Shown piece after piece: positions 1-64,000 of a stretch of DNA of 64,000 nucleotides. The position numbers and the translations under genes are program-made. The notes under the pieces are model-generated. The model made no database searches. It was given only the letters and a program-made list of their open reading frames with translations, and had not been told where the DNA came from. Source of the stretch: Deltaproteobacteria bacterium. GTDB taxonomy: Bacteria > Myxococcota_A > Polyangia > Haliangiales > SHYZ01. The DNA lies in NCBI GenBank assembly GCA_016210055.1, contig JACQUZ010000055.1:1-64000 (forward strand), read 5' to 3'. Position 1 is the stretch's first letter, and every line of letters begins with the position of its first letter.

Positions 1-809
1 AGCGGCGAAACGCTTCCGCCCTGGACCGTCCCCACTTCACTCTGCGTTCGCTTCCCATCCTCCAGCACGCCGGCGGCCAACCATTTCTGGATGAGCCGCA
101 CGACACGCTGGTCCGCCACACGGTGCTCGACGAACTTCACCAACCACTCGTGCTTCAACGTGTCGAAGAAGCTCCGAATGTCGGCATCGAGCACCCAGTT
201 CACCTTCTTCGTCGTAATGCCAACCGTGAGCGCATCCAGCGCCTGATGCGGGCTGCGCCCGGGTCGGAATCCGTACGAGAAGCCGAGGAAGTCTTCTTCG
301 TAGATGGCGTTCAGAACCTCGACGACGGCGCGCTGGACGATCTTGTCCTCCAGCGCGGGAACACCGAGCGGCCTCTGCCGCCCGTCCGCCTTCGGGATGT
401 ACACCCTACGAACTGGCTTCGCCCGGTACGCTCCTCGCTTCAGCCGTCCGGAGAGGTCCAGAAGGTTGTCCTCCAGTCTCTCGCCGTAGTGCCGCCACGT
501 CTCTCCGTCGACTCCCGCTGCGGCGTCTCGCTTCAGGGCGAGGTACGCCGCGCGCAGGCGCTCGACGTCGTAGACGTGGTGCAGGAGCGCGGTGAACCGT
601 TGCTTCCTCTCCCTTCTTGCTACCTGACGTACCCGCTCGAGCGCGCTTGGCGCGCCACCCCGGCTCTGTGTCCGGAGCGCGTTGCGCTCGGGCGAGTTCC
701 CTTCGGCCAGGCCCCTTCCCTCCACCACCTCCGCGGCCGGTTCATCGGCCTTGTTCGGCGGCTTCGTCGGTACTACGCGCCTGTCCGACTTCCCACGTCC
801 GTTCGTCAT
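1..809 (-). CDS. ltrA: Group II intron reverse transcriptase/maturase, C-terminally cut by window edge
   Basis: This intron-encoded protein normally copies the spliced intron into DNA and helps it fold and splice. The visible 269 residues begin at an ATG at 809-807 with a basic N-terminal extension. Reverse-transcriptase landmarks follow in order: a VYIPKADGRQRPLGVP block, EDKIVQRA, GFSYGFRPGRSPHQAL, VLDADIRSFFDT and finally GTVQGGSVSPL just before position 1. The palm YADD box, the maturase domain and any endonuclease domain would lie beyond the edge, so activity cannot be judged. The reading frame shows no stop or frameshift. The family assignment is firm; the subclass is not. Confidence 0.93.
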   Translation of the reverse strand, partial: MTNGRGKSDRRVVPTKPPNKADEPAAEVVEGRGLAEGNSPERNALRTQSRGGAPSALERVRQVARRERKQRFTALLHHVYDVERLRAAYLALKRDAAAGVDGETWRHYGERLEDNLLDLSGRLKRGAYRAKPVRRVYIPKADGRQRPLGVPALEDKIVQRAVVEVLNAIYEEDFLGFSYGFRPGRSPHQALDALTVGITTKKVNWVLDADIRSFFDTLKHEWLVKFVEHRVADQRVVRLIQKWLAAGVLEDGKRTQSEVGTVQGGSVSP

Positions 810-1189
810 CGGCGTGCGCCTTTCGGCTTCCCGACACGGTCTGCAGCCTCATCGGCTCCAGACGGACGTGGGATCTCCCGGTTCCCGTACGCGGTGATTC
901 CGCGCGTGCTCGGGGTCTCTGACCGCGCGGGATCCCGACGTGCCTCGCGATATCGGCACGTCGGGTGTGGCCTTCCGCCCATCTCCACGGCGTCGGCATC
1001 CCGGAGTACCCGTCGCTTGCGCGACGGGGCATGGATTTCGCGGCTCAATACCCGGCCCGCGCGTTCCCCTGTCAACGCTTCGCCTGCGTCCTTGCGGCCG
1101 CCGACGCATGACTCGGGGTCGAACTGGGTCGCTACTCCTGGTTCGTTCAGGACTTTCACCCTTTCACCGCGCCGATTTCACCGGCGCAC
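1..1189 (-). mobile_element. Group II intron, 5' part (continues past left edge)
   Basis: Read on the minus strand, the element starts with GTGCGCCGG at 1189-1181, which fits the GUGYG 5' end of group II introns. It continues with a segment containing AGGGTGAAAGTCC, a sequence commonly found near the 5' end of bacterial group II intron RNAs. About 380 nt of presumed ribozyme domains I-III precede the reverse-transcriptase start at 809, a normal arrangement with the ORF in domain IV. Domains V and VI and the 3' exon lie outside the window. The 5' exon is the sequence just before the lipoprotein start codon (minus-strand TCGTCTGCTCC). The element is antisense to that gene, so it cannot be spliced from its mRNA. 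The boundary is inferred from motif and spacing, not from a folded structure. Confidence 0.85.
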
Positions 1190-1199
1190 GGAGCAGACG
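1190..1199 (+). promoter_or_regulatory. Ribosome binding site left at the intron junction
   Basis: The ten bases between the intron 5' end and the lipoprotein ATG read GGAGCAGACG. The GGAG lies 6 nt from the ATG, a normal Shine-Dalgarno distance, and its first G is the first exon base. Any native promoter of the downstream gene would have to lie on the far side of the intron or be supplied by it. Confidence 0.6.
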
Positions 1200-1904
1200 A
1201 TGAAACGAGTCATATGCCGCACGCTGTCGGTCCCGCTGATTGCCCTTGGGTTCGGCTGCGCGGGCTTCGAAGAAGATGTCAGCGGAAAGGAGACTGGAGC
1301 TAGCAATGAGGTTGGTGAGACTAGCGCCGCACGCGACGGCGTCAGGGACCTCGATCCCGAGCTGGCTGCCGACGCTGAGGCATTTGAATACGACGGAGGA
1401 CGTACGTACACCACCATCGACCTGGACAAGCCACCTCAGAGGCTGCGCTTAGCAACGAGCCTAACGCTGCCCAGGAAAATCAAGACCACATACCGGGGTG
1501 ACGACCTGGAGATTGAGTCCTTCAAGACCAATTACTGGGTCTACAAGAGCATTGGGGGAGAAGTGGAGACCGACTACGACGACGATGAATTGGAAGTCCT
1601 TGGGTCCAAAATAGAGATTTACAACTACTATTACGGCATGGATGAGGACCTGGGAATCAACTTCCCGGTGCTCTTGATGGAGCGATGGAAATCGCGGGCC
1701 AATGAGAACCACGTGAAGCTCAAGGAATATGCGGCGGGCATCGCAGTGAAGATCAAGAGCAACGGCGATGTCACGCCCGGCGAGGGTCCGGTTATTCTGC
1801 CCCTCTGTGGCGTCATCACGAAGGCGTCGGTCAAAATCGGCAGCACCAAGCAAGAGAGCTATATTACCGGCAAGGGTTGCTTGCCAGACCAAATGCCCTA
1901 CTAA
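1200..1904 (+). CDS. Unrecognised lipoprotein, 234 aa
   Basis: The ATG at 1200 gives MKRVICRTLSVPLIALGFGC, a signal peptide with a lipobox-like ending at Cys20. The mature part is acidic at first and has no domain that I recognise. It has Tyr/Asp-rich stretches around residues 110-150 and late cysteines (LCGV, KGCL) that could form a disulfide. The open frame extends upstream to 123, but that part is the complement of the intron reverse transcriptase, so the start was placed at the ATG with the GGAG site. Base composition is visibly lower in GC than in the following genes, with several A/T-ending codons in a row, which may indicate foreign origin. Function unknown. Confidence 0.75.
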   Translation: MKRVICRTLSVPLIALGFGCAGFEEDVSGKETGASNEVGETSAARDGVRDLDPELAADAEAFEYDGGRTYTTIDLDKPPQRLRLATSLTLPRKIKTTYRGDDLEIESFKTNYWVYKSIGGEVETDYDDDELEVLGSKIEIYNYYYGMDEDLGINFPVLLMERWKSRANENHVKLKEYAAGIAVKIKSNGDVTPGEGPVILPLCGVITKASVKIGSTKQESYITGKGCLPDQMPY

Positions 1905-2256
1905 ACAAGCTCGAGCTTATCCTTATCGGCTTCTCCGCGACTCACTTCCTCCGGCTTCCTGAACCCCCTGACCTCCTCCACATCGACCAGGGTGCCGCGC
2001 CGCCACCGTCATGCTCGTGATACGTCACACGTGACGATTCCTCCTCGCCCTAATACCTTGGCGCACTTGCGCGAGCACGTGGCTTGCAGAGGGCGCTCGC
2101 ATGCAATTACAAGCCGTCCCACGTGCTGCGACCACTTTGGGATAGGGCGCCCTTGTGGCACCCGATAGGCGTGCGCCCAGCCGTTACGCGGGCGATCCCC
2201 GTGACGACGAGAACACGCTGGGATCGCTCGATCACTTCGGAAGGAGATGAGGAGAA
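1905..2256. other. Intergenic region with two short palindromes
   Basis: No convincing gene was seen. A perfect 12-bp palindrome, AAGCTCGAGCTT (1907-1918), sits directly after the lipoprotein stop codon but lacks a T-run, so it is only a weak terminator candidate. A second dyad, CGTCAC-AC-GTGACG (2023-2036), could be an operator for the downstream nuclease gene. AAGGAG at 2241-2246 and GGAG at 2251-2254 precede the ATG at 2257. No clear -35/-10 or -24/-12 promoter was found. Confidence 0.4.
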
Positions 2257-4977
2257 ATGCGTTCACGATCGACCCTTCACCTTGCGCTGCCCCTCGGGGC
2301 GGCGCTCACCGCGGCCTGCGCGGCCGCCGCCCCGGATGGCGACCCCGAGATCGACGACGACGAGGTCGCCCAGACCAGCGCCGCGATCGTGAGTGACCTC
2401 GATGGTTTCCACGAAAGCGCGCCCGCGGAGCTCGAGCTCCGCACCGGGCGGGCGACCAAGATCCCCGTGTCGTGGTTCGCCCAGTACAGCCTCACCTTGA
2501 GCAACGCTCACGATGTCATGTTCCGCGCCGTGTGCAGCGCCGCCGACTCCGAGGTCGGACGCTGTGATACAGGGCTACTGGTGAGCTGGGGCGTGAGCAG
2601 CTCGCTGTTCAACGACAACGACACCTCGCCCGGCGCGCATGGCGCCGGACCAGGCGGCAGCTTCGTCGATCCTCCAGCCCAGGCGGCGACGACCCAGTAC
2701 ACGGTGCGCGCCTTCAGCCTGATGCGCGCCACGTCGCGCACGCGCGTCCAGTACAGCACCAATGGAGGCGCCACCTGGGCGAGCCTGTCCGGCACCGTCG
2801 AGGTTGGCGGGACGGTCGTACGCGTGGGCGCCTTGCAGGTCGGGGACTACCTCGAGGTGGAGTCCCACTCGAACGGCGCCGGCCATGCCGACACGAACCT
2901 CGTGCTCTTCTCAACCACACCTGCACCCGAGCGGCCGGTATTGGCGACGAATGACCAGTCGGCGACCGATCGCGATCCGCGCCTCAACATCGCCGGTGCC
3001 GGGTGGCAAAATGGGTACAACTACGTGCTCCTGGGCAAGGCCGCGCGCAGCACCGGTACCAACATGGGCGTAGAGACGCGCGTCGATCTCGTCCACGGCC
3101 CGCTCTCGGTCGTCACCTCGGTGTCGCGCACGTCCTGCAACGGCCCGTGCGGCGCTCAGATCGCCGCGGGCCGCTACCTGGTCTACGTCTTTGCCACGAT
3201 CGACCTGCCGGTGGGCGCATACAATTCGGCAGCGAACCAGCACCTGTCGGGGAAGATGCCGGAGCTCGGCGGCAAAGACGGATGCCCGAGCAACGAGCGT
3301 GACCACTACGGCGACGCCACCTGGTACCGCGGCGTCCCCAACGACATCGCCATGACCATGCAGCTCGAGCGTCGTGACGGCGCCACCTGGAAGACCATCG
3401 TCAACCGGAAGATCCCGCGCGGCGCGTTCGGCGCTGCTCCCGACCACGGCTGGAACAAGTTCGCGCTTCCGCTCGAGGTGACGACGCCGGGCGAATACCG
3501 GGTCGTGACCATCGAGCACGTCCCGGGGATTGAGCTGTTCGGCAATTGGCGTTACGAGCGCAACCCCGAGGCCACCGAGCTCAAGGTCGTAAGCTACAAC
3601 GCCTTGTATGGGGGCACGAGCTTCAACCACGCGAAGTACAAGAACCTCGCCAACCTGCTCGGCACCCGCGGATCGATCTTTCGGAGCGAGCTGCGGGTCG
3701 AGGAGCGCCTCGATCAGGCCCCCTTCCAGTGGGAGGCCGACGTGCTCGGCCTTCAGGAGGTCGCCAAGGAAAATGACGACAACGATCCGGACAACAAGTA
3801 CACCGACGTCGTGCTCGCCGAGCTCTTGGCGCGCGGTTCGCTCGACTGGACCTTCGCGCAGGGGCGTGGCGAGACCTTTAGCTACGACGGCGCTGGCGCC
3901 GGTCCGGGCATGAGCCCCCTGTTCGTGAACAGCCACTTCTACCCGGACGCGACCAGCTCGAAAGTGTACTTCTCCTCCGCGTCCAAGGCAGCGGCCGGCT
4001 GCCAAGATAACGGCGGCCTCGACTATTTCACCGAGTGCCACCTGTCCGAGCAGGGCATGGGTGATGGCGAAATCTACAACTATGCGAGCGCCGCCAAGCT
4101 GGCGGCGTGGCGCGGCGACGAGGCAGCGCGCCCGATCTCGGTCTTCAACGTGCACATGGAGTCCAGCGAAGGCCCCGCCGATTTCGCGCCGCGCGTGGGC
4201 GAGCTCAAGTCGCTCATGAACATCGTCGACAAGCTCCTTATCGCCGACCATCGCGCCTTCAACCGCGCGCCCGAAACGGACGGGGCGAAGAGCAGCCCCA
4301 AGCACTACCAGAACCGCTTCATGATCGTCGGGGATTGGAACGTGCGCGCCCACGAGTGCGGCGAGCACTACTGGATGCTGCGCATGCTGCGCGAGCGCTA
4401 CGGCTACGCCGTCGATGTGTCGATGGCCAAGGTGGACTTCACGGGCTCGCTCAAGCAGAGCATGCACGTCGGCGACTCCGGCTATGGCGCCGACGAGGTG
4501 CCCGTGGGCTATCAGCACATGTGGACCGACGACCCGCGCTCACCGCCGGCGTGGACGGCCTGGAGCACCGAGCATGAGCACGGATTCTTCTCCGACTTCC
4601 CCTGGTGGGCGGTCGACTGGCGCGGCAAGACCCCTACGGCAAATAACGCCGGTGAACGGCTGTCGATGATCGTTCTCGTCGGCAGGGGCTGGGCCTACGA
4701 CGACCCGGTGCTCGACTACACCGTGATGAGCGACTCGAACGACTTCTCGCCCATGAACCTCCATGGCCGCGGCGTCGAGATGTGGCAACCTACCGCCTTG
4801 GGTTTTCCCATTTGCCCGGACGAAGGCGCGGTATCGAACCACCCGACCCGAAGCTACGCGCCGAACCACTCGCTCGGCTGTGATTACTCGGCAAGCGGCG
4901 GCACCAACCCCGGGGCACCCGCGCTGCACAGCGATCACAAGCCGATGGGCGCCCGCCTGCGCATCTGGTCACGCTGA
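2257..4977 (+). CDS. Secreted endonuclease/exonuclease/phosphatase (DNase I-fold) family protein
   Basis: A 906-residue exported protein. The signal peptide ends LTAACAAAA, so it may be a lipoprotein. Residues about 40-430 hold beta-rich, non-catalytic segments. The C-terminal half carries the catalytic landmarks of the EEP superfamily (metal-dependent phosphodiesterases such as DNase I and sphingomyelinase): VSYNAL (Asn448), LGLQEV (Glu501), FNVHMES (His633), VGDWN (Asp693, Asn695) and LHSDHKP (Asp893, His894). All the core residues appear to be present, so it should be an active Mg-dependent hydrolase outside the cytoplasm. The substrate could be nucleic acid, phospholipid or inositol phosphate and cannot be told from sequence. 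The PHP protein 190 bp downstream is a second extracellular phosphoesterase candidate. Confidence 0.85.
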   Translation: MRSRSTLHLALPLGAALTAACAAAAPDGDPEIDDDEVAQTSAAIVSDLDGFHESAPAELELRTGRATKIPVSWFAQYSLTLSNAHDVMFRAVCSAADSEVGRCDTGLLVSWGVSSSLFNDNDTSPGAHGAGPGGSFVDPPAQAATTQYTVRAFSLMRATSRTRVQYSTNGGATWASLSGTVEVGGTVVRVGALQVGDYLEVESHSNGAGHADTNLVLFSTTPAPERPVLATNDQSATDRDPRLNIAGAGWQNGYNYVLLGKAARSTGTNMGVETRVDLVHGPLSVVTSVSRTSCNGPCGAQIAAGRYLVYVFATIDLPVGAYNSAANQHLSGKMPELGGKDGCPSNERDHYGDATWYRGVPNDIAMTMQLERRDGATWKTIVNRKIPRGAFGAAPDHGWNKFALPLEVTTPGEYRVVTIEHVPGIELFGNWRYERNPEATELKVVSYNALYGGTSFNHAKYKNLANLLGTRGSIFRSELRVEERLDQAPFQWEADVLGLQEVAKENDDNDPDNKYTDVVLAELLARGSLDWTFAQGRGETFSYDGAGAGPGMSPLFVNSHFYPDATSSKVYFSSASKAAAGCQDNGGLDYFTECHLSEQGMGDGEIYNYASAAKLAAWRGDEAARPISVFNVHMESSEGPADFAPRVGELKSLMNIVDKLLIADHRAFNRAPETDGAKSSPKHYQNRFMIVGDWNVRAHECGEHYWMLRMLRERYGYAVDVSMAKVDFTGSLKQSMHVGDSGYGADEVPVGYQHMWTDDPRSPPAWTAWSTEHEHGFFSDFPWWAVDWRGKTPTANNAGERLSMIVLVGRGWAYDDPVLDYTVMSDSNDFSPMNLHGRGVEMWQPTALGFPICPDEGAVSNHPTRSYAPNHSLGCDYSASGGTNPGAPALHSDHKPMGARLRIWSR

Positions 4978-5167
4978 CGCCGATAAGACCGTCCCAGGCC
5001 CACCGCACCGCCATCCGGCAGCCCTGTCACAGCGTCACTCCAAGATCCCGCACCCGTCACGCCCAGCGCGGTGACATCTCCCGCCGTTCGCTTGGCAACT
5101 ACATGGAAACACTCATGACGCGTGGTGGTCCATCGGTTGCACATGGGGCGCCGAGGAGGAACAAGCC

Positions 5168-7993
5168 ATGTTGCGCAAGATCCGCGCGCGCACCGCGTGC
5201 ACCATGTTGGGAACCATTGCCCTTGCCTGCTCGGCGCCCGATGCGCTCGACACAGGCGAAGTCGACATGACCGAGGGAGAGATCGCAAGCGTCATGGGCG
5301 GAGTCGAGTGGTCTATCGACGCTCCCTGGCGCATGGAGCCGTCCTCGGGCACCTTCGGCGCCATCCCCATCACCGTCACCTTTCACGATGGCAGCGAGCA
5401 GAAGGACATGGCCGGCGTGACCAAGTACAGCCTCAGACAATTCTGTGGGGTGACCATCCGCCAAGTGAACGGCGACAACAAGACCCGGAACTACCCCGTC
5501 GAGGCGTTTCACGAGATCGAGTCGCACACCAAGTGGCCATACTCCACCGGGCTCCCCATCTCGAAGCTCCGGCGCATCTGGAAGGGGGAGGGCTTCTCCG
5601 ACGTGCTCAACATTCGTGAGTCAGCCGAGTGGAACGCGACGGTCTTCTACTATCCAGGACCGAACGCCAGCGCCGGACCGGATGTGGTCCTGGATGTGAC
5701 CGCGGTGGTGAGCCGCCAGAGCTTCTGTCCCTACTGGATGACACCGCTCCCGGAGCCGTGCGAGGCCACCGACTCATGCGGCAGTCCTGTCGTCGACTAC
5801 TTCCCCGCGACGCTCAAGGTTCACTACGGAAACGCGCCCTTGCCCCGGTTCGACTCGGGCTGGGTCTATGGCGACCTGCACTACCACTCACAGGGGACCG
5901 ACAACGATGGGGAATCGGCGCTCGCATACCGCAGCGTCATCCAGGCCATGAAGGCCATCGGCATGGACTTCGTCTTTGCCACCGAGCACGCTTCGGACAG
6001 CGGCCAGATCACCGGGTTCTCAGAGATCTTTGCCTCGGACGTCGTGGACAAGAACGTCCCCCTCCCCGATTGGCTCATCGATACGATCCTCTGGCTGTTT
6101 GGCGCGAGCCTGCCGTCCGGTGCCATCCCGCTCGGCGAGAGCAGCATCGACACGCAGAGGGACATGAACGAATACCGGTTCGCCTTCCTGCGAAGCTGGC
6201 TCCACGGCGCTGACGGAGCCAATCAAGAGGTCCTCTCGAGCCCCGGTCTTCGCGCGCCCCAGATCTTCCTGGGCGGCGAGGTGGACGCCGTCCCCGAGAT
6301 CTCGCAGGCCGAGAGGAACCAGGGATACCTCACCTACGGCAACAAGAAGAAGTACTACTGGAATAGCTGCAGCGCGATACCTTCTGACATCAAGAGCGCT
6401 GCCGAGGCGGCGACCTACAAGTTCTGCCCCAAGGGATCGCTCTCGCTCCTCGAGGAGTACCTGGGCGAGGGACGCTTTGGGCTGAGGGACATCCAGGGTT
6501 TTGGCAGCACCTATTTCGCTCGGCAGCACTTCGTGCACCTCCCATACGATGCGAACCGCGAGGACGCCTTCGTCACGAGCGACACCGAGAAGTACGGCGG
6601 CGCGACCCGGCGCCTCAAGCACATCCTGGAGACCGACTACGACGTGAACATGGTCACGGGCTTCGACGGAGTGTCCTACAACGCCGGCAGCAAGGGCTAC
6701 CTGTTCCTCGCGCATCCCGTGAACGCGGCATCGGGCAACGGCCACGGCCGACTCGGACCCGACATTGTGCCTTACTCCGACGCACAGCTCATGACTGCGT
6801 TCGCGTCGCCCTGGGTTCTGGGCCTGCAGCTCTGGAACGAAGACTCCCGGCTTTTGTCCAAGCCGGGTCAGGCTGCCTTTCCCCACAAGCTCGCCCCAAG
6901 CACCTTCGGCTACGGCGACCTCGACAAGATCAGCGGCTGGTCGAAGGTGGAACAGGGGGCGCAGCTTTCGGCGCTGCACCACGGCGCGGCGGCGTGGGAC
7001 AAGATGCTCCTGTGGAGCCTCGATCCGGCCAAGAAGCCGCCGGGCTACCCGACCTGGCCGCGCAAGGTCTTCATGGCGGGCGGATCGGACGCGCACGGCG
7101 ATCTGAACTTCCGCCGCGAGGGCGCCGTCTCGGGATGGTCCGCGAGCGTGGACACGGCGATCGGCAAGCCTCGAAACCTCGTGTTCGTGGGCCAAAACCG
7201 CCCGGTCGTGCTCAGCGCCGCGGGCAAGACGACCACCACGATTGGCCAGGCGCAGGCCGTCGATGGGCTCAAGTCGGGACAGTTCGTGGTGACCGACGGC
7301 CCGATTGTCCGCATGGCCATAGACACCAACGGCGACGGCCAGATCGGGAACACGGACGTCCCCCTCGGCGGCGTCTACAGCTACTTGAACGACAGCGTGC
7401 CTCTCATTGTGGAATGGAAGTCGACGGCCGAGTTCGGACCGGTCAAGTCCATCGACCTGTATCTTGGTGTCAATGCGTCGGCCTATCCAGCGGGGGCGGT
7501 CTACGCGCCGTCGGGACACGGTACCCGTGGCCCCGGCGATCCCGGCAGCGGGACCACCGATTACTCAGGCCTCAAGATCATGGCGGATGGCTACTACCTG
7601 GATCCGACCGGGAAGCTACGCATCAACGTGGCGACGGCGTGCAGCGGCGTGCCGGGCTGCACCGCCTATTCAGGCAAGACGAAGATCGCGCTCAAGCCGA
7701 GCCAGTATCGACTGTTCAAGACGACGTGCACGACGGAGAAGGTCTGCTACCCGCCGGATTACGAGCTCCATCCCAAGCCCTACTGCATCGACGAGCCGAC
7801 CTGCACGGCCGAGAACGTCGTTGGGGCCCAGCGGCTCTTCGTGCGCGCGTTCGCGCGATCATCGAGCAGCGAGCGCCTGGCCGACGGATCGGCCGCGCCC
7901 ATCGAGCGATTCGGCTACACCAACCCGATCTGGCTCAAGCCCCTTACCTTCAGCGTCTACCCACTCGACGCAGCAGTGCTAAGCACGCGGTAG
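5168..7993 (+). CDS. PHP-domain secreted lipoprotein (putative metallophosphoesterase)
   Basis: 941 residues, with a good GGAGGAA site before the ATG at 5168. The signal peptide ends IALACS, a lipobox. A beta-rich N-terminal region of about 230 residues precedes a PHP-type metal site: GDLHYH (His238, His240), FATEHAS near residue 278, and GGSDAH (Asp641, His643) far downstream. Large insertions separate the motifs. PHP domains hydrolyse phosphate esters using two or three metals; secreted members are poorly characterised. The C-terminal 250 residues are beta-rich with paired cysteines and a calcium-loop-like segment (DTNGDGQIGNTD). The 190-bp gap after the nuclease gene shows no strong terminator, so co-transcription is possible. 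Substrate unknown. Confidence 0.8.
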   Translation: MLRKIRARTACTMLGTIALACSAPDALDTGEVDMTEGEIASVMGGVEWSIDAPWRMEPSSGTFGAIPITVTFHDGSEQKDMAGVTKYSLRQFCGVTIRQVNGDNKTRNYPVEAFHEIESHTKWPYSTGLPISKLRRIWKGEGFSDVLNIRESAEWNATVFYYPGPNASAGPDVVLDVTAVVSRQSFCPYWMTPLPEPCEATDSCGSPVVDYFPATLKVHYGNAPLPRFDSGWVYGDLHYHSQGTDNDGESALAYRSVIQAMKAIGMDFVFATEHASDSGQITGFSEIFASDVVDKNVPLPDWLIDTILWLFGASLPSGAIPLGESSIDTQRDMNEYRFAFLRSWLHGADGANQEVLSSPGLRAPQIFLGGEVDAVPEISQAERNQGYLTYGNKKKYYWNSCSAIPSDIKSAAEAATYKFCPKGSLSLLEEYLGEGRFGLRDIQGFGSTYFARQHFVHLPYDANREDAFVTSDTEKYGGATRRLKHILETDYDVNMVTGFDGVSYNAGSKGYLFLAHPVNAASGNGHGRLGPDIVPYSDAQLMTAFASPWVLGLQLWNEDSRLLSKPGQAAFPHKLAPSTFGYGDLDKISGWSKVEQGAQLSALHHGAAAWDKMLLWSLDPAKKPPGYPTWPRKVFMAGGSDAHGDLNFRREGAVSGWSASVDTAIGKPRNLVFVGQNRPVVLSAAGKTTTTIGQAQAVDGLKSGQFVVTDGPIVRMAIDTNGDGQIGNTDVPLGGVYSYLNDSVPLIVEWKSTAEFGPVKSIDLYLGVNASAYPAGAVYAPSGHGTRGPGDPGSGTTDYSGLKIMADGYYLDPTGKLRINVATACSGVPGCTAYSGKTKIALKPSQYRLFKTTCTTEKVCYPPDYELHPKPYCIDEPTCTAENVVGAQRLFVRAFARSSSSERLADGSAAPIERFGYTNPIWLKPLTFSVYPLDAAVLSTR

Positions 7994-8075
7994 CACGTTC
8001 CCCCACGCCTACCCGCACGAATCATCCAGCCCTCAGCCTGCCGGCATGGGTCGTGCTACGCTTCCCGCCCGCGTC

Positions 8076-10238
8076 ATGAACATCCAGGCACTCTCAGCGC
8101 TCCTCGCGTCCGTGGTCACCTTGGCCATTGGCGCGTCCGTGGTGCTAAGGGATCGCAACCGCAAGACCTACGTCACCTTCGCCGCCTTCACCTTCACCGT
8201 CGCCCTGTACCACCTGTTCACGTTCCTTTCGGCGGCGACCACGAGCCCCTGGTATAGCTGGCTCGCCCTTTGGCCGGCCGCATTTGTCCCCACGACAGCA
8301 GTGCGCTTCTTTCGCGCCTTCCTCAACGAGCCCGCGATCGGGGCCAAGCGCAGGCGCCCGCAGCTTACATATTTCTGGACGGCCCTTTGGTGCGGCGCCA
8401 TCGCGTACGGCGCCGTCGTCAGGCCCATCCACCAGGAAGCCTGGTTTCTTTATCCGTTCGCCACGTATGTCTTTGGCGGCCTCTACCGCTGCGTCTGGGA
8501 TCTCTACGTCCAGTACCGCGCCACCGTCGCTGGGGTCGAAAAGGCACGCATCCGCTACCTCATGATCGGCGGCTTCGTGGCCACGACCCTCGCCGTCACC
8601 GATTTCCTGCCGCGCCTCGGGGTGACGTTCCCCACCATCGGCAACGTCCTCACGATCCTTTACCTGTACTTCCTCTCCCAGGCGCTGTTCCGCTACCGGC
8701 TCCTCGATCTCCACGAGCTCATGGGGAAGATGCTAGTCCTCGGCTCGCTGGTCGTGATCCTCTCGGTCGTGTACGGAATTCTCCTCTTGTGGGTTGGCGG
8801 CGGCAAGCAGCAGGGGCTGTTCATTCTGAACACGATCGTGGCGTCCTTCGTCATCCTCATCTTGTTCGAGCCGGTCAGGGCGATCCTCGAGAACGCGATA
8901 AGCCGCTGGCTCGTCCGCGAGCGGCACGAGCTGCGCTATCGCATGGATGGGCTGCGCCGTGAGCTCATGAACGTGATCGACACCAGGGACTTGGTGCGAA
9001 AGATCCTCTCGTCGCTCGAGGAGTCGCGTCGTGTGACGCACGCGGCGATCTACGTCATCGACGCCGAGGGGGCCGGCTTTGACCTCGCGGGATTCGTCGG
9101 ACCGAGACCGGTGGATCGCATCGACTTGGTCACGCGTCGCCCCTTTGTGGACCGCCTGCGCGGCGGGCCAGTGGCGCTCGAGGCTCTGGAGCGAGAGCTC
9201 GCCAACCTGGAGTCCCAGCGTGGGGGCGCTCCCGAAAAAGAGGTAGAGACTCTCGACGCCATCGCCCGTACCCTCGACGAGATGCACGCCTCCCTGGCGA
9301 TTCCCATATCGGGTGGCGGTGAAGGCACTGGCAACATCGAGATGGTCATTGGAGTGATTGGCCTCCGGGATGAACGGCTGCGCAACGCGTTTGGCGTCGA
9401 CGAGGTGGAGGTGTTCAAGCTTCTCGCCGCCCAGGCCGCCATCACGATGGAAAACTCCCAGGTCTTTGAGCGCATGAAAGAGCGCGATCGTCTTGCCGCT
9501 CTGGGAGAAATGGCCGCCGGTCTCGCCCACGAGATCCGGAACCCCCTAGGAGCCATCAAGGGGGCAGCGCAGTTGCTCGTGGGTCCCGATGGCCGGCCGG
9601 CCGCAGGCGCCGCCCAAGAAGTGGGCGAATTCCTTTCCATCATCGTGGACGAAGTGAACCGGCTGAACCGCGTCGTCTCCCAGTTTCTCGACTACGCCCG
9701 GCCGTACAAGGGGGAAGCCGCCGAGGTGGACATCAACGAGGTGGTGAAGAAGACCGTGCAACTCCTCGAGACACAGGAAGGCGCAACCGCGGTCGGCATT
9801 GACGTGCGGCTCAGTGAAGGGCTGCCCCGAATCCGCGGGGACGCCGAGCAGCTCCGTCAGGTGTTTCTAAACCTTGGGCTCAACGCGATCCAGGCCATGG
9901 CCGAAGGCGGGAGGCTTTCCATCAGCACCGGACGGCGCCCTGGACGCCGGAGGGGGGATCAAGGGACGTTCATCGAAGTGCGCTTTCGCGATACCGGCCC
10001 GGGCATTGCCAGGGAAAACCTCAAGAAGCTGTTCATCCCCTTCTTCACCACCAAGGAAAAAGGCACTGGGCTCGGGCTGCCCATCTCGCAGCGAATCATC
10101 ACGCACCATGGGGGTCGCATCGAGGTGCGCTCCGAAGTAGGGAAAGGCTCGACGTTTGCGGTGATCCTGCCACTCGCGGAAGAAACGAGCATCACCACAA
10201 CGGGCTCCATCGCACGCTCGAGCGTGGCGGGAACGTGA
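8076..10238 (+). CDS. Membrane sensor histidine kinase (7TM-type input, GAF, HisKA, HATPase)
   Basis: Multiple hydrophobic segments over residues 1-260 resemble the N-terminal 7TM region of some sensor kinases. A GAF-like domain follows at about 290-460, then HisKA with phospho-acceptor His485 in LAHEIRNP. The ATPase domain shows an N-box (LNLGLNAIQAM), DTGPGI and GTGLGLPIS. The ATG at 8046 would add ten polar residues; the ATG at 8076 puts the first helix at the usual place and was preferred, although neither start has a strong Shine-Dalgarno. A sigma-54 response regulator begins about 20 nt after the stop, so the two form a canonical two-component pair. The signal is unknown. Confidence 0.88.
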   Translation: MNIQALSALLASVVTLAIGASVVLRDRNRKTYVTFAAFTFTVALYHLFTFLSAATTSPWYSWLALWPAAFVPTTAVRFFRAFLNEPAIGAKRRRPQLTYFWTALWCGAIAYGAVVRPIHQEAWFLYPFATYVFGGLYRCVWDLYVQYRATVAGVEKARIRYLMIGGFVATTLAVTDFLPRLGVTFPTIGNVLTILYLYFLSQALFRYRLLDLHELMGKMLVLGSLVVILSVVYGILLLWVGGGKQQGLFILNTIVASFVILILFEPVRAILENAISRWLVRERHELRYRMDGLRRELMNVIDTRDLVRKILSSLEESRRVTHAAIYVIDAEGAGFDLAGFVGPRPVDRIDLVTRRPFVDRLRGGPVALEALERELANLESQRGGAPEKEVETLDAIARTLDEMHASLAIPISGGGEGTGNIEMVIGVIGLRDERLRNAFGVDEVEVFKLLAAQAAITMENSQVFERMKERDRLAALGEMAAGLAHEIRNPLGAIKGAAQLLVGPDGRPAAGAAQEVGEFLSIIVDEVNRLNRVVSQFLDYARPYKGEAAEVDINEVVKKTVQLLETQEGATAVGIDVRLSEGLPRIRGDAEQLRQVFLNLGLNAIQAMAEGGRLSISTGRRPGRRRGDQGTFIEVRFRDTGPGIARENLKKLFIPFFTTKEKGTGLGLPISQRIITHHGGRIEVRSEVGKGSTFAVILPLAEETSITTTGSIARSSVAGT

Positions 10239-10258
10239 TATAGGGAGGAATGGAAGGG

Positions 10259-11704
10259 ATGTCGGAGCCAGTGACAATCCTTGTCGCCGACGACGAGCCA
10301 AGCCTGCGGCGCGTGCTTTCCGCCATCCTGGCGCGCGAGGGATACGAGATCCTGCAAGCAGCCGATGGAGAAGAAGCCATCGAGCTCCTTCGTCGCGAGG
10401 AGTGGGGGGCGAGCGCCGTCATCACCGATCTCAAGATGCCGCGGCTCGATGGGATGGGGGTCCTGCGCCGGGTGGCGCTCGAAGCCCCCGACATCCCGGT
10501 CATCATCATCACGGCGCACGGCACGGTCGACAACGCCGTCGAGGCGGTCAAGGCCGGTGCCTTCGACTACATCGAGAAGCCGTTCGAGAAAGAGCTCATC
10601 CGCCAGGTCGTGGCCAAGGCGGTCAAGCAGTCCGAGGCACAACGCCACGCGCCTCGGCTTCCCCTCGCGCTCGGTGACACAAAGGCCCATGGCCGCTTTG
10701 GCCTCGTGGGCGACTCCCCAGGACTCAAGCAAATCTACGCCGTCATCGAGAAGGTCGCCGACACGCCGTCGACCGTGCTCATCACCGGCGAATCCGGCAC
10801 CGGCAAGGAGCTGGTCGCCAAGGCGCTCCACGAGCATAGCTCGCGGCGAAACTGCCCCTTCATCAAGATCAACTGCGCGGCCATCCCCAAGACGCTCATG
10901 GAGTCGGAGCTCTTCGGCTACGAAAAAGGAGCCTTCACCGGCGCCGTCGGCTCCAAGCCCGGACGGTTCGAGCTGGCCGACAAGGGGACGCTGTTCCTCG
11001 ACGAGATCGGTGAGATCCCGGTCGAAATGCAGGTGAAGCTCTTGCGCGCCTTGCAGGAGTCCGAGTTCGAGCGGGTGGGCGGCATTAAGACCATTAAGGT
11101 GGACGTTCGCCTGATTACCGCGACCAACCGTGACCTGGAAAAGGAAATCAAGGCGGGGAACTTCCGCGAGGATCTCTATTACCGACTCAACGTGGTGCCG
11201 CTGCACATCCCTCCGCTTCGTGATCGTCGCGAAGACATCCCGCTCCTTTGCGAGCACATCCTGCGCAAGTTCAACGAGCGACTGAAGAAGCAGGTCGACG
11301 GCATCGATCCCGAGGCGCTCGAGCGACTCATCAACCATTCATGGCCCGGGAACATCCGCGAGCTCGAGAACATCCTCGAGCGCACGCTCCTTTTCTGCGA
11401 CTCACCGCTGATCCGCGTGGGCGACCTCCCGCCGGAGATTGGCGTTGTCTTGTCGATTCCCGGCGCGCACCTCGCCACTGCATCGCCGTCGCTGCTCCCC
11501 GGAATGACCGCCACGGATCGCACGGGCCCGCAATCGCTCAAGGACATCGTCCGGGCAGAAACCGAGCGGGTGGAAAGAGAGCTCATCATGCGTGCCCTGG
11601 ATGAGACCAGCGGCAACGTGACCCAGGCCGCCAAGCTCCTCAAGATCAGCCGCAAGAGCTTGCAGATGAAGATGAAGGAGTTCGGCCTGCGCGAGCGGGA
11701 GTAG
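10259..11704 (+). CDS. NtrC-family sigma-54-dependent response regulator
   Basis: Receiver domain at residues 1-120 with phospho-acceptor Asp57 in VITDLKMP and the conserved Lys in EKPFEK. The central AAA+ domain has Walker A GESGTGKE, the sigma-54 contact loop GAFTGA and Walker [11 protein letters not shown]-terminal Fis-type helix-turn-helix contains [17 protein letters not shown]. It should be phosphorylated by the kinase encoded immediately upstream and open sigma-54 promoters. An in-frame ATG at 10250 is possible, but GGAGG would then touch the start codon, so 10259 was chosen. It ends 9 nt before the convergent sigma-54 activator gene. Confidence 0.92.
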
Positions 11705-11713
11705 AGCCCTCGC

Positions 11714-13339
11714 CTACCCCCGCCCGTACCCCCTAAGCTTCCGATACAGCGTCGCCTTGCCGATTCCGAGCAGCGCGGCGGTCTTCGCGTGATTGCCACC
11801 GCTTGCCTCCAGGGTGGCGAGGATATGTTGACGCTCCACCTCGGCGAGCGCTCGCCCTGGGGAAATAGCGCCCTGCATGCCGGCGGCCAGCCGTACCTCC
11901 TCGGGGAGATCGTGGACCTCCACCACGTGTCCCGTCGCGAGAACCACCGCGCGCTCCATGGCATTCGCGAGCTCCCGAACGTTCCCTGGCCATGGGTAGC
12001 GCGGGAGCTGGTCGGCGACCCCCGCCGAGATCCCCGTAACCTTGCGCCCGGTTCGCCTGGCCACGTCCGACAGGATCCACCGTGCGATGGGAAGGATGTC
12101 CTCCCTCCGCTCCCTCAGCGGTGGGACTTGCAGCTCCACCACCCGAAGGCGATACAGGAGATCGCTGCGAAAACGTCCCACCGCCAGCTCGTGCGACAGG
12201 TCCCGGTTCGTCGCCGCCAAGACCCTCACATCCACCGGGCGGCTCTTGTTCTCCCCCACACGGCGAACCTCTCGCTCCTGCAGCGCGCGAAGGAGCTTCA
12301 CCTGCATTGCCGGCGACAGCTCGGCGATCTCGTCGAGCAACAGGGTCCCTCCTGAAGCAGCCTCGAAGAGCCCCGGTCGATCGTGCGCCGCGCCCGTGAA
12401 GGCCCCTCGCGCATGGCCGAAGAGCTCGCTCTCGAGCAGGCTCTCGGCGACGGCGCCGCAGTTCAGCGCCACGAAGGGTCCTGCCGTGCGCCTCGACTCC
12501 TCGTGGATGAGCCGCGCGATCCGCTCCTTTCCCACGCCGCTTTCTCCGGTGATGAGCACGGTGGAGTCGACCTTGGCCACCCGCCTGGCCAGGTCCACGA
12601 CCCGCTTCATCGCCGCGCTCCGCGCCACGATCCCCGACGGTGCCTCGACTTGCCCCATCGCACGCACGAGCTCCCGCCTCCGGCGCATGAGTCGCCGCTC
12701 TGCCTTCTTGAGCTCGGCGGTGACCTTGGCGAGCGTCGCGTCCAAGGACTCCTTGCGACACTGTGGCGAGACGCCGACGACTTCTTCGCCCCACTCGTCC
12801 CTCGGGCGACCTACGAGGTGACAGGTCGCGTCCCCTCGCCCGCGGCAACGCACCTCCACGCAGAGGATCTCCCTGCCGTTGCAGTAGCTCAGGTAGCCGC
12901 TCGCGAACCCCGTCAGGCTCCAGCACGTGGGCTCCTGGGACAGGCCCAAGTGCAAGAGGTGCTGCTCGGCCTCATAGGATTCATGCCAGGCCGCTTCGGC
13001 GAAGGGCGGATTGCTCCCGGTCACCGGTCTCTCTGCCGGCTCGACGACCACGAGGCCCTGGAGCTCATGGAGCCTTCCGCCCGCAGTGCGCCACTCGCGC
13101 TCGCTGTCCCACGGGAACTCGTGCTTGAGCGCCTCGGCCGTGCGCCAGCCGTGCGCGTATCCGAACCGAAAAAGGACCCCACGAGCCGCGAGCGTCCCAA
13201 TGGTCTCGATCAGCTCCTTGCGGAGAATCCCCAGCGCCACCGCATCGAGGAGAAGCGCGCGCTGCCCGCCAAAACGGATGACCCCGCCTCGCGGGTTGAG
13301 AGAAAGAAGAGCCCCAAGGTCCAACTCGCTCGCTCGCAT
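11714..13339 (-). CDS. XylR/DmpR/MopR-class sigma-54 activator with V4R sensor domain
   Basis: 541 residues. The N-terminal 210 residues match the aromatic-effector domain of phenol/toluene regulators followed by a V4R module. Cys139, Glu162, Cys165 and Cys173 have exactly the spacing (23, 3, 8) of the structural zinc ligands of MopR (C155, E178, C181, C189, from memory). Trp118 falls where a phenol-pocket Trp is expected and His91 within one residue of the pocket His. The AAA+ domain has [14 protein letters not shown] and [10 protein letters not shown] Fis-type HTH ([19 protein letters not shown]) ends the protein. The gene diverges from yceI; a 12-bp inverted repeat begins 4 bp upstream of its start codon. 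It should respond directly to a small hydrophobic or phenolic ligand. Confidence 0.9.
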
Positions 13340-13342
13340 GGT

Positions 13343-13380
13343 GTCTCAAAATGAAACCAACAGGCGACTCATTTTGAGAC
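13343..13380. promoter_or_regulatory. Perfect 12-bp inverted repeat, candidate activator binding site
   Basis: The left arm GTCTCAAAATGA (13343-13354) and the right arm TCATTTTGAGAC (13369-13380) are exact reverse complements separated by 14 nt. The midpoint is about 82 bp upstream of the -24 element of the yceI promoter and about 106 bp from the predicted transcription start, the usual range for a sigma-54 activator site. The repeat also lies in the 5' leader of the activator gene, so it may mediate autoregulation. The site function is inference from position and symmetry. Confidence 0.75.
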
Positions 13381-13440
13381 GACAACCACACAAAGACAAG
13401 CACTTCACCTATCTTTATCACCCCTTACAGCAAGAACGCA

Positions 13441-13456
13441 CTGGCCCACTTCTTGC
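13441..13456 (+). promoter_or_regulatory. Sigma-54 (-24/-12) promoter of the yceI operon
   Basis: The sequence CTGGCCCACTTCTTGC matches the TGGCAC-N5-TTGC consensus at all but one position. The GG (13443-13444) and GC (13455-13456) dinucleotides are separated by exactly 10 nt. Transcription should begin near 13468, leaving a 26-nt leader that contains GAGGAG (13481-13486), 7 nt before the ATG. Confidence 0.85.
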
Positions 13457-13493
13457 TTTGACCATGCTCCAAACCAGGACGAGGAGACCCCCA

Positions 13494-14024
13494 ATGGGCG
13501 AACCGTGGAAATTCGACCCCCAGCATTCCAGCATCCGTTTTTCAGTCCGCCACATGGTCATCGCCAAGGTGCATGGCACCTTCACGAAATGGTCAGGTGA
13601 CGTCGCCTTCACCCCCGAGGATCTGGGCCGCAGCAAGGTGACCGTCTCGATCGACGCGGCCAGCATCGACACCCAGGTCGCCGAGCGCGACCAGCACCTT
13701 CGCTCTCCCGACTTCCTCGACGTGGCCACCTATCCTCAGATCACGCTTGCGAGCAAGCGCGTGGAGAAGAGCGACGAGAATCGCTACCGCGTGGTTGGAG
13801 ACCTCACGATTCACGGGGTCACGCGCGAGGCGGTGCTCGTCGTCGAGCACGCGGGGCAGGCCAAGGATCCGTGGGGAAACGTGCGCGCTGGGTTCTCGGC
13901 GCGCACGACGATCGACCGCAAGGATTTTGGCCTGAAGTGGAACCAGGTGCTCGAGACGGGTGGCCTTCTCGTCGGGGACAAGGTAGAAATCACAGCAGAA
14001 ATTGAGCTCGTCAAAACCGCATGA
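13494..14024 (+). CDS. YceI-family lipocalin-like protein, no signal peptide
   Basis: 176 residues starting MGEPWKFDPQHSS with GAGGAG 7 nt upstream. It covers the whole YceI domain: an N-terminal strand with the D-x-x-H-S pattern, FSVRHMVIAKVHGTF, RDQHLRSPDFLDVATYP and the closing DFGLKWN region. YceI folds form an extended beta-barrel, and structures of homologues hold a polyisoprenoid chain. Many homologues are periplasmic, but this one lacks an export signal and should be cytosolic. It is the first gene behind the sigma-54 promoter and is followed by a lipoprotein paralogue after 14 nt. The long open frame upstream is antisense to the activator gene and was discarded. Confidence 0.93.
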   Translation: MGEPWKFDPQHSSIRFSVRHMVIAKVHGTFTKWSGDVAFTPEDLGRSKVTVSIDAASIDTQVAERDQHLRSPDFLDVATYPQITLASKRVEKSDENRYRVVGDLTIHGVTREAVLVVEHAGQAKDPWGNVRAGFSARTTIDRKDFGLKWNQVLETGGLLVGDKVEITAEIELVKTA

Positions 14025-14038
14025 GGGAGAACGCGACA

Positions 14039-14749
14039 ATGATTCGAACGGCGCGCAGAACCGGAACCCCAATTCTCCTGGGCATGTTCGTCCTTGCATC
14101 CCAGGGATGCGAGAACCCCGCGAAGGACAAGCCCAAGGCACAGGTAGGCGCTGCCGTCGAGCCAGCACCCCAGCCTGTAGCCCAGCCAGCGACAAAGCAG
14201 GCCCCGCCTGCCGCCGCGACGGAAACAATCCCGCTCGATCCGTCCAATTCCAAGATCGAGTTCGTAGCGGCCAAGGTGACGAAGAGCCACCCGGGTGGGT
14301 TCTCGCAGTTCAAGGGCTCCCTGGAGCTCGGAGCCTCCCCTGAGGCAGCCAAGATCTCCCTGTCGATCGACATGAGCTCGGTCTACGCCGACGCCGAAAA
14401 GCTCACCGCGCACCTCAAGACTCCAGACTTCTTCGACGTGGCGAAGTACCCAACGGCGCTTTTCGAGTCGACAGAAGTTCGGGCGGGAGGAGAGAAAGGC
14501 GCCACCCACACCATCGTCGGCAACCTGGATCTCCACGGCGTCAAGCGCTCGATCTCCTTCCCTGCGACCCTTCAGCTCGCAGACGGCCTGGTGAGCGCCG
14601 CCAGTGAATTTGTTCTAAACCGGAAAGACTTCGGCATTGTCTATCCTGGAATGCCCGACGACCTGATTCGCGACGAGGTGGTCCTAAAGCTCGCGATCAA
14701 GGCACCGCGCGGGCAAGCGGGAAGCGCGAAGCCAGTAGCCACGCCGTAA
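14039..14749 (+). CDS. YceI-family lipoprotein
   Basis: 236 residues from the ATG at 14039, which has GAGGGAGA 8 nt upstream; an ATG at 14021 overlapping the previous stop is less likely. The signal peptide ends LASQGC, a lipobox. A Pro/Ala/Lys-rich linker of about 45 residues then leads into a YceI domain (SNSKIEFVAAKVTKSHPGGF, HLKTPDFFDVAKYPTALFES, LNRKDFGIVYPG). It should be anchored to the envelope, with the lipocalin domain projecting on a flexible tether. Co-transcribed with the cytosolic paralogue. Confidence 0.92.
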   Translation: MIRTARRTGTPILLGMFVLASQGCENPAKDKPKAQVGAAVEPAPQPVAQPATKQAPPAAATETIPLDPSNSKIEFVAAKVTKSHPGGFSQFKGSLELGASPEAAKISLSIDMSSVYADAEKLTAHLKTPDFFDVAKYPTALFESTEVRAGGEKGATHTIVGNLDLHGVKRSISFPATLQLADGLVSAASEFVLNRKDFGIVYPGMPDDLIRDEVVLKLAIKAPRGQAGSAKPVATP

Positions 14750-14763
14750 TCGCGGCTTCTTCT

Positions 14764-15594
14764 CTACTTCACTACCTTGAGCGACGAAGCCTCGGCCGCA
14801 CGCGCGCGGCTCGCGTTGGAAAGGAGCCCATCGGTGTCAAGGCCAAGCTCGTCGACGACCAGCTCAACTCCCACGACGATGTCGTCGATCTCCGACGTGA
14901 GCTCTTCGTGCTTGCCCATGCCGATGATGTGCGACTCCAGGTACTTGAGCGATTTTTCCAGGGTCTCCATCTTCAACGAAAGCACCTTGAACGACGCCAT
15001 GAGGCGGGCGTGCTGCTTGGCACGCTTCTCGGCGAGCCCCAAGCTGTCGCGGATCGACGCCTTCACCTCGTTGTTCTTTTCGCGTGAGAGGTCCTTCTCG
15101 AGCCGGGCGATGTCCCGGAGGATCTCGTCCTCGTTGGTGTTCTCGAGGTACGTCCGCATCCTTTGGTGCAGCACAGCCATCTTCAAGAAGGAATGGAGCG
15201 CCTTGCCAAGCTTCTCCATCTCCTTGTCGACGAGGCCCGCCTCGAAGCTCGTGTTTCCGGCGGCGAGCTCGCGGATCCGCTCGGCCTGGCGGGCGATGCC
15301 CTGGAATCGCACCTGGTAGCGCGGGTCGAGGATCGCGAGCACGGCCGTGGCCTCTTCTTCGGCACGCTGCCGCTCCTCCTGGCTCTCCTGCTTGGCGGCC
15401 CACCGTCGGAAAAAAGGGGTGTCCGGCCCGAAGGTTAGCCAAAGCGCCTCGAGGCCCGCGCCGATGACGAGCGGCGTCCATGAGAAGGCCGCCAGCCCGA
15501 ACAGCCCCGTCGCGCCGAGGAGGATGTAGTTGTACTGGTTGGCGAACGCGCGACGAAACAGGCCTCTCTGCTTGCGTGGGGCTGGAGCGGGCAT
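14764..15594 (-). CDS. Membrane-anchored coiled-coil protein of unknown function
   Basis: 276 residues. A short basic N-terminus is followed by two adjacent hydrophobic stretches (about residues 20-50), then an almost entirely helical, charged region with heptad-like Leu/Ala spacing to the C-terminus. No enzymatic motif was found. The ATG at 15594 was preferred to a TTG at 15627. It diverges from the ABC importer operon across an 80-nt gap and mirrors the coiled-coil gene at the other end of that operon. The loose resemblance to XpaC-like membrane coiled-coil proteins is not firm enough for a name. Confidence 0.7.
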   Translation of the reverse strand: MPAPAPRKQRGLFRRAFANQYNYILLGATGLFGLAAFSWTPLVIGAGLEALWLTFGPDTPFFRRWAAKQESQEERQRAEEEATAVLAILDPRYQVRFQGIARQAERIRELAAGNTSFEAGLVDKEMEKLGKALHSFLKMAVLHQRMRTYLENTNEDEILRDIARLEKDLSREKNNEVKASIRDSLGLAEKRAKQHARLMASFKVLSLKMETLEKSLKYLESHIIGMGKHEELTSEIDDIVVGVELVVDELGLDTDGLLSNASRARAAEASSLKVVK

Positions 15595-15674
15595 TCGCAA
15601 CCCAAGGATATCACGAGGCTTGACCAACGAGAGGACGGTGGGCGAAGCTCTGTCGAAAAAAGGACCTAGACACC

Positions 15675-17450
15675 ATGGCGAAGCTCACTCCACTCGCGAA
15701 GGGGATAATCACCATTGTCGTTGTCAGTGCGGTCGGCACGGCCCTCTACGTAAACAAGGATAAGATCGCGCCAAAGGCCAAGCGGCAGGCATCAGTCGTG
15801 CCGCCCAAGGTCGAGCTGCCCGAGGCGCAGGATCCCAAGAACCCGGGTCCCATTCCCAGCGGCGATCTCCCGCCGCCCGGCTGCCCGGACAAGCCAGAGG
15901 TCCGCTTCCTTCATTGGGCCTGGAACGCCCAAATGGGCCTGATGCTCGCGACTGGCAACAAGCAAGCCGCCCAAGGCAGCCTGATGTGCAAGCACGGCGT
16001 GAACCTTGTGCTCACGCGAGAAGACATGGTCGACAACATGCAGGCGCAGCTCGTCGCCTTTGCCGAAGCCCTAAAGGCCGGAGAGAAGCACCCGAAGACG
16101 GGCGCGCATTTCGTCGCGATCATGGGTGACGGCTCAGCGGCGTTCCTCAAGGGGGTCAACGACCGGCTCAAGAAGCTCGGCCCGGACTACATCGCCGCGG
16201 TCGTGGGTTCCGCCGGCTACAGCCGCGGCGAAGACAAGTTCATGGGCCCGCCCGAGTGGAAGAAGAACCCGCAGGCAGCACGGGGTGGGGTCGTGGCCGG
16301 CGTGCTCCGTGACGGCGACTGGAACATCGCCCTGAAGTGGCTCGGGGACAATGGCATCGCCAACAATCCAGACGAGAAGACCTACGACCCCGACGCGCTC
16401 AACTGGATCGCCGCCTCGGACTACATCGACGCGGGCCAGAAGTACGTCTCGGGCTACTGCGAAGAGCGGAAGAACGTCAAGACGAGCAAGCCCGAGAAGG
16501 CCTGCGTCCAGGGCGTCGTGACGTGGACGCCCGGCGACGTCACCGTAGCCAAGGAGAAAGGCGGCCTCATCTCGATCGTCTCGACGAAGGAATACCGATC
16601 GCAGATGCCCAACGTGGTTATCGGCAACAAGAAGTGGATGGCCGAAAACCGCGCGCTGGTGAAGGGCATGCTGAGCGCGATTTTTGACGCCGGCGACGAG
16701 ATTAAGGCCAGCGACGAGGCGCTGAGGAAGGCCGCCGGCATCAGCGCGGTCGTCTACAAGGAGAAGGACGGGGCGTACTGGTACAAGTACTTCACGGTCC
16801 AGACCGAAAAGGACAAGCAGGGCCTCATGGTCGAGCTCGGCGGGTCCTCGGTAAACAACCTTGCCGACAACCTCCAGCTGTTCGGACTCGCCGAGGGCTC
16901 TACAAGCCTGTTCGCCGCCACGTACACGGTCTTCGGCAACGTGGTGAAGCAGCAGTACCCCGAGTACGTGCCCGACTTCTATCCCGTCGCGCAGATCCTC
17001 GACTCGTCGTACGTCAAGGAGCTCGCAGGCGTAGGCGCCTTCGGGACGCAGGCCGACCTGCCCAAGTTCGAGCCGGCCGCCCGGGTCCAGGAGGTCGTGT
17101 CGCGCAAGGCCTGGTCCATCGAGTTCGAGAGCGGCAAGGCCGCCTTCACCAGGAAGGCTGAGGCGGTCCTCGAGCAGCTGCTCGCCGACCTCGTCATCGC
17201 GGGCGGCACGCTGGTCGAGATCCACGGCCACACCGACAGCGTCGGTGGCATGGAGAAGAACCAGGCCTTGTCCGAGGAGCGTGCCTTCGTGGTGAAGAAA
17301 TGGCTCGAGGGGAAATCGCCCGTGAACTTCCCGCAGGGCCGCGTCAAGGTGTTCGCTCACGGCCAGGAGCAGCCCCTCGAGTCGAATAACACCTCCGCCG
17401 GGCGCGCCAAGAACCGCCGGGTCGAAATCGTCATGGGGACATCGGGCTGA
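15675..17450 (+). CDS. ABC-type solute receptor fused to OmpA peptidoglycan-binding domain
   Basis: 591 residues. One N-terminal transmembrane helix (about 9-28) anchors the protein in the inner membrane. After a Pro-rich linker, residues about 70-460 look like a periplasmic ligand-binding protein of the NMT1/phosphate-binding type. Residues about 470-590 form an OmpA-like domain with the signature HGHTDSVGGMEKNQALSEERA, which binds peptidoglycan diaminopimelate. The stop overlaps the permease start (TGATG). The receptor would be held to both membrane and wall while feeding the permease, an unusual architecture for an importer. The substrate cannot be predicted. Confidence 0.85.
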   Translation: MAKLTPLAKGIITIVVVSAVGTALYVNKDKIAPKAKRQASVVPPKVELPEAQDPKNPGPIPSGDLPPPGCPDKPEVRFLHWAWNAQMGLMLATGNKQAAQGSLMCKHGVNLVLTREDMVDNMQAQLVAFAEALKAGEKHPKTGAHFVAIMGDGSAAFLKGVNDRLKKLGPDYIAAVVGSAGYSRGEDKFMGPPEWKKNPQAARGGVVAGVLRDGDWNIALKWLGDNGIANNPDEKTYDPDALNWIAASDYIDAGQKYVSGYCEERKNVKTSKPEKACVQGVVTWTPGDVTVAKEKGGLISIVSTKEYRSQMPNVVIGNKKWMAENRALVKGMLSAIFDAGDEIKASDEALRKAAGISAVVYKEKDGAYWYKYFTVQTEKDKQGLMVELGGSSVNNLADNLQLFGLAEGSTSLFAATYTVFGNVVKQQYPEYVPDFYPVAQILDSSYVKELAGVGAFGTQADLPKFEPAARVQEVVSRKAWSIEFESGKAAFTRKAEAVLEQLLADLVIAGGTLVEIHGHTDSVGGMEKNQALSEERAFVVKKWLEGKSPVNFPQGRVKVFAHGQEQPLESNNTSAGRAKNRRVEIVMGTSG

Positions 17451-18241
17451 TGAGAGCTCGCCTCGCTCGCGCCCTGTTCCCGAACCGCGCGATCGATGGC
17501 GTGACCTCCCTCGCCCTGGTCGGGTTCTGGATCGTCACGCTGCTCGCGGTGTGGACGCTCTCGCCCTGGGAGACAATCCCGAAACCGGGCGAAGTCCTCG
17601 GGGCGATCTCTCGCATGTGGTGGGAGCACGGCATGGGGCCGGAGCTCTTCACCACGATGACGCTCATCCTCCACGCACTCCTTTTCACAGTCGTAATTTC
17701 GATGCTCCTATCCTACGCGACGGTGATCGCAGCGTTTCGGCCTCTTGTCGCCGCGGTGTCCAAGCTGCGCTTCCTCGGCCTCACGGGGCTCGTGCTGCCG
17801 TTCACGTTGCTCACTGGCGGCGGCTACGCTCTGAAGGTCTGGCTTCTGACTTTCGGAATGACGACCTTCTTCGTGACGGCGATGGCGGCCGAGGTGATGG
17901 CGATCCCACGCGAGAGCTTCGACCACCTGCGGGTCTTGGGAGCGAGTGAAAGGCGGATCTTCTGGGAAGTCGTCATCCGGGGCACGCTCGACAAAGCGCT
18001 CGAGATCCTGCGCCAGAACCTCGCGATCGGCTGGGCGATGATCACGATGGTCGAGGGCATCTCGCGCGCCGAGGGCGGGATCGGCGCGATGATCCTCAAC
18101 GAGAACAAGCACTTCAAGTTGGCGGAGGTCTACGGGATCCTGCTCGTGATCCTGGCCCTCGGCCTGCTCCTCGACTACGTGATGGGCGTCCTCACTCGGG
18201 TCGCCTGCCCACACCTTGAGCTGGAACGGGTGAGACGCTGA
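17450..18241 (+). CDS. ABC transporter permease (TauC/SsuC-like)
   Basis: 263 residues with about six hydrophobic helices and the binding-protein-dependent inner-membrane component signature around residues 160-185 (EVMAIPRESFDHLRVLGASERRIF), including the EAA-type loop that docks to the ATPase. Start and stop overlap those of both neighbours by one base (TGATG at each junction), implying translational coupling and a 1:1:1 complex. Similarity is to nitrate/taurine/thiamine-precursor permeases, but the ligand is unknown. Confidence 0.9.
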   Translation: MRARLARALFPNRAIDGVTSLALVGFWIVTLLAVWTLSPWETIPKPGEVLGAISRMWWEHGMGPELFTTMTLILHALLFTVVISMLLSYATVIAAFRPLVAAVSKLRFLGLTGLVLPFTLLTGGGYALKVWLLTFGMTTFFVTAMAAEVMAIPRESFDHLRVLGASERRIFWEVVIRGTLDKALEILRQNLAIGWAMITMVEGISRAEGGIGAMILNENKHFKLAEVYGILLVILALGLLLDYVMGVLTRVACPHLELERVRR

Positions 18242-19050
18242 TGGCTGCCGGTGACCTCCTCCTCGACGTGAAGGACGTCTCCCAGAAGCTCGGGGGAAGC
18301 CAGATCCTCGAAGGAGTGACGTTCCAAGTGAAGGATCGCGTGCGGCCCGACAAGGTGACGGGGCAGATCGCCGGCCTGCTCGGACCGTCTGGCGTGGGCA
18401 AGACGCGGCTCATCCGCATCGTCGCCGGGCTGGACGTTCCCGACGCGGGGTCGGTCACGCGTGGCGATGGCGCACCAATTGCGGCCGGCGAGGTCGGGGT
18501 GGTGTTCCAGCACTATCCCCTCCTCAAGCACCGCACGATTCGCTCGAACCTGGATGTGGCCGCGTCGATCGGGGGCACGACGGGCGAGCGCGCGACGAGT
18601 CGGATCGACATGCTCCTAGAGCGCTTTGGGCTCGCGCACCGCCAGAACCTCTATCCCATGCAGCTCTCGGGGGGCCAGCGGCAGCGGGCGGCAATCGCCC
18701 AGCAGATCGTCTGTCACAAGAAGCTCCTGCTCCTCGACGAGCCGTTCTCCGGCCTCGATCCAGCCGCATTGGACGAGTGCATCAAGCTCCTCGTGGAGGT
18801 CGCGCACATCGACGAGGAGACGACGCTCGTCATCGTCACTCACGACATCAAGGCCGCCATGAAGGTCTCGGACGCGCTCTTCATGCTGGGGCGCGACCGC
18901 GACGCGTCGGGCAAGGTCACGAGCGGCGCGAAGGTCCAAAAGACGTACGATCTCGTCGAGCTGGGTCTCGCCTACCGTGAGGACGTGGAGTTCGATCCGG
19001 CGTTCACGGCCCTGGAGCGGGAAATCAAGGCCGAGTTCAAGCGGCTCTGA
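18241..19050 (+). CDS. ABC transporter ATP-binding protein (TauB/SsuB-like)
   Basis: 269 residues with a full nucleotide-binding domain: Walker A GPSGVGKT, Q-loop in VVFQHYP, signature LSGGQRQR, Walker B LLLLDEPFSGLD and switch His in VIVTHD. A short insertion (KDRVRPDKVTGQ) precedes Walker A. It completes the importer begun by the OmpA-fused receptor. Translation is coupled to the permease gene by TGATG. It ends 20 nt before the convergent coiled-coil gene. Confidence 0.94.
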   Translation: MAAGDLLLDVKDVSQKLGGSQILEGVTFQVKDRVRPDKVTGQIAGLLGPSGVGKTRLIRIVAGLDVPDAGSVTRGDGAPIAAGEVGVVFQHYPLLKHRTIRSNLDVAASIGGTTGERATSRIDMLLERFGLAHRQNLYPMQLSGGQRQRAAIAQQIVCHKKLLLLDEPFSGLDPAALDECIKLLVEVAHIDEETTLVIVTHDIKAAMKVSDALFMLGRDRDASGKVTSGAKVQKTYDLVELGLAYREDVEFDPAFTALEREIKAEFKRL

Positions 19051-19070
19051 ACGAGCTGCCGGGAACAGCT

Positions 19071-19697
19071 TTACTTCTTAGGCGCCTTCGCCGGCGGCGG
19101 TGGGGGAGCGGCCTCGAGCTTGTCCATCACGCCGAAGAAGACGCGTGCGCCCTGCAAGCGACCCTCCTCCACCGCGCACTGGCCGCGCACGTCCTCGAGC
19201 TCCTTCTTGAGGCGCTCCATGGCGACCTTGTGCTCCTCGGCCTTCCGGAGGAGCTCATCGATAGCCGCCTGATGCTCGGAGACCTGGGCTCCGACCCACT
19301 CGGTCTTGGCTTGCTCGACCGCCCGGACCACCTTGATCTTGGAGGCCGCATCGCGAAGGACGTCGTTCGGCGACTTGCCGATCGCCGACAGGAACGCCTT
19401 GGCCGCGGCGAGCTTGGAAGCCTGCGGGAGGCTGTCTTCGATCCCGCCGAGGAACCGCTCGAGGGCCTCGACCTCGTCGGTATTCGGGATCCCCGCTTCA
19501 TCGTAAAGGGGTTGGAAATCGATGGCACCACCCTTGCCCAGCGAATCGCCGCTGGCACCCGGAGGCAGGTCACCGATCTCTCCCGCCGGGAGCTCCATCA
19601 TCATGAGCTCTGCCTCGTCCACCTGGGGCACTCGCGTGCCCGGCGCTTCGTCCTCTGACTCGACGAACAGCGACTTCACCTTTTTCCAACGCGACAT
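19071..19697 (-). CDS. Soluble coiled-coil protein next to ABC importer
   Basis: 208 residues starting MSRWKKVKSLFVESEDE; an earlier start at 19733 would add twelve unlikely residues. The acidic N-terminal third is low complexity, the middle is helical, and residues about 125-185 form a clear coiled coil (EHQAAIDELLRKAEEHKVAMERLKKELEDV). The tail is PPPPPAKAPKK. No signal peptide or membrane segment, so it should be cytosolic. It ends 20 nt from the ABC ATPase gene and faces it. Its membrane-anchored coiled-coil counterpart sits at the other end of the operon. Function unknown. Confidence 0.7.
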   Translation of the reverse strand: MSRWKKVKSLFVESEDEAPGTRVPQVDEAELMMMELPAGEIGDLPPGASGDSLGKGGAIDFQPLYDEAGIPNTDEVEALERFLGGIEDSLPQASKLAAAKAFLSAIGKSPNDVLRDAASKIKVVRAVEQAKTEWVGAQVSEHQAAIDELLRKAEEHKVAMERLKKELEDVRGQCAVEEGRLQGARVFFGVMDKLEAAPPPPPAKAPKK

Positions 19698-19778
19698 GTT
19701 TTGGTTATCGCATGGGATGCGGGGGACGTGCAAAGAGTGCGTCTTGCGACCCCTCGCCCCCCCTGTTACTCTCGCGCC

Positions 19779-21113
19779 GTGTCGCGCGCAGTGCTCGCCA
19801 TCCTTACGTCAGCCACCCTGGTGCTCGGTGGTTCCGTCGACTCGGCGCGGGCCGCCGAGGTGACCGAAATCGCCAGCAGCTTCGACGAGGACGACCCCTT
19901 CGATCTCCACCTTGGCGTTGATTACAATTTCGAGGCCCGCCGCGTCGCCCTCATGCGCGAGCAGGTCGGGGTGCCACTTCCCAAGGAGGGCTTTCTCCCC
20001 CTCGCCAAGGATCTCATCTTCAAGCAGCGGCGCCACGTGGTGACACCTCGCGTCGCGGTCGGCCTTTTCCACGACGTCCAGCTTTCACTCGCCGTACCAA
20101 TCGTCTTGACCGACTCTCGCGAGCTCGCCTTTGACCAGGGGATCACGCGCGACAACTCATCCACCATCGCGTCCGGGCTGCTCCCCAAGGAGGGGTACGA
20201 CGCCGACGCGCCGACGACCAATTTCCCCGCCGACCCGCAGCTTATTTTTCGCGGCGTGGACAGGAGTGGAGTAGACCAGCTCCGCCTGGGCTTGACGGTT
20301 GGCCTGCTCAACCAGGCACGAGACGACACCAAGCCCACTTGGGTGCTCGGCGCCGAGCTTCGGCTCTCCATCGGCGAAGTCATGCGGTTCTCGCGCGAGA
20401 CCCCCACGTCGGAGACGGGAGTCTCCCTTGGCGTGCACGAGCTGCGCGTGTTCACTGGCCTATCCAAGCGCACGACGTGGGCCGAGCCCTTCGTCTATTT
20501 CTACTGGCAAGGACCATTGGCGACCCGCGGAGACAATCCCAACGATCCCGACGGCTCGCTCTTCTGGAACTTGAAGTTTGGGCAGGAAAACAAGACCCCC
20601 CAGCACCAGGCAGGCGCCACCTTCGGGTTCGAGGCCATTCCGTGGGAGGACAAGCGCCTTGGGCAAAAGATCGCCCTCGAATTCCGAGGACGTCTCGATG
20701 CGCGCTTCCAGGGGATGGGCTATCCCGAGATCTGGGAAGTCCTGGCCTACGCCGGGGAAAGTGGAGCGCTCGCGCTCGACGCCGACCCCACGCAAGAGTC
20801 CGTCCAAGCCTTGGCCCATCCCGGCGTCACCGTCATCGAGAACTACATGACCTTTGGCGGCCGCTTGGGTTTTCGAGGGCACCTCGGCGAGAACGCGCTC
20901 ATCGCCGGCGCGTTCGAGATTGCCCACGACACCGAGCATCGCCTCACCTTCAGCGACGCTGGGACCGATCGCGACAACGACGAAGAGGTCGATCCGGGAA
21001 CCAACGAGGTCAACCCGCTCCACAGGCCCATCATTGACCTGCCCGGGCACCGATTCGTGTCCGCTGATTCGACGATCTACACGTTCCTGGTGACCGGCCA
21101 GATCATGTTCTAG
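19779..21113 (+). CDS. Predicted outer-membrane beta-barrel protein
   Basis: The GTG at 19779 gives a clean signal peptide (VSRAVLAILTSATLVLGG... ending SARA) and a 444-residue protein; the upstream extension to 19701 is unlikely. The mature protein has alternating hydrophobic/polar strands and many aromatic girdle residues, and ends FLVTGQIMF with a terminal Phe, as is typical of BAM substrates. A calcium-loop-like acidic segment (DAGTDRDNDEEVDPG) lies near residue 405. No transport family was recognised. Its stop region overlaps the rsmI stop by 4 nt (convergent). Confidence 0.72.
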   Translation: MSRAVLAILTSATLVLGGSVDSARAAEVTEIASSFDEDDPFDLHLGVDYNFEARRVALMREQVGVPLPKEGFLPLAKDLIFKQRRHVVTPRVAVGLFHDVQLSLAVPIVLTDSRELAFDQGITRDNSSTIASGLLPKEGYDADAPTTNFPADPQLIFRGVDRSGVDQLRLGLTVGLLNQARDDTKPTWVLGAELRLSIGEVMRFSRETPTSETGVSLGVHELRVFTGLSKRTTWAEPFVYFYWQGPLATRGDNPNDPDGSLFWNLKFGQENKTPQHQAGATFGFEAIPWEDKRLGQKIALEFRGRLDARFQGMGYPEIWEVLAYAGESGALALDADPTQESVQALAHPGVTVIENYMTFGGRLGFRGHLGENALIAGAFEIAHDTEHRLTFSDAGTDRDNDEEVDPGTNEVNPLHRPIIDLPGHRFVSADSTIYTFLVTGQIMF

Positions 21114-21979
21114 TCGTGCCCATCCCGCGGCCGCTTTCCCGCAAGCACCAGCGCAAGTTGATACACCTGCCGCCTCGGCTTCCCGGTCGCAAGCGCCACG
21201 CGCGCGGCGATTTCCTTTGGTGAAATCCCGTCCGCCAAGAGCCGCCGCACCTCATCTTCCACGTCGAGGCCTTCGGCCTCGGCAGCCTGCAGGGCTGACG
21301 CGCCCTCGACCACCAATGTGCATTCGCCCCTCGGTGGCTCATGCTCGTACTTGGCCGAAAGCTCGCCCAAGGTACCGCGCACGTGCTCCTCGTGAAGCTT
21401 GGTCAGCTCTCGGCCCAGGTACGCCCGCCTGCTCGGGCCGAGCGCCAGCGCCAGATCGGACAGCGTTCGCCCCACGCGTGCCGGCGCCTCGTAGAAGACC
21501 AAGGTGGCGCGCTCACCTCGCAAGGCACCGAAGAGCTCCCGCCTGGCGCCCTCCTCCCGAGGGGGAAAGCCGACGAAGAGGAACCGCTCGGTGTCGAGCC
21601 CGCTCGCCACGAGCGCCGTGATCACAGCCGAAGGGCCCGGGATCACCTCGATGCGCACCCCGTTCTCGACGGCACGCGCGATCAGGCGCTGGCCCGGGTC
21701 GGAGACCCCTGGTGTCCCCGCCTCGCTGATGAGCGCCACGTCCTCTCCGGCCTCAAGGTAGGAAAGGATCTCCTCGGTTCGCGCCGCCTCGTTCCCTTCG
21801 AAGAACGAAAGAAGCCTCCTGGGGGAAAGCTGATAGCGGTCCAAGAGGACGCGCGCCGCTCGGGTGTCCTCTGCGGCCACGATGGGCGTCTCCCGAAGGA
21901 TCCGCACGGCCCGGTACGTGATGTCTTCCAGGTTGCCAATGGGCGTGGCGACCACGTACAGGGTGCCTTGCCCTGCCAT
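21110..21979 (-). CDS. rsmI: 16S rRNA (cytidine-1402-2'-O)-methyltransferase
   Basis: 289 residues with the full SAM-dependent tetrapyrrole-methylase-type fold. It starts GTLYVVATPIGNLEDIT and contains AEDTR, SEAGTPGVSDPG, VIPGPSAVITAL and FLFVGFPPRE, all diagnostic of RsmI. It methylates the ribose of C1402 in the decoding centre of 16S rRNA. The start codon overlaps the stop of the upstream sigma-factor gene (TAATG), so the two are co-transcribed and coupled. Confidence 0.96.
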   Translation of the reverse strand: MAGQGTLYVVATPIGNLEDITYRAVRILRETPIVAAEDTRAARVLLDRYQLSPRRLLSFFEGNEAARTEEILSYLEAGEDVALISEAGTPGVSDPGQRLIARAVENGVRIEVIPGPSAVITALVASGLDTERFLFVGFPPREEGARRELFGALRGERATLVFYEAPARVGRTLSDLALALGPSRRAYLGRELTKLHEEHVRGTLGELSAKYEHEPPRGECTLVVEGASALQAAEAEGLDVEDEVRRLLADGISPKEIAARVALATGKPRRQVYQLALVLAGKRPRDGHD

Positions 21980-23166
21980 TAATCGCCTTCCTTGATTGCC
22001 CCAATGTCGACGGCGCTCCCCAGCTCCTCCTCGAGGTACCCTCGCAGCCGATCGAGCAACCGCTTCTCCACCTGCCTGGCCCTCTCGCGACTGATTCCAA
22101 ATCGATCGCCAATTTCCTGCAGCGTGAGCGGTGTCTCGGTTAGCCAGCGCTCTCGGAACAGGACATCCTCGCGCCCCGACAGGGTCTGGCCGAACTCCTC
22201 GAGCTTGGTGCGGAGGAGGACGCGGAACTCCTCGGCTTCAGCGCGCACGTCGGGGCGCGAGTCGCGCGATCCGGGGATCACGTCCATGCGCGATCGCCCG
22301 TCGTCGTCACCCCCCAAGGGCGCGTCCAAGGACATCTCGGACATCTCGAGCCGCCGCTCCATCTCGGCGACTTCCGCCTCGGTCACCTCCAGCCGCTCGG
22401 CGAGGAGCTTGTGCTCGGGCTCAAAGCCCAGGCGCTCGAGCTTCTCCTTCTCCTTGCGCAGGCTGAAGAACAGCTTCCTCTGCGCCTGGGTGGTGCCGAT
22501 CTTGACGAGACGCCAGTTGTTCAAGATGAACTTCAAGATATAGGCGCGAATCCACCATGCCGCGTACGAGGAGAGCTTGACGCCTCGGTAGGGGTCGTAC
22601 TTCTTCACGGCCTGCATGAGGCCGATGTTCCCTTCTTGGATGAGGTCCAAGAGATTCCTATGCGCTCGACGGTACTCGTGCGCGATCTTGACGACCAGCC
22701 GGAGGTTCGCAATCACGAGCCGACGCGCGATCTCCATGTCGCCCGTCTGGGCATACTTGACCGCGAGGTCGTGCTCCTCCTCGCGCGACAGCAGGGGATG
22801 CCGCCGGATCTCCTGAATGTAGGCCACGAGGGGATCGCGACGGACAAGCGCCCGGTCCTCGTCTCGACGACGGGCCACCTGTTCCGCCTCCCCTTCGTCG
22901 GCAGGTGCAGGAGGCTCGGGCTCCTCGCCGAGGAGGAGAGGGAGGTTCTCGTCGTGCGCCACCGTGATGGACGCGAGCTCCTCCGCCGTGGGCCCTTCGG
23001 GCTCGGTCGGCTCCTGTCCGCCGGAGCCATCGATGTCTTCGTCGTTCAGAGCGGGGCCTGCCCGCCCCTCGTCGGGTCGATCGATACCCGGCCCGCTTCC
23101 GCGGTCCGGTGCCCGACGAGCGCGGTTTTTCGGCGCATCGTAAGTAGTGCGCTTGCGTCCTGCCAT
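21979..23166 (-). CDS. RpoH-like (sigma-32 family) RNA polymerase sigma factor
   Basis: 395 residues. An acidic, low-complexity N-terminal extension of about 110 residues precedes sigma region 1.2 ([10 protein letters not shown]), region 2 ([50 protein letters not shown]), a sigma-32-type box ([16 protein letters not shown]) and a region 4 HTH ([22 protein letters not shown]). Alternative sigmas of this type direct heat-shock or developmental promoters in myxobacteria; which one this is cannot be told. The start codon overlaps the divergent siroheme-synthase-like frame, leaving almost no room for separate promoters. Confidence 0.93.
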
Positions 23167-23188
23167 GGACCGGGGATCATACCCTATC

Positions 23189-23737
23189 GTGACCGCTCGA
23201 CCAGCCCTTGCGATTTCCCTTTATGTCTCTGGCCGCCGCTGTGTCGTCATTGGAGATGACTCCCAGGCGGAGGAACGTGCGCGCCGGCTCAGGCAAGCGG
23301 GCGCCGAGGTTCTCACGCTTCCTGCGGCAAGCTTTGAACCCGGCACCTGTCGCGGAGCGTTCTTCGTCGCTTGCTGCGACCCCTCTGTCGCGAGCGCCGC
23401 CTCGGCCGACGCCCGGGCCCATGGAGCGCTGTTCTACGCGTTGGATCTCCCCGATCTCTCGGACCTCGCCCTCCCGGCCCTGGCCCAACATGGGCCCGTC
23501 ACCCTGGCGATCTCGACAGATGGGCGGGCCCCCGTTCTGGCGCGTCGCCTCAGGGAGGAGCTGGAACGGCTGCTCACGAGCTGTGGGAACGTGCTGGATA
23601 CCTTTGTCGAGGAGCTCGTCCAGCGTCGCGAGAAGCTCCCTCGCGAAGGACGAAAGGACTTGCTCTACGCGGTGGCCAAGCGGCTGCGAATCGAGGGGAG
23701 GATTATCGTCGAACCCACTTCCAACGACCCAGGATGA
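23189..23737 (+). CDS. Precorrin-2 dehydrogenase-like protein (Met8/CysG N-domain family)
   Basis: 182 residues from a GTG at 23189; an ATG at 23165 overlaps the start codon of the divergent sigma factor. The layout matches NAD-dependent precorrin-2 dehydrogenases of siroheme synthesis: an N-terminal Rossmann strand, [30 protein letters not shown] and a [25 protein letters not shown] segment. The usual glycine-rich VVGGG dinucleotide loop is VIGDD here, which may weaken NAD binding. No uroporphyrinogen methyltransferase neighbour is present. Its last 35 bp overlap the convergent surface-protein gene. Confidence 0.8.
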
Positions 23738-26030
23738 AGATCCAGCCGAGCGCAAGAAGGAGGAGCGAAGAACGCCAGGCCGAACCCGCTCCGGTCCGCC
23801 CGCCCACGCGACAGCCGCAGTCCCCCGCGTCGTTCGCCGCGTAGACGCGGAGGCCATCTCCGCCATCGCCACCCTCGGGGCCGCCCGAACCCGCGTCGGG
23901 CGTCGTCGGAGTCACGCCGGCATCGGGCGCAGGCAGTGGGTCCGGTACCTGGCACCCCTTGGCCATCTCGAGGAGCTCCACGTCATCAATCACCGCTTCG
24001 GTGAGCGTCTGCGGGGCATCATCGGCAATCACGAAGCGAACCACGAGCGATCCACCGCTCGTCACGAGACGACCGGCCACGGGAAGCTCTGCCGTGAGGT
24101 ACTCCGTATTGGCGCCCGAGAGACGTCCAAGCTCCACCCAGCTCACCCCCTTGTCCGCGGAGCCGAGGATCTTCATGTAGTCGGAGGACAGCGTCGTGTC
24201 TTCCCCGCGGGACATGTCCACCGTGTTGACGTAGTAGCGGAAACGCAGCACCGGACGGGCAATTCCGCTCACATCGAGCGGAGGCGACTCCAGCGTGGTC
24301 ACGCCTTCGTCGAGGTCGCCCTCCCCAATATCGCCCCCAGAGTCCTTACCCGTGACCCATGCCGGGTCGGACCCACCACCAGCGCCCCCCTGGGGTTGCG
24401 CGCCGGTCCACATCGGGACGCCCCACTCCCACCTGCCCCGAGGCGCCGTGTCCTTGCCTTCAGGGTCCGACTTCCAGCCGCCGTCGGTGTCGAAGGACTC
24501 CTTCCATTTCGGCAGGTACCCAATCTGCACCACGGAAGAACCCGTGATCACGGCTTCGCCGCTCGACGCGACCACGAGCAGGCCGAGCCCCTTGCCGCAC
24601 GGCGCGTCTTGCGACACCTTTCCGCCGAGCTCAACCACCACATCTTGTGCTGGCCCGATCTCTCCGAGCGCTGCCTGCCCGAGTGGATCGACGGTAAGGA
24701 ACCCGTCCTTACCCTTGGCCGACAGGCTAACCGGCGCCGAGGTTCCGAGCCCCGCGTTGAAGACCCTGGCCTTGCCTCGGAAGCGTTCCCCCTCTTCGAG
24801 CACGCCGTTGCCATTGCTGCCCGGGGACGCTTCCTCCAGGGCCGTCACGTCGACCCGGATTTCAGGACGGACACACGACTCGGTGACGCGCGTGCAGAGC
24901 GCTCCGCGCTTGTCCGAGTGCTCGTAAAACCACGTCTCGAACTCCTGGCGAATCGTGTCCACGGCTTCTGCGGTCTGGCGCGCCGCTTCCATGGTCTCGC
25001 CCGGCCGGGTCACGAGAATCCAGGCGTACCGGTAGTCCTTCTGAGCCGCACCCGCGCTGGGGACCCGGTGGCCGTTCGCTCGAACAATGTCGTCGATCGT
25101 CACGTCCACGCGGGTGGCCTTGGCCGTTAGGCCTACTTGGATCTCACCACGCCAATACGAGTTGGCCGTGAGCCTGCGGCCGCTCGTCGCCTTGGCTTCC
25201 CGGAGGATAAAGAAAGGAGGCACCTCGGACGCGTCGCGGAAGCCCATCGCGTATTGGTCGAGCTCCCAGAAAGTGCCGTTCGACATGAACTCGCCCACGA
25301 CCGAGAAGGAGCCGTCGCCGTTGTCCTCCCAATCGACGCCGTCCTGGACCGAAGCCTTGGAGTCCACGAGGGCCGACCAGTGGGCCGCCTGGCGTGCGAG
25401 CATGTCGGGAGGCACGATGCCGCTCGGCTCGGCGAAATACAGGAACGCGAGCCAGCGATGGGTAATCTCCTGGCCGATAGTCGGATACAGCGAAGAGCCG
25501 CGCCCAATGCCCTCGTTGTCCATGTAGTACTGGACTTGATTCATGTTCAAGATTCCGCCAAGGCGTCCCTTTGAGCCGTAATAGGCGGATTCATTCATCT
25601 CGGGTTGACCGATACCCCGCACGTCGTTCTTGACCGGGGCGTGATAGGCGAGGCCACCGTTTTGGTTGTCCCAGAACGTCGTCCAGATGACTACGCCGTC
25701 GAACTCGTCAGGGTAGCGGGTGAAAAACCGCTGCAGAATTTGCTGGAGCTGATCCTGCCCCGAGCCCCACCCACCGGCAGAAATGCCAAAGTCAGAATCG
25801 CTCGTCCCAGAGACGATTTCCGAGTCCCCTTCCATCACTACGATTTCACCGACGAGCCCCACCTTTCCGTCGGAGGGCGCGTGGAGTCGGTCGTCGGTGG
25901 TAGGGACCCAGGCCGGGTTCGGCCGAAAGTCCGATCGTGCGCGGACCATCGGCGGCATCGCTCGGGCATCAAGCACCAGGAATCCGATGGTCAAGCCGAG
26001 CAGCAGAGCCGAACCGACGTGGCGAATCAT
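23703..26030 (-). CDS. Secreted surface protein with MYXO-CTERM-like sorting tail
   Basis: 775 residues with an N-terminal signal peptide (to about residue 24). The N-terminal 300 residues contain QEITH (187-191), which looks like a zinc HExxH motif with Gln in place of the first His, so protease activity is doubtful. The second half is beta-rich, with a galactose-binding/CARDB-like look. An Asp/Gly/Pro-rich spacer leads to GDCGCRVGG, a hydrophobic helix and the basic end RWKWVRR. That tripartite tail is the MYXO-CTERM pattern, thought to be processed by a myxosortase and displayed at the surface. It overlaps the convergent precorrin dehydrogenase gene by 35 bp. Confidence 0.78.
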   Translation of the reverse strand: MIRHVGSALLLGLTIGFLVLDARAMPPMVRARSDFRPNPAWVPTTDDRLHAPSDGKVGLVGEIVVMEGDSEIVSGTSDSDFGISAGGWGSGQDQLQQILQRFFTRYPDEFDGVVIWTTFWDNQNGGLAYHAPVKNDVRGIGQPEMNESAYYGSKGRLGGILNMNQVQYYMDNEGIGRGSSLYPTIGQEITHRWLAFLYFAEPSGIVPPDMLARQAAHWSALVDSKASVQDGVDWEDNGDGSFSVVGEFMSNGTFWELDQYAMGFRDASEVPPFFILREAKATSGRRLTANSYWRGEIQVGLTAKATRVDVTIDDIVRANGHRVPSAGAAQKDYRYAWILVTRPGETMEAARQTAEAVDTIRQEFETWFYEHSDKRGALCTRVTESCVRPEIRVDVTALEEASPGSNGNGVLEEGERFRGKARVFNAGLGTSAPVSLSAKGKDGFLTVDPLGQAALGEIGPAQDVVVELGGKVSQDAPCGKGLGLLVVASSGEAVITGSSVVQIGYLPKWKESFDTDGGWKSDPEGKDTAPRGRWEWGVPMWTGAQPQGGAGGGSDPAWVTGKDSGGDIGEGDLDEGVTTLESPPLDVSGIARPVLRFRYYVNTVDMSRGEDTTLSSDYMKILGSADKGVSWVELGRLSGANTEYLTAELPVAGRLVTSGGSLVVRFVIADDAPQTLTEAVIDDVELLEMAKGCQVPDPLPAPDAGVTPTTPDAGSGGPEGGDGGDGLRVYAANDAGDCGCRVGGRTGAGSAWRSSLLLLALGWIFILGRWKWVRR

Positions 26031-26420
26031 TCAGTGGCCTCCCCTCGATGGGCTCGAGTAAGGACTGGAAACCTCACGCCGCACCCGCATCGGGCGCGGG
26101 AGGGGTCAACGGGCGCGGCGTGAGGCTCCGTACAGCACTTGTCCAGCCTCCCGCTTAGCACCCTTTGGACCAATTCGCCGGCGTGGTTGTAAACCGCTGA
26201 ACTTGCTCATAATTCGTGGGATCATGCAAAACAGGGCGAACCCAAAGCGTCTCACTTCGGGCATTCGCGACCGGCGCGCCGATCAATAACCATTCAAAAT
26301 TACAATCGTTTTGCGACGACGCGCGTCCGGTCCCCCAAAAAGAACCGGCTGTTGCAAAGTGCCTCACTTTTGCTTGGCTTTGACATTTTTCGTGAGGTTC
26401 CGCACACCTAACATGCGCTA
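26031..26420. other. 390-bp AT-richer intergenic region
   Basis: This region separates two minus-strand genes and is noticeably richer in A/T than its surroundings. It contains a short hairpin, AAAGTG-CCT-CACTTT (26356-26370), 50 bp beyond the kinase stop codon, that could be a weak terminator, and many A/T runs suited to a promoter for the surface-protein gene. Short open frames here lack a ribosome site and any family signature. No recognisable RNA gene was seen. Confidence 0.4.
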
Positions 26421-27614
26421 TCAGGTACATGGAAGCGTGAGCGTGAATATGGAACCAGAACCCGGCTGGTTCTCATACGAAATGCTCCCACCCAGCGCCT
26501 CGGCGCTCCGGCGGGCAATCCACAGTCCGATACCGAAACTTCGCCCCTTGCCGGTTCGTCCCCGCCACGGAAAGGGCACAAGCAGGCACGCTTGGTCTTC
26601 CTCGGAAATTCCTGGGCCTTGGTCTCGCACGAGAAGACGTGCCTGCCGATCGGTCCGCTCCACGACGAGCTCGATCGGGGCACCTCTCCCGTTCTGAACG
26701 GCGTTGGCGATGAGCTGCAAGGCGATCTGTTCGAGCTGGCGGCGATCCCAGTTGCCCGTGGCTTCCTCAGCGCGCAAGGAAAGGGTGCAGCCTGCGAGGA
26801 CTATCTGGCCGCGCAGGCGCTCAGCCATCTGCAGCGTGACGTCGGCCAGGTCGATTTCCTCCCGCAGGATTTTCAGGTGCATCGTCGTGGCCCGGGCTGC
26901 CCGCGAGAGCTCGTCGAGCATTTCGATGATCCGCGAGACCTGGGACATGCCCCGCTCTACCTGGGTGATCACTTGCACCGCGGGGAGCGGAAGTCCCTTG
27001 ATGGCTTGGGCATGGAGGCTCTGGAGCTCGAGCTGGAGAGCCGTGAGCGGCGTCTTCAGGTCGTGCGATGCCACGGCCAAGAGCTCGTCGTGGGTCCGCA
27101 CCGCGTCCAACGCTTCCTCGTGCAACTTGGCCCACTCGGCCTCCACCCGGTTCCGTTCCACCGCGGCAAAAAGCACCAGCACGACCTCTTGCATGAACTG
27201 GACATCGTCGGCGGAGGCCCCCCCATCCGCCTGGACTGCGAGCACGCCAAAGGGACGCTTTCCAGGACACCCGATTGCCGCGCACAGGCCGGTCTCGGTG
27301 ACAATGGGCTCAGTGGATTCAAGGGCGAGCCCCGCGGTGGACTTGGACTTGGTGCTGATCGTTTCTCCCACAAGGTAACCGGAGGTGCCGAAGGCCGCTC
27401 GCACCCGGAGGGCTGGCTCCTCGCGCAGGAGCTCCAGGACATGCACGTTCTTGGCCCGGATTCCCTGTGCGACCAGCCGCACGGTGTCCTCGAAGAGCAC
27501 GTGATCATCCCGTGTCTCCAAGGCACGCTGCGCTAGGTAGGACACAATGGCCTGCTTGTCGCTCGCTGGTTTTCGCTGTGCCAGAGCCTGCGTCTCCTCG
27601 GGCGGAAAGTTCAT
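26421..27614 (-). CDS. Cytosolic GAF-domain sensor histidine kinase
   Basis: 397 residues without transmembrane segments. A GAF-like domain (about 20-155, with Cys111 and Cys116) is followed by HisKA with His184 in VASHDLKTPL. The HATPase has an N-box (LQLIANAVQNG), RDQGPGIS and FGIGLWIARRSAEALGG. It should autophosphorylate in response to a cytosolic ligand or redox state. No response regulator is adjacent, so the partner is unknown. It diverges from the S41 protease gene across 148 bp. Confidence 0.9.
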   Translation of the reverse strand: MNFPPEETQALAQRKPASDKQAIVSYLAQRALETRDDHVLFEDTVRLVAQGIRAKNVHVLELLREEPALRVRAAFGTSGYLVGETISTKSKSTAGLALESTEPIVTETGLCAAIGCPGKRPFGVLAVQADGGASADDVQFMQEVVLVLFAAVERNRVEAEWAKLHEEALDAVRTHDELLAVASHDLKTPLTALQLELQSLHAQAIKGLPLPAVQVITQVERGMSQVSRIIEMLDELSRAARATTMHLKILREEIDLADVTLQMAERLRGQIVLAGCTLSLRAEEATGNWDRRQLEQIALQLIANAVQNGRGAPIELVVERTDRQARLLVRDQGPGISEEDQACLLVPFPWRGRTGKGRSFGIGLWIARRSAEALGGSISYENQPGSGSIFTLTLPCT

Positions 27615-27689
27615 GGTCCGAAGATGCTAAGCACGACCGGGAGCGGTTCCAGCCCCGGTTGCTCCTCGTCCCTACCCGTGCAGCATCTC

Positions 27690-27719
27690 CTGGCCGCATC
27701 CCAGGACGCCGCCTATAAT
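27690..27719 (+). promoter_or_regulatory. Housekeeping-type promoter upstream of S41 protease
   Basis: A perfect -10 hexamer TATAAT lies at 27714-27719. The best -35 is the poor CTGGCC (27690-27695) with an 18-bp spacer. Transcription would begin near 27726, giving a leader of about 37 nt before the ATG at 27763. Confidence 0.5.
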
Positions 27720-27762
27720 TTATGAAGTGGTAGCCCCTTCCTCCCCAAGCGTGGAGCATTCG

Positions 27763-30700
27763 ATGAAGCGATCTTACTTGGCCAAGGTGACCATCCTGGT
27801 CACCTCGGTCGCTGCGGCCCTTTTCTTGACCCTTTATCGACCTTCGCCAGAAGGACTCATTCCGTTTGGCGTCGGGCAGGCGGAGGTACGGGCCGCCCCG
27901 GGCTCGCCGAGTGGGAAGGGGGGCTCGAGCTACAGCCTCGGCACGCTGAAGATCATCAACGTCACCCTCCAGAAAATTCACGACAACTACGTCGATCCGA
28001 CCCGGATCGACTCCAAGTCGATGCTCCTCGCATCGCTCGAGAGCGTCCAGCGGAACGTCGCCGAGGTGCTCATCGAGCCATCGCCCGCGAAGAGTGAAGT
28101 GACGGTCCAAGTGAACGACAAGCGCCAGTCGTTCCAGATTGCCGATGTGGATTCCCCCTGGAGGCTTCATTCGAAGCTGAGAGAGATTTTCCGGTTCATT
28201 CAAGTGAACATGAACCCGTCCTCGGACCCGGCGCAAATTGAGTACGCAGCGGCCAATGGACTCCTCTCCACCCTTGATCCGCACAGCGTCCTGCTCGATC
28301 CCGAGCAGGCGCGCGAGATGGACATCAACACCACGGGCAAGTTCGGCGGCATCGGCATCGAGATAGGCATTCGCAAGCGAAAGCTGACCGTGTTGCGCCT
28401 GATCTCGAATGACACCCCAGCGGCTAGGGCTGGCCTCATGGGCGGCGACCACATCGCCAAGATCAACAACGAACCGACGGCGAACCTGACCCTCACCGAG
28501 GCCATGAATCGGCTTCGCGGCGACCCGCTGACCAAGGTGGTGGTCACCGTGGAGCGCAGGGGGGTAGCAGGCACCAAGGAATACCCGATCACCCGCGACG
28601 AGATCCGGGTCTCCTCGGTCGAGGGTCGCATGCTCAAGGGGAGCGCGGGCTACCTGCGCATCAAGAGCTTCTCGTCGAGCACCGAGCGGGATCTCAGGCG
28701 AACCATGGAGGAGCTGCGGAAACAGGGTGCCAAGGCGTGGGTCCTCGACCTGCGAGAAAACCCGGGTGGGCTCCTTGACCAAGCGATCAAGGTGGCGGAC
28801 CTGTTCATCGATTCTGGGACCATCGTGACGACCGTGGGCTATGCAGGGAAGCAGCGGGAAGAGAAGCGCGCCCGCCTGGCGGGCACGGACACGCAGTCGC
28901 CGCTCGTCGTCCTCGTCAACGGCGGCTCTGCGTCAGCGTCGGAAATCGTCGCAGGGGCCCTAAAGAACATGAATCGCGCCATCATCGTCGGGCAAACGAC
29001 CTTCGGCAAGGGCTCGGTCCAAGTCCTTTTTGACAACGACGACGGATCGAAGCTGAAGCTGACAATCGCCCAATATCTCACCCCCGGCGACGTGTCGATC
29101 CAGTCGATCGGGGTGGCGCCCGATATCGAGCTCGTCCCGGTCCGAATTCCCGACAAGCTCGCTGGTTGGAAGGACTTCGTGCGCCTCCGAGGAAAGACCC
29201 GACAGATGCGCGAGGCCGATCTCGACGCCCACTTGACGTCCAAGAACGTCCGGACCGGCGACAAGCCCGCGGAGTCGCTCAAGTATTTCTATGTTCCACC
29301 GCCCGGGAGCCCACTCCTCGCTGACGACGACGAAGAGGAAGGTCCCGAGGACGAGGAGGCCCCGCTCCCCACGGACCGCTTCGTTGAGGACTTCCAGATC
29401 CAGTTCGCCAGAGACTACGCGCTTCAAGGGTCAACCAAGCGATCTGACATGCTGCCCCGCTCCAAGGGGTTCGTGCAGAAGCGGCGCGCGGAAGAAGAAG
29501 AGAAGATCTCCGCGGCGCTCGCCAAGCTGGGGATCGACTGGACGGTCGGGCCCAAGACGAGTGGTACCAAGCTCGTCGCGTCGTTCACGACCGACCGGGA
29601 TGGGAACAAGGTCCTCGCAGGGGAAGCGATCGCCGTGACCGGCGTGGTGACGAACCACGGCACCGCCCCGGCGTACCGCGTTCACGGCTACATGAAGAGC
29701 GACGACTACTCCTTCGAAGACACGGAGCTCGTGTTTGGCAGGATCGACCCAGGTGCCAGCCGGTCGTTCACCGCCTACATCAAGGTCCCGATGAGCGCGG
29801 CCACCAGGGTGGACGAGATCGACATGGTGTTCAGCGAAGCAGGCGGTGCCAAGGTAGGCGCGCAGCCGCTCAAGGTCGTGGTCGACGGGCAAAAACGCCC
29901 GCTCTTCGCTTACACGTACCAGCTGATTGACGAGAAGGCGGGAAACGGTGATGGGCTCTTGCAAGCGGGCGAGTCCCACCGGCTCCACGTCACGGTCAAG
30001 AACCTCGGTGCCGGGAAGAGCCACCGGACCACGGCCATGCTGCGCAACGCATCCGGCGACGGCGTCGCCGTAAACATGGGCCGGTTCGAATTCGACCAGA
30101 TCCCGGCGGGCGAGACCAAGACCATCGACTTCACCTTCGACATGAAGAAGGAATTCGCGCAGAAAGAGCTGGTGCTCGAGCTCATGGTGTTCGACAGCAC
30201 GCTGCACGAGAGTCTCACGGAGAAGCTCAAGTTCCCCGTGCGCTCGGCCTCGGCAGGGCCACAGGCCATAACCGGCTTCGCCAAGGTGACGCGGAAGGAA
30301 GGCGTCGTCATTCGCGAGGGCGCCGCCGATGACTCGGCGATGATCGGCAATGCTCGTCGGGGTGGCGTGTTCAAGGTCACGGGACGCGACGGAACCTGGA
30401 CGCGGATCGAGTTGGAGTCGGGACGTCCTGGGTTCATCCCGACGAGCGCGCTGGCTCAAGTGGGAAGCGGGCCATCAGCCGGGGCCTTTACGCCGTCCTG
30501 GCAAGTGACTCCGCCGACGATTGCCGTGAACATCCCGTCCCTGGAAACCAGTGGCGACAAGTGGAGCCTCTCGGGGGTCGCGCAGGACGACAACCACGTG
30601 GAGGATGTGTTCGTCCTGGTGTCGAACCGTGAGGCCAAGGTGGACGGCAAGAAGGTGTACTACCGGTCGAACAGGGGCGGAAGGAGCAAGCAGCGGCTGG

Positions 30701-30861
30701 ATTTCGCCTCGGAAATCCCCGTATGGCCGGGAAACAACATGATCACGGTGGTCGCCCGCGAGAACAACGACGTCAAGACCATGCAGACCCTGTTCGTCTA
30801 CCGCAAGGGCGGCCAAGAGGGGCCTGAAAGCGCTGCAGCTCCTGCGCCCGCCGTCAAATGA
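27763..30861 (+). CDS. S41 carboxy-terminal processing protease with long beta-domain tail
   Basis: 1032 residues from the ATG at 27763 (GGAG 6 nt upstream; a GTG at 27727 is also in frame). An N-terminal signal/anchor helix is followed by a lead domain with DPHS, a PDZ domain (GGIGIEIGIRKRKLTVL, PAARAGL) and the S41 protease core with NGGSASASE (nucleophilic Ser) and TFGKGSVQ (catalytic Lys). That is the usual CtpA length. A further 500 or so residues follow: two CARDB-like beta domains, an SH3-like domain (VIREGAADDS to PGFIPTSAL) and a final beta domain. The tail probably binds wall or substrate. The gene overlaps gloB by 4 nt (ATGA). Confidence 0.9.
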   Translation: MKRSYLAKVTILVTSVAAALFLTLYRPSPEGLIPFGVGQAEVRAAPGSPSGKGGSSYSLGTLKIINVTLQKIHDNYVDPTRIDSKSMLLASLESVQRNVAEVLIEPSPAKSEVTVQVNDKRQSFQIADVDSPWRLHSKLREIFRFIQVNMNPSSDPAQIEYAAANGLLSTLDPHSVLLDPEQAREMDINTTGKFGGIGIEIGIRKRKLTVLRLISNDTPAARAGLMGGDHIAKINNEPTANLTLTEAMNRLRGDPLTKVVVTVERRGVAGTKEYPITRDEIRVSSVEGRMLKGSAGYLRIKSFSSSTERDLRRTMEELRKQGAKAWVLDLRENPGGLLDQAIKVADLFIDSGTIVTTVGYAGKQREEKRARLAGTDTQSPLVVLVNGGSASASEIVAGALKNMNRAIIVGQTTFGKGSVQVLFDNDDGSKLKLTIAQYLTPGDVSIQSIGVAPDIELVPVRIPDKLAGWKDFVRLRGKTRQMREADLDAHLTSKNVRTGDKPAESLKYFYVPPPGSPLLADDDEEEGPEDEEAPLPTDRFVEDFQIQFARDYALQGSTKRSDMLPRSKGFVQKRRAEEEEKISAALAKLGIDWTVGPKTSGTKLVASFTTDRDGNKVLAGEAIAVTGVVTNHGTAPAYRVHGYMKSDDYSFEDTELVFGRIDPGASRSFTAYIKVPMSAATRVDEIDMVFSEAGGAKVGAQPLKVVVDGQKRPLFAYTYQLIDEKAGNGDGLLQAGESHRLHVTVKNLGAGKSHRTTAMLRNASGDGVAVNMGRFEFDQIPAGETKTIDFTFDMKKEFAQKELVLELMVFDSTLHESLTEKLKFPVRSASAGPQAITGFAKVTRKEGVVIREGAADDSAMIGNARRGGVFKVTGRDGTWTRIELESGRPGFIPTSALAQVGSGPSAGAFTPSWQVTPPTIAVNIPSLETSGDKWSLSGVAQDDNHVEDVFVLVSNREAKVDGKKVYYRSNRGGRSKQRLDFASEIPVWPGNNMITVVARENNDVKTMQTLFVYRKGGQEGPESAAAPAPAVK

Positions 30862-31649
30862 CGAGTCATCAACCACCACTCATCGCCTGCGTCCCGGTTC
30901 TCAAGGACAACTACGCGTGGCTAATCATCGAACCGAGCGATGGCAGCGCCGTCGTCGTGGATCCATCGGAGTCAGCGCCGGTCATCCATGCCGCCGATGC
31001 GCTGGACGTCCACCTTAGCGCCATCTGGAATACCCATCACCATCACGACCACGTGGGCGGGAACGCGGGCCTTTGCGAGCGTTACGGGCCGATTCCCGTG
31101 CACGGCTCAGCGATCGACGGTGAGCTCGGACGGATCCCCAAGCAGTCGGTCTTCCACCGCGACGGTGACGTAGTCCGGCTATCGGGTCAAGAGGTGCTCG
31201 TGCTGCACGTTCCAGGGCACACCTTGGGGCATCTTGCCTACTACGTGGCTGGAATGCTGTTCATCGGGGACACGCTCTTTGGCGCCGGGTGCGGGCGCCT
31301 GTTCGAGGGGACTCCCGAAGAAATGTTTTCGTCCCTCTCGAGGCTCCGCGAGATCCCCGACGACACGCTCATCTACTGTGCCCACGAGTACACCCTCGCC
31401 AACTTGAAGTTCGCGTGCACGATCCTGCCCGACAATGAGGCACTAAAGGCACGCCTCAGCGCCACCACTTCTTTGATGCAGCCGCAAGGCGGTGCTCCAC
31501 TCGCCCGCACGGTTCCACTGACCCTTCGAGAAGAGAAGCAGACGAACCTGTTCCTTCGCTGGGACGCGCCCGACGTCATGCGCGCGACGGGGGAGACCGA
31601 TCCCGTCCGCGTTTTTGCGGCGTTACGTCGCCGCAAGGACAGGTTCTGA
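30858..31649 (+). CDS. gloB: Hydroxyacylglutathione hydrolase (glyoxalase II)
   Basis: 263 residues of the metallo-beta-lactamase fold with THHHHDH near residue 57, VPGHTLGH, GDTLF and CAHEYT, plus the C-terminal helical domain ending ALRRRKDRF. It hydrolyses S-lactoylglutathione to lactate and glutathione in methylglyoxal detoxification. Translation is coupled to the protease gene by an ATGA overlap. Its 3' end overlaps the convergent ABC1 kinase gene by 27 bp. Confidence 0.94.
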   Translation: MTSHQPPLIACVPVLKDNYAWLIIEPSDGSAVVVDPSESAPVIHAADALDVHLSAIWNTHHHHDHVGGNAGLCERYGPIPVHGSAIDGELGRIPKQSVFHRDGDVVRLSGQEVLVLHVPGHTLGHLAYYVAGMLFIGDTLFGAGCGRLFEGTPEEMFSSLSRLREIPDDTLIYCAHEYTLANLKFACTILPDNEALKARLSATTSLMQPQGGAPLARTVPLTLREEKQTNLFLRWDAPDVMRATGETDPVRVFAALRRRKDRF

Positions 31650-33080
31650 GGAACCGCGGCGCCGCCACTCTGCGTCCGCCTGGCCTAGCTCCGTCGAGGG
31701 AGCGTCGTCGAACAGGTACTCGCGGTGGATCCGGTGCCAGTTCCCCGAGGCGCCGAGCTGGGCGAGGATCGAGAACACGCCCCAGTGGATCCGGTTCACG
31801 AACACGAAGTCGCGGGGCATGTTGAGCTTCTTCTGCATTCCGGAGAACCTCCCGCCCGGCGAAAAGATCTGGCGAAAGGACTGAGCGTTGTACGCGCGGG
31901 TGAATTGGAACTGACGATCTTCGTGAAACGGCTCGTAGAAGTAGCCGAAGTACTCGAAAAGGAGGTCAGTGCTGATCGGCGAGTCTTCCGGGAGGAACTT
32001 CAACCGGACCGCGCCACCCCTGAAGGCGTCCTTCTCCCCACGGAGGTGCGAGATGACAATCTGCTTCCAGGTCGAGAGCATCTCGCTCGGGAACCGCTTC
32101 ACGCACCCGAAGTCGAGGAACACGATCCTCCCCTGGTCATCAAAGAGGTAGTTGCCAGGGTGTGGATCGCCGTTGAACATTCCGTGGCGGTTAATCGTCC
32201 CAAAAACCCAGCGATAGAGGATCTCGCCGTAGCGCGACCTCGAGGACTCGTCGTCGGCAAGCACCTCGTCGAAGCGCCGCCCCCTCATGAGCTCGCTGGT
32301 GAGCACCCGCGCCGTGGAGTGGGTTTCGATGACCCGCGGGATGCGGATGAATGGATGACCTGCATGGAGCTCTCGGAAAGTGCGCTGGTTCTCCGCCTCG
32401 AGGAGGTAGTCGATCTCCTCGGTGAAGCGGCAACGAAGCTCGTCAATCAGCGGTTCCGGATCGAGCCCCGGGTAAAGCATCCCGATCATTCGGTAGAGCA
32501 CCGCAGCATTGCCGAGGTCGGACAAGATGGCGTCGGCGACACCGGGATATTGGATCTTGACCACGACGTCTTCACCCGAGGGCAGCTTGGCCCGGTGTAC
32601 CTGTCCGATGGAGGCCGCGGCAATCGGCTCGGGGTCAAAGCGGGCGAACGCGCGCTCGAGAGGCCGACCGAGCTCCCTCTCGGCGACGTCCCGAATGAGC
32701 GGGAAGTCCATGGGAGGAGCCTGCGCCTGGAGCGACGCCAGGGCGCTGCGGTACTCCTCGGGGACGCCGTCGCTGACAAAGGAGGCCATCTGCCCGAGCT
32801 TCATGAGCACCCCTTTCATCTGCCCCATCGTCCTCGCGACAGCCTCGGCGCTTGCCTTGCGCTGAGCCTCGTCGATGCGCCGACGTCCTTCCTTTCCTGA
32901 CAAGAGGCGCCGCACCCTTGCGCCCAGCCAGCTCGTGGAGACACGGGCAAGGAGCCGGCCGAGGCCAAGCATGCGAGACATGCGCCCGGTGGCAATGCGG
33001 CGCGCTCCGGACGGACGCAAGAGCCGCCAGGCAAGAAACCCCACGAGCAAGGCCGCTGAACACAGGAAAAATGCAGTCAT
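31623..33080 (-). CDS. ABC1/UbiB atypical kinase family protein
   Basis: 485 residues from the ATG at 33080. One N-terminal hydrophobic helix is followed by the family's KxGQ motif (LMKLGQMASFVSD), the alanine-rich nucleotide loop (AAASIGQVHRA), VVVKIQYPG, the catalytic NGDPHPGNYLF and the metal-binding FLDFG. ABC1 proteins are ATPases that support quinone biosynthesis and lipid handling. No ubiquinone or menaquinone genes are adjacent, so the exact role is open. It diverges from the hybrid kinase gene across 56 bp. Confidence 0.92.
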   Translation of the reverse strand: MTAFFLCSAALLVGFLAWRLLRPSGARRIATGRMSRMLGLGRLLARVSTSWLGARVRRLLSGKEGRRRIDEAQRKASAEAVARTMGQMKGVLMKLGQMASFVSDGVPEEYRSALASLQAQAPPMDFPLIRDVAERELGRPLERAFARFDPEPIAAASIGQVHRAKLPSGEDVVVKIQYPGVADAILSDLGNAAVLYRMIGMLYPGLDPEPLIDELRCRFTEEIDYLLEAENQRTFRELHAGHPFIRIPRVIETHSTARVLTSELMRGRRFDEVLADDESSRSRYGEILYRWVFGTINRHGMFNGDPHPGNYLFDDQGRIVFLDFGCVKRFPSEMLSTWKQIVISHLRGEKDAFRGGAVRLKFLPEDSPISTDLLFEYFGYFYEPFHEDRQFQFTRAYNAQSFRQIFSPGGRFSGMQKKLNMPRDFVFVNRIHWGVFSILAQLGASGNWHRIHREYLFDDAPSTELGQADAEWRRRGSSEPVLAAT

Positions 33081-33136
33081 TCGTCCCCCATTCCATAACA
33101 CACGCTGGCCCCACCCGCCGCGCGGGGTTACGCTCC

Positions 33137-34669
33137 ATGGACATGCAGGCTCGTGAAGATCCGCCGGCGCCGAGGCGAATCCTCCTCGTCGAAGACGACC
33201 CCGACATGAGGGAAACGCTCGCCGACAGCCTCCGCATGCTCGGCGGACACGAAGTCGTCGCCGTCCAAAACGGCGTCGAGGCCCTGACCTATCTTCGAAA
33301 TGCCGAAAAGCCGGAGCTCATCGTCCTCGATTTGATGATGCCGGTGATGGACGGGTGGGAGTTCCGCCTTGAGCAGCGTCGGGACCCCAAGCTGGCGGAA
33401 ACCCCAGTTCTCGCGATTTCCGCCGACTCGAGCTGCAAGGCAAGGGCGATCGACGCGGAGGCCTACCTGGCCAAGCCCATCGACGTGGATCAGCTCCTCG
33501 CGGTCATTGAAGAGACAATCTCGACGTTCGAGCGCCGGAACACCTTGGCCAAGTGCGCGCAGGCCGATCGCTTGGCTTCCCTGGGCACCCTTGCCGCGGG
33601 CGTGGCCCACGAGATCAACAATCCGCTCACGTACGTCCTCGCCAACCTGAAAATCCTCTCGCAGCGCCTGGGCGGGACCATGAACGACCATCAAGTCGCG
33701 GACATGCTCGACGAGGCGATCCAAGGTGCCGAGCGCATCGGATCGGTCGTGCGGGACATGAGGACGTTCTCCCGGTCTGACGACGAAAGTCGCGTGGCGC
33801 TCGACGTGAGGAACGTCATCGACACGACGCTCCAGGTGGTCATCCACGAGATCCAAAAGCGGGCGCGGCTCATCAAGTCGCATGGGAAGGTCCCCCTGGT
33901 GATGGCGAGCGAGGGACGCCTCGCGCAGGTGTTCTTGAACTTGATCGTCAACACGTTGCAGGCTTTTCCCGATGGGGACCCCGGCCGTTACGAGCTGCGG
34001 ATCGTGACCAAGACCTCGCCCGCAGGCGAGGCCGTCGTGGAGATAACGGACAACGGGGTGGGGATTCCAGCGTGCGACTTGCCCCGCATCTTCGAACCGT
34101 TTTTCACGAGCAAGCCTGTCGGCATCGGGATCGGGCTCGGGCTATCGATCTGCCACGGAATCGTGACATCGCTCGGCGGGCGCATCGCTGTCGCGAGTGA
34201 GGTGGGCCAGGGAACCACGTTCCAAGTGGTCCTCTTGCCTTGTGATCCCGCGGCTGCGGAGGAGCCGACGAAAGAACCATGCCGGGAGCCATGCATCTCG
34301 CGCGCACGCATCTTGATCGTTGACGACGAACCGGCCGTAGCCCGAGCCCTCAAGAACCTGCTTCAGGATGTCTACGACGTGTCCGCGGTCCATGGGGGCA
34401 GGGACGCCCTCGCGCTCCTCGCCCGCGACGCACGTTTCGACCTCATCCTTTGCGACCTCCACATGCCCGAGGTCTCGGGCATGGAGATCTTCGCCCACCT
34501 CAAGGAGGCAGCGGTGGATCTCGAGAAGCGCGTGGTCTTCATGACCGGCGGAGCCTTCACCGAGAAGGCGAGACGGTTTCTGCAGAAAGAGAAGCCGCGC
34601 TGCATCGAGAAGCCCTTCCATGGCGAGCACCTCCTCACCATGGTGTCCGAGTGGTTGGGCGAACATTAG
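33137..34669 (+). CDS. Hybrid histidine kinase, REC-HisKA-HATPase-REC
   Basis: 510 residues with no membrane segment. The N-terminal receiver has Asp65 (IVLDLMMP) and Lys in LAKPID; HisKA has His158 (GVAHEINNPL); the HATPase has LIVNTLQAF, DNGVGIP and GIGLGLSICHG; the C-terminal receiver has Asp440 (LCDLHMP). The receiver-kinase-receiver order suggests a phosphorelay in which an upstream kinase charges the first receiver to control the kinase core. The frame stays open upstream to 32852, but that part is antisense to the ABC1 gene, so the start was set at 33137. Confidence 0.9.
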   Translation: MDMQAREDPPAPRRILLVEDDPDMRETLADSLRMLGGHEVVAVQNGVEALTYLRNAEKPELIVLDLMMPVMDGWEFRLEQRRDPKLAETPVLAISADSSCKARAIDAEAYLAKPIDVDQLLAVIEETISTFERRNTLAKCAQADRLASLGTLAAGVAHEINNPLTYVLANLKILSQRLGGTMNDHQVADMLDEAIQGAERIGSVVRDMRTFSRSDDESRVALDVRNVIDTTLQVVIHEIQKRARLIKSHGKVPLVMASEGRLAQVFLNLIVNTLQAFPDGDPGRYELRIVTKTSPAGEAVVEITDNGVGIPACDLPRIFEPFFTSKPVGIGIGLGLSICHGIVTSLGGRIAVASEVGQGTTFQVVLLPCDPAAAEEPTKEPCREPCISRARILIVDDEPAVARALKNLLQDVYDVSAVHGGRDALALLARDARFDLILCDLHMPEVSGMEIFAHLKEAAVDLEKRVVFMTGGAFTEKARRFLQKEKPRCIEKPFHGEHLLTMVSEWLGEH

Positions 34670-34953
34670 CGCCAGACCCACAACTTAGGCCCCGGGGGCC
34701 CACTCACCGCCGTGTTGGGCCAAGTCCCCACCTTGGCGTACCCCAGCGCCCCTCTCCGTGGATGTACCGTCTTGGCCATGGTGTGGTAGAGGAACCCCGG
34801 CCCGCCGGAATTCCCCCGTTCATGCGGCCCCTTGGGTTGGGGCCGCCTTTCCGCTTCTCCTAGCCGCCCTTCAACTGAACAGGCGTATCCCCAGGACGGC
34901 ACCACCCTTGAATAGGGGTCCCAGGGGCACTTTTGCCCCCAGGGAGTGCAGAC
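34670..34953. other. Hairpin-rich intergenic leader
   Basis: Four GC-rich dyads lie in 284 nt: GGCCCC-G-GGGGCC (34688-34700), GCCAAG-N7-CTTGGC (34719-34737), GCGGCCCC-N7-GGGGCCGC (34824-34846) and GGGGCA-CTTT-TGCCCC (34924-34939). The third could end the upstream kinase transcript. The last ends just before GGGAG, the ribosome site of the lipoprotein at 34954, and could limit its translation. No protein-coding signature was seen. Confidence 0.5.
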
Positions 34954-36498
34954 ATGACACGTTGGACCATAGTTGCCTTCGTCGCCCTTGCTTCGGGATG
35001 CATCGGAGAAGATTCTGGCGAGTCCCATCTCGATGTTCATGATGATGAGCGCCCGCCCATCGGGGGCGCACCCGCCGAGCAAAGCGACATCCTCATCTTG
35101 GGGACCTCGGTGACGGGGGACCACGACAGCCTCGAGGCCCGCGTGGCCCATGCCATGGGATTGACCGTTCGCATTGTCACCGCCGCGGAGTGGGGGGCGA
35201 TGACGACCGACGAGTTCGCGTCCTACCGCGCCATCGTCATTGGGGACCCGGACTGCGCCGACACGCCCGACTTCATGGCAGCCGCCATCCAGAACAGGGC
35301 AACCTGGTCGCCTGTGGTGCGCGGCAACGTCTTCTTCATCGCGACCGATCCGGTCCACCACCAGCTCGACGGAGGGGAAGAGGTGACCCGGCGAGGGATC
35401 GCCTTCGCGGCCGCTGCCCCGGCAAAGACCGGCCTGTACTTGACCACGAGCTGCGCCTTTTCTACCGCCCCGTCGGGAACACCCATCGAGGTTTTGGCCG
35501 AGCTCGGCACGTTTACGGTGGGGGAACAGGCCGGGTGCCCCAACGACGCGCACATCATAGCGAGGCATCCAGCCCTGGAGGGGCTCACCGACGCCCACCT
35601 GTCGGGGTGGAACTGCTCGGCGCATGGCGGGTTTGAGTCATGGCCGAGGAACTTCGAGGTGCTCGTGATCGCGACCAACATCCCCTCCCCCTTCCGCGCT
35701 CCAGACGGGACCAGCGGCGCGCCGTTCGTCCTGTCCCGCGGGGCCATCCCCATCAACTGCGGCAACGGAACCCTGGAGCAGCCTGAGGAGTGCGACGACG
35801 GCAACAACTCCGACAGCGACGGCTGCGACAGCTCCTGCAACCTAGAGCAGGGGACCAACCAGGCGCCGGTAGCCCGCTGCAAGGATGTCACGGTGGCCGC
35901 AGGGGAAAGCTGCCGCGCCTGCGCCGCCATCGACGACGGGTCCTTTGATCCAGACGGGACGCCCGTTGCCATGAGCGCCATGCCGGCTTGTGATTACCCA
36001 GTTGGCGAGACGGCGGTCACGCTGACAGTGACCGATCCGCAGGGCGCGTCCGCCACGTGCAGCGCCAAGGTCGTCGTAGAGGATCAGGGCGCACCAAAGA
36101 TCACCGTCAAGCCCCTGCTCCTTTGGCCTCCGAACCACAAGATGCACGAGCTCCGCCTGTCCGACTGCGTGGCAGAGGCGACGAGCGCCTGCGGAGGCCC
36201 CATTGACGTCGACACGGCGGGCGAGATCCTTTCCATCTACAGCGATGAGCCCGAGGACTCCCGCGGCAATGGCGACGGCAACACGCTCCAGGATATCGTC
36301 ATCGTCGGCCCCAGCACGTTCCGCGTGCGTGCCGAGCGGAACGGTTGCGGAAACGGGCGGGTGTACGGCATCAAGTTCCGCGTGACCAAGGAGAGTGGTT
36401 CCACGGACGCCACCTGCTTCGTCGGCGTTCCGCACGACCAATCTGGGGCTGCTCCAGTCGATGATGGCGCGGGCGCCGGATACACGGTCACGAGGTAG
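34954..36498 (+). CDS. Lipoprotein with Myxococcus cysteine-rich repeat and Ig-like domains
   Basis: 514 residues from the ATG at 34954 with GGGAG 8 nt upstream. The signal peptide ends ALASGC (lipobox). Residues about 30-255 look like an alpha/beta globular domain. A myxobacterial disulfide-rich repeat follows (CGNGTLEQPEECDDG to CDSSC), then two beta-sandwich-like domains with a PKD/HYR look (VARCKDVTVAAGESC; ATCSAKVVVEDQGAP) and a final Cys-containing domain. This architecture is typical of surface or secreted adhesin-like lipoproteins of myxobacteria. Role unknown. Confidence 0.8.
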   Translation: MTRWTIVAFVALASGCIGEDSGESHLDVHDDERPPIGGAPAEQSDILILGTSVTGDHDSLEARVAHAMGLTVRIVTAAEWGAMTTDEFASYRAIVIGDPDCADTPDFMAAAIQNRATWSPVVRGNVFFIATDPVHHQLDGGEEVTRRGIAFAAAAPAKTGLYLTTSCAFSTAPSGTPIEVLAELGTFTVGEQAGCPNDAHIIARHPALEGLTDAHLSGWNCSAHGGFESWPRNFEVLVIATNIPSPFRAPDGTSGAPFVLSRGAIPINCGNGTLEQPEECDDGNNSDSDGCDSSCNLEQGTNQAPVARCKDVTVAAGESCRACAAIDDGSFDPDGTPVAMSAMPACDYPVGETAVTLTVTDPQGASATCSAKVVVEDQGAPKITVKPLLLWPPNHKMHELRLSDCVAEATSACGGPIDVDTAGEILSIYSDEPEDSRGNGDGNTLQDIVIVGPSTFRVRAERNGCGNGRVYGIKFRVTKESGSTDATCFVGVPHDQSGAAPVDDGAGAGYTVTR

Positions 36499-36543
36499 CC
36501 ACTCTTATGCTAGCTTTCCCCTCCTAAGGAGCGGAAAGCGTCG

Positions 36544-37629
36544 ATGTCCAAGCGAGTCCTCGTCGTCGGATGCGGTGCGATAGGCGGTGTCATTTCTGCG
36601 CGCCTGGCGCGTGCACGGGTGGACGTCACCCCAGTGACTGGAAACCCGAACATCGCCAGGACGATTTCGTCGCACGGATTCCAGGTGCGGGAATTCGGAG
36701 GTGAGACGTGGAGCGCGCGAGCTCGGGATCCGGTGGTGCACGCGCGCGAGCTCCCGTCGGGGGAGCGATTTGGTACCTGCATCGTGGCGACCAAGTCCAC
36801 GAGTCTTGTACCGGCGTTGGAAGCGGTACTCCCCTACCTCGCGCCGGATGCCTTCGTGGTGTGCTGCCAAAACGGGCTCCCTGAAGAACTGGCTGCTGGC
36901 GTCGTGGGGAAAGATCGAGTCCTCGGGTGCGTCGTCGTGTTCGGCGCCACCATGGAGGTGCCGGGGGAGTACGTGGTGACATCCAAGACGAGCAGCCTCC
37001 AGCTCGGACGCCCGTTCCTCTCGTCACCATCCCTTTCGAGCGTGGAGAGCATTCTCGCGCACGTGGCGCCCGTCCACGTCGTGCAAAACCTCACGGCGTG
37101 CCGCCTGAGCAAGCTGGCCATCAACTGCGCCACGAGCACCTTGGGCGCCGTTTCTGGGGAACGCCTCGGCAGCCTGCTCGCACGCCGGCTCGTGCGCCGA
37201 ATTGTCCTCGAGATCTGGACCGAAGTGGCGGAAGTAGCGCGGGCGAGCGGAATCGCCATGGTCAAGGTGCCTGGCACCCTCGACATCGCCAAGCTCGCGC
37301 TCACCCCACAAGAACGCGCAGCGCCGCTCGGTTCCCCGACGCTCATGGCCAAGCACTCCATCATCATGGCAGTTGGGTTAAAGTACCGAAGGATGCGTTC
37401 GTCGATGCTCATCGCCTTGGAGCGGGGACGAACGCCCGAGATTGATTTCTTAAACGGTGAGATCTCTCGCCGGGGAAGGGCGCTCGGCGTGCCCACCCCC
37501 GTGAACGACCGCCTCGTCCAGATGGTTCACGAAATCATGCAAGGGAAACGCGCGCCCTCGGTCGATCACCTCCGGGAGGTTTATGAAGATCTCGTCCTGC
37601 AAAGGATCATTCCACGCCTTGCCGCCTAA
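36544..37629 (+). CDS. panE: 2-dehydropantoate 2-reductase (ApbA/PanE family)
   Basis: 361 residues. An N-terminal Rossmann domain begins VLVVGCGAIGGVISARLA, and the middle has VATKS and CCQNGLPEE, followed by the all-helical C-terminal domain with KLAINCATSTLGA, carrying the family's catalytic Lys region, and a late PTPVNDRL motif. It would reduce ketopantoate to pantoate with NADPH in coenzyme A synthesis. Family members also act on other 2-oxo acids, so panE is likely but not certain. The Ser/Thr kinase gene follows on the same strand. Confidence 0.88.
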   Translation: MSKRVLVVGCGAIGGVISARLARARVDVTPVTGNPNIARTISSHGFQVREFGGETWSARARDPVVHARELPSGERFGTCIVATKSTSLVPALEAVLPYLAPDAFVVCCQNGLPEELAAGVVGKDRVLGCVVVFGATMEVPGEYVVTSKTSSLQLGRPFLSSPSLSSVESILAHVAPVHVVQNLTACRLSKLAINCATSTLGAVSGERLGSLLARRLVRRIVLEIWTEVAEVARASGIAMVKVPGTLDIAKLALTPQERAAPLGSPTLMAKHSIIMAVGLKYRRMRSSMLIALERGRTPEIDFLNGEISRRGRALGVPTPVNDRLVQMVHEIMQGKRAPSVDHLREVYEDLVLQRIIPRLAA

Positions 37630-37714
37630 GGGCCCGCCGCAGACAATCGACGACTCGCAACTGACCCCGCAGGGCACGGAGTCGCTTGGGAAGCCAAGGT
37701 CCACCCTCCGCCGC

Positions 37715-39283
37715 ATGATCTTGCCCCCGCCGGGCGGTGATAGACTCACCACCGACCAGCTGCGCCAAGTCGCACGCATCCGGTCGGTTGCGGTCGCGGT
37801 CGCGATCCTCATTGACGTGCTCCTCGTTGCAACGCTGCGCGATGCCCGTTTTTTCCGACTGAACATCCTGGACACCTTTGCGGCGGTCAACGTGGGGCTC
37901 CTGGGCGTCGACCTCATCGTGACACTGCAGTGGCTCAGGCAGGGGCATCCACGGCCTCGCCTGCAAGGCCTGTGCGTGCTCTTGGAGGCCTTCGCCTGCA
38001 CGGTGTGGATCCAGGTGACTGGAACGGTCTCCAGCTATTTCCTCCTCGGCGGCTTCTTGCTCCTCGTCCTGTATCGGCTGTTCCTGGGCTACAGCATGGG
38101 CCTGTGGAGCGCGGCGTGCGTCATCTTCTTGCACGTAGGAGCATTCAGCCTCGAGGAGCTCGGGATCCTCAGGCCTGCCTCGCTCTTCGTCGCCGACCTG
38201 AGCGCTCTCTACTCGCAGCCGCATTTCCGCGTCGGCGCCCTCGCGTCCATCCAGTTCTGCTACGTGCTGGCCTTCTTCACCTGTGGTCTCCTCGGCGACG
38301 CGCTGCGCGCCAAGGAGGTCGCGCTCCTTTCTGCTCGGCAGCACCTCCAACGCGCTACCACCGAGTGCCAACCCGGTCGCCTGACGGGACACCTATTGGC
38401 TCAGAAGTATTTCCTTGGGGAATTACTTGGCCGCGGGGGAATGGGTGAGGTCTACCAAGGCCGGCGCTTGGATGACGGCACAGACGTGGCGGTCAAGGTG
38501 CTCTACTCGCACCTGTCGGAGACCCCAGAGATCCTCGAGCGCTTTCGCCGCGAGGTTCAGGCGTCGGCGCGCTTGCCACGGTCCTTGGTGGCTCCCGTCC
38601 TCGACTTCGGGAGCACCGCCACGGGAACGCACTACCTCGTCATGGAGCTCTTGCATGGTGAAGACCTGGGCGCCCTCCTCCGGCGTCGCGGCAAGATGCC
38701 CCTTGAAGAGATCTTGCCGCTCGTCGACCAGCTCGCCATGGCGCTCGGCGCCGCTCACGGCGCGGGCGTGGTTCATCGGGATCTCAAGCCGCAGAACATT
38801 TTTATTTCGGGCGACGGGGTCCGCCTCCTCGATTTTGGCGTGTCCCGCCTGCAAGAGGGGACGAGCGCTCTCACCCAGACCGCGGCAGTCCTGGGCACCC
38901 CTGGGTACCTCGCCCCAGAACAGGTCGCATCCCATCTAGGAAAGATAAGCGCGCGGACCGACGTTTTTGCCCTCGGAGTCGTCGTGTATCGGGCGCTGAC
39001 GGGGCAGAACGCCTTTCTGTCGCAGAACGCTGCCGCTGCGGTTTACGAGGCGGTGAACGTGGATCCGCCGCCCCCAAGCCGTCTCGTACCGGGATTGCCG
39101 ATTCAGGTGGACTACGTGCTCACGCTGGCCTTGGCCAAAAGGCCGGAGGACCGCTATGCAGGCGCCAACGAGCTTGCGCGCGACCTCCACTTGGCGGCTG
39201 CCGATTCCTTGCCGGAGCCTACGTGCCAGCGGGCAGGGGCGCTGGGATCTGGCACGCGTTCGACGACGACTACATTGGCGTAA
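37715..39283 (+). CDS. Membrane Ser/Thr protein kinase with N-terminal multi-helix domain
   Basis: 522 residues from the ATG at 37715; an ATG at 37583 with GGGAGG close by would add 44 residues and overlap panE by 47 nt. About six hydrophobic helices fill residues 15-200. The Hanks-type kinase domain follows: GRGGMGEVYQG, VAVKVLY (ATP-binding Lys), HRDLKPQN, LLDFGVS, GTPGYLAPEQ. Catalytic residues are intact. Unusually the membrane domain precedes the kinase, whereas many bacterial kinases have the reverse order. It is the only Ser/Thr kinase in the window and so the nearest candidate partner of the FHA protein at 56256. Confidence 0.9.
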   Translation: MILPPPGGDRLTTDQLRQVARIRSVAVAVAILIDVLLVATLRDARFFRLNILDTFAAVNVGLLGVDLIVTLQWLRQGHPRPRLQGLCVLLEAFACTVWIQVTGTVSSYFLLGGFLLLVLYRLFLGYSMGLWSAACVIFLHVGAFSLEELGILRPASLFVADLSALYSQPHFRVGALASIQFCYVLAFFTCGLLGDALRAKEVALLSARQHLQRATTECQPGRLTGHLLAQKYFLGELLGRGGMGEVYQGRRLDDGTDVAVKVLYSHLSETPEILERFRREVQASARLPRSLVAPVLDFGSTATGTHYLVMELLHGEDLGALLRRRGKMPLEEILPLVDQLAMALGAAHGAGVVHRDLKPQNIFISGDGVRLLDFGVSRLQEGTSALTQTAAVLGTPGYLAPEQVASHLGKISARTDVFALGVVVYRALTGQNAFLSQNAAAAVYEAVNVDPPPPSRLVPGLPIQVDYVLTLALAKRPEDRYAGANELARDLHLAAADSLPEPTCQRAGALGSGTRSTTTTLA

Positions 39284-39288
39284 TGGAA

Positions 39289-39305
39289 GGCTTGGAACCC
39301 AAGCC
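39289..39305. terminator. Possible bidirectional terminator hairpin
   Basis: GGCTTGG-AAC-CCAAGCC, a perfect 7-bp stem, lies in the 60-bp gap between the convergent kinase and GMC oxidoreductase genes, 6 nt after the kinase stop. No strong T-run flanks it, so termination efficiency is uncertain. Confidence 0.5.
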
Positions 39306-39343
39306 GCTTGACTACCTATCGATGTGACTTGGCATGGTTGCAC

Positions 39344-40873
39344 TCAGATCCGCTCCCCAGCGGTCACGATCGCCCTCCCCACGTGCAAGCCCAGGGCGTA
39401 AATCGATAGCTGTGGGGGCACCCCAATAGAGGACGGAAAGAGAGATCCGTCTGCAAGCCAGAGTCCGCGGAGGTGGTGGTGTTTCCCGTCGCTTCCTACC
39501 GCCGACTTCGCCGGGTTGTCTCCCATGGGCACCGACGCCATGGGGTGCACCCCGGTCACATCCAACAGGCCGCGGCGAAGCTCCATGGCCTTGATGTCGT
39601 CGTAGGCCTGCCCTCGTTCGATGATCCTCGTCGGTGAGGACGGGACGATGACGCGGCTCGCGCCAGCGGCGAAGAGCAGGTGGACCGACGCCCAAAGCCC
39701 GTGCATGAGCTCCCGTCGGTCTGCCGCATTAGGCCAGTAGTCGATCCGCAAGCTAAGCTCTCCCTCATGCCTCACGGTTCCCGCGGTGCGGTCATGAAGC
39801 ATGGCCGTCAAGGCGCCGAGGTGCGCGTAGCGAGACATCAATGCCCGATGGGCCTCCCCATGCCCGGGGAGCATGGTAGACACGCCCATCGGATGCGCAA
39901 GCACGGGCACGATCCAGGTTCGGTGCCCGCCTGGGTCCGCGAAATCGAGGAATTCGACGCATTCAAACGCCTGGGGAATACCGATCCAAGCTTGGACGGG
40001 CTCTTGGAAGTCACCAGCAGCGACCAGGGCCGGGTGAATGCGCAGGCCCCGCCCGGTCTCACCGCTCGGATCGGGAACCTGCGATCGCAACAGCAATGAA
40101 GGACTTGCCGTCGCCGACGCAGCGACGCAGGCACGAGGCGTCGTCACCATGACCTCACCGAGCGGGCGGTGGGTCACGGGCTCCACCGCCACTGCGCGCA
40201 CCGCGCTGACTCGTCCTCCTCCATGCTCCACGCGCACCACCTGGCAGGAAGCCAGGATCTGGGCGCCGGCCGCCACCGCGCGTGGTATCACGACTTTCAA
40301 AGCGTTGTTCTTCGCGTTGTACCTGCAGCCTATCTCGCAGAAGCCGCTGCCAATGCACCCAGTTCGGTTATGAGAAAGCCCGCCTCCAGCCCAACCGAGG
40401 ACCTGGCACCCCTTTTCGAGCAGCCGATTGTGCGTGTTCCATTGGCTTTGAGGAATCGGGGCCACTGATAAGAGCGCTTCCACCTCCGAATAGAGGGACT
40501 CCCACGTGGAGGGGGGAAGCTTGGACAGGCCACGCTCTTCTCGCCACGCGGTCAAGACGGCGGGTGGAATGCGCTTGCAGAGGTTCAGGTTGTGGATCGT
40601 CGACCCACCCACGCCCTTGCCTTGGTGAATTCGCACGTAATGATCGGCGGTCGTTCTGGAAGCTGAGTCCCAGTACAGGCGAGGAAACATCTGCTCCTCG
40701 CGCTGGGTGAATTGGGAGGGCGTAAGGAACTCGCCTGCCTCGAGGACCACCACGCGCATCCCGGCTTCGGCCGCCACCATGGCGGCCATGGCGCCTCCCG
40801 GGCCTGCACCGATCACGCAGAGATCGGCGTCGAGAGTCATGGGCAGGCGGAGGCTTGGCGTATCGAAGATCAC
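39344..40873 (-). CDS. GMC-family FAD-dependent oxidoreductase
   Basis: 509 residues. The N-terminal FAD-binding motif is VIGAGPGGAMAAMVAAEAG with EAG at the strand end. GVGGSTIHNL is the second flavin-contact segment. Cys-rich CIGSGFCEIGC lies near residues 165-175. The C-terminus has GVHPMASVPMG and LWLADGSLFPSSIGVPPQLSI, the GMC region holding the active-site His. Expected reaction: oxidation of an alcohol, sugar or lipid hydroxyl. No export signal is present; GMC subunits of gluconate-type dehydrogenases are co-exported with a Tat-bearing small subunit. The GTG start overlaps the stop of the upstream fusion gene (GTGA). Confidence 0.9.
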   Translation of the reverse strand: MIFDTPSLRLPMTLDADLCVIGAGPGGAMAAMVAAEAGMRVVVLEAGEFLTPSQFTQREEQMFPRLYWDSASRTTADHYVRIHQGKGVGGSTIHNLNLCKRIPPAVLTAWREERGLSKLPPSTWESLYSEVEALLSVAPIPQSQWNTHNRLLEKGCQVLGWAGGGLSHNRTGCIGSGFCEIGCRYNAKNNALKVVIPRAVAAGAQILASCQVVRVEHGGGRVSAVRAVAVEPVTHRPLGEVMVTTPRACVAASATASPSLLLRSQVPDPSGETGRGLRIHPALVAAGDFQEPVQAWIGIPQAFECVEFLDFADPGGHRTWIVPVLAHPMGVSTMLPGHGEAHRALMSRYAHLGALTAMLHDRTAGTVRHEGELSLRIDYWPNAADRRELMHGLWASVHLLFAAGASRVIVPSSPTRIIERGQAYDDIKAMELRRGLLDVTGVHPMASVPMGDNPAKSAVGSDGKHHHLRGLWLADGSLFPSSIGVPPQLSIYALGLHVGRAIVTAGERI

Positions 40874-42531
40874 CGCAGCACGCCCCTGGGATTGGCTCCC
40901 GCTGGCGCTCGGAGAGCGCCTAATGGGGATTCCTCGGACGGGAGATTGCTATTAGCTTCGATTCCAATCCAGGGACCGGAATACCCAATTGCTCTCCACG
41001 CCCGAGGGTCCTGATAATAACCAGCCATGCAGAGATCTCGGATTCCTCGGTAGGCCTGCGCCACGAGGCCACGACGCCTGCTCATGGTGCCGAGCAACTC
41101 GTCGCGATCGGTGGGGGCGAGCCGGGTGAATCGCGCCACCTTGAGGCCAATCGGAGTGCCTTGCTCAATGAAATGGAGCAAGAGATGGATCTCCTTAATG
41201 AGATCGTTGGGCAAGCCGACGAGATAGCGATCCACGTGGGCCGCGATCTCTATCGGGGTGGGACCTAGCGGCTCGATGGGCACGATGGCCTCGGCTGCCG
41301 CGCTCACGATGAACGCCTCCCGTGGAGAAAGTACTACCCCGCGCCAGCCGTCCAGCTCGGGATAGAAACCGAGACGATGCCACGCGAGGAGCCCGGCCCC
41401 GATCGCCGCGGAACCGCCCACGACGAGCTGCCGCCGAGTGAGCCCGCGCCCGGCCCGGCCACGTCCAAGATCGCGCTGGAGCTTTCGAGGCAGCCGCTCG
41501 CGCCAGCCATCCTCGACGTCCGGAAGCTGGCCCCGGGCCGTGTGCCAAAACAGGAAGTGCTCACCTTTCGCTTGCTCAGCATCGTGAAGGAGAGCGGCCA
41601 TGGCCTTTCCCGTGTAGACCTCCTCGAGGTGAAGCCCACACGACGAGAGCACGTCGCATGCATTTCTCGAGGCTGGCGTGCCCGTTCCATACCCGGGACC
41701 CAATTGCGACCGATCTATTTCAATGAGCCCAGGCGTGATATGGGCAGCTTCCATAACCCCTAAATCAACCAGCCACTTGCACAGGGCCGCGCGCAGCCCG
41801 TCAAGACGGGCCTTCGCCGTAAAGAGCCGCTCGACCACCGCGACCGCACGCACGCGTGACCGGAGTCCGGCAAGAGCGAGCCCGACGGATAGTCCCGCCG
41901 CGGTTCCTCCACTCCCAAGCGCTACGTACACGCGCTCTGGCTCTGGAAGAAGCCCAGCTCTGACTTGGGAACCGAGCTCAAGGGCGGCACGAACGAGACC
42001 AACCATGCCCGATTCGGTGGTGCCCCCTGGCGGCACGATGGGACGGCGCCGCCACGCGCTCGGCAGCACCAGCGTGGGCTGCCAAAGAGCGAGCGAGGAA
42101 CGGGTGCGGTAATAACGTAGCACCGTCGGCCCCGAGGCAATGAGGGCCAGGTTCTGCTCGATGTACTCGGTCACTGTCTGATGAAAGCAGTGCGCGACCA
42201 AGCGACGCCCCAAAGCCCTGGCGGCCTGCGCCACGGCCACGAGGTGCCCCGAGCCAATGGCGCCCACCGAATGCCACGTCTCCGCCTGGGCGAGCATGGG
42301 CTGGGCGAGAAGGTAATCGAGCTTGCGAGGCTTGGTTCCCCCGCCGAGCACCGGGATGAGGTCGTCTCGCTTGACGTGAAGAGATCCGAGCCCCAAGCGC
42401 TGCGCGAGCTCACCCAGTTCCTCGACGGGCGACGGCCCTTGGATCCAGCCGAGGCGGGGAATCGCGCTGAGCTTCTCGATGGGCAACGGTTCGCGCACGG
42501 CCTCACTCCCGTCGGTGTCGAAACCTAGCAT
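40870..42531 (-). CDS. Fusion: PLP-dependent deaminase-like domain + internal Tat-like segment + gluconate dehydrogenase subunit 3-like domain
   Basis: 553 residues from the ATG at 42531 (AAGGA upstream). Residues about 25-350 resemble D-cysteine desulfhydrase/ACC deaminase: KRDDLIPVLGGGTKPRKLDYLL (PLP Lys67) and the phosphate loop GSGGTAAGLS. Residues 365-384 read TRRQLVVGG plus a hydrophobic run, like a twin-arginine signal, but buried inside the protein. Residues about 390-540 look like gluconate 2-dehydrogenase subunit 3 (LSPREAFIVSAAAEAIVP, DRYLVGLP, CMAGYY). I see no stop or frameshift between the parts. The next gene is a GMC oxidoreductase, the normal partner of subunit 3. The fusion looks genuine in sequence, but how it could be exported is unclear. 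Confidence 0.82.
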   Translation of the reverse strand: MLGFDTDGSEAVREPLPIEKLSAIPRLGWIQGPSPVEELGELAQRLGLGSLHVKRDDLIPVLGGGTKPRKLDYLLAQPMLAQAETWHSVGAIGSGHLVAVAQAARALGRRLVAHCFHQTVTEYIEQNLALIASGPTVLRYYRTRSSLALWQPTLVLPSAWRRRPIVPPGGTTESGMVGLVRAALELGSQVRAGLLPEPERVYVALGSGGTAAGLSVGLALAGLRSRVRAVAVVERLFTAKARLDGLRAALCKWLVDLGVMEAAHITPGLIEIDRSQLGPGYGTGTPASRNACDVLSSCGLHLEEVYTGKAMAALLHDAEQAKGEHFLFWHTARGQLPDVEDGWRERLPRKLQRDLGRGRAGRGLTRRQLVVGGSAAIGAGLLAWHRLGFYPELDGWRGVVLSPREAFIVSAAAEAIVPIEPLGPTPIEIAAHVDRYLVGLPNDLIKEIHLLLHFIEQGTPIGLKVARFTRLAPTDRDELLGTMSRRRGLVAQAYRGIRDLCMAGYYQDPRAWRAIGYSGPWIGIEANSNLPSEESPLGALRAPAGANPRGVLR

Positions 42532-42568
42532 GGAGGGTCCTTGGGAAAAAGCGAGTAGTCTACCGCCA

Positions 42569-43723
42569 ATGGACGCTCGCACCCCTTCCGAACGAAACCA
42601 AGCCATCGACCTCCTCCGAGGCCTCGTCATGGTCTTAATGGCATTGGATCACGTGAGAGACTACTTCGGCGATCCACTCCTCGATCCCACGGATCCAGCC
42701 AAGGCGTCGGTGGCCCTCTTCTTCACTCGCTGGGTCACTCACCTGTGCGCCCCGACGTTCGTGTTCCTGGCGGGCGCATCGGCGTACCTCTCCGCGGCCC
42801 GCAAGGGAAAGCGAGAAACCACGGCCTTCCTGGTCAAGCGCGGATTGTGGCTCATCGTTCTCGAGCTCACGGTCATTCGCCTTGCTTGGGTCTTCGACTT
42901 CACTTGGTCCATGACCTGGCTGCAGGTGATTTGGGCCCTCGGCGTGTCCATGATCTTCTTGGCCGCCCTAGCTTGGCTTCCCATGAAAGCGATCGCCGCA
43001 ATTGGCGTGGTGCTGGTCGCCGGGCACAATCTCTTCGACACAACGCACGTATCGGGTGGGGGGCTGGCCGACTTCGGGTGGGCATTCCTCCACGAGCAAG
43101 CCTCATTTCGTCCGCTTGAAGGCGTGGAGATCGGCGTGTTTTACCCGGTCCTTCCATGGATCGGCGTGATGGCGCTCGGCTGGGTATTCGGCAGCCAAGT
43201 TGAGCGTCCGCTTGTGGAGCGAAAGCGGGTCGCGCTCACCGTCGGCGTCATTCTCCTCGCGGCCTTCGTCGTTCTGCGCACGACGGGCGCCTACGGCGAC
43301 CCTCACTCTTGGGCGGGGGCAGAACCACCCATGTCGACCGTGATGGCCTTTCTGCGCCTGGAGAAATACCCGCCGTCGCTCCAGTTTCTACTCGCGACCT
43401 TGGGCATCATGATGCTTCTCTACGCCGCGCTCCACGTTCGCCCAGTTCCCGCGTGGCACCCCTTGCTGGTCTTCGGCCGGGTTCCCCTCTTCTATTACAT
43501 CGTCCACCTCTACGTGATCCACGTGCTCGCCCTCCTGGCTCTAGGCTGGAAGAACGGTGCGATTTCGTGGAGCCATGACGTATTCGCCGCAGGTGGCGCT
43601 GGTTGGTCGCTCCCGAGCGTCCACGCGACTTGGCTGGTCGTGGTGGTGGTGCTCTATGCGCCGTCACGTTGGTTTGCGGCGGTCAAGGCCCGTTACGGCA
43701 AGTGGTGGTTGTCTTACCTCTAG
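42569..43723 (+). CDS. DUF1624/HGSNAT-type membrane acyltransferase-like protein
   Basis: 384 residues from the ATG at 42569. About nine to ten hydrophobic helices. The N-terminal signature QAIDLLRGLVMVLMALDHVRDYF is typical of bacterial relatives of heparan-alpha-glucosaminide N-acetyltransferase; His in LDHVRD is the presumed catalytic region. These integral membrane proteins transfer acyl groups across the membrane onto sugars. It diverges from the PLP fusion gene across only 37 bp. Substrate unknown. Confidence 0.85.
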   Translation: MDARTPSERNQAIDLLRGLVMVLMALDHVRDYFGDPLLDPTDPAKASVALFFTRWVTHLCAPTFVFLAGASAYLSAARKGKRETTAFLVKRGLWLIVLELTVIRLAWVFDFTWSMTWLQVIWALGVSMIFLAALAWLPMKAIAAIGVVLVAGHNLFDTTHVSGGGLADFGWAFLHEQASFRPLEGVEIGVFYPVLPWIGVMALGWVFGSQVERPLVERKRVALTVGVILLAAFVVLRTTGAYGDPHSWAGAEPPMSTVMAFLRLEKYPPSLQFLLATLGIMMLLYAALHVRPVPAWHPLLVFGRVPLFYYIVHLYVIHVLALLALGWKNGAISWSHDVFAAGGAGWSLPSVHATWLVVVVVLYAPSRWFAAVKARYGKWWLSYL

Positions 43724-43734
43724 CCTTACCCTGC

Positions 43735-43765
43735 CATTGGCCAATGATGTGTGACCCATTACAAT
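43735..43765 (+). promoter_or_regulatory. Sigma-70-type promoter with palindromic operator, start of the surface operon
   Basis: -35 TTGGCC (43737-43742), a 17-bp spacer and -10 TACAAT (43760-43765). A perfect 12-bp palindrome CATTGGCCAATG (43735-43746) covers the -35, so a repressor or activator could control it. The start would be near 43772, about 40 nt before the ATG at 43811, in a markedly AT-rich stretch. Confidence 0.7.
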
Positions 43766-43810
43766 AAAAAAAGCTATTCAGGCCACGCCATTTTCATATA
43801 GCGTGTGCTT

Positions 43811-45166
43811 ATGAAGCTTGCAGTTGTCCTGCCCTTCATTACCCTGGTTGCCTGCGCGGGCGACGCCAAGGACTACGGTCAGGACGGAGCCATCTCCGTC
43901 GACGGGGGTCATGTCCACCCTGACGGTGGAGGCACGAGCTTTCGCGTGGTGCAGCTCGCCGGATGCGGCCAGGGTGGATTTCAGACTGCCATTAGCTCCA
44001 ACCGCTTGGGCAAGGTTTCAATCGCGACCATCGCACTGGTCAATGAGAAGGGCCAATGCTCTACAATGAACGGCGACGCCCAGGTCCAGCGCTACGCGAT
44101 CTGTTACGCCGAGCGCGAGGCCAGTGCTCAGGGCTACGGCGTCACCACATTGGACACCCAGGAGTACGTGAGCCTCATGGGCGTAGGCGTCGCCGTAGAC
44201 GATTCCGGCCAGGCCAAGGTCGCCTACCCCGGTGGCCCACCTGCGAGACTCCGATGTGGAGCCAGCGATCTCCTCGTGAAGACAGGCCGCGGCGCAAGCT
44301 TTGGCGCCCCGGAGACCGTCGCCACCGGTTCGGCGTCAAATGCCTTGGTTCCCGGGATGGAGTCGCTTTGTGTCCAGAACGTGTGCCAATCTGGCGACGC
44401 CACGGGCTTTTGGCCGGCGGTGGCCATTGACCCAACAGGAAGGCCAGCGGTCGCGTTTCGTGACCTCCACTTTGGTTTTGCCGCTGACGATTTTGCCAGT
44501 TCCGACGTGGAGCTCGCCCGTGGACCGTCGTGGGAGACTCTCACCGTGGACGTCGCGCGCGGCGGCGGGAGTTACTTGCGGCTCGCGTTCACCCCCGACG
44601 GGAAACCCGCGCTGGTTCATTACAACGGGGAGCGCGATGCGAAGACCAGCGGGATTTGGCTCCATCGCGAGCTCGCCACCGGCTGGATGGCCAAGCGGCT
44701 CGCCGCCGTGCGGGTCGGGGAACAGCTGGGGTTTGCCATTAGCAAGTCTGGAAGATACGCCGTGGCCTATTACGACGAAGAGCGGGCCCGCCTCATGCTC
44801 TTGGAATCGGCCGACGGCGAGTCCTTCGGTGAGGCACAGGACGTAGACACGACCGGGATTACGGGCCTTTACCCGTCCTTGGCCTTTGGCGAAGACGGTG
44901 AACCTGCGATTGCCTATTACCGCTGCAATGACTTCCATCCGACCGATCGCTCGTGTGACCCGAACAAGGATGGCCTCTGGCTGGCAAGGCGAGCGTCCGG
45001 CCGCTGGGTACGCCAGCAAGTGCTCGGGCGATCGGGAATCCACGACGGCATGTATCCTGCAATCGCTTTCTCCGGCTCACGGGCGGTCGTAGCGTTCCAA
45101 GAGCGCTGGTTCGACCAGGCGAGTGGCAAGAGTGAGACCGGCCTTAGCGTCGCAACGGAGGAATGA
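43811..45166 (+). CDS. Beta-propeller-like lipoprotein
   Basis: 451 residues; ATG at 43811 (a GTG at 43805 is also in frame). The signal peptide ends LVACAG (lipobox). After a Gly/Asp-rich linker the mature protein shows repeated blocks ending in sequences such as VAIDPTGRPAVAFRD, LAFTPDGKPALVHYN, FAISKSGRYAVAYYD and LAFGEDGEPAIAYYR, about six repeats suggesting a six-bladed propeller. It probably lies at the cell surface. It is the first gene behind the 43737 promoter and is followed after 1 nt by another lipoprotein gene. Confidence 0.8.
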   Translation: MKLAVVLPFITLVACAGDAKDYGQDGAISVDGGHVHPDGGGTSFRVVQLAGCGQGGFQTAISSNRLGKVSIATIALVNEKGQCSTMNGDAQVQRYAICYAEREASAQGYGVTTLDTQEYVSLMGVGVAVDDSGQAKVAYPGGPPARLRCGASDLLVKTGRGASFGAPETVATGSASNALVPGMESLCVQNVCQSGDATGFWPAVAIDPTGRPAVAFRDLHFGFAADDFASSDVELARGPSWETLTVDVARGGGSYLRLAFTPDGKPALVHYNGERDAKTSGIWLHRELATGWMAKRLAAVRVGEQLGFAISKSGRYAVAYYDEERARLMLLESADGESFGEAQDVDTTGITGLYPSLAFGEDGEPAIAYYRCNDFHPTDRSCDPNKDGLWLARRASGRWVRQQVLGRSGIHDGMYPAIAFSGSRAVVAFQERWFDQASGKSETGLSVATEE

Positions 45167-45167
45167 A

Positions 45168-45626
45168 ATGCGCGGGCTATTGCTTGCTTCTGCCCTCTTG
45201 CTTGCCGCGACGGCTTCCTGCAGCGACGGCGATAATCGCCTCTACGGCAGTGCGAGCGAGGTGCTCGACCTGGCGTTCGACGAGACCGAGGTTAGCCTCG
45301 TGGGCAACTACCTCGTCATCGAGTACCTGCGCGGCCCCGAGACCCGTCGAGTCAAGGTCATCAAGCTCTCGCTCGACATGACCGCCATGCAAGTCGTGCC
45401 GGGCGAGAAGATAGACCTTTCGTCACGAGTGGGGCAGGCGTCGCGCGGCACCTTGCAGCGCATCGTGGAGGGCACCGTGGACCTCCCCCTCGAGCGCGGA
45501 ACCCTCGTGCTGGACAACGTGCCAGCGCACGGAAAGCCTCTAAGCGGTCATTTTCGCACGATCTTGGCGGAGCCCGCCGGTCGCACGCTGAACGGCGATT
45601 TTTCTGCCCAGGTGGCGGCGCCATGA
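45168..45626 (+). CDS. Small lipoprotein, unknown function
   Basis: 152 residues from the ATG at 45168 (CGGAGGAA upstream). The signal peptide ends ATASC (lipobox). The mature part is beta-rich and has no cysteine. It shows no family I recognise. Translationally tied to the next lipoprotein by an ATGA overlap. Confidence 0.75.
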   Translation: MRGLLLASALLLAATASCSDGDNRLYGSASEVLDLAFDETEVSLVGNYLVIEYLRGPETRRVKVIKLSLDMTAMQVVPGEKIDLSSRVGQASRGTLQRIVEGTVDLPLERGTLVLDNVPAHGKPLSGHFRTILAEPAGRTLNGDFSAQVAAP

Positions 45627-46072
45627 GGCGCGTCCTCGCAGGGATCCTCTGGCTCGCCGGCTGCGGACAGGAGCTCGAGTTCACCATCGGGCGTGAGTTC
45701 GAAGCGTGCGAGGCGAACCTCCCGACAGCATGTGGTGCGACGGCGCGCTGTGTCCTCGACGGAGAGCACTATCTCGGCGGCCAGTTTCCCGGCACGCGCA
45801 GGTTTCTCGTGCGCACGGAAGGGGAGACCACGATCAAGTTCCAGCTGCTCCTCGGCGATCAGCGCGCGCCGGGCACCGAGCTCCGCCTGGTCGTGCACGA
45901 GCCCGGCTGCGGCGACCGCTATGAGTTCGACAGCGCCGGGCAGGACATCTTCCGTCTCGCTGGCAACGACAGCGTCCTTGGCATCCCCATCCACGTCACC
46001 CGAGCCGGCGACCACCTCGTCGAGCTCGTCTCCGACGCGTACGCGTCGTATCTACTCAAGCAGGGGGGCTAG
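45623..46072 (+). CDS. Small Cys-containing lipoprotein, unknown function
   Basis: 149 residues. The signal peptide MRRVLAGILWLAGC is very short and ends in a lipobox. The mature domain has paired cysteines (CEANLPTACGATARC) and a beta-sandwich look (TTIKFQLLLGD, THLV-type strands), reminiscent of PPC-like domains. Overlaps the upstream gene by ATGA. Its TAG stop lies inside a 15-bp palindrome. Confidence 0.72.
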   Translation: MRRVLAGILWLAGCGQELEFTIGREFEACEANLPTACGATARCVLDGEHYLGGQFPGTRRFLVRTEGETTIKFQLLLGDQRAPGTELRLVVHEPGCGDRYEFDSAGQDIFRLAGNDSVLGIPIHVTRAGDHLVELVSDAYASYLLKQGG

Positions 46073-46083
46073 TACAGTACTAG
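46069..46083. promoter_or_regulatory. Perfect palindrome CTAGTAC-A-GTACTAG at operon gap
   Basis: 7-bp arms around a single A, overlapping the stop codon of the preceding gene. It opens the only large gap (181 bp) in the surface operon before the TSP3 gene, where an internal promoter would be expected. No convincing -35/-10 or -24/-12 pair was found, so operator function is conjecture. Confidence 0.4.
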
Positions 46084-46253
46084 AGGTCGTCCTCTTGACT
46101 ACTGGGAGATCGCCCCCCAATCGCTGTAGTCCACGCCCCCCATCGAGTCCCCATTTGGTCCTTAAACAGGTTGAATCCCCTTGCGAATCGCGCTGTCGCG
46201 ACGCCGCGACTCCGGGCACGCAAATTGAACTACTCGGCGCCTCGGAGGTTGCC

Positions 46254-47585
46254 ATGGCCCGAACCCTGAACGCTCTTCCCGGCTTGCTCTTTGCCGTAAC
46301 CGTACCGCTCCTCTCACCAGCGCTCGCGCATGCCGCAGAAGGGGAATGCGCGAGCGGTTTCTGCGGCACGCCAAACAACAACGGAGGCGGAGGAGGGGGC
46401 GGCGGAGGCGGCTCGGTGCTCGTCAACAACACAGACATCGGGGACACGTACTCGACGTCGGACGATTACGATGGCGACGGGTTCGAAGACGATTTCGACA
46501 ATTGCCCGTTCGTCGCCAACCGGGACCAAGGCGACGGAGATGGCGATGGGCGTGGAAATGCCTGCGACAACGCGGTCGCGGTCGCCAATCCAGACCAGCG
46601 CAACACCGACGGCGACGCGCTCGGCGACGTCATCGACGAGGACGACGACAACGATTCCGTCGGAGACGCCAAGGACAGCTGCCCGCTCGTGCCCAACACT
46701 TCCCAGGCCGACACGGACGGCGACGGCAAGGGGGATGCCTGCGACGACGACGACGACAACGACGGCGTCCTGGATCGCGCAGACAACTGCCCGCTCAAGG
46801 CAAACCCGGACCAGTCAAACTCGGCGCCGAACAGCTTCGGCGACGCATGCGATGACGATGCCGACCAGGACGAGCTGCCCAGCTCGAAGGACAACTGCGA
46901 GGCCGCGCACAACCCCGACCAAGCTGACCGCGACAAGGACGGCGTGGGGGACGCGTGCGACCTCGACATGGACGGCGACGGGATGGATAACAACGTGGAC
47001 CTTTGCCCCCTCGTCGCCGACGCGGGCAAGGCCGACGGGGATCACGACGGTCTCGGTGACGCTTGCGACATCAACGGCTTCTGTTTCGTCGTCGGCAAGA
47101 ACCAAGACGCCCCGTGCCTCGACCCGAGGAGCGCTTTCCAAGTCACCGCGACCCCACTCGTGCGGGCGCAGGCTGGGAGCGCTGTCTATCTTGGCCTCTA
47201 CGCAAATCGGGATAACGTTGGCATTCGCTACACGTGGACTGTCACCAAGCGCCCCGAAGGCTCAAGGGCGGCCGTCTCGAGCCCACGTGGGGCGGTAGCC
47301 GCGTCGCAGGCGTTCGAGTACCGGTTCTCCGACGCGTCTCGCCGCCCAGCGTTCCGTCCCGACCTTCCCGGACACTATGAGCTCACCCTGGCGGCCGATC
47401 TCGTGGACGACGATGCCCAGTTCCCGGGCGCGCGGCACGCCGAGAGCGTCTTGGCCCTAGACGTCGTCGGTGAGGCGCACGCGGACGGCGGCTGCAGCGT
47501 CACGTGGCGCAAGAGAGGCATGGCCATTCCAGTCCTGGCCGGGCTCTTGGCGCTCCTTCTCGTGGCCTACCGGTCACGACGGTAA
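46254..47585 (+). CDS. Thrombospondin type-3 repeat protein with C-terminal membrane tail
   Basis: 443 residues; GGAGG 5 nt before the ATG at 46254. The signal peptide ends AHAAEG. A Gly-rich run leads into about seven calcium-binding DxDxDG repeats (residues about 65-280) of the type DTDGDGKGDACD, spaced with cysteines (DNCP). A beta domain follows (FQVTATPLVRAQAG, YTWTVTKRPEGS). The end, GGCSVTWRKRG plus hydrophobic helix plus YRSRR, resembles a MYXO-CTERM-type anchor with Cys, though GCSV departs from the usual C-x-C. A rigid, calcium-dependent stalk at the surface is expected. The three vWA genes downstream carry similar acidic repeats. Confidence 0.85.
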   Translation: MARTLNALPGLLFAVTVPLLSPALAHAAEGECASGFCGTPNNNGGGGGGGGGGSVLVNNTDIGDTYSTSDDYDGDGFEDDFDNCPFVANRDQGDGDGDGRGNACDNAVAVANPDQRNTDGDALGDVIDEDDDNDSVGDAKDSCPLVPNTSQADTDGDGKGDACDDDDDNDGVLDRADNCPLKANPDQSNSAPNSFGDACDDDADQDELPSSKDNCEAAHNPDQADRDKDGVGDACDLDMDGDGMDNNVDLCPLVADAGKADGDHDGLGDACDINGFCFVVGKNQDAPCLDPRSAFQVTATPLVRAQAGSAVYLGLYANRDNVGIRYTWTVTKRPEGSRAAVSSPRGAVAASQAFEYRFSDASRRPAFRPDLPGHYELTLAADLVDDDAQFPGARHAESVLALDVVGEAHADGGCSVTWRKRGMAIPVLAGLLALLLVAYRSRR

Positions 47586-47592
47586 TCGGGCC

Positions 47593-49332
47593 ATGCGGGG
47601 GGGTCTGGTGCTACTAAGTTGTCTTGCCTGCGGCGTCGCCTGCACGGGCACCGGCCTGGAGCCCTATCAGCCGCCAGGCCCACAAGCGGCTGATGACCGC
47701 ATGAGCATCTTCGCCCGCGCGTGCACCTCGCCCGCCGTCGACACCTACTTTCCGGTGAAGATCCTCTTTGTCGTAGACACCTCGCTCTCGATGAGCGTCA
47801 CCGACCGAGGAGGGCTACGCGCCCAGGCGGTGCTGGACGTCCTTACGCGCTACGCCGGCAATCCCGCGGTCAAGGTCGGGGTGGTGGCCTTCGACGCGCG
47901 CGTGGACGTCCTCACCGACGGATTCACGAGCGCCCCCGACTTGGGCCGCATCTCGTCGCGCCTCTCGATGGCGGACCGCCTGACCGACTACCAAGGGGCG
48001 CTCGGCGCCGCCTACTCGCTCCTCTCGAGCGACATGCTCAAGACGTCGCCCGCAGAGCGAGCGCGCTCCAAGTACGTGGTCATCTTCTTCACCGATGGCA
48101 CGCCGGATCCACAATGCAGTGCCCAGGCAGACGAGCGCGACAAGTACGCGGTGTGCGAGGTCCCGCGCCGCGATTGGACCTCGGCGTTCAACCCCCCGCT
48201 CGATCCTTCCCTGTATCCCGGGCTCGAGGCGGGAGGTGACTACAACCAACCGCGGCAAGTGCTGCAGGCCGTCGACGACATCGTCGCCCTCCAGGAGGTC
48301 TATCGCGTGGGCGAGCTCAGGCTTCACTCGGCCTTCCTCTTCGACCCCGAAGCAGCCGCCGACCCCCTCGCCCGACCATTTGGACTCGACCGGGCCGCGG
48401 GCGTGAAGCTCCTCACCGACGTCGCGGAGCGCGGCGACGGAACCTTTACCGAATTCTCGTCGGCCACGCGCATCGGTTTCCTCAACGTCGACTACACGTC
48501 GATCAAGCAGGAGAACGCTCTGGCGGGCCTTATCGCCACCAACGAGAACGCTCTCCCGGGGGCCGTTTCGGACACCGACGGAGACGGTTTATCGGATGCC
48601 GAAGAGATCGGGCTAGGCACCTGCGTGGGGCTCTCGGCCTCTTGCGAGGACCCGACGGACACCGACGGCGACGGCTTCTCCGACTTCGTCGAGGAGAAGC
48701 TTCGCCTTTCAGGCTTGGACCCGCTCTCGAGCGCACGCCCCACGAAGCCGTGCGGCACGCGGGGCGACTCCGACGGGGACGGCCTTTTGGACTGTGAAGA
48801 AGCGCTCCTCGGCACCGACCCGCGCCTCTTCGATTCGGACGCCGACCGAGTCCCCGATGCGGTCGAGGTCAAAGCGGGTCTCGACCCCACCAAGGCCTCA
48901 GACGCCATGGCAGACGCCGACGGCGACGGCATGCGCAACGCCGAGGAGGTTCGGGGACACCTGTCCCCGCTCCTTCGCAACCGCGCGAGCGGTGAGCCCG
49001 GACGCTATCTCTATGAGACCGGCCTACCGACGAGCGAAGGGGGCCGCACGTGCTACGACCTCGCGGTTCGGAACATCCAGCTCCTCACCACGGGGCGCGG
49101 CAGCGACTCACCTCTCGGCAGGAATCGGATCTACCTCTATTTCCTCGAAGCGCCACCCGAGCGGCCCCTCGACTTTGGTCAAGCGCGCGTCGCATGCATG
49201 GACGCGCGATATGTCGACGGAAAGGTCAAGTCACCCCCGAGTGGACGCGTGACCCTCACGGACCTTGAGTTCGTGCGTCCCGAGGCGCTCCAGCCCGACC
49301 GGGACTGCGTGGACCTCACGGCGGCCAAGTGA
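47593..49332 (+). CDS. von Willebrand factor A lipoprotein with calcium repeats (paralogue 1)
   Basis: 579 residues. The signal peptide ends LACGVAC (lipobox). The vWA domain spans about 50-320 with an intact MIDAS: Asp62-x-Ser64-x-Ser66 in VVDTSLSM, Thr in LTDYQGAL, and Asp168 in FFTDGTP. Residues about 340-470 hold EF-like/TSP3-like acidic repeats (DTDGDGLSD, DSDGDGLLD). The C-terminal domain has GGRTCYDLAVRNIQLL, shared with the two paralogues downstream. vWA domains bind protein partners through a metal ion, so a surface adhesion or assembly role is likely. Confidence 0.88.
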   Translation: MRGGLVLLSCLACGVACTGTGLEPYQPPGPQAADDRMSIFARACTSPAVDTYFPVKILFVVDTSLSMSVTDRGGLRAQAVLDVLTRYAGNPAVKVGVVAFDARVDVLTDGFTSAPDLGRISSRLSMADRLTDYQGALGAAYSLLSSDMLKTSPAERARSKYVVIFFTDGTPDPQCSAQADERDKYAVCEVPRRDWTSAFNPPLDPSLYPGLEAGGDYNQPRQVLQAVDDIVALQEVYRVGELRLHSAFLFDPEAAADPLARPFGLDRAAGVKLLTDVAERGDGTFTEFSSATRIGFLNVDYTSIKQENALAGLIATNENALPGAVSDTDGDGLSDAEEIGLGTCVGLSASCEDPTDTDGDGFSDFVEEKLRLSGLDPLSSARPTKPCGTRGDSDGDGLLDCEEALLGTDPRLFDSDADRVPDAVEVKAGLDPTKASDAMADADGDGMRNAEEVRGHLSPLLRNRASGEPGRYLYETGLPTSEGGRTCYDLAVRNIQLLTTGRGSDSPLGRNRIYLYFLEAPPERPLDFGQARVACMDARYVDGKVKSPPSGRVTLTDLEFVRPEALQPDRDCVDLTAAK

Positions 49333-49334
49333 CC

Positions 49335-50987
49335 ATGAAGAGACTAGCCCATGCCCTCCCGCTCCTCCTCGCGGCCTGCACCAATGGGGCGCTCGAGCGC
49401 GTGCCTGACGCGCCGCCTATCCCACGCGACGATCGAATGGCGGTGAGCGGGTCGTTTTGCACCGAGGAGCCCAAGGCAGTGGAGTTCCCGCTCCGCGTGC
49501 TCTTCGTCGTGGACGTCTCGCAGAGCATGAACGTCACCGATCCTGCGCCCCAAGGCTGCATGGGCGCTGACTGCTTCACCCGTCGAGCGCAGGCGGTACT
49601 CGAGGTGCTCACGGCCTACCCTGCAGGGAACGGCCTCGAGTACGCGCTCCTGACCTTTTCCAGTGGGTCTTCCGTCCTCACGCAGGACGCCTCGGCACAA
49701 GATGGCTTCTCCCGGGACTCCGAGCTTCTCAAGACGAAGCTGCCCGTCCTTGCCACGGCCAACGGGGAGACGAATTACGAGGGCGCCCTCGCCGACACCT
49801 TCGAGCTTCTCCAGGCCGACATGATCAAGCTCGACGCCACTGCCCGCGGTCGGGCGCGCTACGTGGTGATCTTCCTCTCGGACGGGCTCCCGGCGCCGGT
49901 CACCCCGCGTTCCAACACCCCAGAGCGCATCCGCGATCGGATCCAGGCGATCAAGTCGCTGGAGCGGGATCAGAGGCTCGCCGAGGTCGTTCTCCACTCC
50001 GTGTACATGGCTGGACCGGATACGCCAACGGCCACGGAGCTGGCGGCCAAGGAGCTCTTGGCGAGCATGGCTCGGGTGGCGGGTGGAACGTTCCGCAGCT
50101 TTGACGTGAGCGAGAAGCCGAGTTTCTTTTACATCGACTTCCGCTCATTCATGCGGGTGTTCGAGCTCAAGAACCTGATTGCCACCAACCTCAACTCACG
50201 GCTCAGCGAAGGCCTGGCGGCGGTCGATTCGGACGGAGATGGGTTGCTCGACGGAGAGGAGCGGGAGCCGGGCACCGATGCCCTGGCGGTCGATACCGAC
50301 CAAGACGGATGGAGCGATCTCCTCGAAGTGCGCTTGAGGAGCGCCGGCTTTGATCCGGTATTCCCAGGTGACGCCGATTGTCCCCTGCCCTCCGATCGCG
50401 CGGACGACGATGGGGACGGGCTGAGGAATTGCGAGGAGCGATTCCTAGGCACGAGCTCCCGCCTCGCCGACTCCGACGCCGACGGAATCCCCGATCGCGT
50501 GGAGTTCCTCGGCGGCGGCAACCCGGTTGCGGCAGACGATCTTGGGGACACCGATCTCGACGGAGCGCGCAACGGGGTGGAGCTCGGCGCCCACACCGAC
50601 CCGGGTCGCAACGATACCGATGACTTCTCGCGAACGGCATACCGCTACTCGGTTCGGCTTGCGGCTCCGACCAGTACCTCGAGCGGGCGCACCTGCTACG
50701 AGTTCACGGTCGAGAACATCGCCCTCGCGCCGGCGATGGAGGGGCCGGGGCTCCCGCCCGGAACCAACACCATCCTGTTCTACGCCATCACCGCACCCAA
50801 GGACGCGACGTTCGACTTTGGAAACCACCACGTGGCCTGCGTGCGACCGCAGTTCTCCCTGAGCCCCGAGCGCAAGCTACCGCCGTCGGGAAAAATGACG
50901 CTCCCCCTGGGAGCGTTCAAGCGAATGAGCCCTAGCCCATCCACCCAGGAGGTCTTTGATGCGAGCCGCGACTGTCTTGTGCCGTAG
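49335..50987 (+). CDS. von Willebrand factor A lipoprotein with calcium repeats (paralogue 2)
   Basis: 550 residues starting MKRLAHALPLLLAACTNG (lipobox at Cys16). MIDAS intact: Asp60-x-Ser62-x-Ser64 (VVDVSQSM), Thr in ETNYEGAL, Asp183 in FLSDGLP. It shares with paralogue 1 an early DDRM segment, three acidic repeats (DSDGDGLLD, DTDQDGWSD, DDDGDGLRN) and the C-terminal SGRTCYEFTVENIAL domain. It begins 2 nt after the first paralogue's stop; its own 3' end overlaps the next gene by 29 nt. Confidence 0.88.
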   Translation: MKRLAHALPLLLAACTNGALERVPDAPPIPRDDRMAVSGSFCTEEPKAVEFPLRVLFVVDVSQSMNVTDPAPQGCMGADCFTRRAQAVLEVLTAYPAGNGLEYALLTFSSGSSVLTQDASAQDGFSRDSELLKTKLPVLATANGETNYEGALADTFELLQADMIKLDATARGRARYVVIFLSDGLPAPVTPRSNTPERIRDRIQAIKSLERDQRLAEVVLHSVYMAGPDTPTATELAAKELLASMARVAGGTFRSFDVSEKPSFFYIDFRSFMRVFELKNLIATNLNSRLSEGLAAVDSDGDGLLDGEEREPGTDALAVDTDQDGWSDLLEVRLRSAGFDPVFPGDADCPLPSDRADDDGDGLRNCEERFLGTSSRLADSDADGIPDRVEFLGGGNPVAADDLGDTDLDGARNGVELGAHTDPGRNDTDDFSRTAYRYSVRLAAPTSTSSGRTCYEFTVENIALAPAMEGPGLPPGTNTILFYAITAPKDATFDFGNHHVACVRPQFSLSPERKLPPSGKMTLPLGAFKRMSPSPSTQEVFDASRDCLVP

Positions 50988-53049
50988 CACCTTAGCGGCC
51001 GCAATTGCTCTCGCTCTCTCGCTTCTGTCCTGCAAGGGCGAAGAGTCTAGCTCGCTTTCCCCCGACGGTGGTGCTCACGGCAAGTGCCAGGTGGACACCT
51101 CGTCCAACCCGCAATCGGCCACCCCTATCACGGGCGAGCAGGCGACCGGCATGGCCTGCCCGACCGGGGACGTCGACTGGCATGCCATTGAAGTCCCCGC
51201 GGGCAAGAACCTCCTGGACCTGTCTGTCGGTTATCCTGGGGTCATCACCCGCGTCGATCTCTCGGCACAGGTGTACGCAGAAGACGGAGCGACGCCAGTT
51301 CCCGGGGCCCAGGTCATTGACGACCGTGGTGACGACGGGCGTAGCGAGCTGGCCACGACGCTCAAGATCCCTTCGCCAGGTCGGTACCTCATCGCCGTCC
51401 GAGACGTGGGGGACGACGAGAAGGACGACCTCTCGTCGTACACGCTCAAGGCCATCCCCGCAGCGGATCCTGATCAGAACGAACCGAACGACACCAAGGA
51501 CGAGGCACGGGCCGCCAGCGGAAGCAAGGCGTGGATCTCTTACTCGGGGGATCGTGACGTGTACCGCGTGACGGTTCCGCAGGGATCACGGCTCGTTCAG
51601 ATCGAGCTTCGCAACCCGGCTTCGTCGCGCGCGCCGCTCGGCTACAAGCTCGCCACGGACTCGGGCGAGGTGCTGGCCGAGGGCTCCGTGACGAGCGGCG
51701 CGTCTCTCGACACGCTCCGCGTCACGCCCGGGCCAGGGGAGTACCACGTGACAGTCACCGGCGCGTCGCCCGACCGCCGCGCCGACGCAGCCTATGTCCT
51801 TTCCCTGGGTACCAAGCCAGAGCTTGACCAGAACGAGCTGCCGGTAGTGAACGATCGAGGTGAAACAGCAACCTGCTTGGGCGACTGCAATGCCTCCTAC
51901 ACCGGCGGTGAGCTCGCGTTTCCCACGAAGCGGGGCCAAGTGGGAACGAGCGGGGACCGGGATTTCTACCGGTTCGACGTCGCGTCGAGCCAGGCGGCTG
52001 TCCTGGAGGTCACGGCTCGGGTGCAGACCACGCCGATCGATCTCGCGCTGGACCTTCTCACGCCCCATGCCGCCTCTCCTTGCACCAGCGACTCCCAGTG
52101 CGCGGCGATCAACGTGCCGTGCCGCCGGGACGAGGACTGCGAGCTGTCCCATGCCTGCCTCCCCGAGGGCGAATACACGTTCTGCCCGAGCGGGCAGTCG
52201 TGCCGCCTGTGCGCGGGAGCGTCGGCCTGCGTGCCCGCCACCAAGGACCGCGAAGGCCCCAAGGCCTGTGCGATCCCGCAGTACCTGGCCCACGACACCG
52301 ACGGCGGAATGGTCGTTGGGCAAGGGGGCAACACCGTGCGGACCGCCCAACCCATTCTCGGGCCCGGGCCTGTCTACGTGGTCGTGCATGACTTCCAAGA
52401 CGACCGGTTCGATCACGGCGAGGACTACACGCTCGACGTGCGCATCACCCCCGAGCCGGATCCAGGCGACCGTGATCCTCGAACGCGGAACAACTTCTAC
52501 AACCCCTACCCACAGAGGAGCGATGTGCTTTCCCCGCATCGGAGCCGCGCCATCGACATCGATGCAAGGCTCCGTGCCGGCGAGTCCATCACTGGGGCCC
52601 TATCCTATCAAGCAGATCAGGACTGGTTCTCGTTCCGTCATCCCTGCCCCGGCGCGGATTGCGGGCTCGAGTTCGAGTGGGTCCAGCCCGGGCCGTCACC
52701 GGTGCGGGTCGCGTTCCTCATGAGGAGGGCCGACCTCGGCCTGCATGAGAGCTGGGCGCATGAAGGAACGCTCCCGTCGTCGCCGGTCACCAGTGTCTTC
52801 GGTGACGGCGACTGCCGCGAGTGCTCGTTTGCTTTCCAAAAGCACGGCAACGGCGACCCGGAGTACCGCTACTACTTGCAAGTCCGCGACGTGGGAATGG
52901 ACGACTGGGACGCGAGCGCAAGGGGTACCTACCGCTTTCGCTTGCTCCCGCCCAAGCCGGGCTGCCCTGCCAGCTGCTCGAGCCACCCGTCGGGCGAGTG
53001 CGGCTGCTTCTGCTCGAGCACCATGTCGTGTCCTGGAGGCGCGTTGTGA
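50959..53049 (+). CDS. PPC-domain lipoprotein with Cys-rich insert
   Basis: 696 residues; AGGAGG 6 nt before the ATG at 50959, inside the previous gene. The signal peptide ends LSLLSC (lipobox). Four prepeptidase-C-terminal-like beta-sandwich modules are marked by GDVDWHAIEVPAG, GDRDVYRVTVPQG, GDRDFYRFDVASS and DQDWFSFRHP. Between modules 3 and 4 lies a disulfide-rich insert with at least ten cysteines (CTSDSQC to CVPA). The extreme C-terminus is again Cys-rich (CSSHPSGECGCFC). The GTGA overlap with the propeller lipoprotein gene couples translation. Probably a surface scaffold. Confidence 0.82.
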   Translation: MRAATVLCRSTLAAAIALALSLLSCKGEESSSLSPDGGAHGKCQVDTSSNPQSATPITGEQATGMACPTGDVDWHAIEVPAGKNLLDLSVGYPGVITRVDLSAQVYAEDGATPVPGAQVIDDRGDDGRSELATTLKIPSPGRYLIAVRDVGDDEKDDLSSYTLKAIPAADPDQNEPNDTKDEARAASGSKAWISYSGDRDVYRVTVPQGSRLVQIELRNPASSRAPLGYKLATDSGEVLAEGSVTSGASLDTLRVTPGPGEYHVTVTGASPDRRADAAYVLSLGTKPELDQNELPVVNDRGETATCLGDCNASYTGGELAFPTKRGQVGTSGDRDFYRFDVASSQAAVLEVTARVQTTPIDLALDLLTPHAASPCTSDSQCAAINVPCRRDEDCELSHACLPEGEYTFCPSGQSCRLCAGASACVPATKDREGPKACAIPQYLAHDTDGGMVVGQGGNTVRTAQPILGPGPVYVVVHDFQDDRFDHGEDYTLDVRITPEPDPGDRDPRTRNNFYNPYPQRSDVLSPHRSRAIDIDARLRAGESITGALSYQADQDWFSFRHPCPGADCGLEFEWVQPGPSPVRVAFLMRRADLGLHESWAHEGTLPSSPVTSVFGDGDCRECSFAFQKHGNGDPEYRYYLQVRDVGMDDWDASARGTYRFRLLPPKPGCPASCSSHPSGECGCFCSSTMSCPGGAL

Positions 53050-53990
53050 CCCGGCGCGCCCGCATCGCCATCTCCCTGCTCGCGACATGTGCAGTGGGAT
53101 GCGACGACGGCATCCGAAGCCTGCTGCCTGATGCCGCATCGCCCGAGGTCAAGGCGCGTACCTGGGAGCAGGTGCCCGCGCCGGCGGCGAATTACTTTGG
53201 GGTGTCGGGGAGCGGACCGAACGACATCGTCGTGGTGGGGAGCGGCGGGATGATCGCGAGGTGGAATGGCAGCGCGCTCGTCGCCGAGGATAGCGGAACC
53301 GACCGCGACCTGTACGGCGTGCACGTCGTGTCCCCCACTCGTGCCATCGCCGCGGGTGCACAGGGAACCGTGCTCGAGTGGAACGGCACGCGCTGGGTTA
53401 CCGCTTCGGTGCCGACGACCCAGCACCTGCGCGCCGCGTGGGCGAGCGAGAGCGAAGCGCTGGTGGTCGGCGAGGTCGGGACGGCCCTCGCCAAGAAGGA
53501 CGGCGCATGGCAGGCGGTCTCGAGCGAGATCGCCGTGGACCTGCTCGCGGTGTCGAATTCACCAGACGGTGTCTTCGCCGTCGGAGCGCTGGGCATGGTG
53601 GGGTGGTACGAAGGGGGTCGTCTCGTCAGGCGCCCCGTGCGCGGGTTCAACAAGACGCTCGCCGCTGCAACCACCGGCGCTGGTGGCACGTACATCGCTG
53701 GCTTGGACGGCTCGCTCTTTCGCCATGACGGTTCCTTCACAGTAATTGAGGGCTTGCCCTCCGTGTTCGTCCGCGGAGTCGCCGCACCGGGAGAAGACGT
53801 GTACGTGGCAGGCTGGGACGGCTTCCTTGCCAAGATACGCGGGGGCAAGGTGAGTACCTACGACACGGTCCCCGAGCGCTGGCTAAGCGGGATGCATGCC
53901 AACGGGCCGAGCGACGTCTGGGTCGTTGGCGCCTCGGGCCTCGTGCTCCACGGACCACCCCAGGCGCTGGCCGATGGAGGGCTTCAATGA
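53046..53990 (+). CDS. Beta-propeller lipoprotein (YCF48/BNR-like repeats)
   Basis: 314 residues from a GTG at 53046 that overlaps the previous stop. The signal peptide ends TCAVGC (lipobox). Repeats such as VVGSGGMIARWNG, AAGAQGTVLEWNG, VVGEVGTALAKKDG, AVGALGMVGWYEG and VVGASGLVLHG recur about every 40 residues, giving six or seven propeller blades. Likely a protein-protein interaction platform at the outer membrane. Its end overlaps the third vWA paralogue by ATGA. Confidence 0.82.
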   Translation: MTRRARIAISLLATCAVGCDDGIRSLLPDAASPEVKARTWEQVPAPAANYFGVSGSGPNDIVVVGSGGMIARWNGSALVAEDSGTDRDLYGVHVVSPTRAIAAGAQGTVLEWNGTRWVTASVPTTQHLRAAWASESEALVVGEVGTALAKKDGAWQAVSSEIAVDLLAVSNSPDGVFAVGALGMVGWYEGGRLVRRPVRGFNKTLAAATTGAGGTYIAGLDGSLFRHDGSFTVIEGLPSVFVRGVAAPGEDVYVAGWDGFLAKIRGGKVSTYDTVPERWLSGMHANGPSDVWVVGASGLVLHGPPQALADGGLQ

Positions 53991-55912
53991 GGAGGACGGG
54001 ATTCCTGGGCGTCGCCGTCCTCACCTTGGGATGCACCGACGCGAACTTGTACGGCACCAATACCCAGCCCAACCTCGCCAACAAGATCTCCCTTCAGGGG
54101 GAGCTTTGCACGGATGACCCAGGCACCGTCGATTTCCCGGTCAAGGTGCTCGTGGTCATGGATGGCTCGGCCGAGCTCGTGGCGGCGGATCCCGCGGGAA
54201 CCCGTGCCACTGCGGTGGCGAACCTCGTGGCCCGGCACGCAGGACCCGGCTACCACTTCGGCATCATCCAGTACGCGTCGCAAGCCCGCTCGCCCACGAC
54301 GGGCCTGGCCGGCGACGCGGCGTCCGTGCAGGCGGGAATCGACGTCCTGCGCGCGGGCACCGCCGACGCGCGGCGGAACTTCCTGGCAGGTCTCCGCGCG
54401 GCGTCGACCGCCATCCAGGACGACATCCTCGGCGCCACTCCTGGCGAGAGGAGCCGCACCCGCTACGTGGTGCTCTGGGTCGCCTACGGCGCACCGGCTC
54501 CATCCTTGGCCGAGTCCTGGTGTGACGGGGAAGGACTAGCGCCGAACAGCGACGAGTGCCGGAGGCAGCTCGCGGCGGTGTTCTGTCCCGACGAAGATCC
54601 CGCCCCTTCGGACTGCGAGGCTGCCCTCTACCCGCGGATGGTGCGAGAGCTCCGCGAGCTCGCGCGTGAGGCAGGTGTTCAAGACCTGGTCTTCCACGGG
54701 TTCTCCCTCGGCAACCAAGAGCGCTTGGGCGTGCTCCTGCAAGAGATGGCCACCGCTGGCCGTGGTTCCACGCTCGTTCAGCAGGACGGGCTCAACTTGC
54801 TGGCCCTCGATTACTCGGTGCCCGGCTTCCTGCTCGTCCGGCGGGAATTCATGGCATGGAACGAACGGGCCATTCTCCGCCAGGGCAAGTTGCTTCCGGA
54901 CAGCGATGGGGACGGCTTGTCCGATGATGAAGAGGCCGAGCTCGGCACCGATCCCAAGTCGGTGGATTCCGACGGGGATTCGGTCGGCGACGGCGTCGAG
55001 CACGGGCTCGCCGCACCGGGCCTCGAGTTCAATCCACTCGTCCCGAGCACTCCCGCGCAATGTAGCCTTATCGACCTACCTGGGGACGATCGCGATCTCG
55101 ACGGCCTCACCGACTGTGAGGAAGCGGTCCTTCGGACCGATCCTACCCTCGTCGATTCAGATGGCGATGCTCTGCCGGATCTCGTCGAAGTCCGTCGGGG
55201 AGGCAACGCGCTGATCGATGACACGCTGTCAGACAGCGACCTGGATGGCGTCCGGAATGGAGACGAGCTCCGGGGCGGGCTGGCGCTGTGGGAAAACGAC
55301 GCCCAGTCGGAGCTCGAGTACAGCTATCGCTATCGGTTCTTCGACGAGGGCGCGCGCACTCGCTTAGAAGCCACTCCCAAGGAACCGATCCCAGGGGTGG
55401 CCATCACATCCGTATCGGGCTCGTCGTCGACGGTGGCGCTGCTCCGCTACTCGCCAGGCACGCCGCCGCGGCTTTCCTTTTCGGACAACGCGCAGGCTGC
55501 GGCACCCGGCCCCGAGGTATCGATCGCCGAGCACGGAACCTACACCCTCTCGGCGGCGTCTGGCCGCTCCATCGTCGTCGAGGTGGACCCAGCGGCGCTG
55601 CCTCCTCCCTCGGAAGGCGCAAAGGATCGGCGCATCCTGGTCAAGCTTGCCCGCCGGAGCTGCTTCCGCTTCGATGTCCGAAACATCTCCCTGGTGGAGA
55701 CCGCTGAGGTGCCGGGCGGGCCGCCCGAGCGCGGTTGGAATCGAGTTCGGGTCTTCTTCGCCGAGGTGCCCGAGGGGTCACCTTCTGGCCGGGCCATCTT
55801 CAACGTCACCACGGTGGCGGTTCGGTTCGTGGAGCCCGATCAGAAGACGCCGAACGTGCCCTTCGTGACCCTGGAACAGGACGATTTCGTTCTCCTGAAA
55901 GGAGGGTTCTAG
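53987..55912 (+). CDS. vWA-like lipoprotein with degenerate metal site (paralogue 3)
   Basis: 641 residues; the signal peptide ends VLTLGC (lipobox). The vWA frame is recognisable (VDFPVKVLVVMDGS, TRYVVLWVAYGAPAP) and acidic repeats follow (DSDGDGLSDDEEAELGTDP, DSDGDALPD). The MIDAS is lost: Asp59-Gly-Ser61-Ala-Glu63 replaces DxSxS, the Thr motif is absent and the FxDG Asp is replaced by AYG. The C-terminal RRSCFRFDVRNISLV matches the paralogues but has an extra beta domain of about 90 residues in front. It is probably a structural, non-metal-binding partner of the two intact paralogues. Confidence 0.86.
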   Translation: MRRTGFLGVAVLTLGCTDANLYGTNTQPNLANKISLQGELCTDDPGTVDFPVKVLVVMDGSAELVAADPAGTRATAVANLVARHAGPGYHFGIIQYASQARSPTTGLAGDAASVQAGIDVLRAGTADARRNFLAGLRAASTAIQDDILGATPGERSRTRYVVLWVAYGAPAPSLAESWCDGEGLAPNSDECRRQLAAVFCPDEDPAPSDCEAALYPRMVRELRELAREAGVQDLVFHGFSLGNQERLGVLLQEMATAGRGSTLVQQDGLNLLALDYSVPGFLLVRREFMAWNERAILRQGKLLPDSDGDGLSDDEEAELGTDPKSVDSDGDSVGDGVEHGLAAPGLEFNPLVPSTPAQCSLIDLPGDDRDLDGLTDCEEAVLRTDPTLVDSDGDALPDLVEVRRGGNALIDDTLSDSDLDGVRNGDELRGGLALWENDAQSELEYSYRYRFFDEGARTRLEATPKEPIPGVAITSVSGSSSTVALLRYSPGTPPRLSFSDNAQAAAPGPEVSIAEHGTYTLSAASGRSIVVEVDPAALPPPSEGAKDRRILVKLARRSCFRFDVRNISLVETAEVPGGPPERGWNRVRVFFAEVPEGSPSGRAIFNVTTVAVRFVEPDQKTPNVPFVTLEQDDFVLLKGGF

Positions 55913-55914
55913 TA

Positions 55915-56259
55915 ATGGCGTGGATTTCCCGTACCGGCCTAGTACTACTGGCACTAGCCCTTGCCCTCTTTGTCGCGGGGCAAGGGACTAGCGAGGCGAA
56001 GAAAAAGCGCTCGACCACCCAGGTGCAGGCAGCGCAGGCCACGCCGCGACCAGAGGCAAAGGAACCACCGCAAGGCCGTGGGGTCGCTGAGCGTGAGTCG
56101 AAGATCGAGTTCGACGAGCGGCTCGTTCAGGGACAGACCGCGCAAGGCGCGATCTACCTGTTCCAGCGGGGGGAGAGCGACTTTAAGAGCCTGCTAAGGA
56201 TCCCCGGGTCGTTTCGCGGGCGGACCGTAAGACCCGTATTCGAGGATCCGGCGCGATGA
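55915..56259 (+). CDS. Small exported protein preceding the FHA/AgmX gene
   Basis: 114 residues from the ATG at 55915 with GGAGGG 8 nt upstream; the frame's upstream extension is antisense or out of context. An N-terminal hydrophobic signal (LVLLALALALFVAGQGTSEA) is followed by a basic, low-complexity stretch and a compact end (ERESKIEFDERLVQGQTAQGAIYLFQRGES). No family recognised. Its position directly before a GltG-like gene, with an ATGA overlap, resembles the small gltF gene of Myxococcus, but this is positional inference only. Confidence 0.7.
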   Translation: MAWISRTGLVLLALALALFVAGQGTSEAKKKRSTTQVQAAQATPRPEAKEPPQGRGVAERESKIEFDERLVQGQTAQGAIYLFQRGESDFKSLLRIPGSFRGRTVRPVFEDPAR

Positions 56260-58187
56260 ACACCAAGGTCCAGCTGGTGGTCTCGAAGTACCTGGGCGGA
56301 CAATGCCGAGGAACATTCCAGTTCCCCGCCGGACCCGTGACCATCGGCAGGAACCCTCAGGCCATGGTCCGTCTCGAAGGGCCCGACGTGTCTTCCGAGC
56401 ATGCCCTCCTCCACTTCACCGACAAGAGCTGCCTCGTGGAGGACAGCGGGAGCCGCAACGGCGTGTTCGTGGCGGGACGGCGGGTGGACAGCCACCTGCT
56501 CCGTGCCACCGAAGAGATCCAGATTGGCGCCTACGTGCTGCGAATCAGCCTGCGCCCAGCCGCGGACAAGGTCCAGGCACGGCCAATCGGTCCGCCAACG
56601 CCGCCCGGCTTGGCCAGAAGGCCTGCCCTGCCTTCGCCACCCCTCCCATTGGCGCAAGGGACCGGGACGCGTGGCGGCGCAGAGGCGACCCCAGAGGCGA
56701 CCGAAGTCGAGATCGATCTCACCGCCGAAGGCACGCCGGAGCCCGTGCTCGACGACGACACGAGTCGGGCGGAAGCAGCTCCCGGCTTCGATCACGTCGA
56801 GAATGCCGACGATGAAGACGAGGACGAGGATCCATCGCCCCTGTTTTCGCTCCTCGACACGCTGAATGACGGGAAAGACGAAAAATCAGCCGCCGGAAAG
56901 CCACTCATCCAGGCCATCACCACTCGGCAGGGAAGGGTTTCCCAGATAGACTTCATCGCCCCCGGCAAGAAGCTTCGGCACAAGGGGCTCAAGAGGCCGC
57001 TTTGCACCTACCGGAAGAACGGATCGGCGATCCTCGTCACACCGCCGCTCTCCCAGGGCGGTGTATTCCCGGTTAACGCACCTGGGCCCGAGATCGCCCA
57101 TCTTCCTGCCAGCAACAACCACCAAGAAATCCGCCTGGAGCCCGGGCAGCGCGCAGCGCTCGAGCTGGCAAGCGGAGACACGGTCCATTTCCGGTTCGTG
57201 ACCCCAGCGACCAAGCCCCTGCGGGCAAGGCTCAGCTTGCGACCGCGGCGCCAGCATCTCGCGCTGCCCGCGGCGTCGGCGCTCCTGCACGTGGTCGTGC
57301 TCTTGGCAATCGCCCTGACGCCTTCACAGAACGCAGGTGCCCTGCTGGCGCCAGTAGAGCCCCCCCCTGATCGGTTTGCGACGATCTCTCTCGAGGATCT
57401 CACGCCCAAGGTGGAGCCCGAGCCAGAGCCAGAGCCGGTACCGGAGCCAGAGGCGCCAGCCGCAACGCCGGAGCCCGAGCCTGAGCCAGAGACGCCAGTC
57501 CAAGCGGCGCCCAGGCCCGAGCCGCGTCCAAGAGAAAAGAGCCAGACGAAGCTCGCCGCAAGGCCTTCTCCGGCGCCGCCCACGCCTGCCAAGAACAAGC
57601 TCTTGGACGCGCTGGGCTCGTCGCTTCCCGGCGAATCATCGTCCAAGAGCGCCCTTGCCACCATCAACCTGGACGCCGTCGCCACGCCGCGCGGCGGTGG
57701 GTACAGGGTGGTCGGGACCGTCGGAAAGCTGGCGTCGGACTCCATCACCCTGACGGCGAGCGCCGGCCGCTTGCCGCCCAAGAGCATGAAGGCAGCTGAC
57801 AGCACCGTCGGCCGAATCGCGTCCCACGCCGATTCGGGCCGCGTGCGCGCAGTGGTCAAGAGCCCCCCAGCACGGAGCGTTTCCGTCCAAGGCGAGCTTG
57901 ATCGCGGAGAGATTCAAAAAGTGGTCAATCGGCACCTCCAGGAAATCCAGGCCTGTTACGAGCGGCGTCTCATCAGGAGTCCAGGACTTGCGGGCAAGCT
58001 GATCTTCGAGTGGCAGATCACGCCGTCGGGAAGCACGGGCGTGGTGCGGGTCAAGCTCTCGCAGCTCCGGGACGGAGAGGTGGCCACCTGCATTCAGGGG
58101 TCGATCCGGAAGTGGGTCTTCCCCAAGCCACGCGGCGGCGCGGTGACGGTGACGTACCCGTTCGTCTTCAACACCATCGGCACCTAA
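56256..58187 (+). CDS. FHA - transmembrane - AgmX/PglI (TonB-like) domain protein, GltG-like
   Basis: 643 residues. Residues 1-100 are an FHA domain with Gly31-Arg32, Ser46-Ser47-Glu48-His49 and Asn68-Gly69, the phosphothreonine-reading positions. After an acidic linker and a second globular region (about 220-330), one helix at about 337-358 crosses the membrane. A Pro/Glu-rich rod follows (PEPEPEPVPEPE and similar), long enough to span periplasm. The last 100 residues form the AgmX/PglI domain: IQACYERRL, GKLIFEWQI, VATCIQGSIRKWVFPKP. The topology matches Myxococcus GltG/NfsG: cytosolic signalling domain, periplasmic TonB-like tip. The partner kinase is not in the operon. Confidence 0.9.
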   Translation: MNTKVQLVVSKYLGGQCRGTFQFPAGPVTIGRNPQAMVRLEGPDVSSEHALLHFTDKSCLVEDSGSRNGVFVAGRRVDSHLLRATEEIQIGAYVLRISLRPAADKVQARPIGPPTPPGLARRPALPSPPLPLAQGTGTRGGAEATPEATEVEIDLTAEGTPEPVLDDDTSRAEAAPGFDHVENADDEDEDEDPSPLFSLLDTLNDGKDEKSAAGKPLIQAITTRQGRVSQIDFIAPGKKLRHKGLKRPLCTYRKNGSAILVTPPLSQGGVFPVNAPGPEIAHLPASNNHQEIRLEPGQRAALELASGDTVHFRFVTPATKPLRARLSLRPRRQHLALPAASALLHVVVLLAIALTPSQNAGALLAPVEPPPDRFATISLEDLTPKVEPEPEPEPVPEPEAPAATPEPEPEPETPVQAAPRPEPRPREKSQTKLAARPSPAPPTPAKNKLLDALGSSLPGESSSKSALATINLDAVATPRGGGYRVVGTVGKLASDSITLTASAGRLPPKSMKAADSTVGRIASHADSGRVRAVVKSPPARSVSVQGELDRGEIQKVVNRHLQEIQACYERRLIRSPGLAGKLIFEWQITPSGSTGVVRVKLSQLRDGEVATCIQGSIRKWVFPKPRGGAVTVTYPFVFNTIGT

Positions 58188-58198
58188 GGGGGGAACAC

Positions 58199-58810
58199 AT
58201 GAGAAGAGCACTCGTCGTACTTTTCCTGCTCGTCCAAGCGACACCGGCCATGGCCGACGACGAGGAGACGCTCGCAACCTACGCGGTTCAAAACCGCAAG
58301 TTCCGCCTCGGGCACGAGCTCCATGCGTCAGTGGGGGTTCTGCCCATCAATGCGTTTACCAAGGGGGTCACGGCCGGCGGCGGATACACGATCCACTTTA
58401 GCGACGCCTGGGCATGGGAAATCGCCCAGTTCACGTACTCGGTGCCGCTGGATACGGGCCTCAAGAAGGAGCTCCTCGAGAACTTCGAGGTTCAGCCCAC
58501 CCAAATCGAGACGCTCCACTACTTTGCATCGACGAGCCTTCTCCTCAAGCCACTTTACGGCAAGCTTGCCTGGTTCAATCGATCCGTCGTGCACGCGGAG
58601 ATATTCCTGGCCCTAGGGGCCGGAGTCGGCAGATACGAAAACCCGGGCGCATTTCGCCGGGCCATTGATGCGGGGGGTGGACTTCGCTTGTACTGGGGTC
58701 GCCACCTATCCGTCAGATTGGACGCTCGCAACTACACCTTTCTCAAGGGGCTTGCGGCGAGCAATGAGCTCCACCTGGCGCTCTCCCTCGCCTTCTCGGT
58801 GGGAGGCTAG
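58199..58810 (+). CDS. Outer-membrane beta-barrel protein (OMP_myx_plus type)
   Basis: 203 residues from the ATG at 58199 with a G-rich site upstream. The signal peptide is cleaved after MADD or nearby (ATPAMA). A short conserved start (YAVQNRKFRLGHELHASVGVLPINAF) and KGVTAGGGYTIHFSDAWAWEI are characteristic of small barrels found in myxobacterial Glt/Nfs-type loci. Eight strands are plausible from the length. It should be the outer-membrane partner of the GltG-like protein encoded 11 nt upstream. Confidence 0.83.
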   Translation: MRRALVVLFLLVQATPAMADDEETLATYAVQNRKFRLGHELHASVGVLPINAFTKGVTAGGGYTIHFSDAWAWEIAQFTYSVPLDTGLKKELLENFEVQPTQIETLHYFASTSLLLKPLYGKLAWFNRSVVHAEIFLALGAGVGRYENPGAFRRAIDAGGGLRLYWGRHLSVRLDARNYTFLKGLAASNELHLALSLAFSVGG

Positions 58811-58812
58811 CC

Positions 58813-60222
58813 ATGGGGAGGCCTCTGGTTCTGCTCGTGCTCCTCGCCGGCGCATGCGGGGCCGCGCAGGTGCCACGAGACCTGCCTGTCGCCAAGAGGC
58901 TCGATCTGGCTGTTGAGCGCTATCACGCTGGCGCGCATCTCGACAGTGCACAGCGCATGGTTGAGGTCCTTGCGGCGCTCCCCGAAGACGAGCCCAAGAG
59001 AGACACGGCGCAGTACTACCTTGCCGCCTCTCTCCATCGCCTGGGCCTTGCTCAGGCGGCGGCGTACTTGCTCATCGAAGTCCTCATGGGGAAGAGGGCA
59101 CCGGAGCTCGAGGAGCGCGTGCTCGCGTCGCTCGGTCACATGCTTCGCGAGGGTGACATCGACGAATCGCAGCTCGGCGGGGGGCTGTTCTTTGGAATCG
59201 ATCTCGGCGAGCTTCCTGCCGATATCTCTGGACTCGCGAGCTACTACCAGGCGTTGGCTGAGCTTAGGCACGGGTTCTCTCCCCACGCCAAGAAGAGGCT
59301 CGAGGAGGCCGCGCGTGGTGCTGATTTCTATGCCTGGAAGGCGAGGCACGCGCTCGCCGTAATGGCGCTCGGTCAGAAAGACGATGCGGCGGCTGAGCGC
59401 CAGCTCCGCGCCATTCTCGGCGATCCGGCCGCCCCCAGGGGCATCAAGAACGAGTCACGCACCGCCCTCGCGCGCCTCCTATATGAAAGGAAGCAGCACG
59501 CGGATGCGTTCCGCCTCTACGTGGCGAGCGATAGTTCCCTCTCGCACCAGGACGAAGTGCTCCTGGAGAGCGCGTGGAATCAGCTCGCCGATCGCGACGA
59601 GAAGCGTGCGTTGGGATCGCTCGTCGGGCTGGGTGCACCCGTCTACGGAAGAGCGCTGGCCCCCGAGCGGGCCCTTATCCGCGCCATGGCCCTCATGAAC
59701 CTCTGCCAGTTCCGGCACGCACACCTTGCCGTGCTGGAGTTCCGCAAGCAGCACGGGGAGACCTTGAGGCGCCTCCGTGAGCGAGAGCCCCTGGAAGGCG
59801 ATCCCGCGCTCGTCGGCGCCGTGGCACAGCGCGATGACTTGGTCCCGGAGAGGGCGACGCATGACCGCCTGGTCCGAGAGAGGGCACGCGCGCGCAAGCT
59901 GCAAAGCAAGGCCCTCGCAAGGTACGTCCTTCCGATCTACGAGCTCGGCCTCGCACGTTCACAGGCGCGCTTGAAGAAACAGGAAGCGTCCGCCCGCGAG
60001 CAGCTCGCCGCCGAGCTGCTCGCCGTCGACGAGAAGATGGGCATCTTGGATTATGAGCTCGGGCTCGGACTATTTCGCTCCGTGGGCGGGCCTGCTCGAT
60101 CGACGCCTGGCTCGCACGGGCCTAGTGATCCTGGAGTGGTGGGATTCAGGTTCGACGGCGAGTATTGGACTGACGAGCTCAAGGACTACTCCGTCCTCGT
60201 GGACGACAGGTGCGTGCCATGA
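58813..60222 (+). CDS. TPR-like lipoprotein of the envelope assembly
   Basis: 469 residues; GGAGG overlaps the previous stop. The signal peptide ends VLLAGACGAA (lipobox-like at Cys16). The rest is helical with Ala/Leu-rich pairs resembling TPR or Sel1 repeats (DTAQYYLAASLHRLGLAQAAAYLL, ARHALAVMALGQKDDAAAERQLRAIL). Lipoprotein TPR proteins of similar size (GltE/NfsE) accompany GltG-like proteins in Myxococcus. Overlaps the next gene by ATGA. Confidence 0.78.
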   Translation: MGRPLVLLVLLAGACGAAQVPRDLPVAKRLDLAVERYHAGAHLDSAQRMVEVLAALPEDEPKRDTAQYYLAASLHRLGLAQAAAYLLIEVLMGKRAPELEERVLASLGHMLREGDIDESQLGGGLFFGIDLGELPADISGLASYYQALAELRHGFSPHAKKRLEEAARGADFYAWKARHALAVMALGQKDDAAAERQLRAILGDPAAPRGIKNESRTALARLLYERKQHADAFRLYVASDSSLSHQDEVLLESAWNQLADRDEKRALGSLVGLGAPVYGRALAPERALIRAMALMNLCQFRHAHLAVLEFRKQHGETLRRLREREPLEGDPALVGAVAQRDDLVPERATHDRLVRERARARKLQSKALARYVLPIYELGLARSQARLKKQEASAREQLAAELLAVDEKMGILDYELGLGLFRSVGGPARSTPGSHGPSDPGVVGFRFDGEYWTDELKDYSVLVDDRCVP

Positions 60223-63200
60223 GGCTAGCACTACTGCGTTGCGCCCTCCTCGTCGTCGCCTGTGCTTGCGCCTGCGCGCCCTTGCCTGCGCGCCCTCCGG
60301 CCAAGCCCGCAGCCACGGTCGACTCGCTGCGAGCCGCGTCGGCCAAGCTCGACAACGCCATCCTGTCGACCAAGCGAATGATCGAGCGAGCGCGCGGGGC
60401 CGCATATCTCCCGGACATGTACATGCGGCTGGCGGAGCTCTACACCGAGCGCGCACGCCACGCCTGGCTCATCGCGTACGAGACCCGAAGCGCCCGTGGG
60501 GAAACCGAGCGAGCGCTCGATGTCCCTGAGGCCCGCCTCCTCAAGGAGCTGGCGATCGAGGTCTACGAGCGCTTTCTCGCCGATAGACCAGGGCACGATC
60601 GCGCCGACGAGGCGCTCTTCCTTCTTGCCCACGAGCACCGCGAGCTCGGGAACTTCGACGAGATGAAGGCCAGCTACGAGCGCCTCGTAAAGGAGTATCC
60701 GAAAAGCGAGCATCGCCTCGAAGCATTCCTCATCGTCGGCGATACCGAGTTCGACCGGGGAGACCTTTCGCGGGCGGAGCAGTACTACCAAAAGATCCTC
60801 GCCGAGCCCGAGAGCCACGTGCATCCCTTGGCTCGCTACAAGCTGGCCTGGGTACGGATCAACAAGGAGGACTGCAAGGGTGCCGCTCGCCTGTTCGAGC
60901 AGGTCCTCCAGGACAAGTCGACTCCGAGAGGCGCCAAGAAGCTCGTCGCCACGCAGCGCCGCCTGAATCTCAGGCGCGAGGCGCTCGTGGACCTCGCTTA
61001 TTGCTACCCGGACGTCTACAAGGACAAGCCCGCCCCGGCACATCTCAAGTCGCTGGCCTCGTCGGCGTCGGACTACATGGCGGCTCTTCGTCGAGCGGCC
61101 AGCCGGTTCTCCATCAAGCAGATGTACCCCCAAGCTGCCCTTGCACTGCGCACGCTCCTCGATGCCCGGCCCAGGGATGAGGACGCAGTCGAGCTCGCCC
61201 GCAAGCTCCATGACAGCGTGACCAAGGCCGAGCTCTTTAGCCACGCGGCAAAGGACGTGGAGCTCATCGGAAGGGTGTACGAGCACAGCATTTATGACCC
61301 GCGCCTTGCCGGGGACGCCCGGAAGCGTCTCGCCAGCGAGCTCGAGGTGTACGCGCGGGACATCGCGACCAAGGCACACCTCGTCGCCAAGCGAGGCAAG
61401 AGCCGGAATTCCCTGGTCGAGACAGCCGCGGCGTACAGCGCCTACCTGGCGTATTTTGGCAACGCAAGGGCTACCGGCGAGATCGAGGAGAACCGGGCCG
61501 AAGTCCTCCTCCTCGCCGAGGACTTCTATCCAGCCGGGGTTGCCTTTGAGAAGGTGGCGGCGCGCAAGACCACCGCCCCCGAGAGGCAGGCAGCGCGACT
61601 TTCGGCGATCTCAGCGTACCAGCAGGCCCTGGACAAGGGCTCACTTTCGCGGCTCGAGCGCATCTCAGCGTGGGCAGGAATCCGCGCCGTCGGACGCGCC
61701 TTCATCGCCGACGCTCCGCGCGATCCGAAGCTCATCCAGGTCAAGTTGGCCATCGCGCGCACGCACTACGACGCAGGGGAGTACAGGCGGGCGTCAGAGC
61801 TCTTCCACGCTGTGGCCCGCCAGTATCCGACGGAAAAGGACGCCATCGCGAGCGCCCGCTTGGCTTTGAACTCACTTCTCCTCTCCGAGGACTACGAGGG
61901 GATCGCCTCACTTGGAAAGCGCCTGGTCGCAGATTCGAGGATCGGGGACGAACCCTTCAAGGCAGAGGTGCGTGAGATGGTAGCTCGGGCGGAGCAGCGG
62001 CAGGTGACCGAGCTCACCATTGCCGCTGGGGAGCGTCGCGACGTTGAGCTCCTATCGGTGGCCGAGCGTCACAAGGGGAGTGGCCTGGGAGAACAGGCGC
62101 TCTACAACGCGCTCGTCATGGCCCGCGAGGCCGGGGACGTGGCCCGCTTCTATCAGCTTGGGCAGGAATTCGTGGACACGTACAGCCGATCGAGTCGACG
62201 CACGGACGTCATCACGGCGCTCGCCGAGGTGGCCGAAGCCAGAGCCGACTACATTCAGGCGGCGGCCTTCCTCGAGCAATCGGTCAAGGCCGCACCAGGG
62301 GCGAAGGAGGCTGCCGAGCGGCTCCTCCACGCGGCCACGATCCGGGCGTATCTCGGGGACGCGCGGGCCTCGGAAGATCTACGGGAGCTCGCGGCCCGTG
62401 GCGTTGCCGGCACCGACGACGTCTTGTGGCTGCTCTCACGCTCGGGAAACGTGGGCGCCGTGACCGAGGTGATCTCGGCGTTGGAAAACAGCCCCGTGGT
62501 TGGCTTTCTCGCCGCGCAGCTGGCCTACCAGCGCGGCGACCTCGAGGCGGCGCAAGGGTTCTTGGCGAAGCTCAGGGGCGTCCGGGCGGACGGCCCCATC
62601 GCGTCAGAGGCCCTTTCACGGGCGCGGTTTCTCGAGGGGGAGTTGATGCTCAGGGAGCTCCTTGCGCCCAGCTCCGAGACGGATGTGGCGGCCGTCGTGA
62701 CCCAAAAGGCCACCCAGCTCGCCGAGGTCGACAAGGCCTACTCGCAGGCGATCCGCAGCGGGCATCCGACCTGGGCCATCGCAGGAATCGCTCGGCTCTC
62801 CCAAGGATACGCGGCCCTCGCCGATCTGCTCGAGCACGTGGAGCTTCCCGAGTCGCTCTCACCCGAAGAAGAGAACCAGATCCGCGGTGCCCTGAAGAGC
62901 AAGGCAGGCGAAGCCGCTCGGCGTGCAGCCGAGCTCAAGAAGACCTGCAGAGAACGCGCCCGCGAGGCCATGGTCTTCTCGGAAATCGCGGCGAGCTGCT
63001 TGCGCCGACAGGAGCCGCCCGAGAAGGTACTTGTCCTAGTAGAGCCCAAGGCACCTCCGGCTGAGCCCCAGGAAACGCTCGAGGTTCGTGAGGCGCTAGG
63101 GAAGAAACCTCGCGACATCAAGACACTGATGAAGCTGGCGGAGATGTACTTGGGCGCGGCGAATCCGGCCATGGCGCTCCTCCTCCTCGACCGCGCAGCC

Positions 63201-63494
63201 GAGGTGGACGCGCGCGTGAGCGAGCTCCAGAACCTGCGTGGCGTGGCCCTCCACCGTGCAGGGGAGCCGGGGGCCGCGTACGAGGCATTCGTCCAGGCCG
63301 TCAAGCTCGATGCCCAGAACACCCGGGCGCGCCAGAACCTGGCCGCCCATTACGCCGAGTTCGGGTACACCGATCTCGCGCAAGCGGAGCTTGGACGAGC
63401 GAGCGGGACGCCCACGCCGCGAGGCGAGGCATCCGAGCATCCGTCACTGGGCATGCTGGCCAACCTCAACACCAAGAAAGGGGGGCGGCGATGA
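60219..63494 (+). CDS. Large TPR-repeat lipoprotein, GltD/AgmU-like
   Basis: 1091 residues. A Cys-rich signal peptide (LLVVACACACAP) suggests lipidation. Nearly the whole length is alpha-helical tandem repeats (ADEALFLLAHEHRELGNFDEMKASYERL, RAEQYYQKILAEP, TRQNLAAHYAEFG), at least a dozen TPR units, with a Pro/Glu spacer near residue 950 before the last four repeats. Its size and place resemble AgmU (GltD) of the gliding motor and NfsD of the spore coat machine. The ATG at 60219 was chosen over a GTG at 60210 because it gives the ATGA coupling. Confidence 0.8.
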   Translation: MRLALLRCALLVVACACACAPLPARPPAKPAATVDSLRAASAKLDNAILSTKRMIERARGAAYLPDMYMRLAELYTERARHAWLIAYETRSARGETERALDVPEARLLKELAIEVYERFLADRPGHDRADEALFLLAHEHRELGNFDEMKASYERLVKEYPKSEHRLEAFLIVGDTEFDRGDLSRAEQYYQKILAEPESHVHPLARYKLAWVRINKEDCKGAARLFEQVLQDKSTPRGAKKLVATQRRLNLRREALVDLAYCYPDVYKDKPAPAHLKSLASSASDYMAALRRAASRFSIKQMYPQAALALRTLLDARPRDEDAVELARKLHDSVTKAELFSHAAKDVELIGRVYEHSIYDPRLAGDARKRLASELEVYARDIATKAHLVAKRGKSRNSLVETAAAYSAYLAYFGNARATGEIEENRAEVLLLAEDFYPAGVAFEKVAARKTTAPERQAARLSAISAYQQALDKGSLSRLERISAWAGIRAVGRAFIADAPRDPKLIQVKLAIARTHYDAGEYRRASELFHAVARQYPTEKDAIASARLALNSLLLSEDYEGIASLGKRLVADSRIGDEPFKAEVREMVARAEQRQVTELTIAAGERRDVELLSVAERHKGSGLGEQALYNALVMAREAGDVARFYQLGQEFVDTYSRSSRRTDVITALAEVAEARADYIQAAAFLEQSVKAAPGAKEAAERLLHAATIRAYLGDARASEDLRELAARGVAGTDDVLWLLSRSGNVGAVTEVISALENSPVVGFLAAQLAYQRGDLEAAQGFLAKLRGVRADGPIASEALSRARFLEGELMLRELLAPSSETDVAAVVTQKATQLAEVDKAYSQAIRSGHPTWAIAGIARLSQGYAALADLLEHVELPESLSPEEENQIRGALKSKAGEAARRAAELKKTCRERAREAMVFSEIAASCLRRQEPPEKVLVLVEPKAPPAEPQETLEVREALGKKPRDIKTLMKLAEMYLGAANPAMALLLLDRAAEVDARVSELQNLRGVALHRAGEPGAAYEAFVQAVKLDAQNTRARQNLAAHYAEFGYTDLAQAELGRASGTPTPRGEASEHPSLGMLANLNTKKGGRR

Positions 63495-64000
63495 GAAGAC
63501 TCTTCCTGCTCGCGCTTCTCCTCATCTTCCCCGCTTGCGGTGGGCAGGCGAAAGAAGCGTCCCCCAAGACGCTCGCCCGCCTTCCCAGGGACGCGCGGGT
63601 CGCGATCTACGAAAGCGAGAACGACGTGATGATCGCAGAGGCGCGGCGCGACGACGCCGTCATGGCGGTGGAGGAGCTCGACCAGGAGACGCGCTCAGTG
63701 GAGAACCGCTTCCGCCGCTCGAGGGAACGCCTCGTGAAGTCTGGCGAGGGAGAACGGGTGAGCCTGCTCGGGCCGGTCACCACGGCTCGTCGGAAATACC
63801 TCCTAGCGCTCTACGAAGCTTCTCGGGCGCGCCTTTCCCGTGCGACCGTCGAGGTGAGGCTCGCGCGCGCGCGCCTGCGGAAGATCAAGCAAGAGCAGCT
63901 GGTTCGTTATCACCTTGCCCCCGAGTCGTCGCTGGCTCTCCTCGAGCGCGAGATCACATCGCGCGAAGAGGAAGCCAGGCGCGCCGAAACGCGTGAGGTC
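63491..64000 (+). CDS. Helical lipoprotein, cut by right edge
   Basis: The first 170 residues are visible. MRRLFLLALLLIFPACGG is a clear lipoprotein signal (Cys16). The mature part is Arg/Glu/Ala-rich, long-helical and coiled-coil-like (RLVKSGEGE, ARLSRATVEVRLARARLRKIKQEQL, LALLEREITSREEEARRAE), resembling periplasmic coiled-coil adaptor proteins. The ATGA overlap with the TPR gene shows that the operon continues beyond the window. Confidence 0.8.
   Translation, partial: MRRLFLLALLLIFPACGGQAKEASPKTLARLPRDARVAIYESENDVMIAEARRDDAVMAVEELDQETRSVENRFRRSRERLVKSGEGERVSLLGPVTTARRKYLLALYEASRARLSRATVEVRLARARLRKIKQEQLVRYHLAPESSLALLEREITSREEEARRAETREV

Follow-up and report, generated by a model that had tools for sequence, protein, structure and literature searches.

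Our analysis of a 64,000-nucleotide stretch of the genome of a Deltaproteobacteria bacterium (contig JACQUZ010000055.1 of assembly GCA_016210055.1; hereafter, the window) identified a gene cluster that we read, with a probability of roughly 0.55, as the transporter half of a PspA-linked envelope module, in which an importer with a wall-tethered receptor would aid membrane maintenance. The cluster is a split variant of a system that has already been reported, though briefly, namely the PspA/Snf7–AAA+–ABC–PBPB/OmpA operons (Ravi et al., 2024; PMC11237479). According to the passages of that paper dealing with these operons, they share with the window an ABC permease, an ATPase and a receptor that combines a solute-binding domain with an OmpA domain and that in the window also adjoins the permease and ATPase genes. 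The published operons include, in addition, either PspA or a transmembrane Snf7 homologue and a protein with two AAA+ domains, of which the N-terminal copy is inactive, and some Bacteroidetes neighborhoods contain a third coiled-coil gene; the window, by contrast, lacks PspA and AAA+, which lie on a different contig of its genome. The same passages contain no mention of a near-universal cytosolic partner (CC2), of two mutually exclusive families of membrane-anchored partners (TMCC-A and TMCC-B), of TerB or of phage copies, and among open-licence PMC papers we found no report of such a cytosolic partner, of the partner swap or of the phage copies.

The receptor, permease and ATPase genes are coupled through TGATG overlaps (GGGCTGATGAGAG and GACGCTGATGGCT, respectively), as the initial annotation of this DNA had proposed (Table 1). 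Its description of the receptor, as having a membrane helix at the N-terminus and an OmpA domain at the C-terminus, was likewise confirmed by the presence of a hydrophobic helix and by the profile match detailed below. Two genes encoding helical proteins flank the operon, and these had been described as pointing inward, one encoding a membrane-anchored and the other a cytosolic protein. The predicted locations agree with our analysis, since the left protein has a transmembrane hairpin and the right one has no evident transmembrane region; regarding orientation, the right gene does face the operon, but the left one is divergent and faces away from it. In relatives the orientation of the flanking genes is variable and often co-directional. 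The likely start of the left gene is the ATG at 15594, as the TTG at 15627 would give a protein longer than its homologues suggest. Neither flanking protein (TMCC-A or CC2) matched a Pfam or NCBIfam family above the cut-off.

Table 1. Importer cluster of the window: genes and the wall-binding domain of the receptor.
Feature	Position	Strand	Description
TMCC-A	14764..15594	-	Helical protein anchored in the membrane, with a TM hairpin preceding long helices; faces away from the operon
Receptor	15675..17450	+	N-terminal TM helix, NitT/TauT-type substrate-binding domain, C-terminal OmpA domain
OmpA-like peptidoglycan-binding domain of receptor	17124..17417	+	aa 484-581, PF00691
ABC permease, NtrB/TauC type	17450..18241	+	PF00528, E 6e-6
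ABC ATPase	18241..19050	+	PF00005, E 4e-26; Walker A, signature, Walker B and H-loop intact
CC2	19071..19697	-	Cytosolic: short basic N-terminus, linker, helical domain, coiled coil

Several other genes surround the cluster. Two tandem YceI-domain proteins (PF04264) are encoded directly to its left (13560-14749, + strand), although their conservation with the cluster is not systematic. Further upstream (8046-13339) lie genes for a histidine kinase and an NtrC-type regulator, together with a convergent gene for a sigma-54 activator whose sequence looks V4R-like to us; it is possible that these genes have a regulatory link to the cluster. On the other side, positions 19779-21110 (+ strand) encode an outer-membrane-type protein without a Pfam match, a homologue of which (35% identity) is found near a receptor/OmpA-like gene in one relative (G017, locus L020). 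None of these neighbors (the outer-membrane protein, the YceI pair and the NtrC genes) is systematically linked to the module in relatives.

The OmpA domain of the receptor scores above the Pfam cut-off (E 3e-16), and all 47 homologues compared share two of its residues, D521 and R536. By analogy with Acinetobacter OmpA, these are the residues expected to bind diaminopimelate (DAP); the domain has both the profile match and the Asp/Arg pair of wall-binding OmpA domains. Although no PDB relatives of the ligand domain were detected at the sequence level, fold comparison was informative. The AlphaFold model of this domain is confident (pLDDT 92; 35 homologues), and Foldseek matched it to TauA (E 3e-10), NrtA (E 6e-10) and CmpA (TM-score 0.61), as well as to SsuA and ThiY/Thi5, sulfonate and thiamine-type receptors, which places it within the NMT1/NrtA/TauA-type receptor fold. 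Among 35 sequences, 36 positions of the ligand domain are invariant. A second receptor subtype found in relatives is clearly NMT1-type (PF09084), and it is homologous to the window receptor over 315 columns (hhalign probability 99, E 6.5e-18). Taken together, sequence and structure models predict a receptor with two anchors, the N-terminal helix holding it in the inner membrane and the OmpA domain holding it to the peptidoglycan.

The permease matches its Pfam family at the cut-off of that family and shows weak similarity to the NCBIfam SaoP, NtrB and TauC models, while a motif scan found complete ATPase motifs in 100 of the 105 loci examined, including 25 of 26 viral ones. The cluster therefore has the functional ATPase motifs and the BPD_transp_1 permease of a NitT/TauT importer and, since the anchors, the fold and the ATPase motifs are intact, the receptor, permease and ATPase look functional. 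It shares the receptor fold and the permease and ATPase types with NitT/TauT-type ABC importers (NrtABCD, CmpABCD, TauABC, and SsuABC), but differs from them in the transmembrane anchor and OmpA wall-binding domain of its receptor and in the helical partner genes alongside. The combination of a transmembrane helix with an OmpA-type peptidoglycan-binding domain is, in turn, common to MotB and other OmpA-domain anchors, and the PDB sequence matches of the receptor were MotB, PomB and MotS. Unlike MotB, however, the window receptor has a full solute-binding domain between its membrane and wall anchors, and its membrane partner is an ABC importer rather than a stator.

To determine how widely the receptor occurs, a profile of five receptors was searched against genomes, yielding 188 candidate bacterial relatives. 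The best 79 of these loci, which were kept, belong to Myxococcota, Acidobacteriota, Armatimonadota, Bacteroidota and one Kerfeldbacteria bin, and the profile search identified another 29 viral loci with the receptor. Among 56 close relatives of the window's genome, just 6 possess it, so its distribution is patchy. Cultured hosts with the module include Minicystis rosea (L031), Emticicia sp. C21 (L088), Fibrella aquatilis (L083) and Xanthocytophaga flavus (L077). With our first iterated profiles, counting one match per locus, the membrane partner was present in 76 of 113 loci and CC2 in 63 of 113, with all five families in 47 of 113. Because the first seeds had mixed bacterial and phage proteins, these profiles were replaced by single-seed repeat searches for the coiled-coil partners. 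In the refined census, TMCC-A or TMCC-B lies within 5 kb of the receptor in 41 of the 52 bacterial loci with full flanks, and CC2 is present as well in 37; for the 23 viral loci with full flanks the corresponding counts are 23 and 22, and 21 of them have TMCC-B plus CC2. Thus, the flanking coiled-coil genes are present at most of the full-flank loci with an OmpA-fused receptor; their absence from most such loci, which would have refuted the initial suggestion of a conserved module, was not observed.

The partners are also linked to the receptor in trans. CC2 is encoded in all 14 receptor genomes searched, 13 of which had no CC2 detected at the receptor locus, and in nine of nine tested Bacteroidota without local partners CC2 and TMCC-B lie directly side by side elsewhere in the genome. 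Within a phylum sample of 285 genomes, TMCC-A is found in 8/8 receptor genomes against 28/277 others (p 3e-8) and CC2 in 5/8 against 10/277 (p 1e-5), these being Fisher tests that ignore shared ancestry; CC2 was not detected in the remaining three receptor genomes of this sample. Co-occurrence thus places CC2 and the TM-hairpin helical protein in the system of the importer. The notion that the coiled-coil genes are chance neighbors, adjoining the importer without any functional link, could appeal to the mixed orientation in the window and to the lack of conservation of the flanking genes beyond the module. It is refuted by an association that is conserved in at least four bacterial phyla and in phages and that extends to links in trans, and we regard it as highly improbable.

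Analysis of the membrane-anchored partners revealed two families sharing one slot. TMCC-A, recovered from the window seed, comprises 52 loci including the window, whose own protein is predicted to be all helical (AlphaFold pLDDT 90) with an N-terminal TM hairpin; a longer iteration of this search was discarded, as it drifted into antisense frames. TMCC-B comprises 38 loci, which correspond to most phages and some Bacteroidota and Acidobacteriota. The two never occur in the same locus. A mixed seed had suggested a single family, but separate seeds showed no detectable similarity between them (hhalign probability of 3% or less), and we therefore treat them as two families. In contrast, CC2 is one family across bacteria and phages, as independent seeds converge on it (hhalign probability 98, E 3e-13); the window's member carries a C-terminal coiled coil.

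TMCC-A occupies the place of the transmembrane Snf7 protein, although it matched neither Snf7, ESCRT-III nor PspA by sequence or fold. Its comparison with PDB folds gave no significant match, and none to PspA or ESCRT-III proteins; an ESCRT-III fold was discarded, since the best matches were only BAR domains and designed bundles (E 0.05). For TMCC-B, matches to PspA_IM30 stayed below the threshold (E 2e-4 to 5e-2) and a profile alignment with PspA was co-linear but weak, and a PspA-like nature of this family is a lead and not a result. XpaC/TelA, considered as a candidate identity for the coiled-coil genes, was rejected, as neither TMCC nor CC2 proteins matched the Pfam XpaC or TelA families. 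In Xanthocytophaga flavus (L077:5835-6866, + strand), a TM-anchored Ppx/GppA-like protein of the ASKHA fold (PF02541, E 9e-7) is encoded between TMCC-B and the receptor.

In many relatives, co-occurrence assigns PspA, a double-AAA+ protein and TerB to the same system. Some of them, carrying the second receptor subtype, have a row of eight genes (CC2, PspA, receptor, permease, ATPase, TMCC-A, double-AAA+ and TerB) in which CC2 and TMCC-A bracket PspA and the importer genes, and PspA, located between CC2 and the receptor, matches PF04012 (E 9e-19). Across the loci scanned, PspA was found in 20 ORFs and AAA+ in 19, and at loci from Acidobacteriota and Armatimonadota the window-type receptor, too, has a PspA gene close by. 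The cluster of the window has no PspA; module-type PspA, AAA+ and TerB genes are found only in trans, consecutively on contig C67 of the same genome (L192:7341-10438), a link that rests partly on binning, as this is a draft genome with an estimated contamination of 5.85%. The AAA+ homologue on this contig has about 600 amino acids, and in a relative of it (L182) PF00004 matches the C-terminal half only, which is consistent with an inactive N-terminal half. Another genome (G036) is split differently, with receptor, permease and ATPase on one contig and CC2, PspA, TMCC, AAA+ and TerB on another. Since related genomes break the module at different points, we argue that the parts form one system. 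It should be noted that the AAA+ family, present in 77 of the 285 genomes of the phylum sample, is much more widespread than the receptor, and that it is absent from all but one of the tested type-B genomes and from five phages, so it is not a universal part.

Based on these observations, we propose that the complex, with its doubly anchored receptor, would fix the importer at membrane-wall contact sites, where TMCC and CC2 would join it, on the cytoplasmic side, to an ESCRT-III-like coat of PspA that the AAA+ protein would remodel. Such a module could preserve the integrity of the inner membrane when the envelope is stressed and import a small solute at the same time. In phages without PspA and AAA+, the weakly PspA-like TMCC-B may replace the coat, and the module may help to preserve the host envelope through long infections.

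Two other explanations deserve consideration. The cluster might be an ordinary NitT/TauT nutrient importer whose double anchor merely keeps the receptor near the permease. Its importer parts are indeed complete and intact, the folds that it matches are those of receptors binding nitrate, bicarbonate, taurine, sulfonates and thiamine, and many loci, including the window, have no PspA nearby. What speaks against it is that PspA, AAA+ and TerB recur as neighbors, that huge phages carry the module and that two receptor subtypes, though divergent, have the same set of partners, which suggests that the system is defined by its partners and not by the ligand. On balance we consider this account unlikely, and its corollary that CC2 and TMCC are assembly or localization factors with no role in envelope stress is similarly doubtful.

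Alternatively, the wall-tethered receptor might act as a sensor that reports the distance to the wall or a wall-derived ligand, the ABC unit relaying the signal through an ATP-driven conformational change to the helical partners in the cytoplasm, a logic comparable to that of FtsEX or BceAB. The double anchoring of the receptor, the cytoplasmic side of the partners and the PspA link would all fit such a device. The ligand domain, however, is highly conserved and retains a complete solute-receptor fold, and no dedicated regulator was noticed as a conserved neighbor in an inspection that was not systematic; we thus find a sensor decidedly improbable.

The reading of the cluster as the transporter half of a PspA-linked module also bears on the initial suggestion of a conserved envelope-stress or wall-sensing module built from importer parts. 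Its conservation is supported by the census, and envelope stress by the recurrent PspA and AAA+ genes and the published operons (Ravi et al., 2024). As for wall sensing, the intact ATPase motifs fit a working importer as well as a sensor, and metal stress found no specific support.

In all domains of life, membranes are protected by proteins of the PspA/ESCRT-III type, but little is known of what these are coupled to in bacteria. A wall-tethered importer that stays with PspA-type proteins across phyla provides a defined, genetically separable complex, with which one may ask whether there is a mechanical link between membrane remodeling, wall contact and solute uptake, while the phage copies lead one to ask if phages control the integrity of the host envelope. 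Tentatively, the cluster might even represent a machine, borne by bacteria and phages, in which wall-anchored import of a solute is coupled to membrane remodeling of the ESCRT-III kind and which huge phages would deploy during infection to keep the host envelope intact; its core would comprise the wall-tethered ABC importer, CC2 and either of two TM helical coat proteins that can replace each other. We consider this wider proposal, core included, a speculative one.

Finally, regarding the phage copies, the 462-kb huge phage LR756500.1 has all five genes of the module (CC2, TMCC-B, receptor, permease and ATPase), which follow one another in the same direction. A large-terminase match was obtained for 7 of the 12 viral records tested, including LR756500.1 and records of 206 to 363 kb, indicating that these are phage genomes. 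Searches of plasmid and phage proteins with the full receptor returned mostly matches to the OmpA domain only, and only LR756500.1 matched over 87%. The OmpA domain of the receptor and the permease also matched PHROG families 7897, 25518 and 6743, which are labeled as of unknown function.
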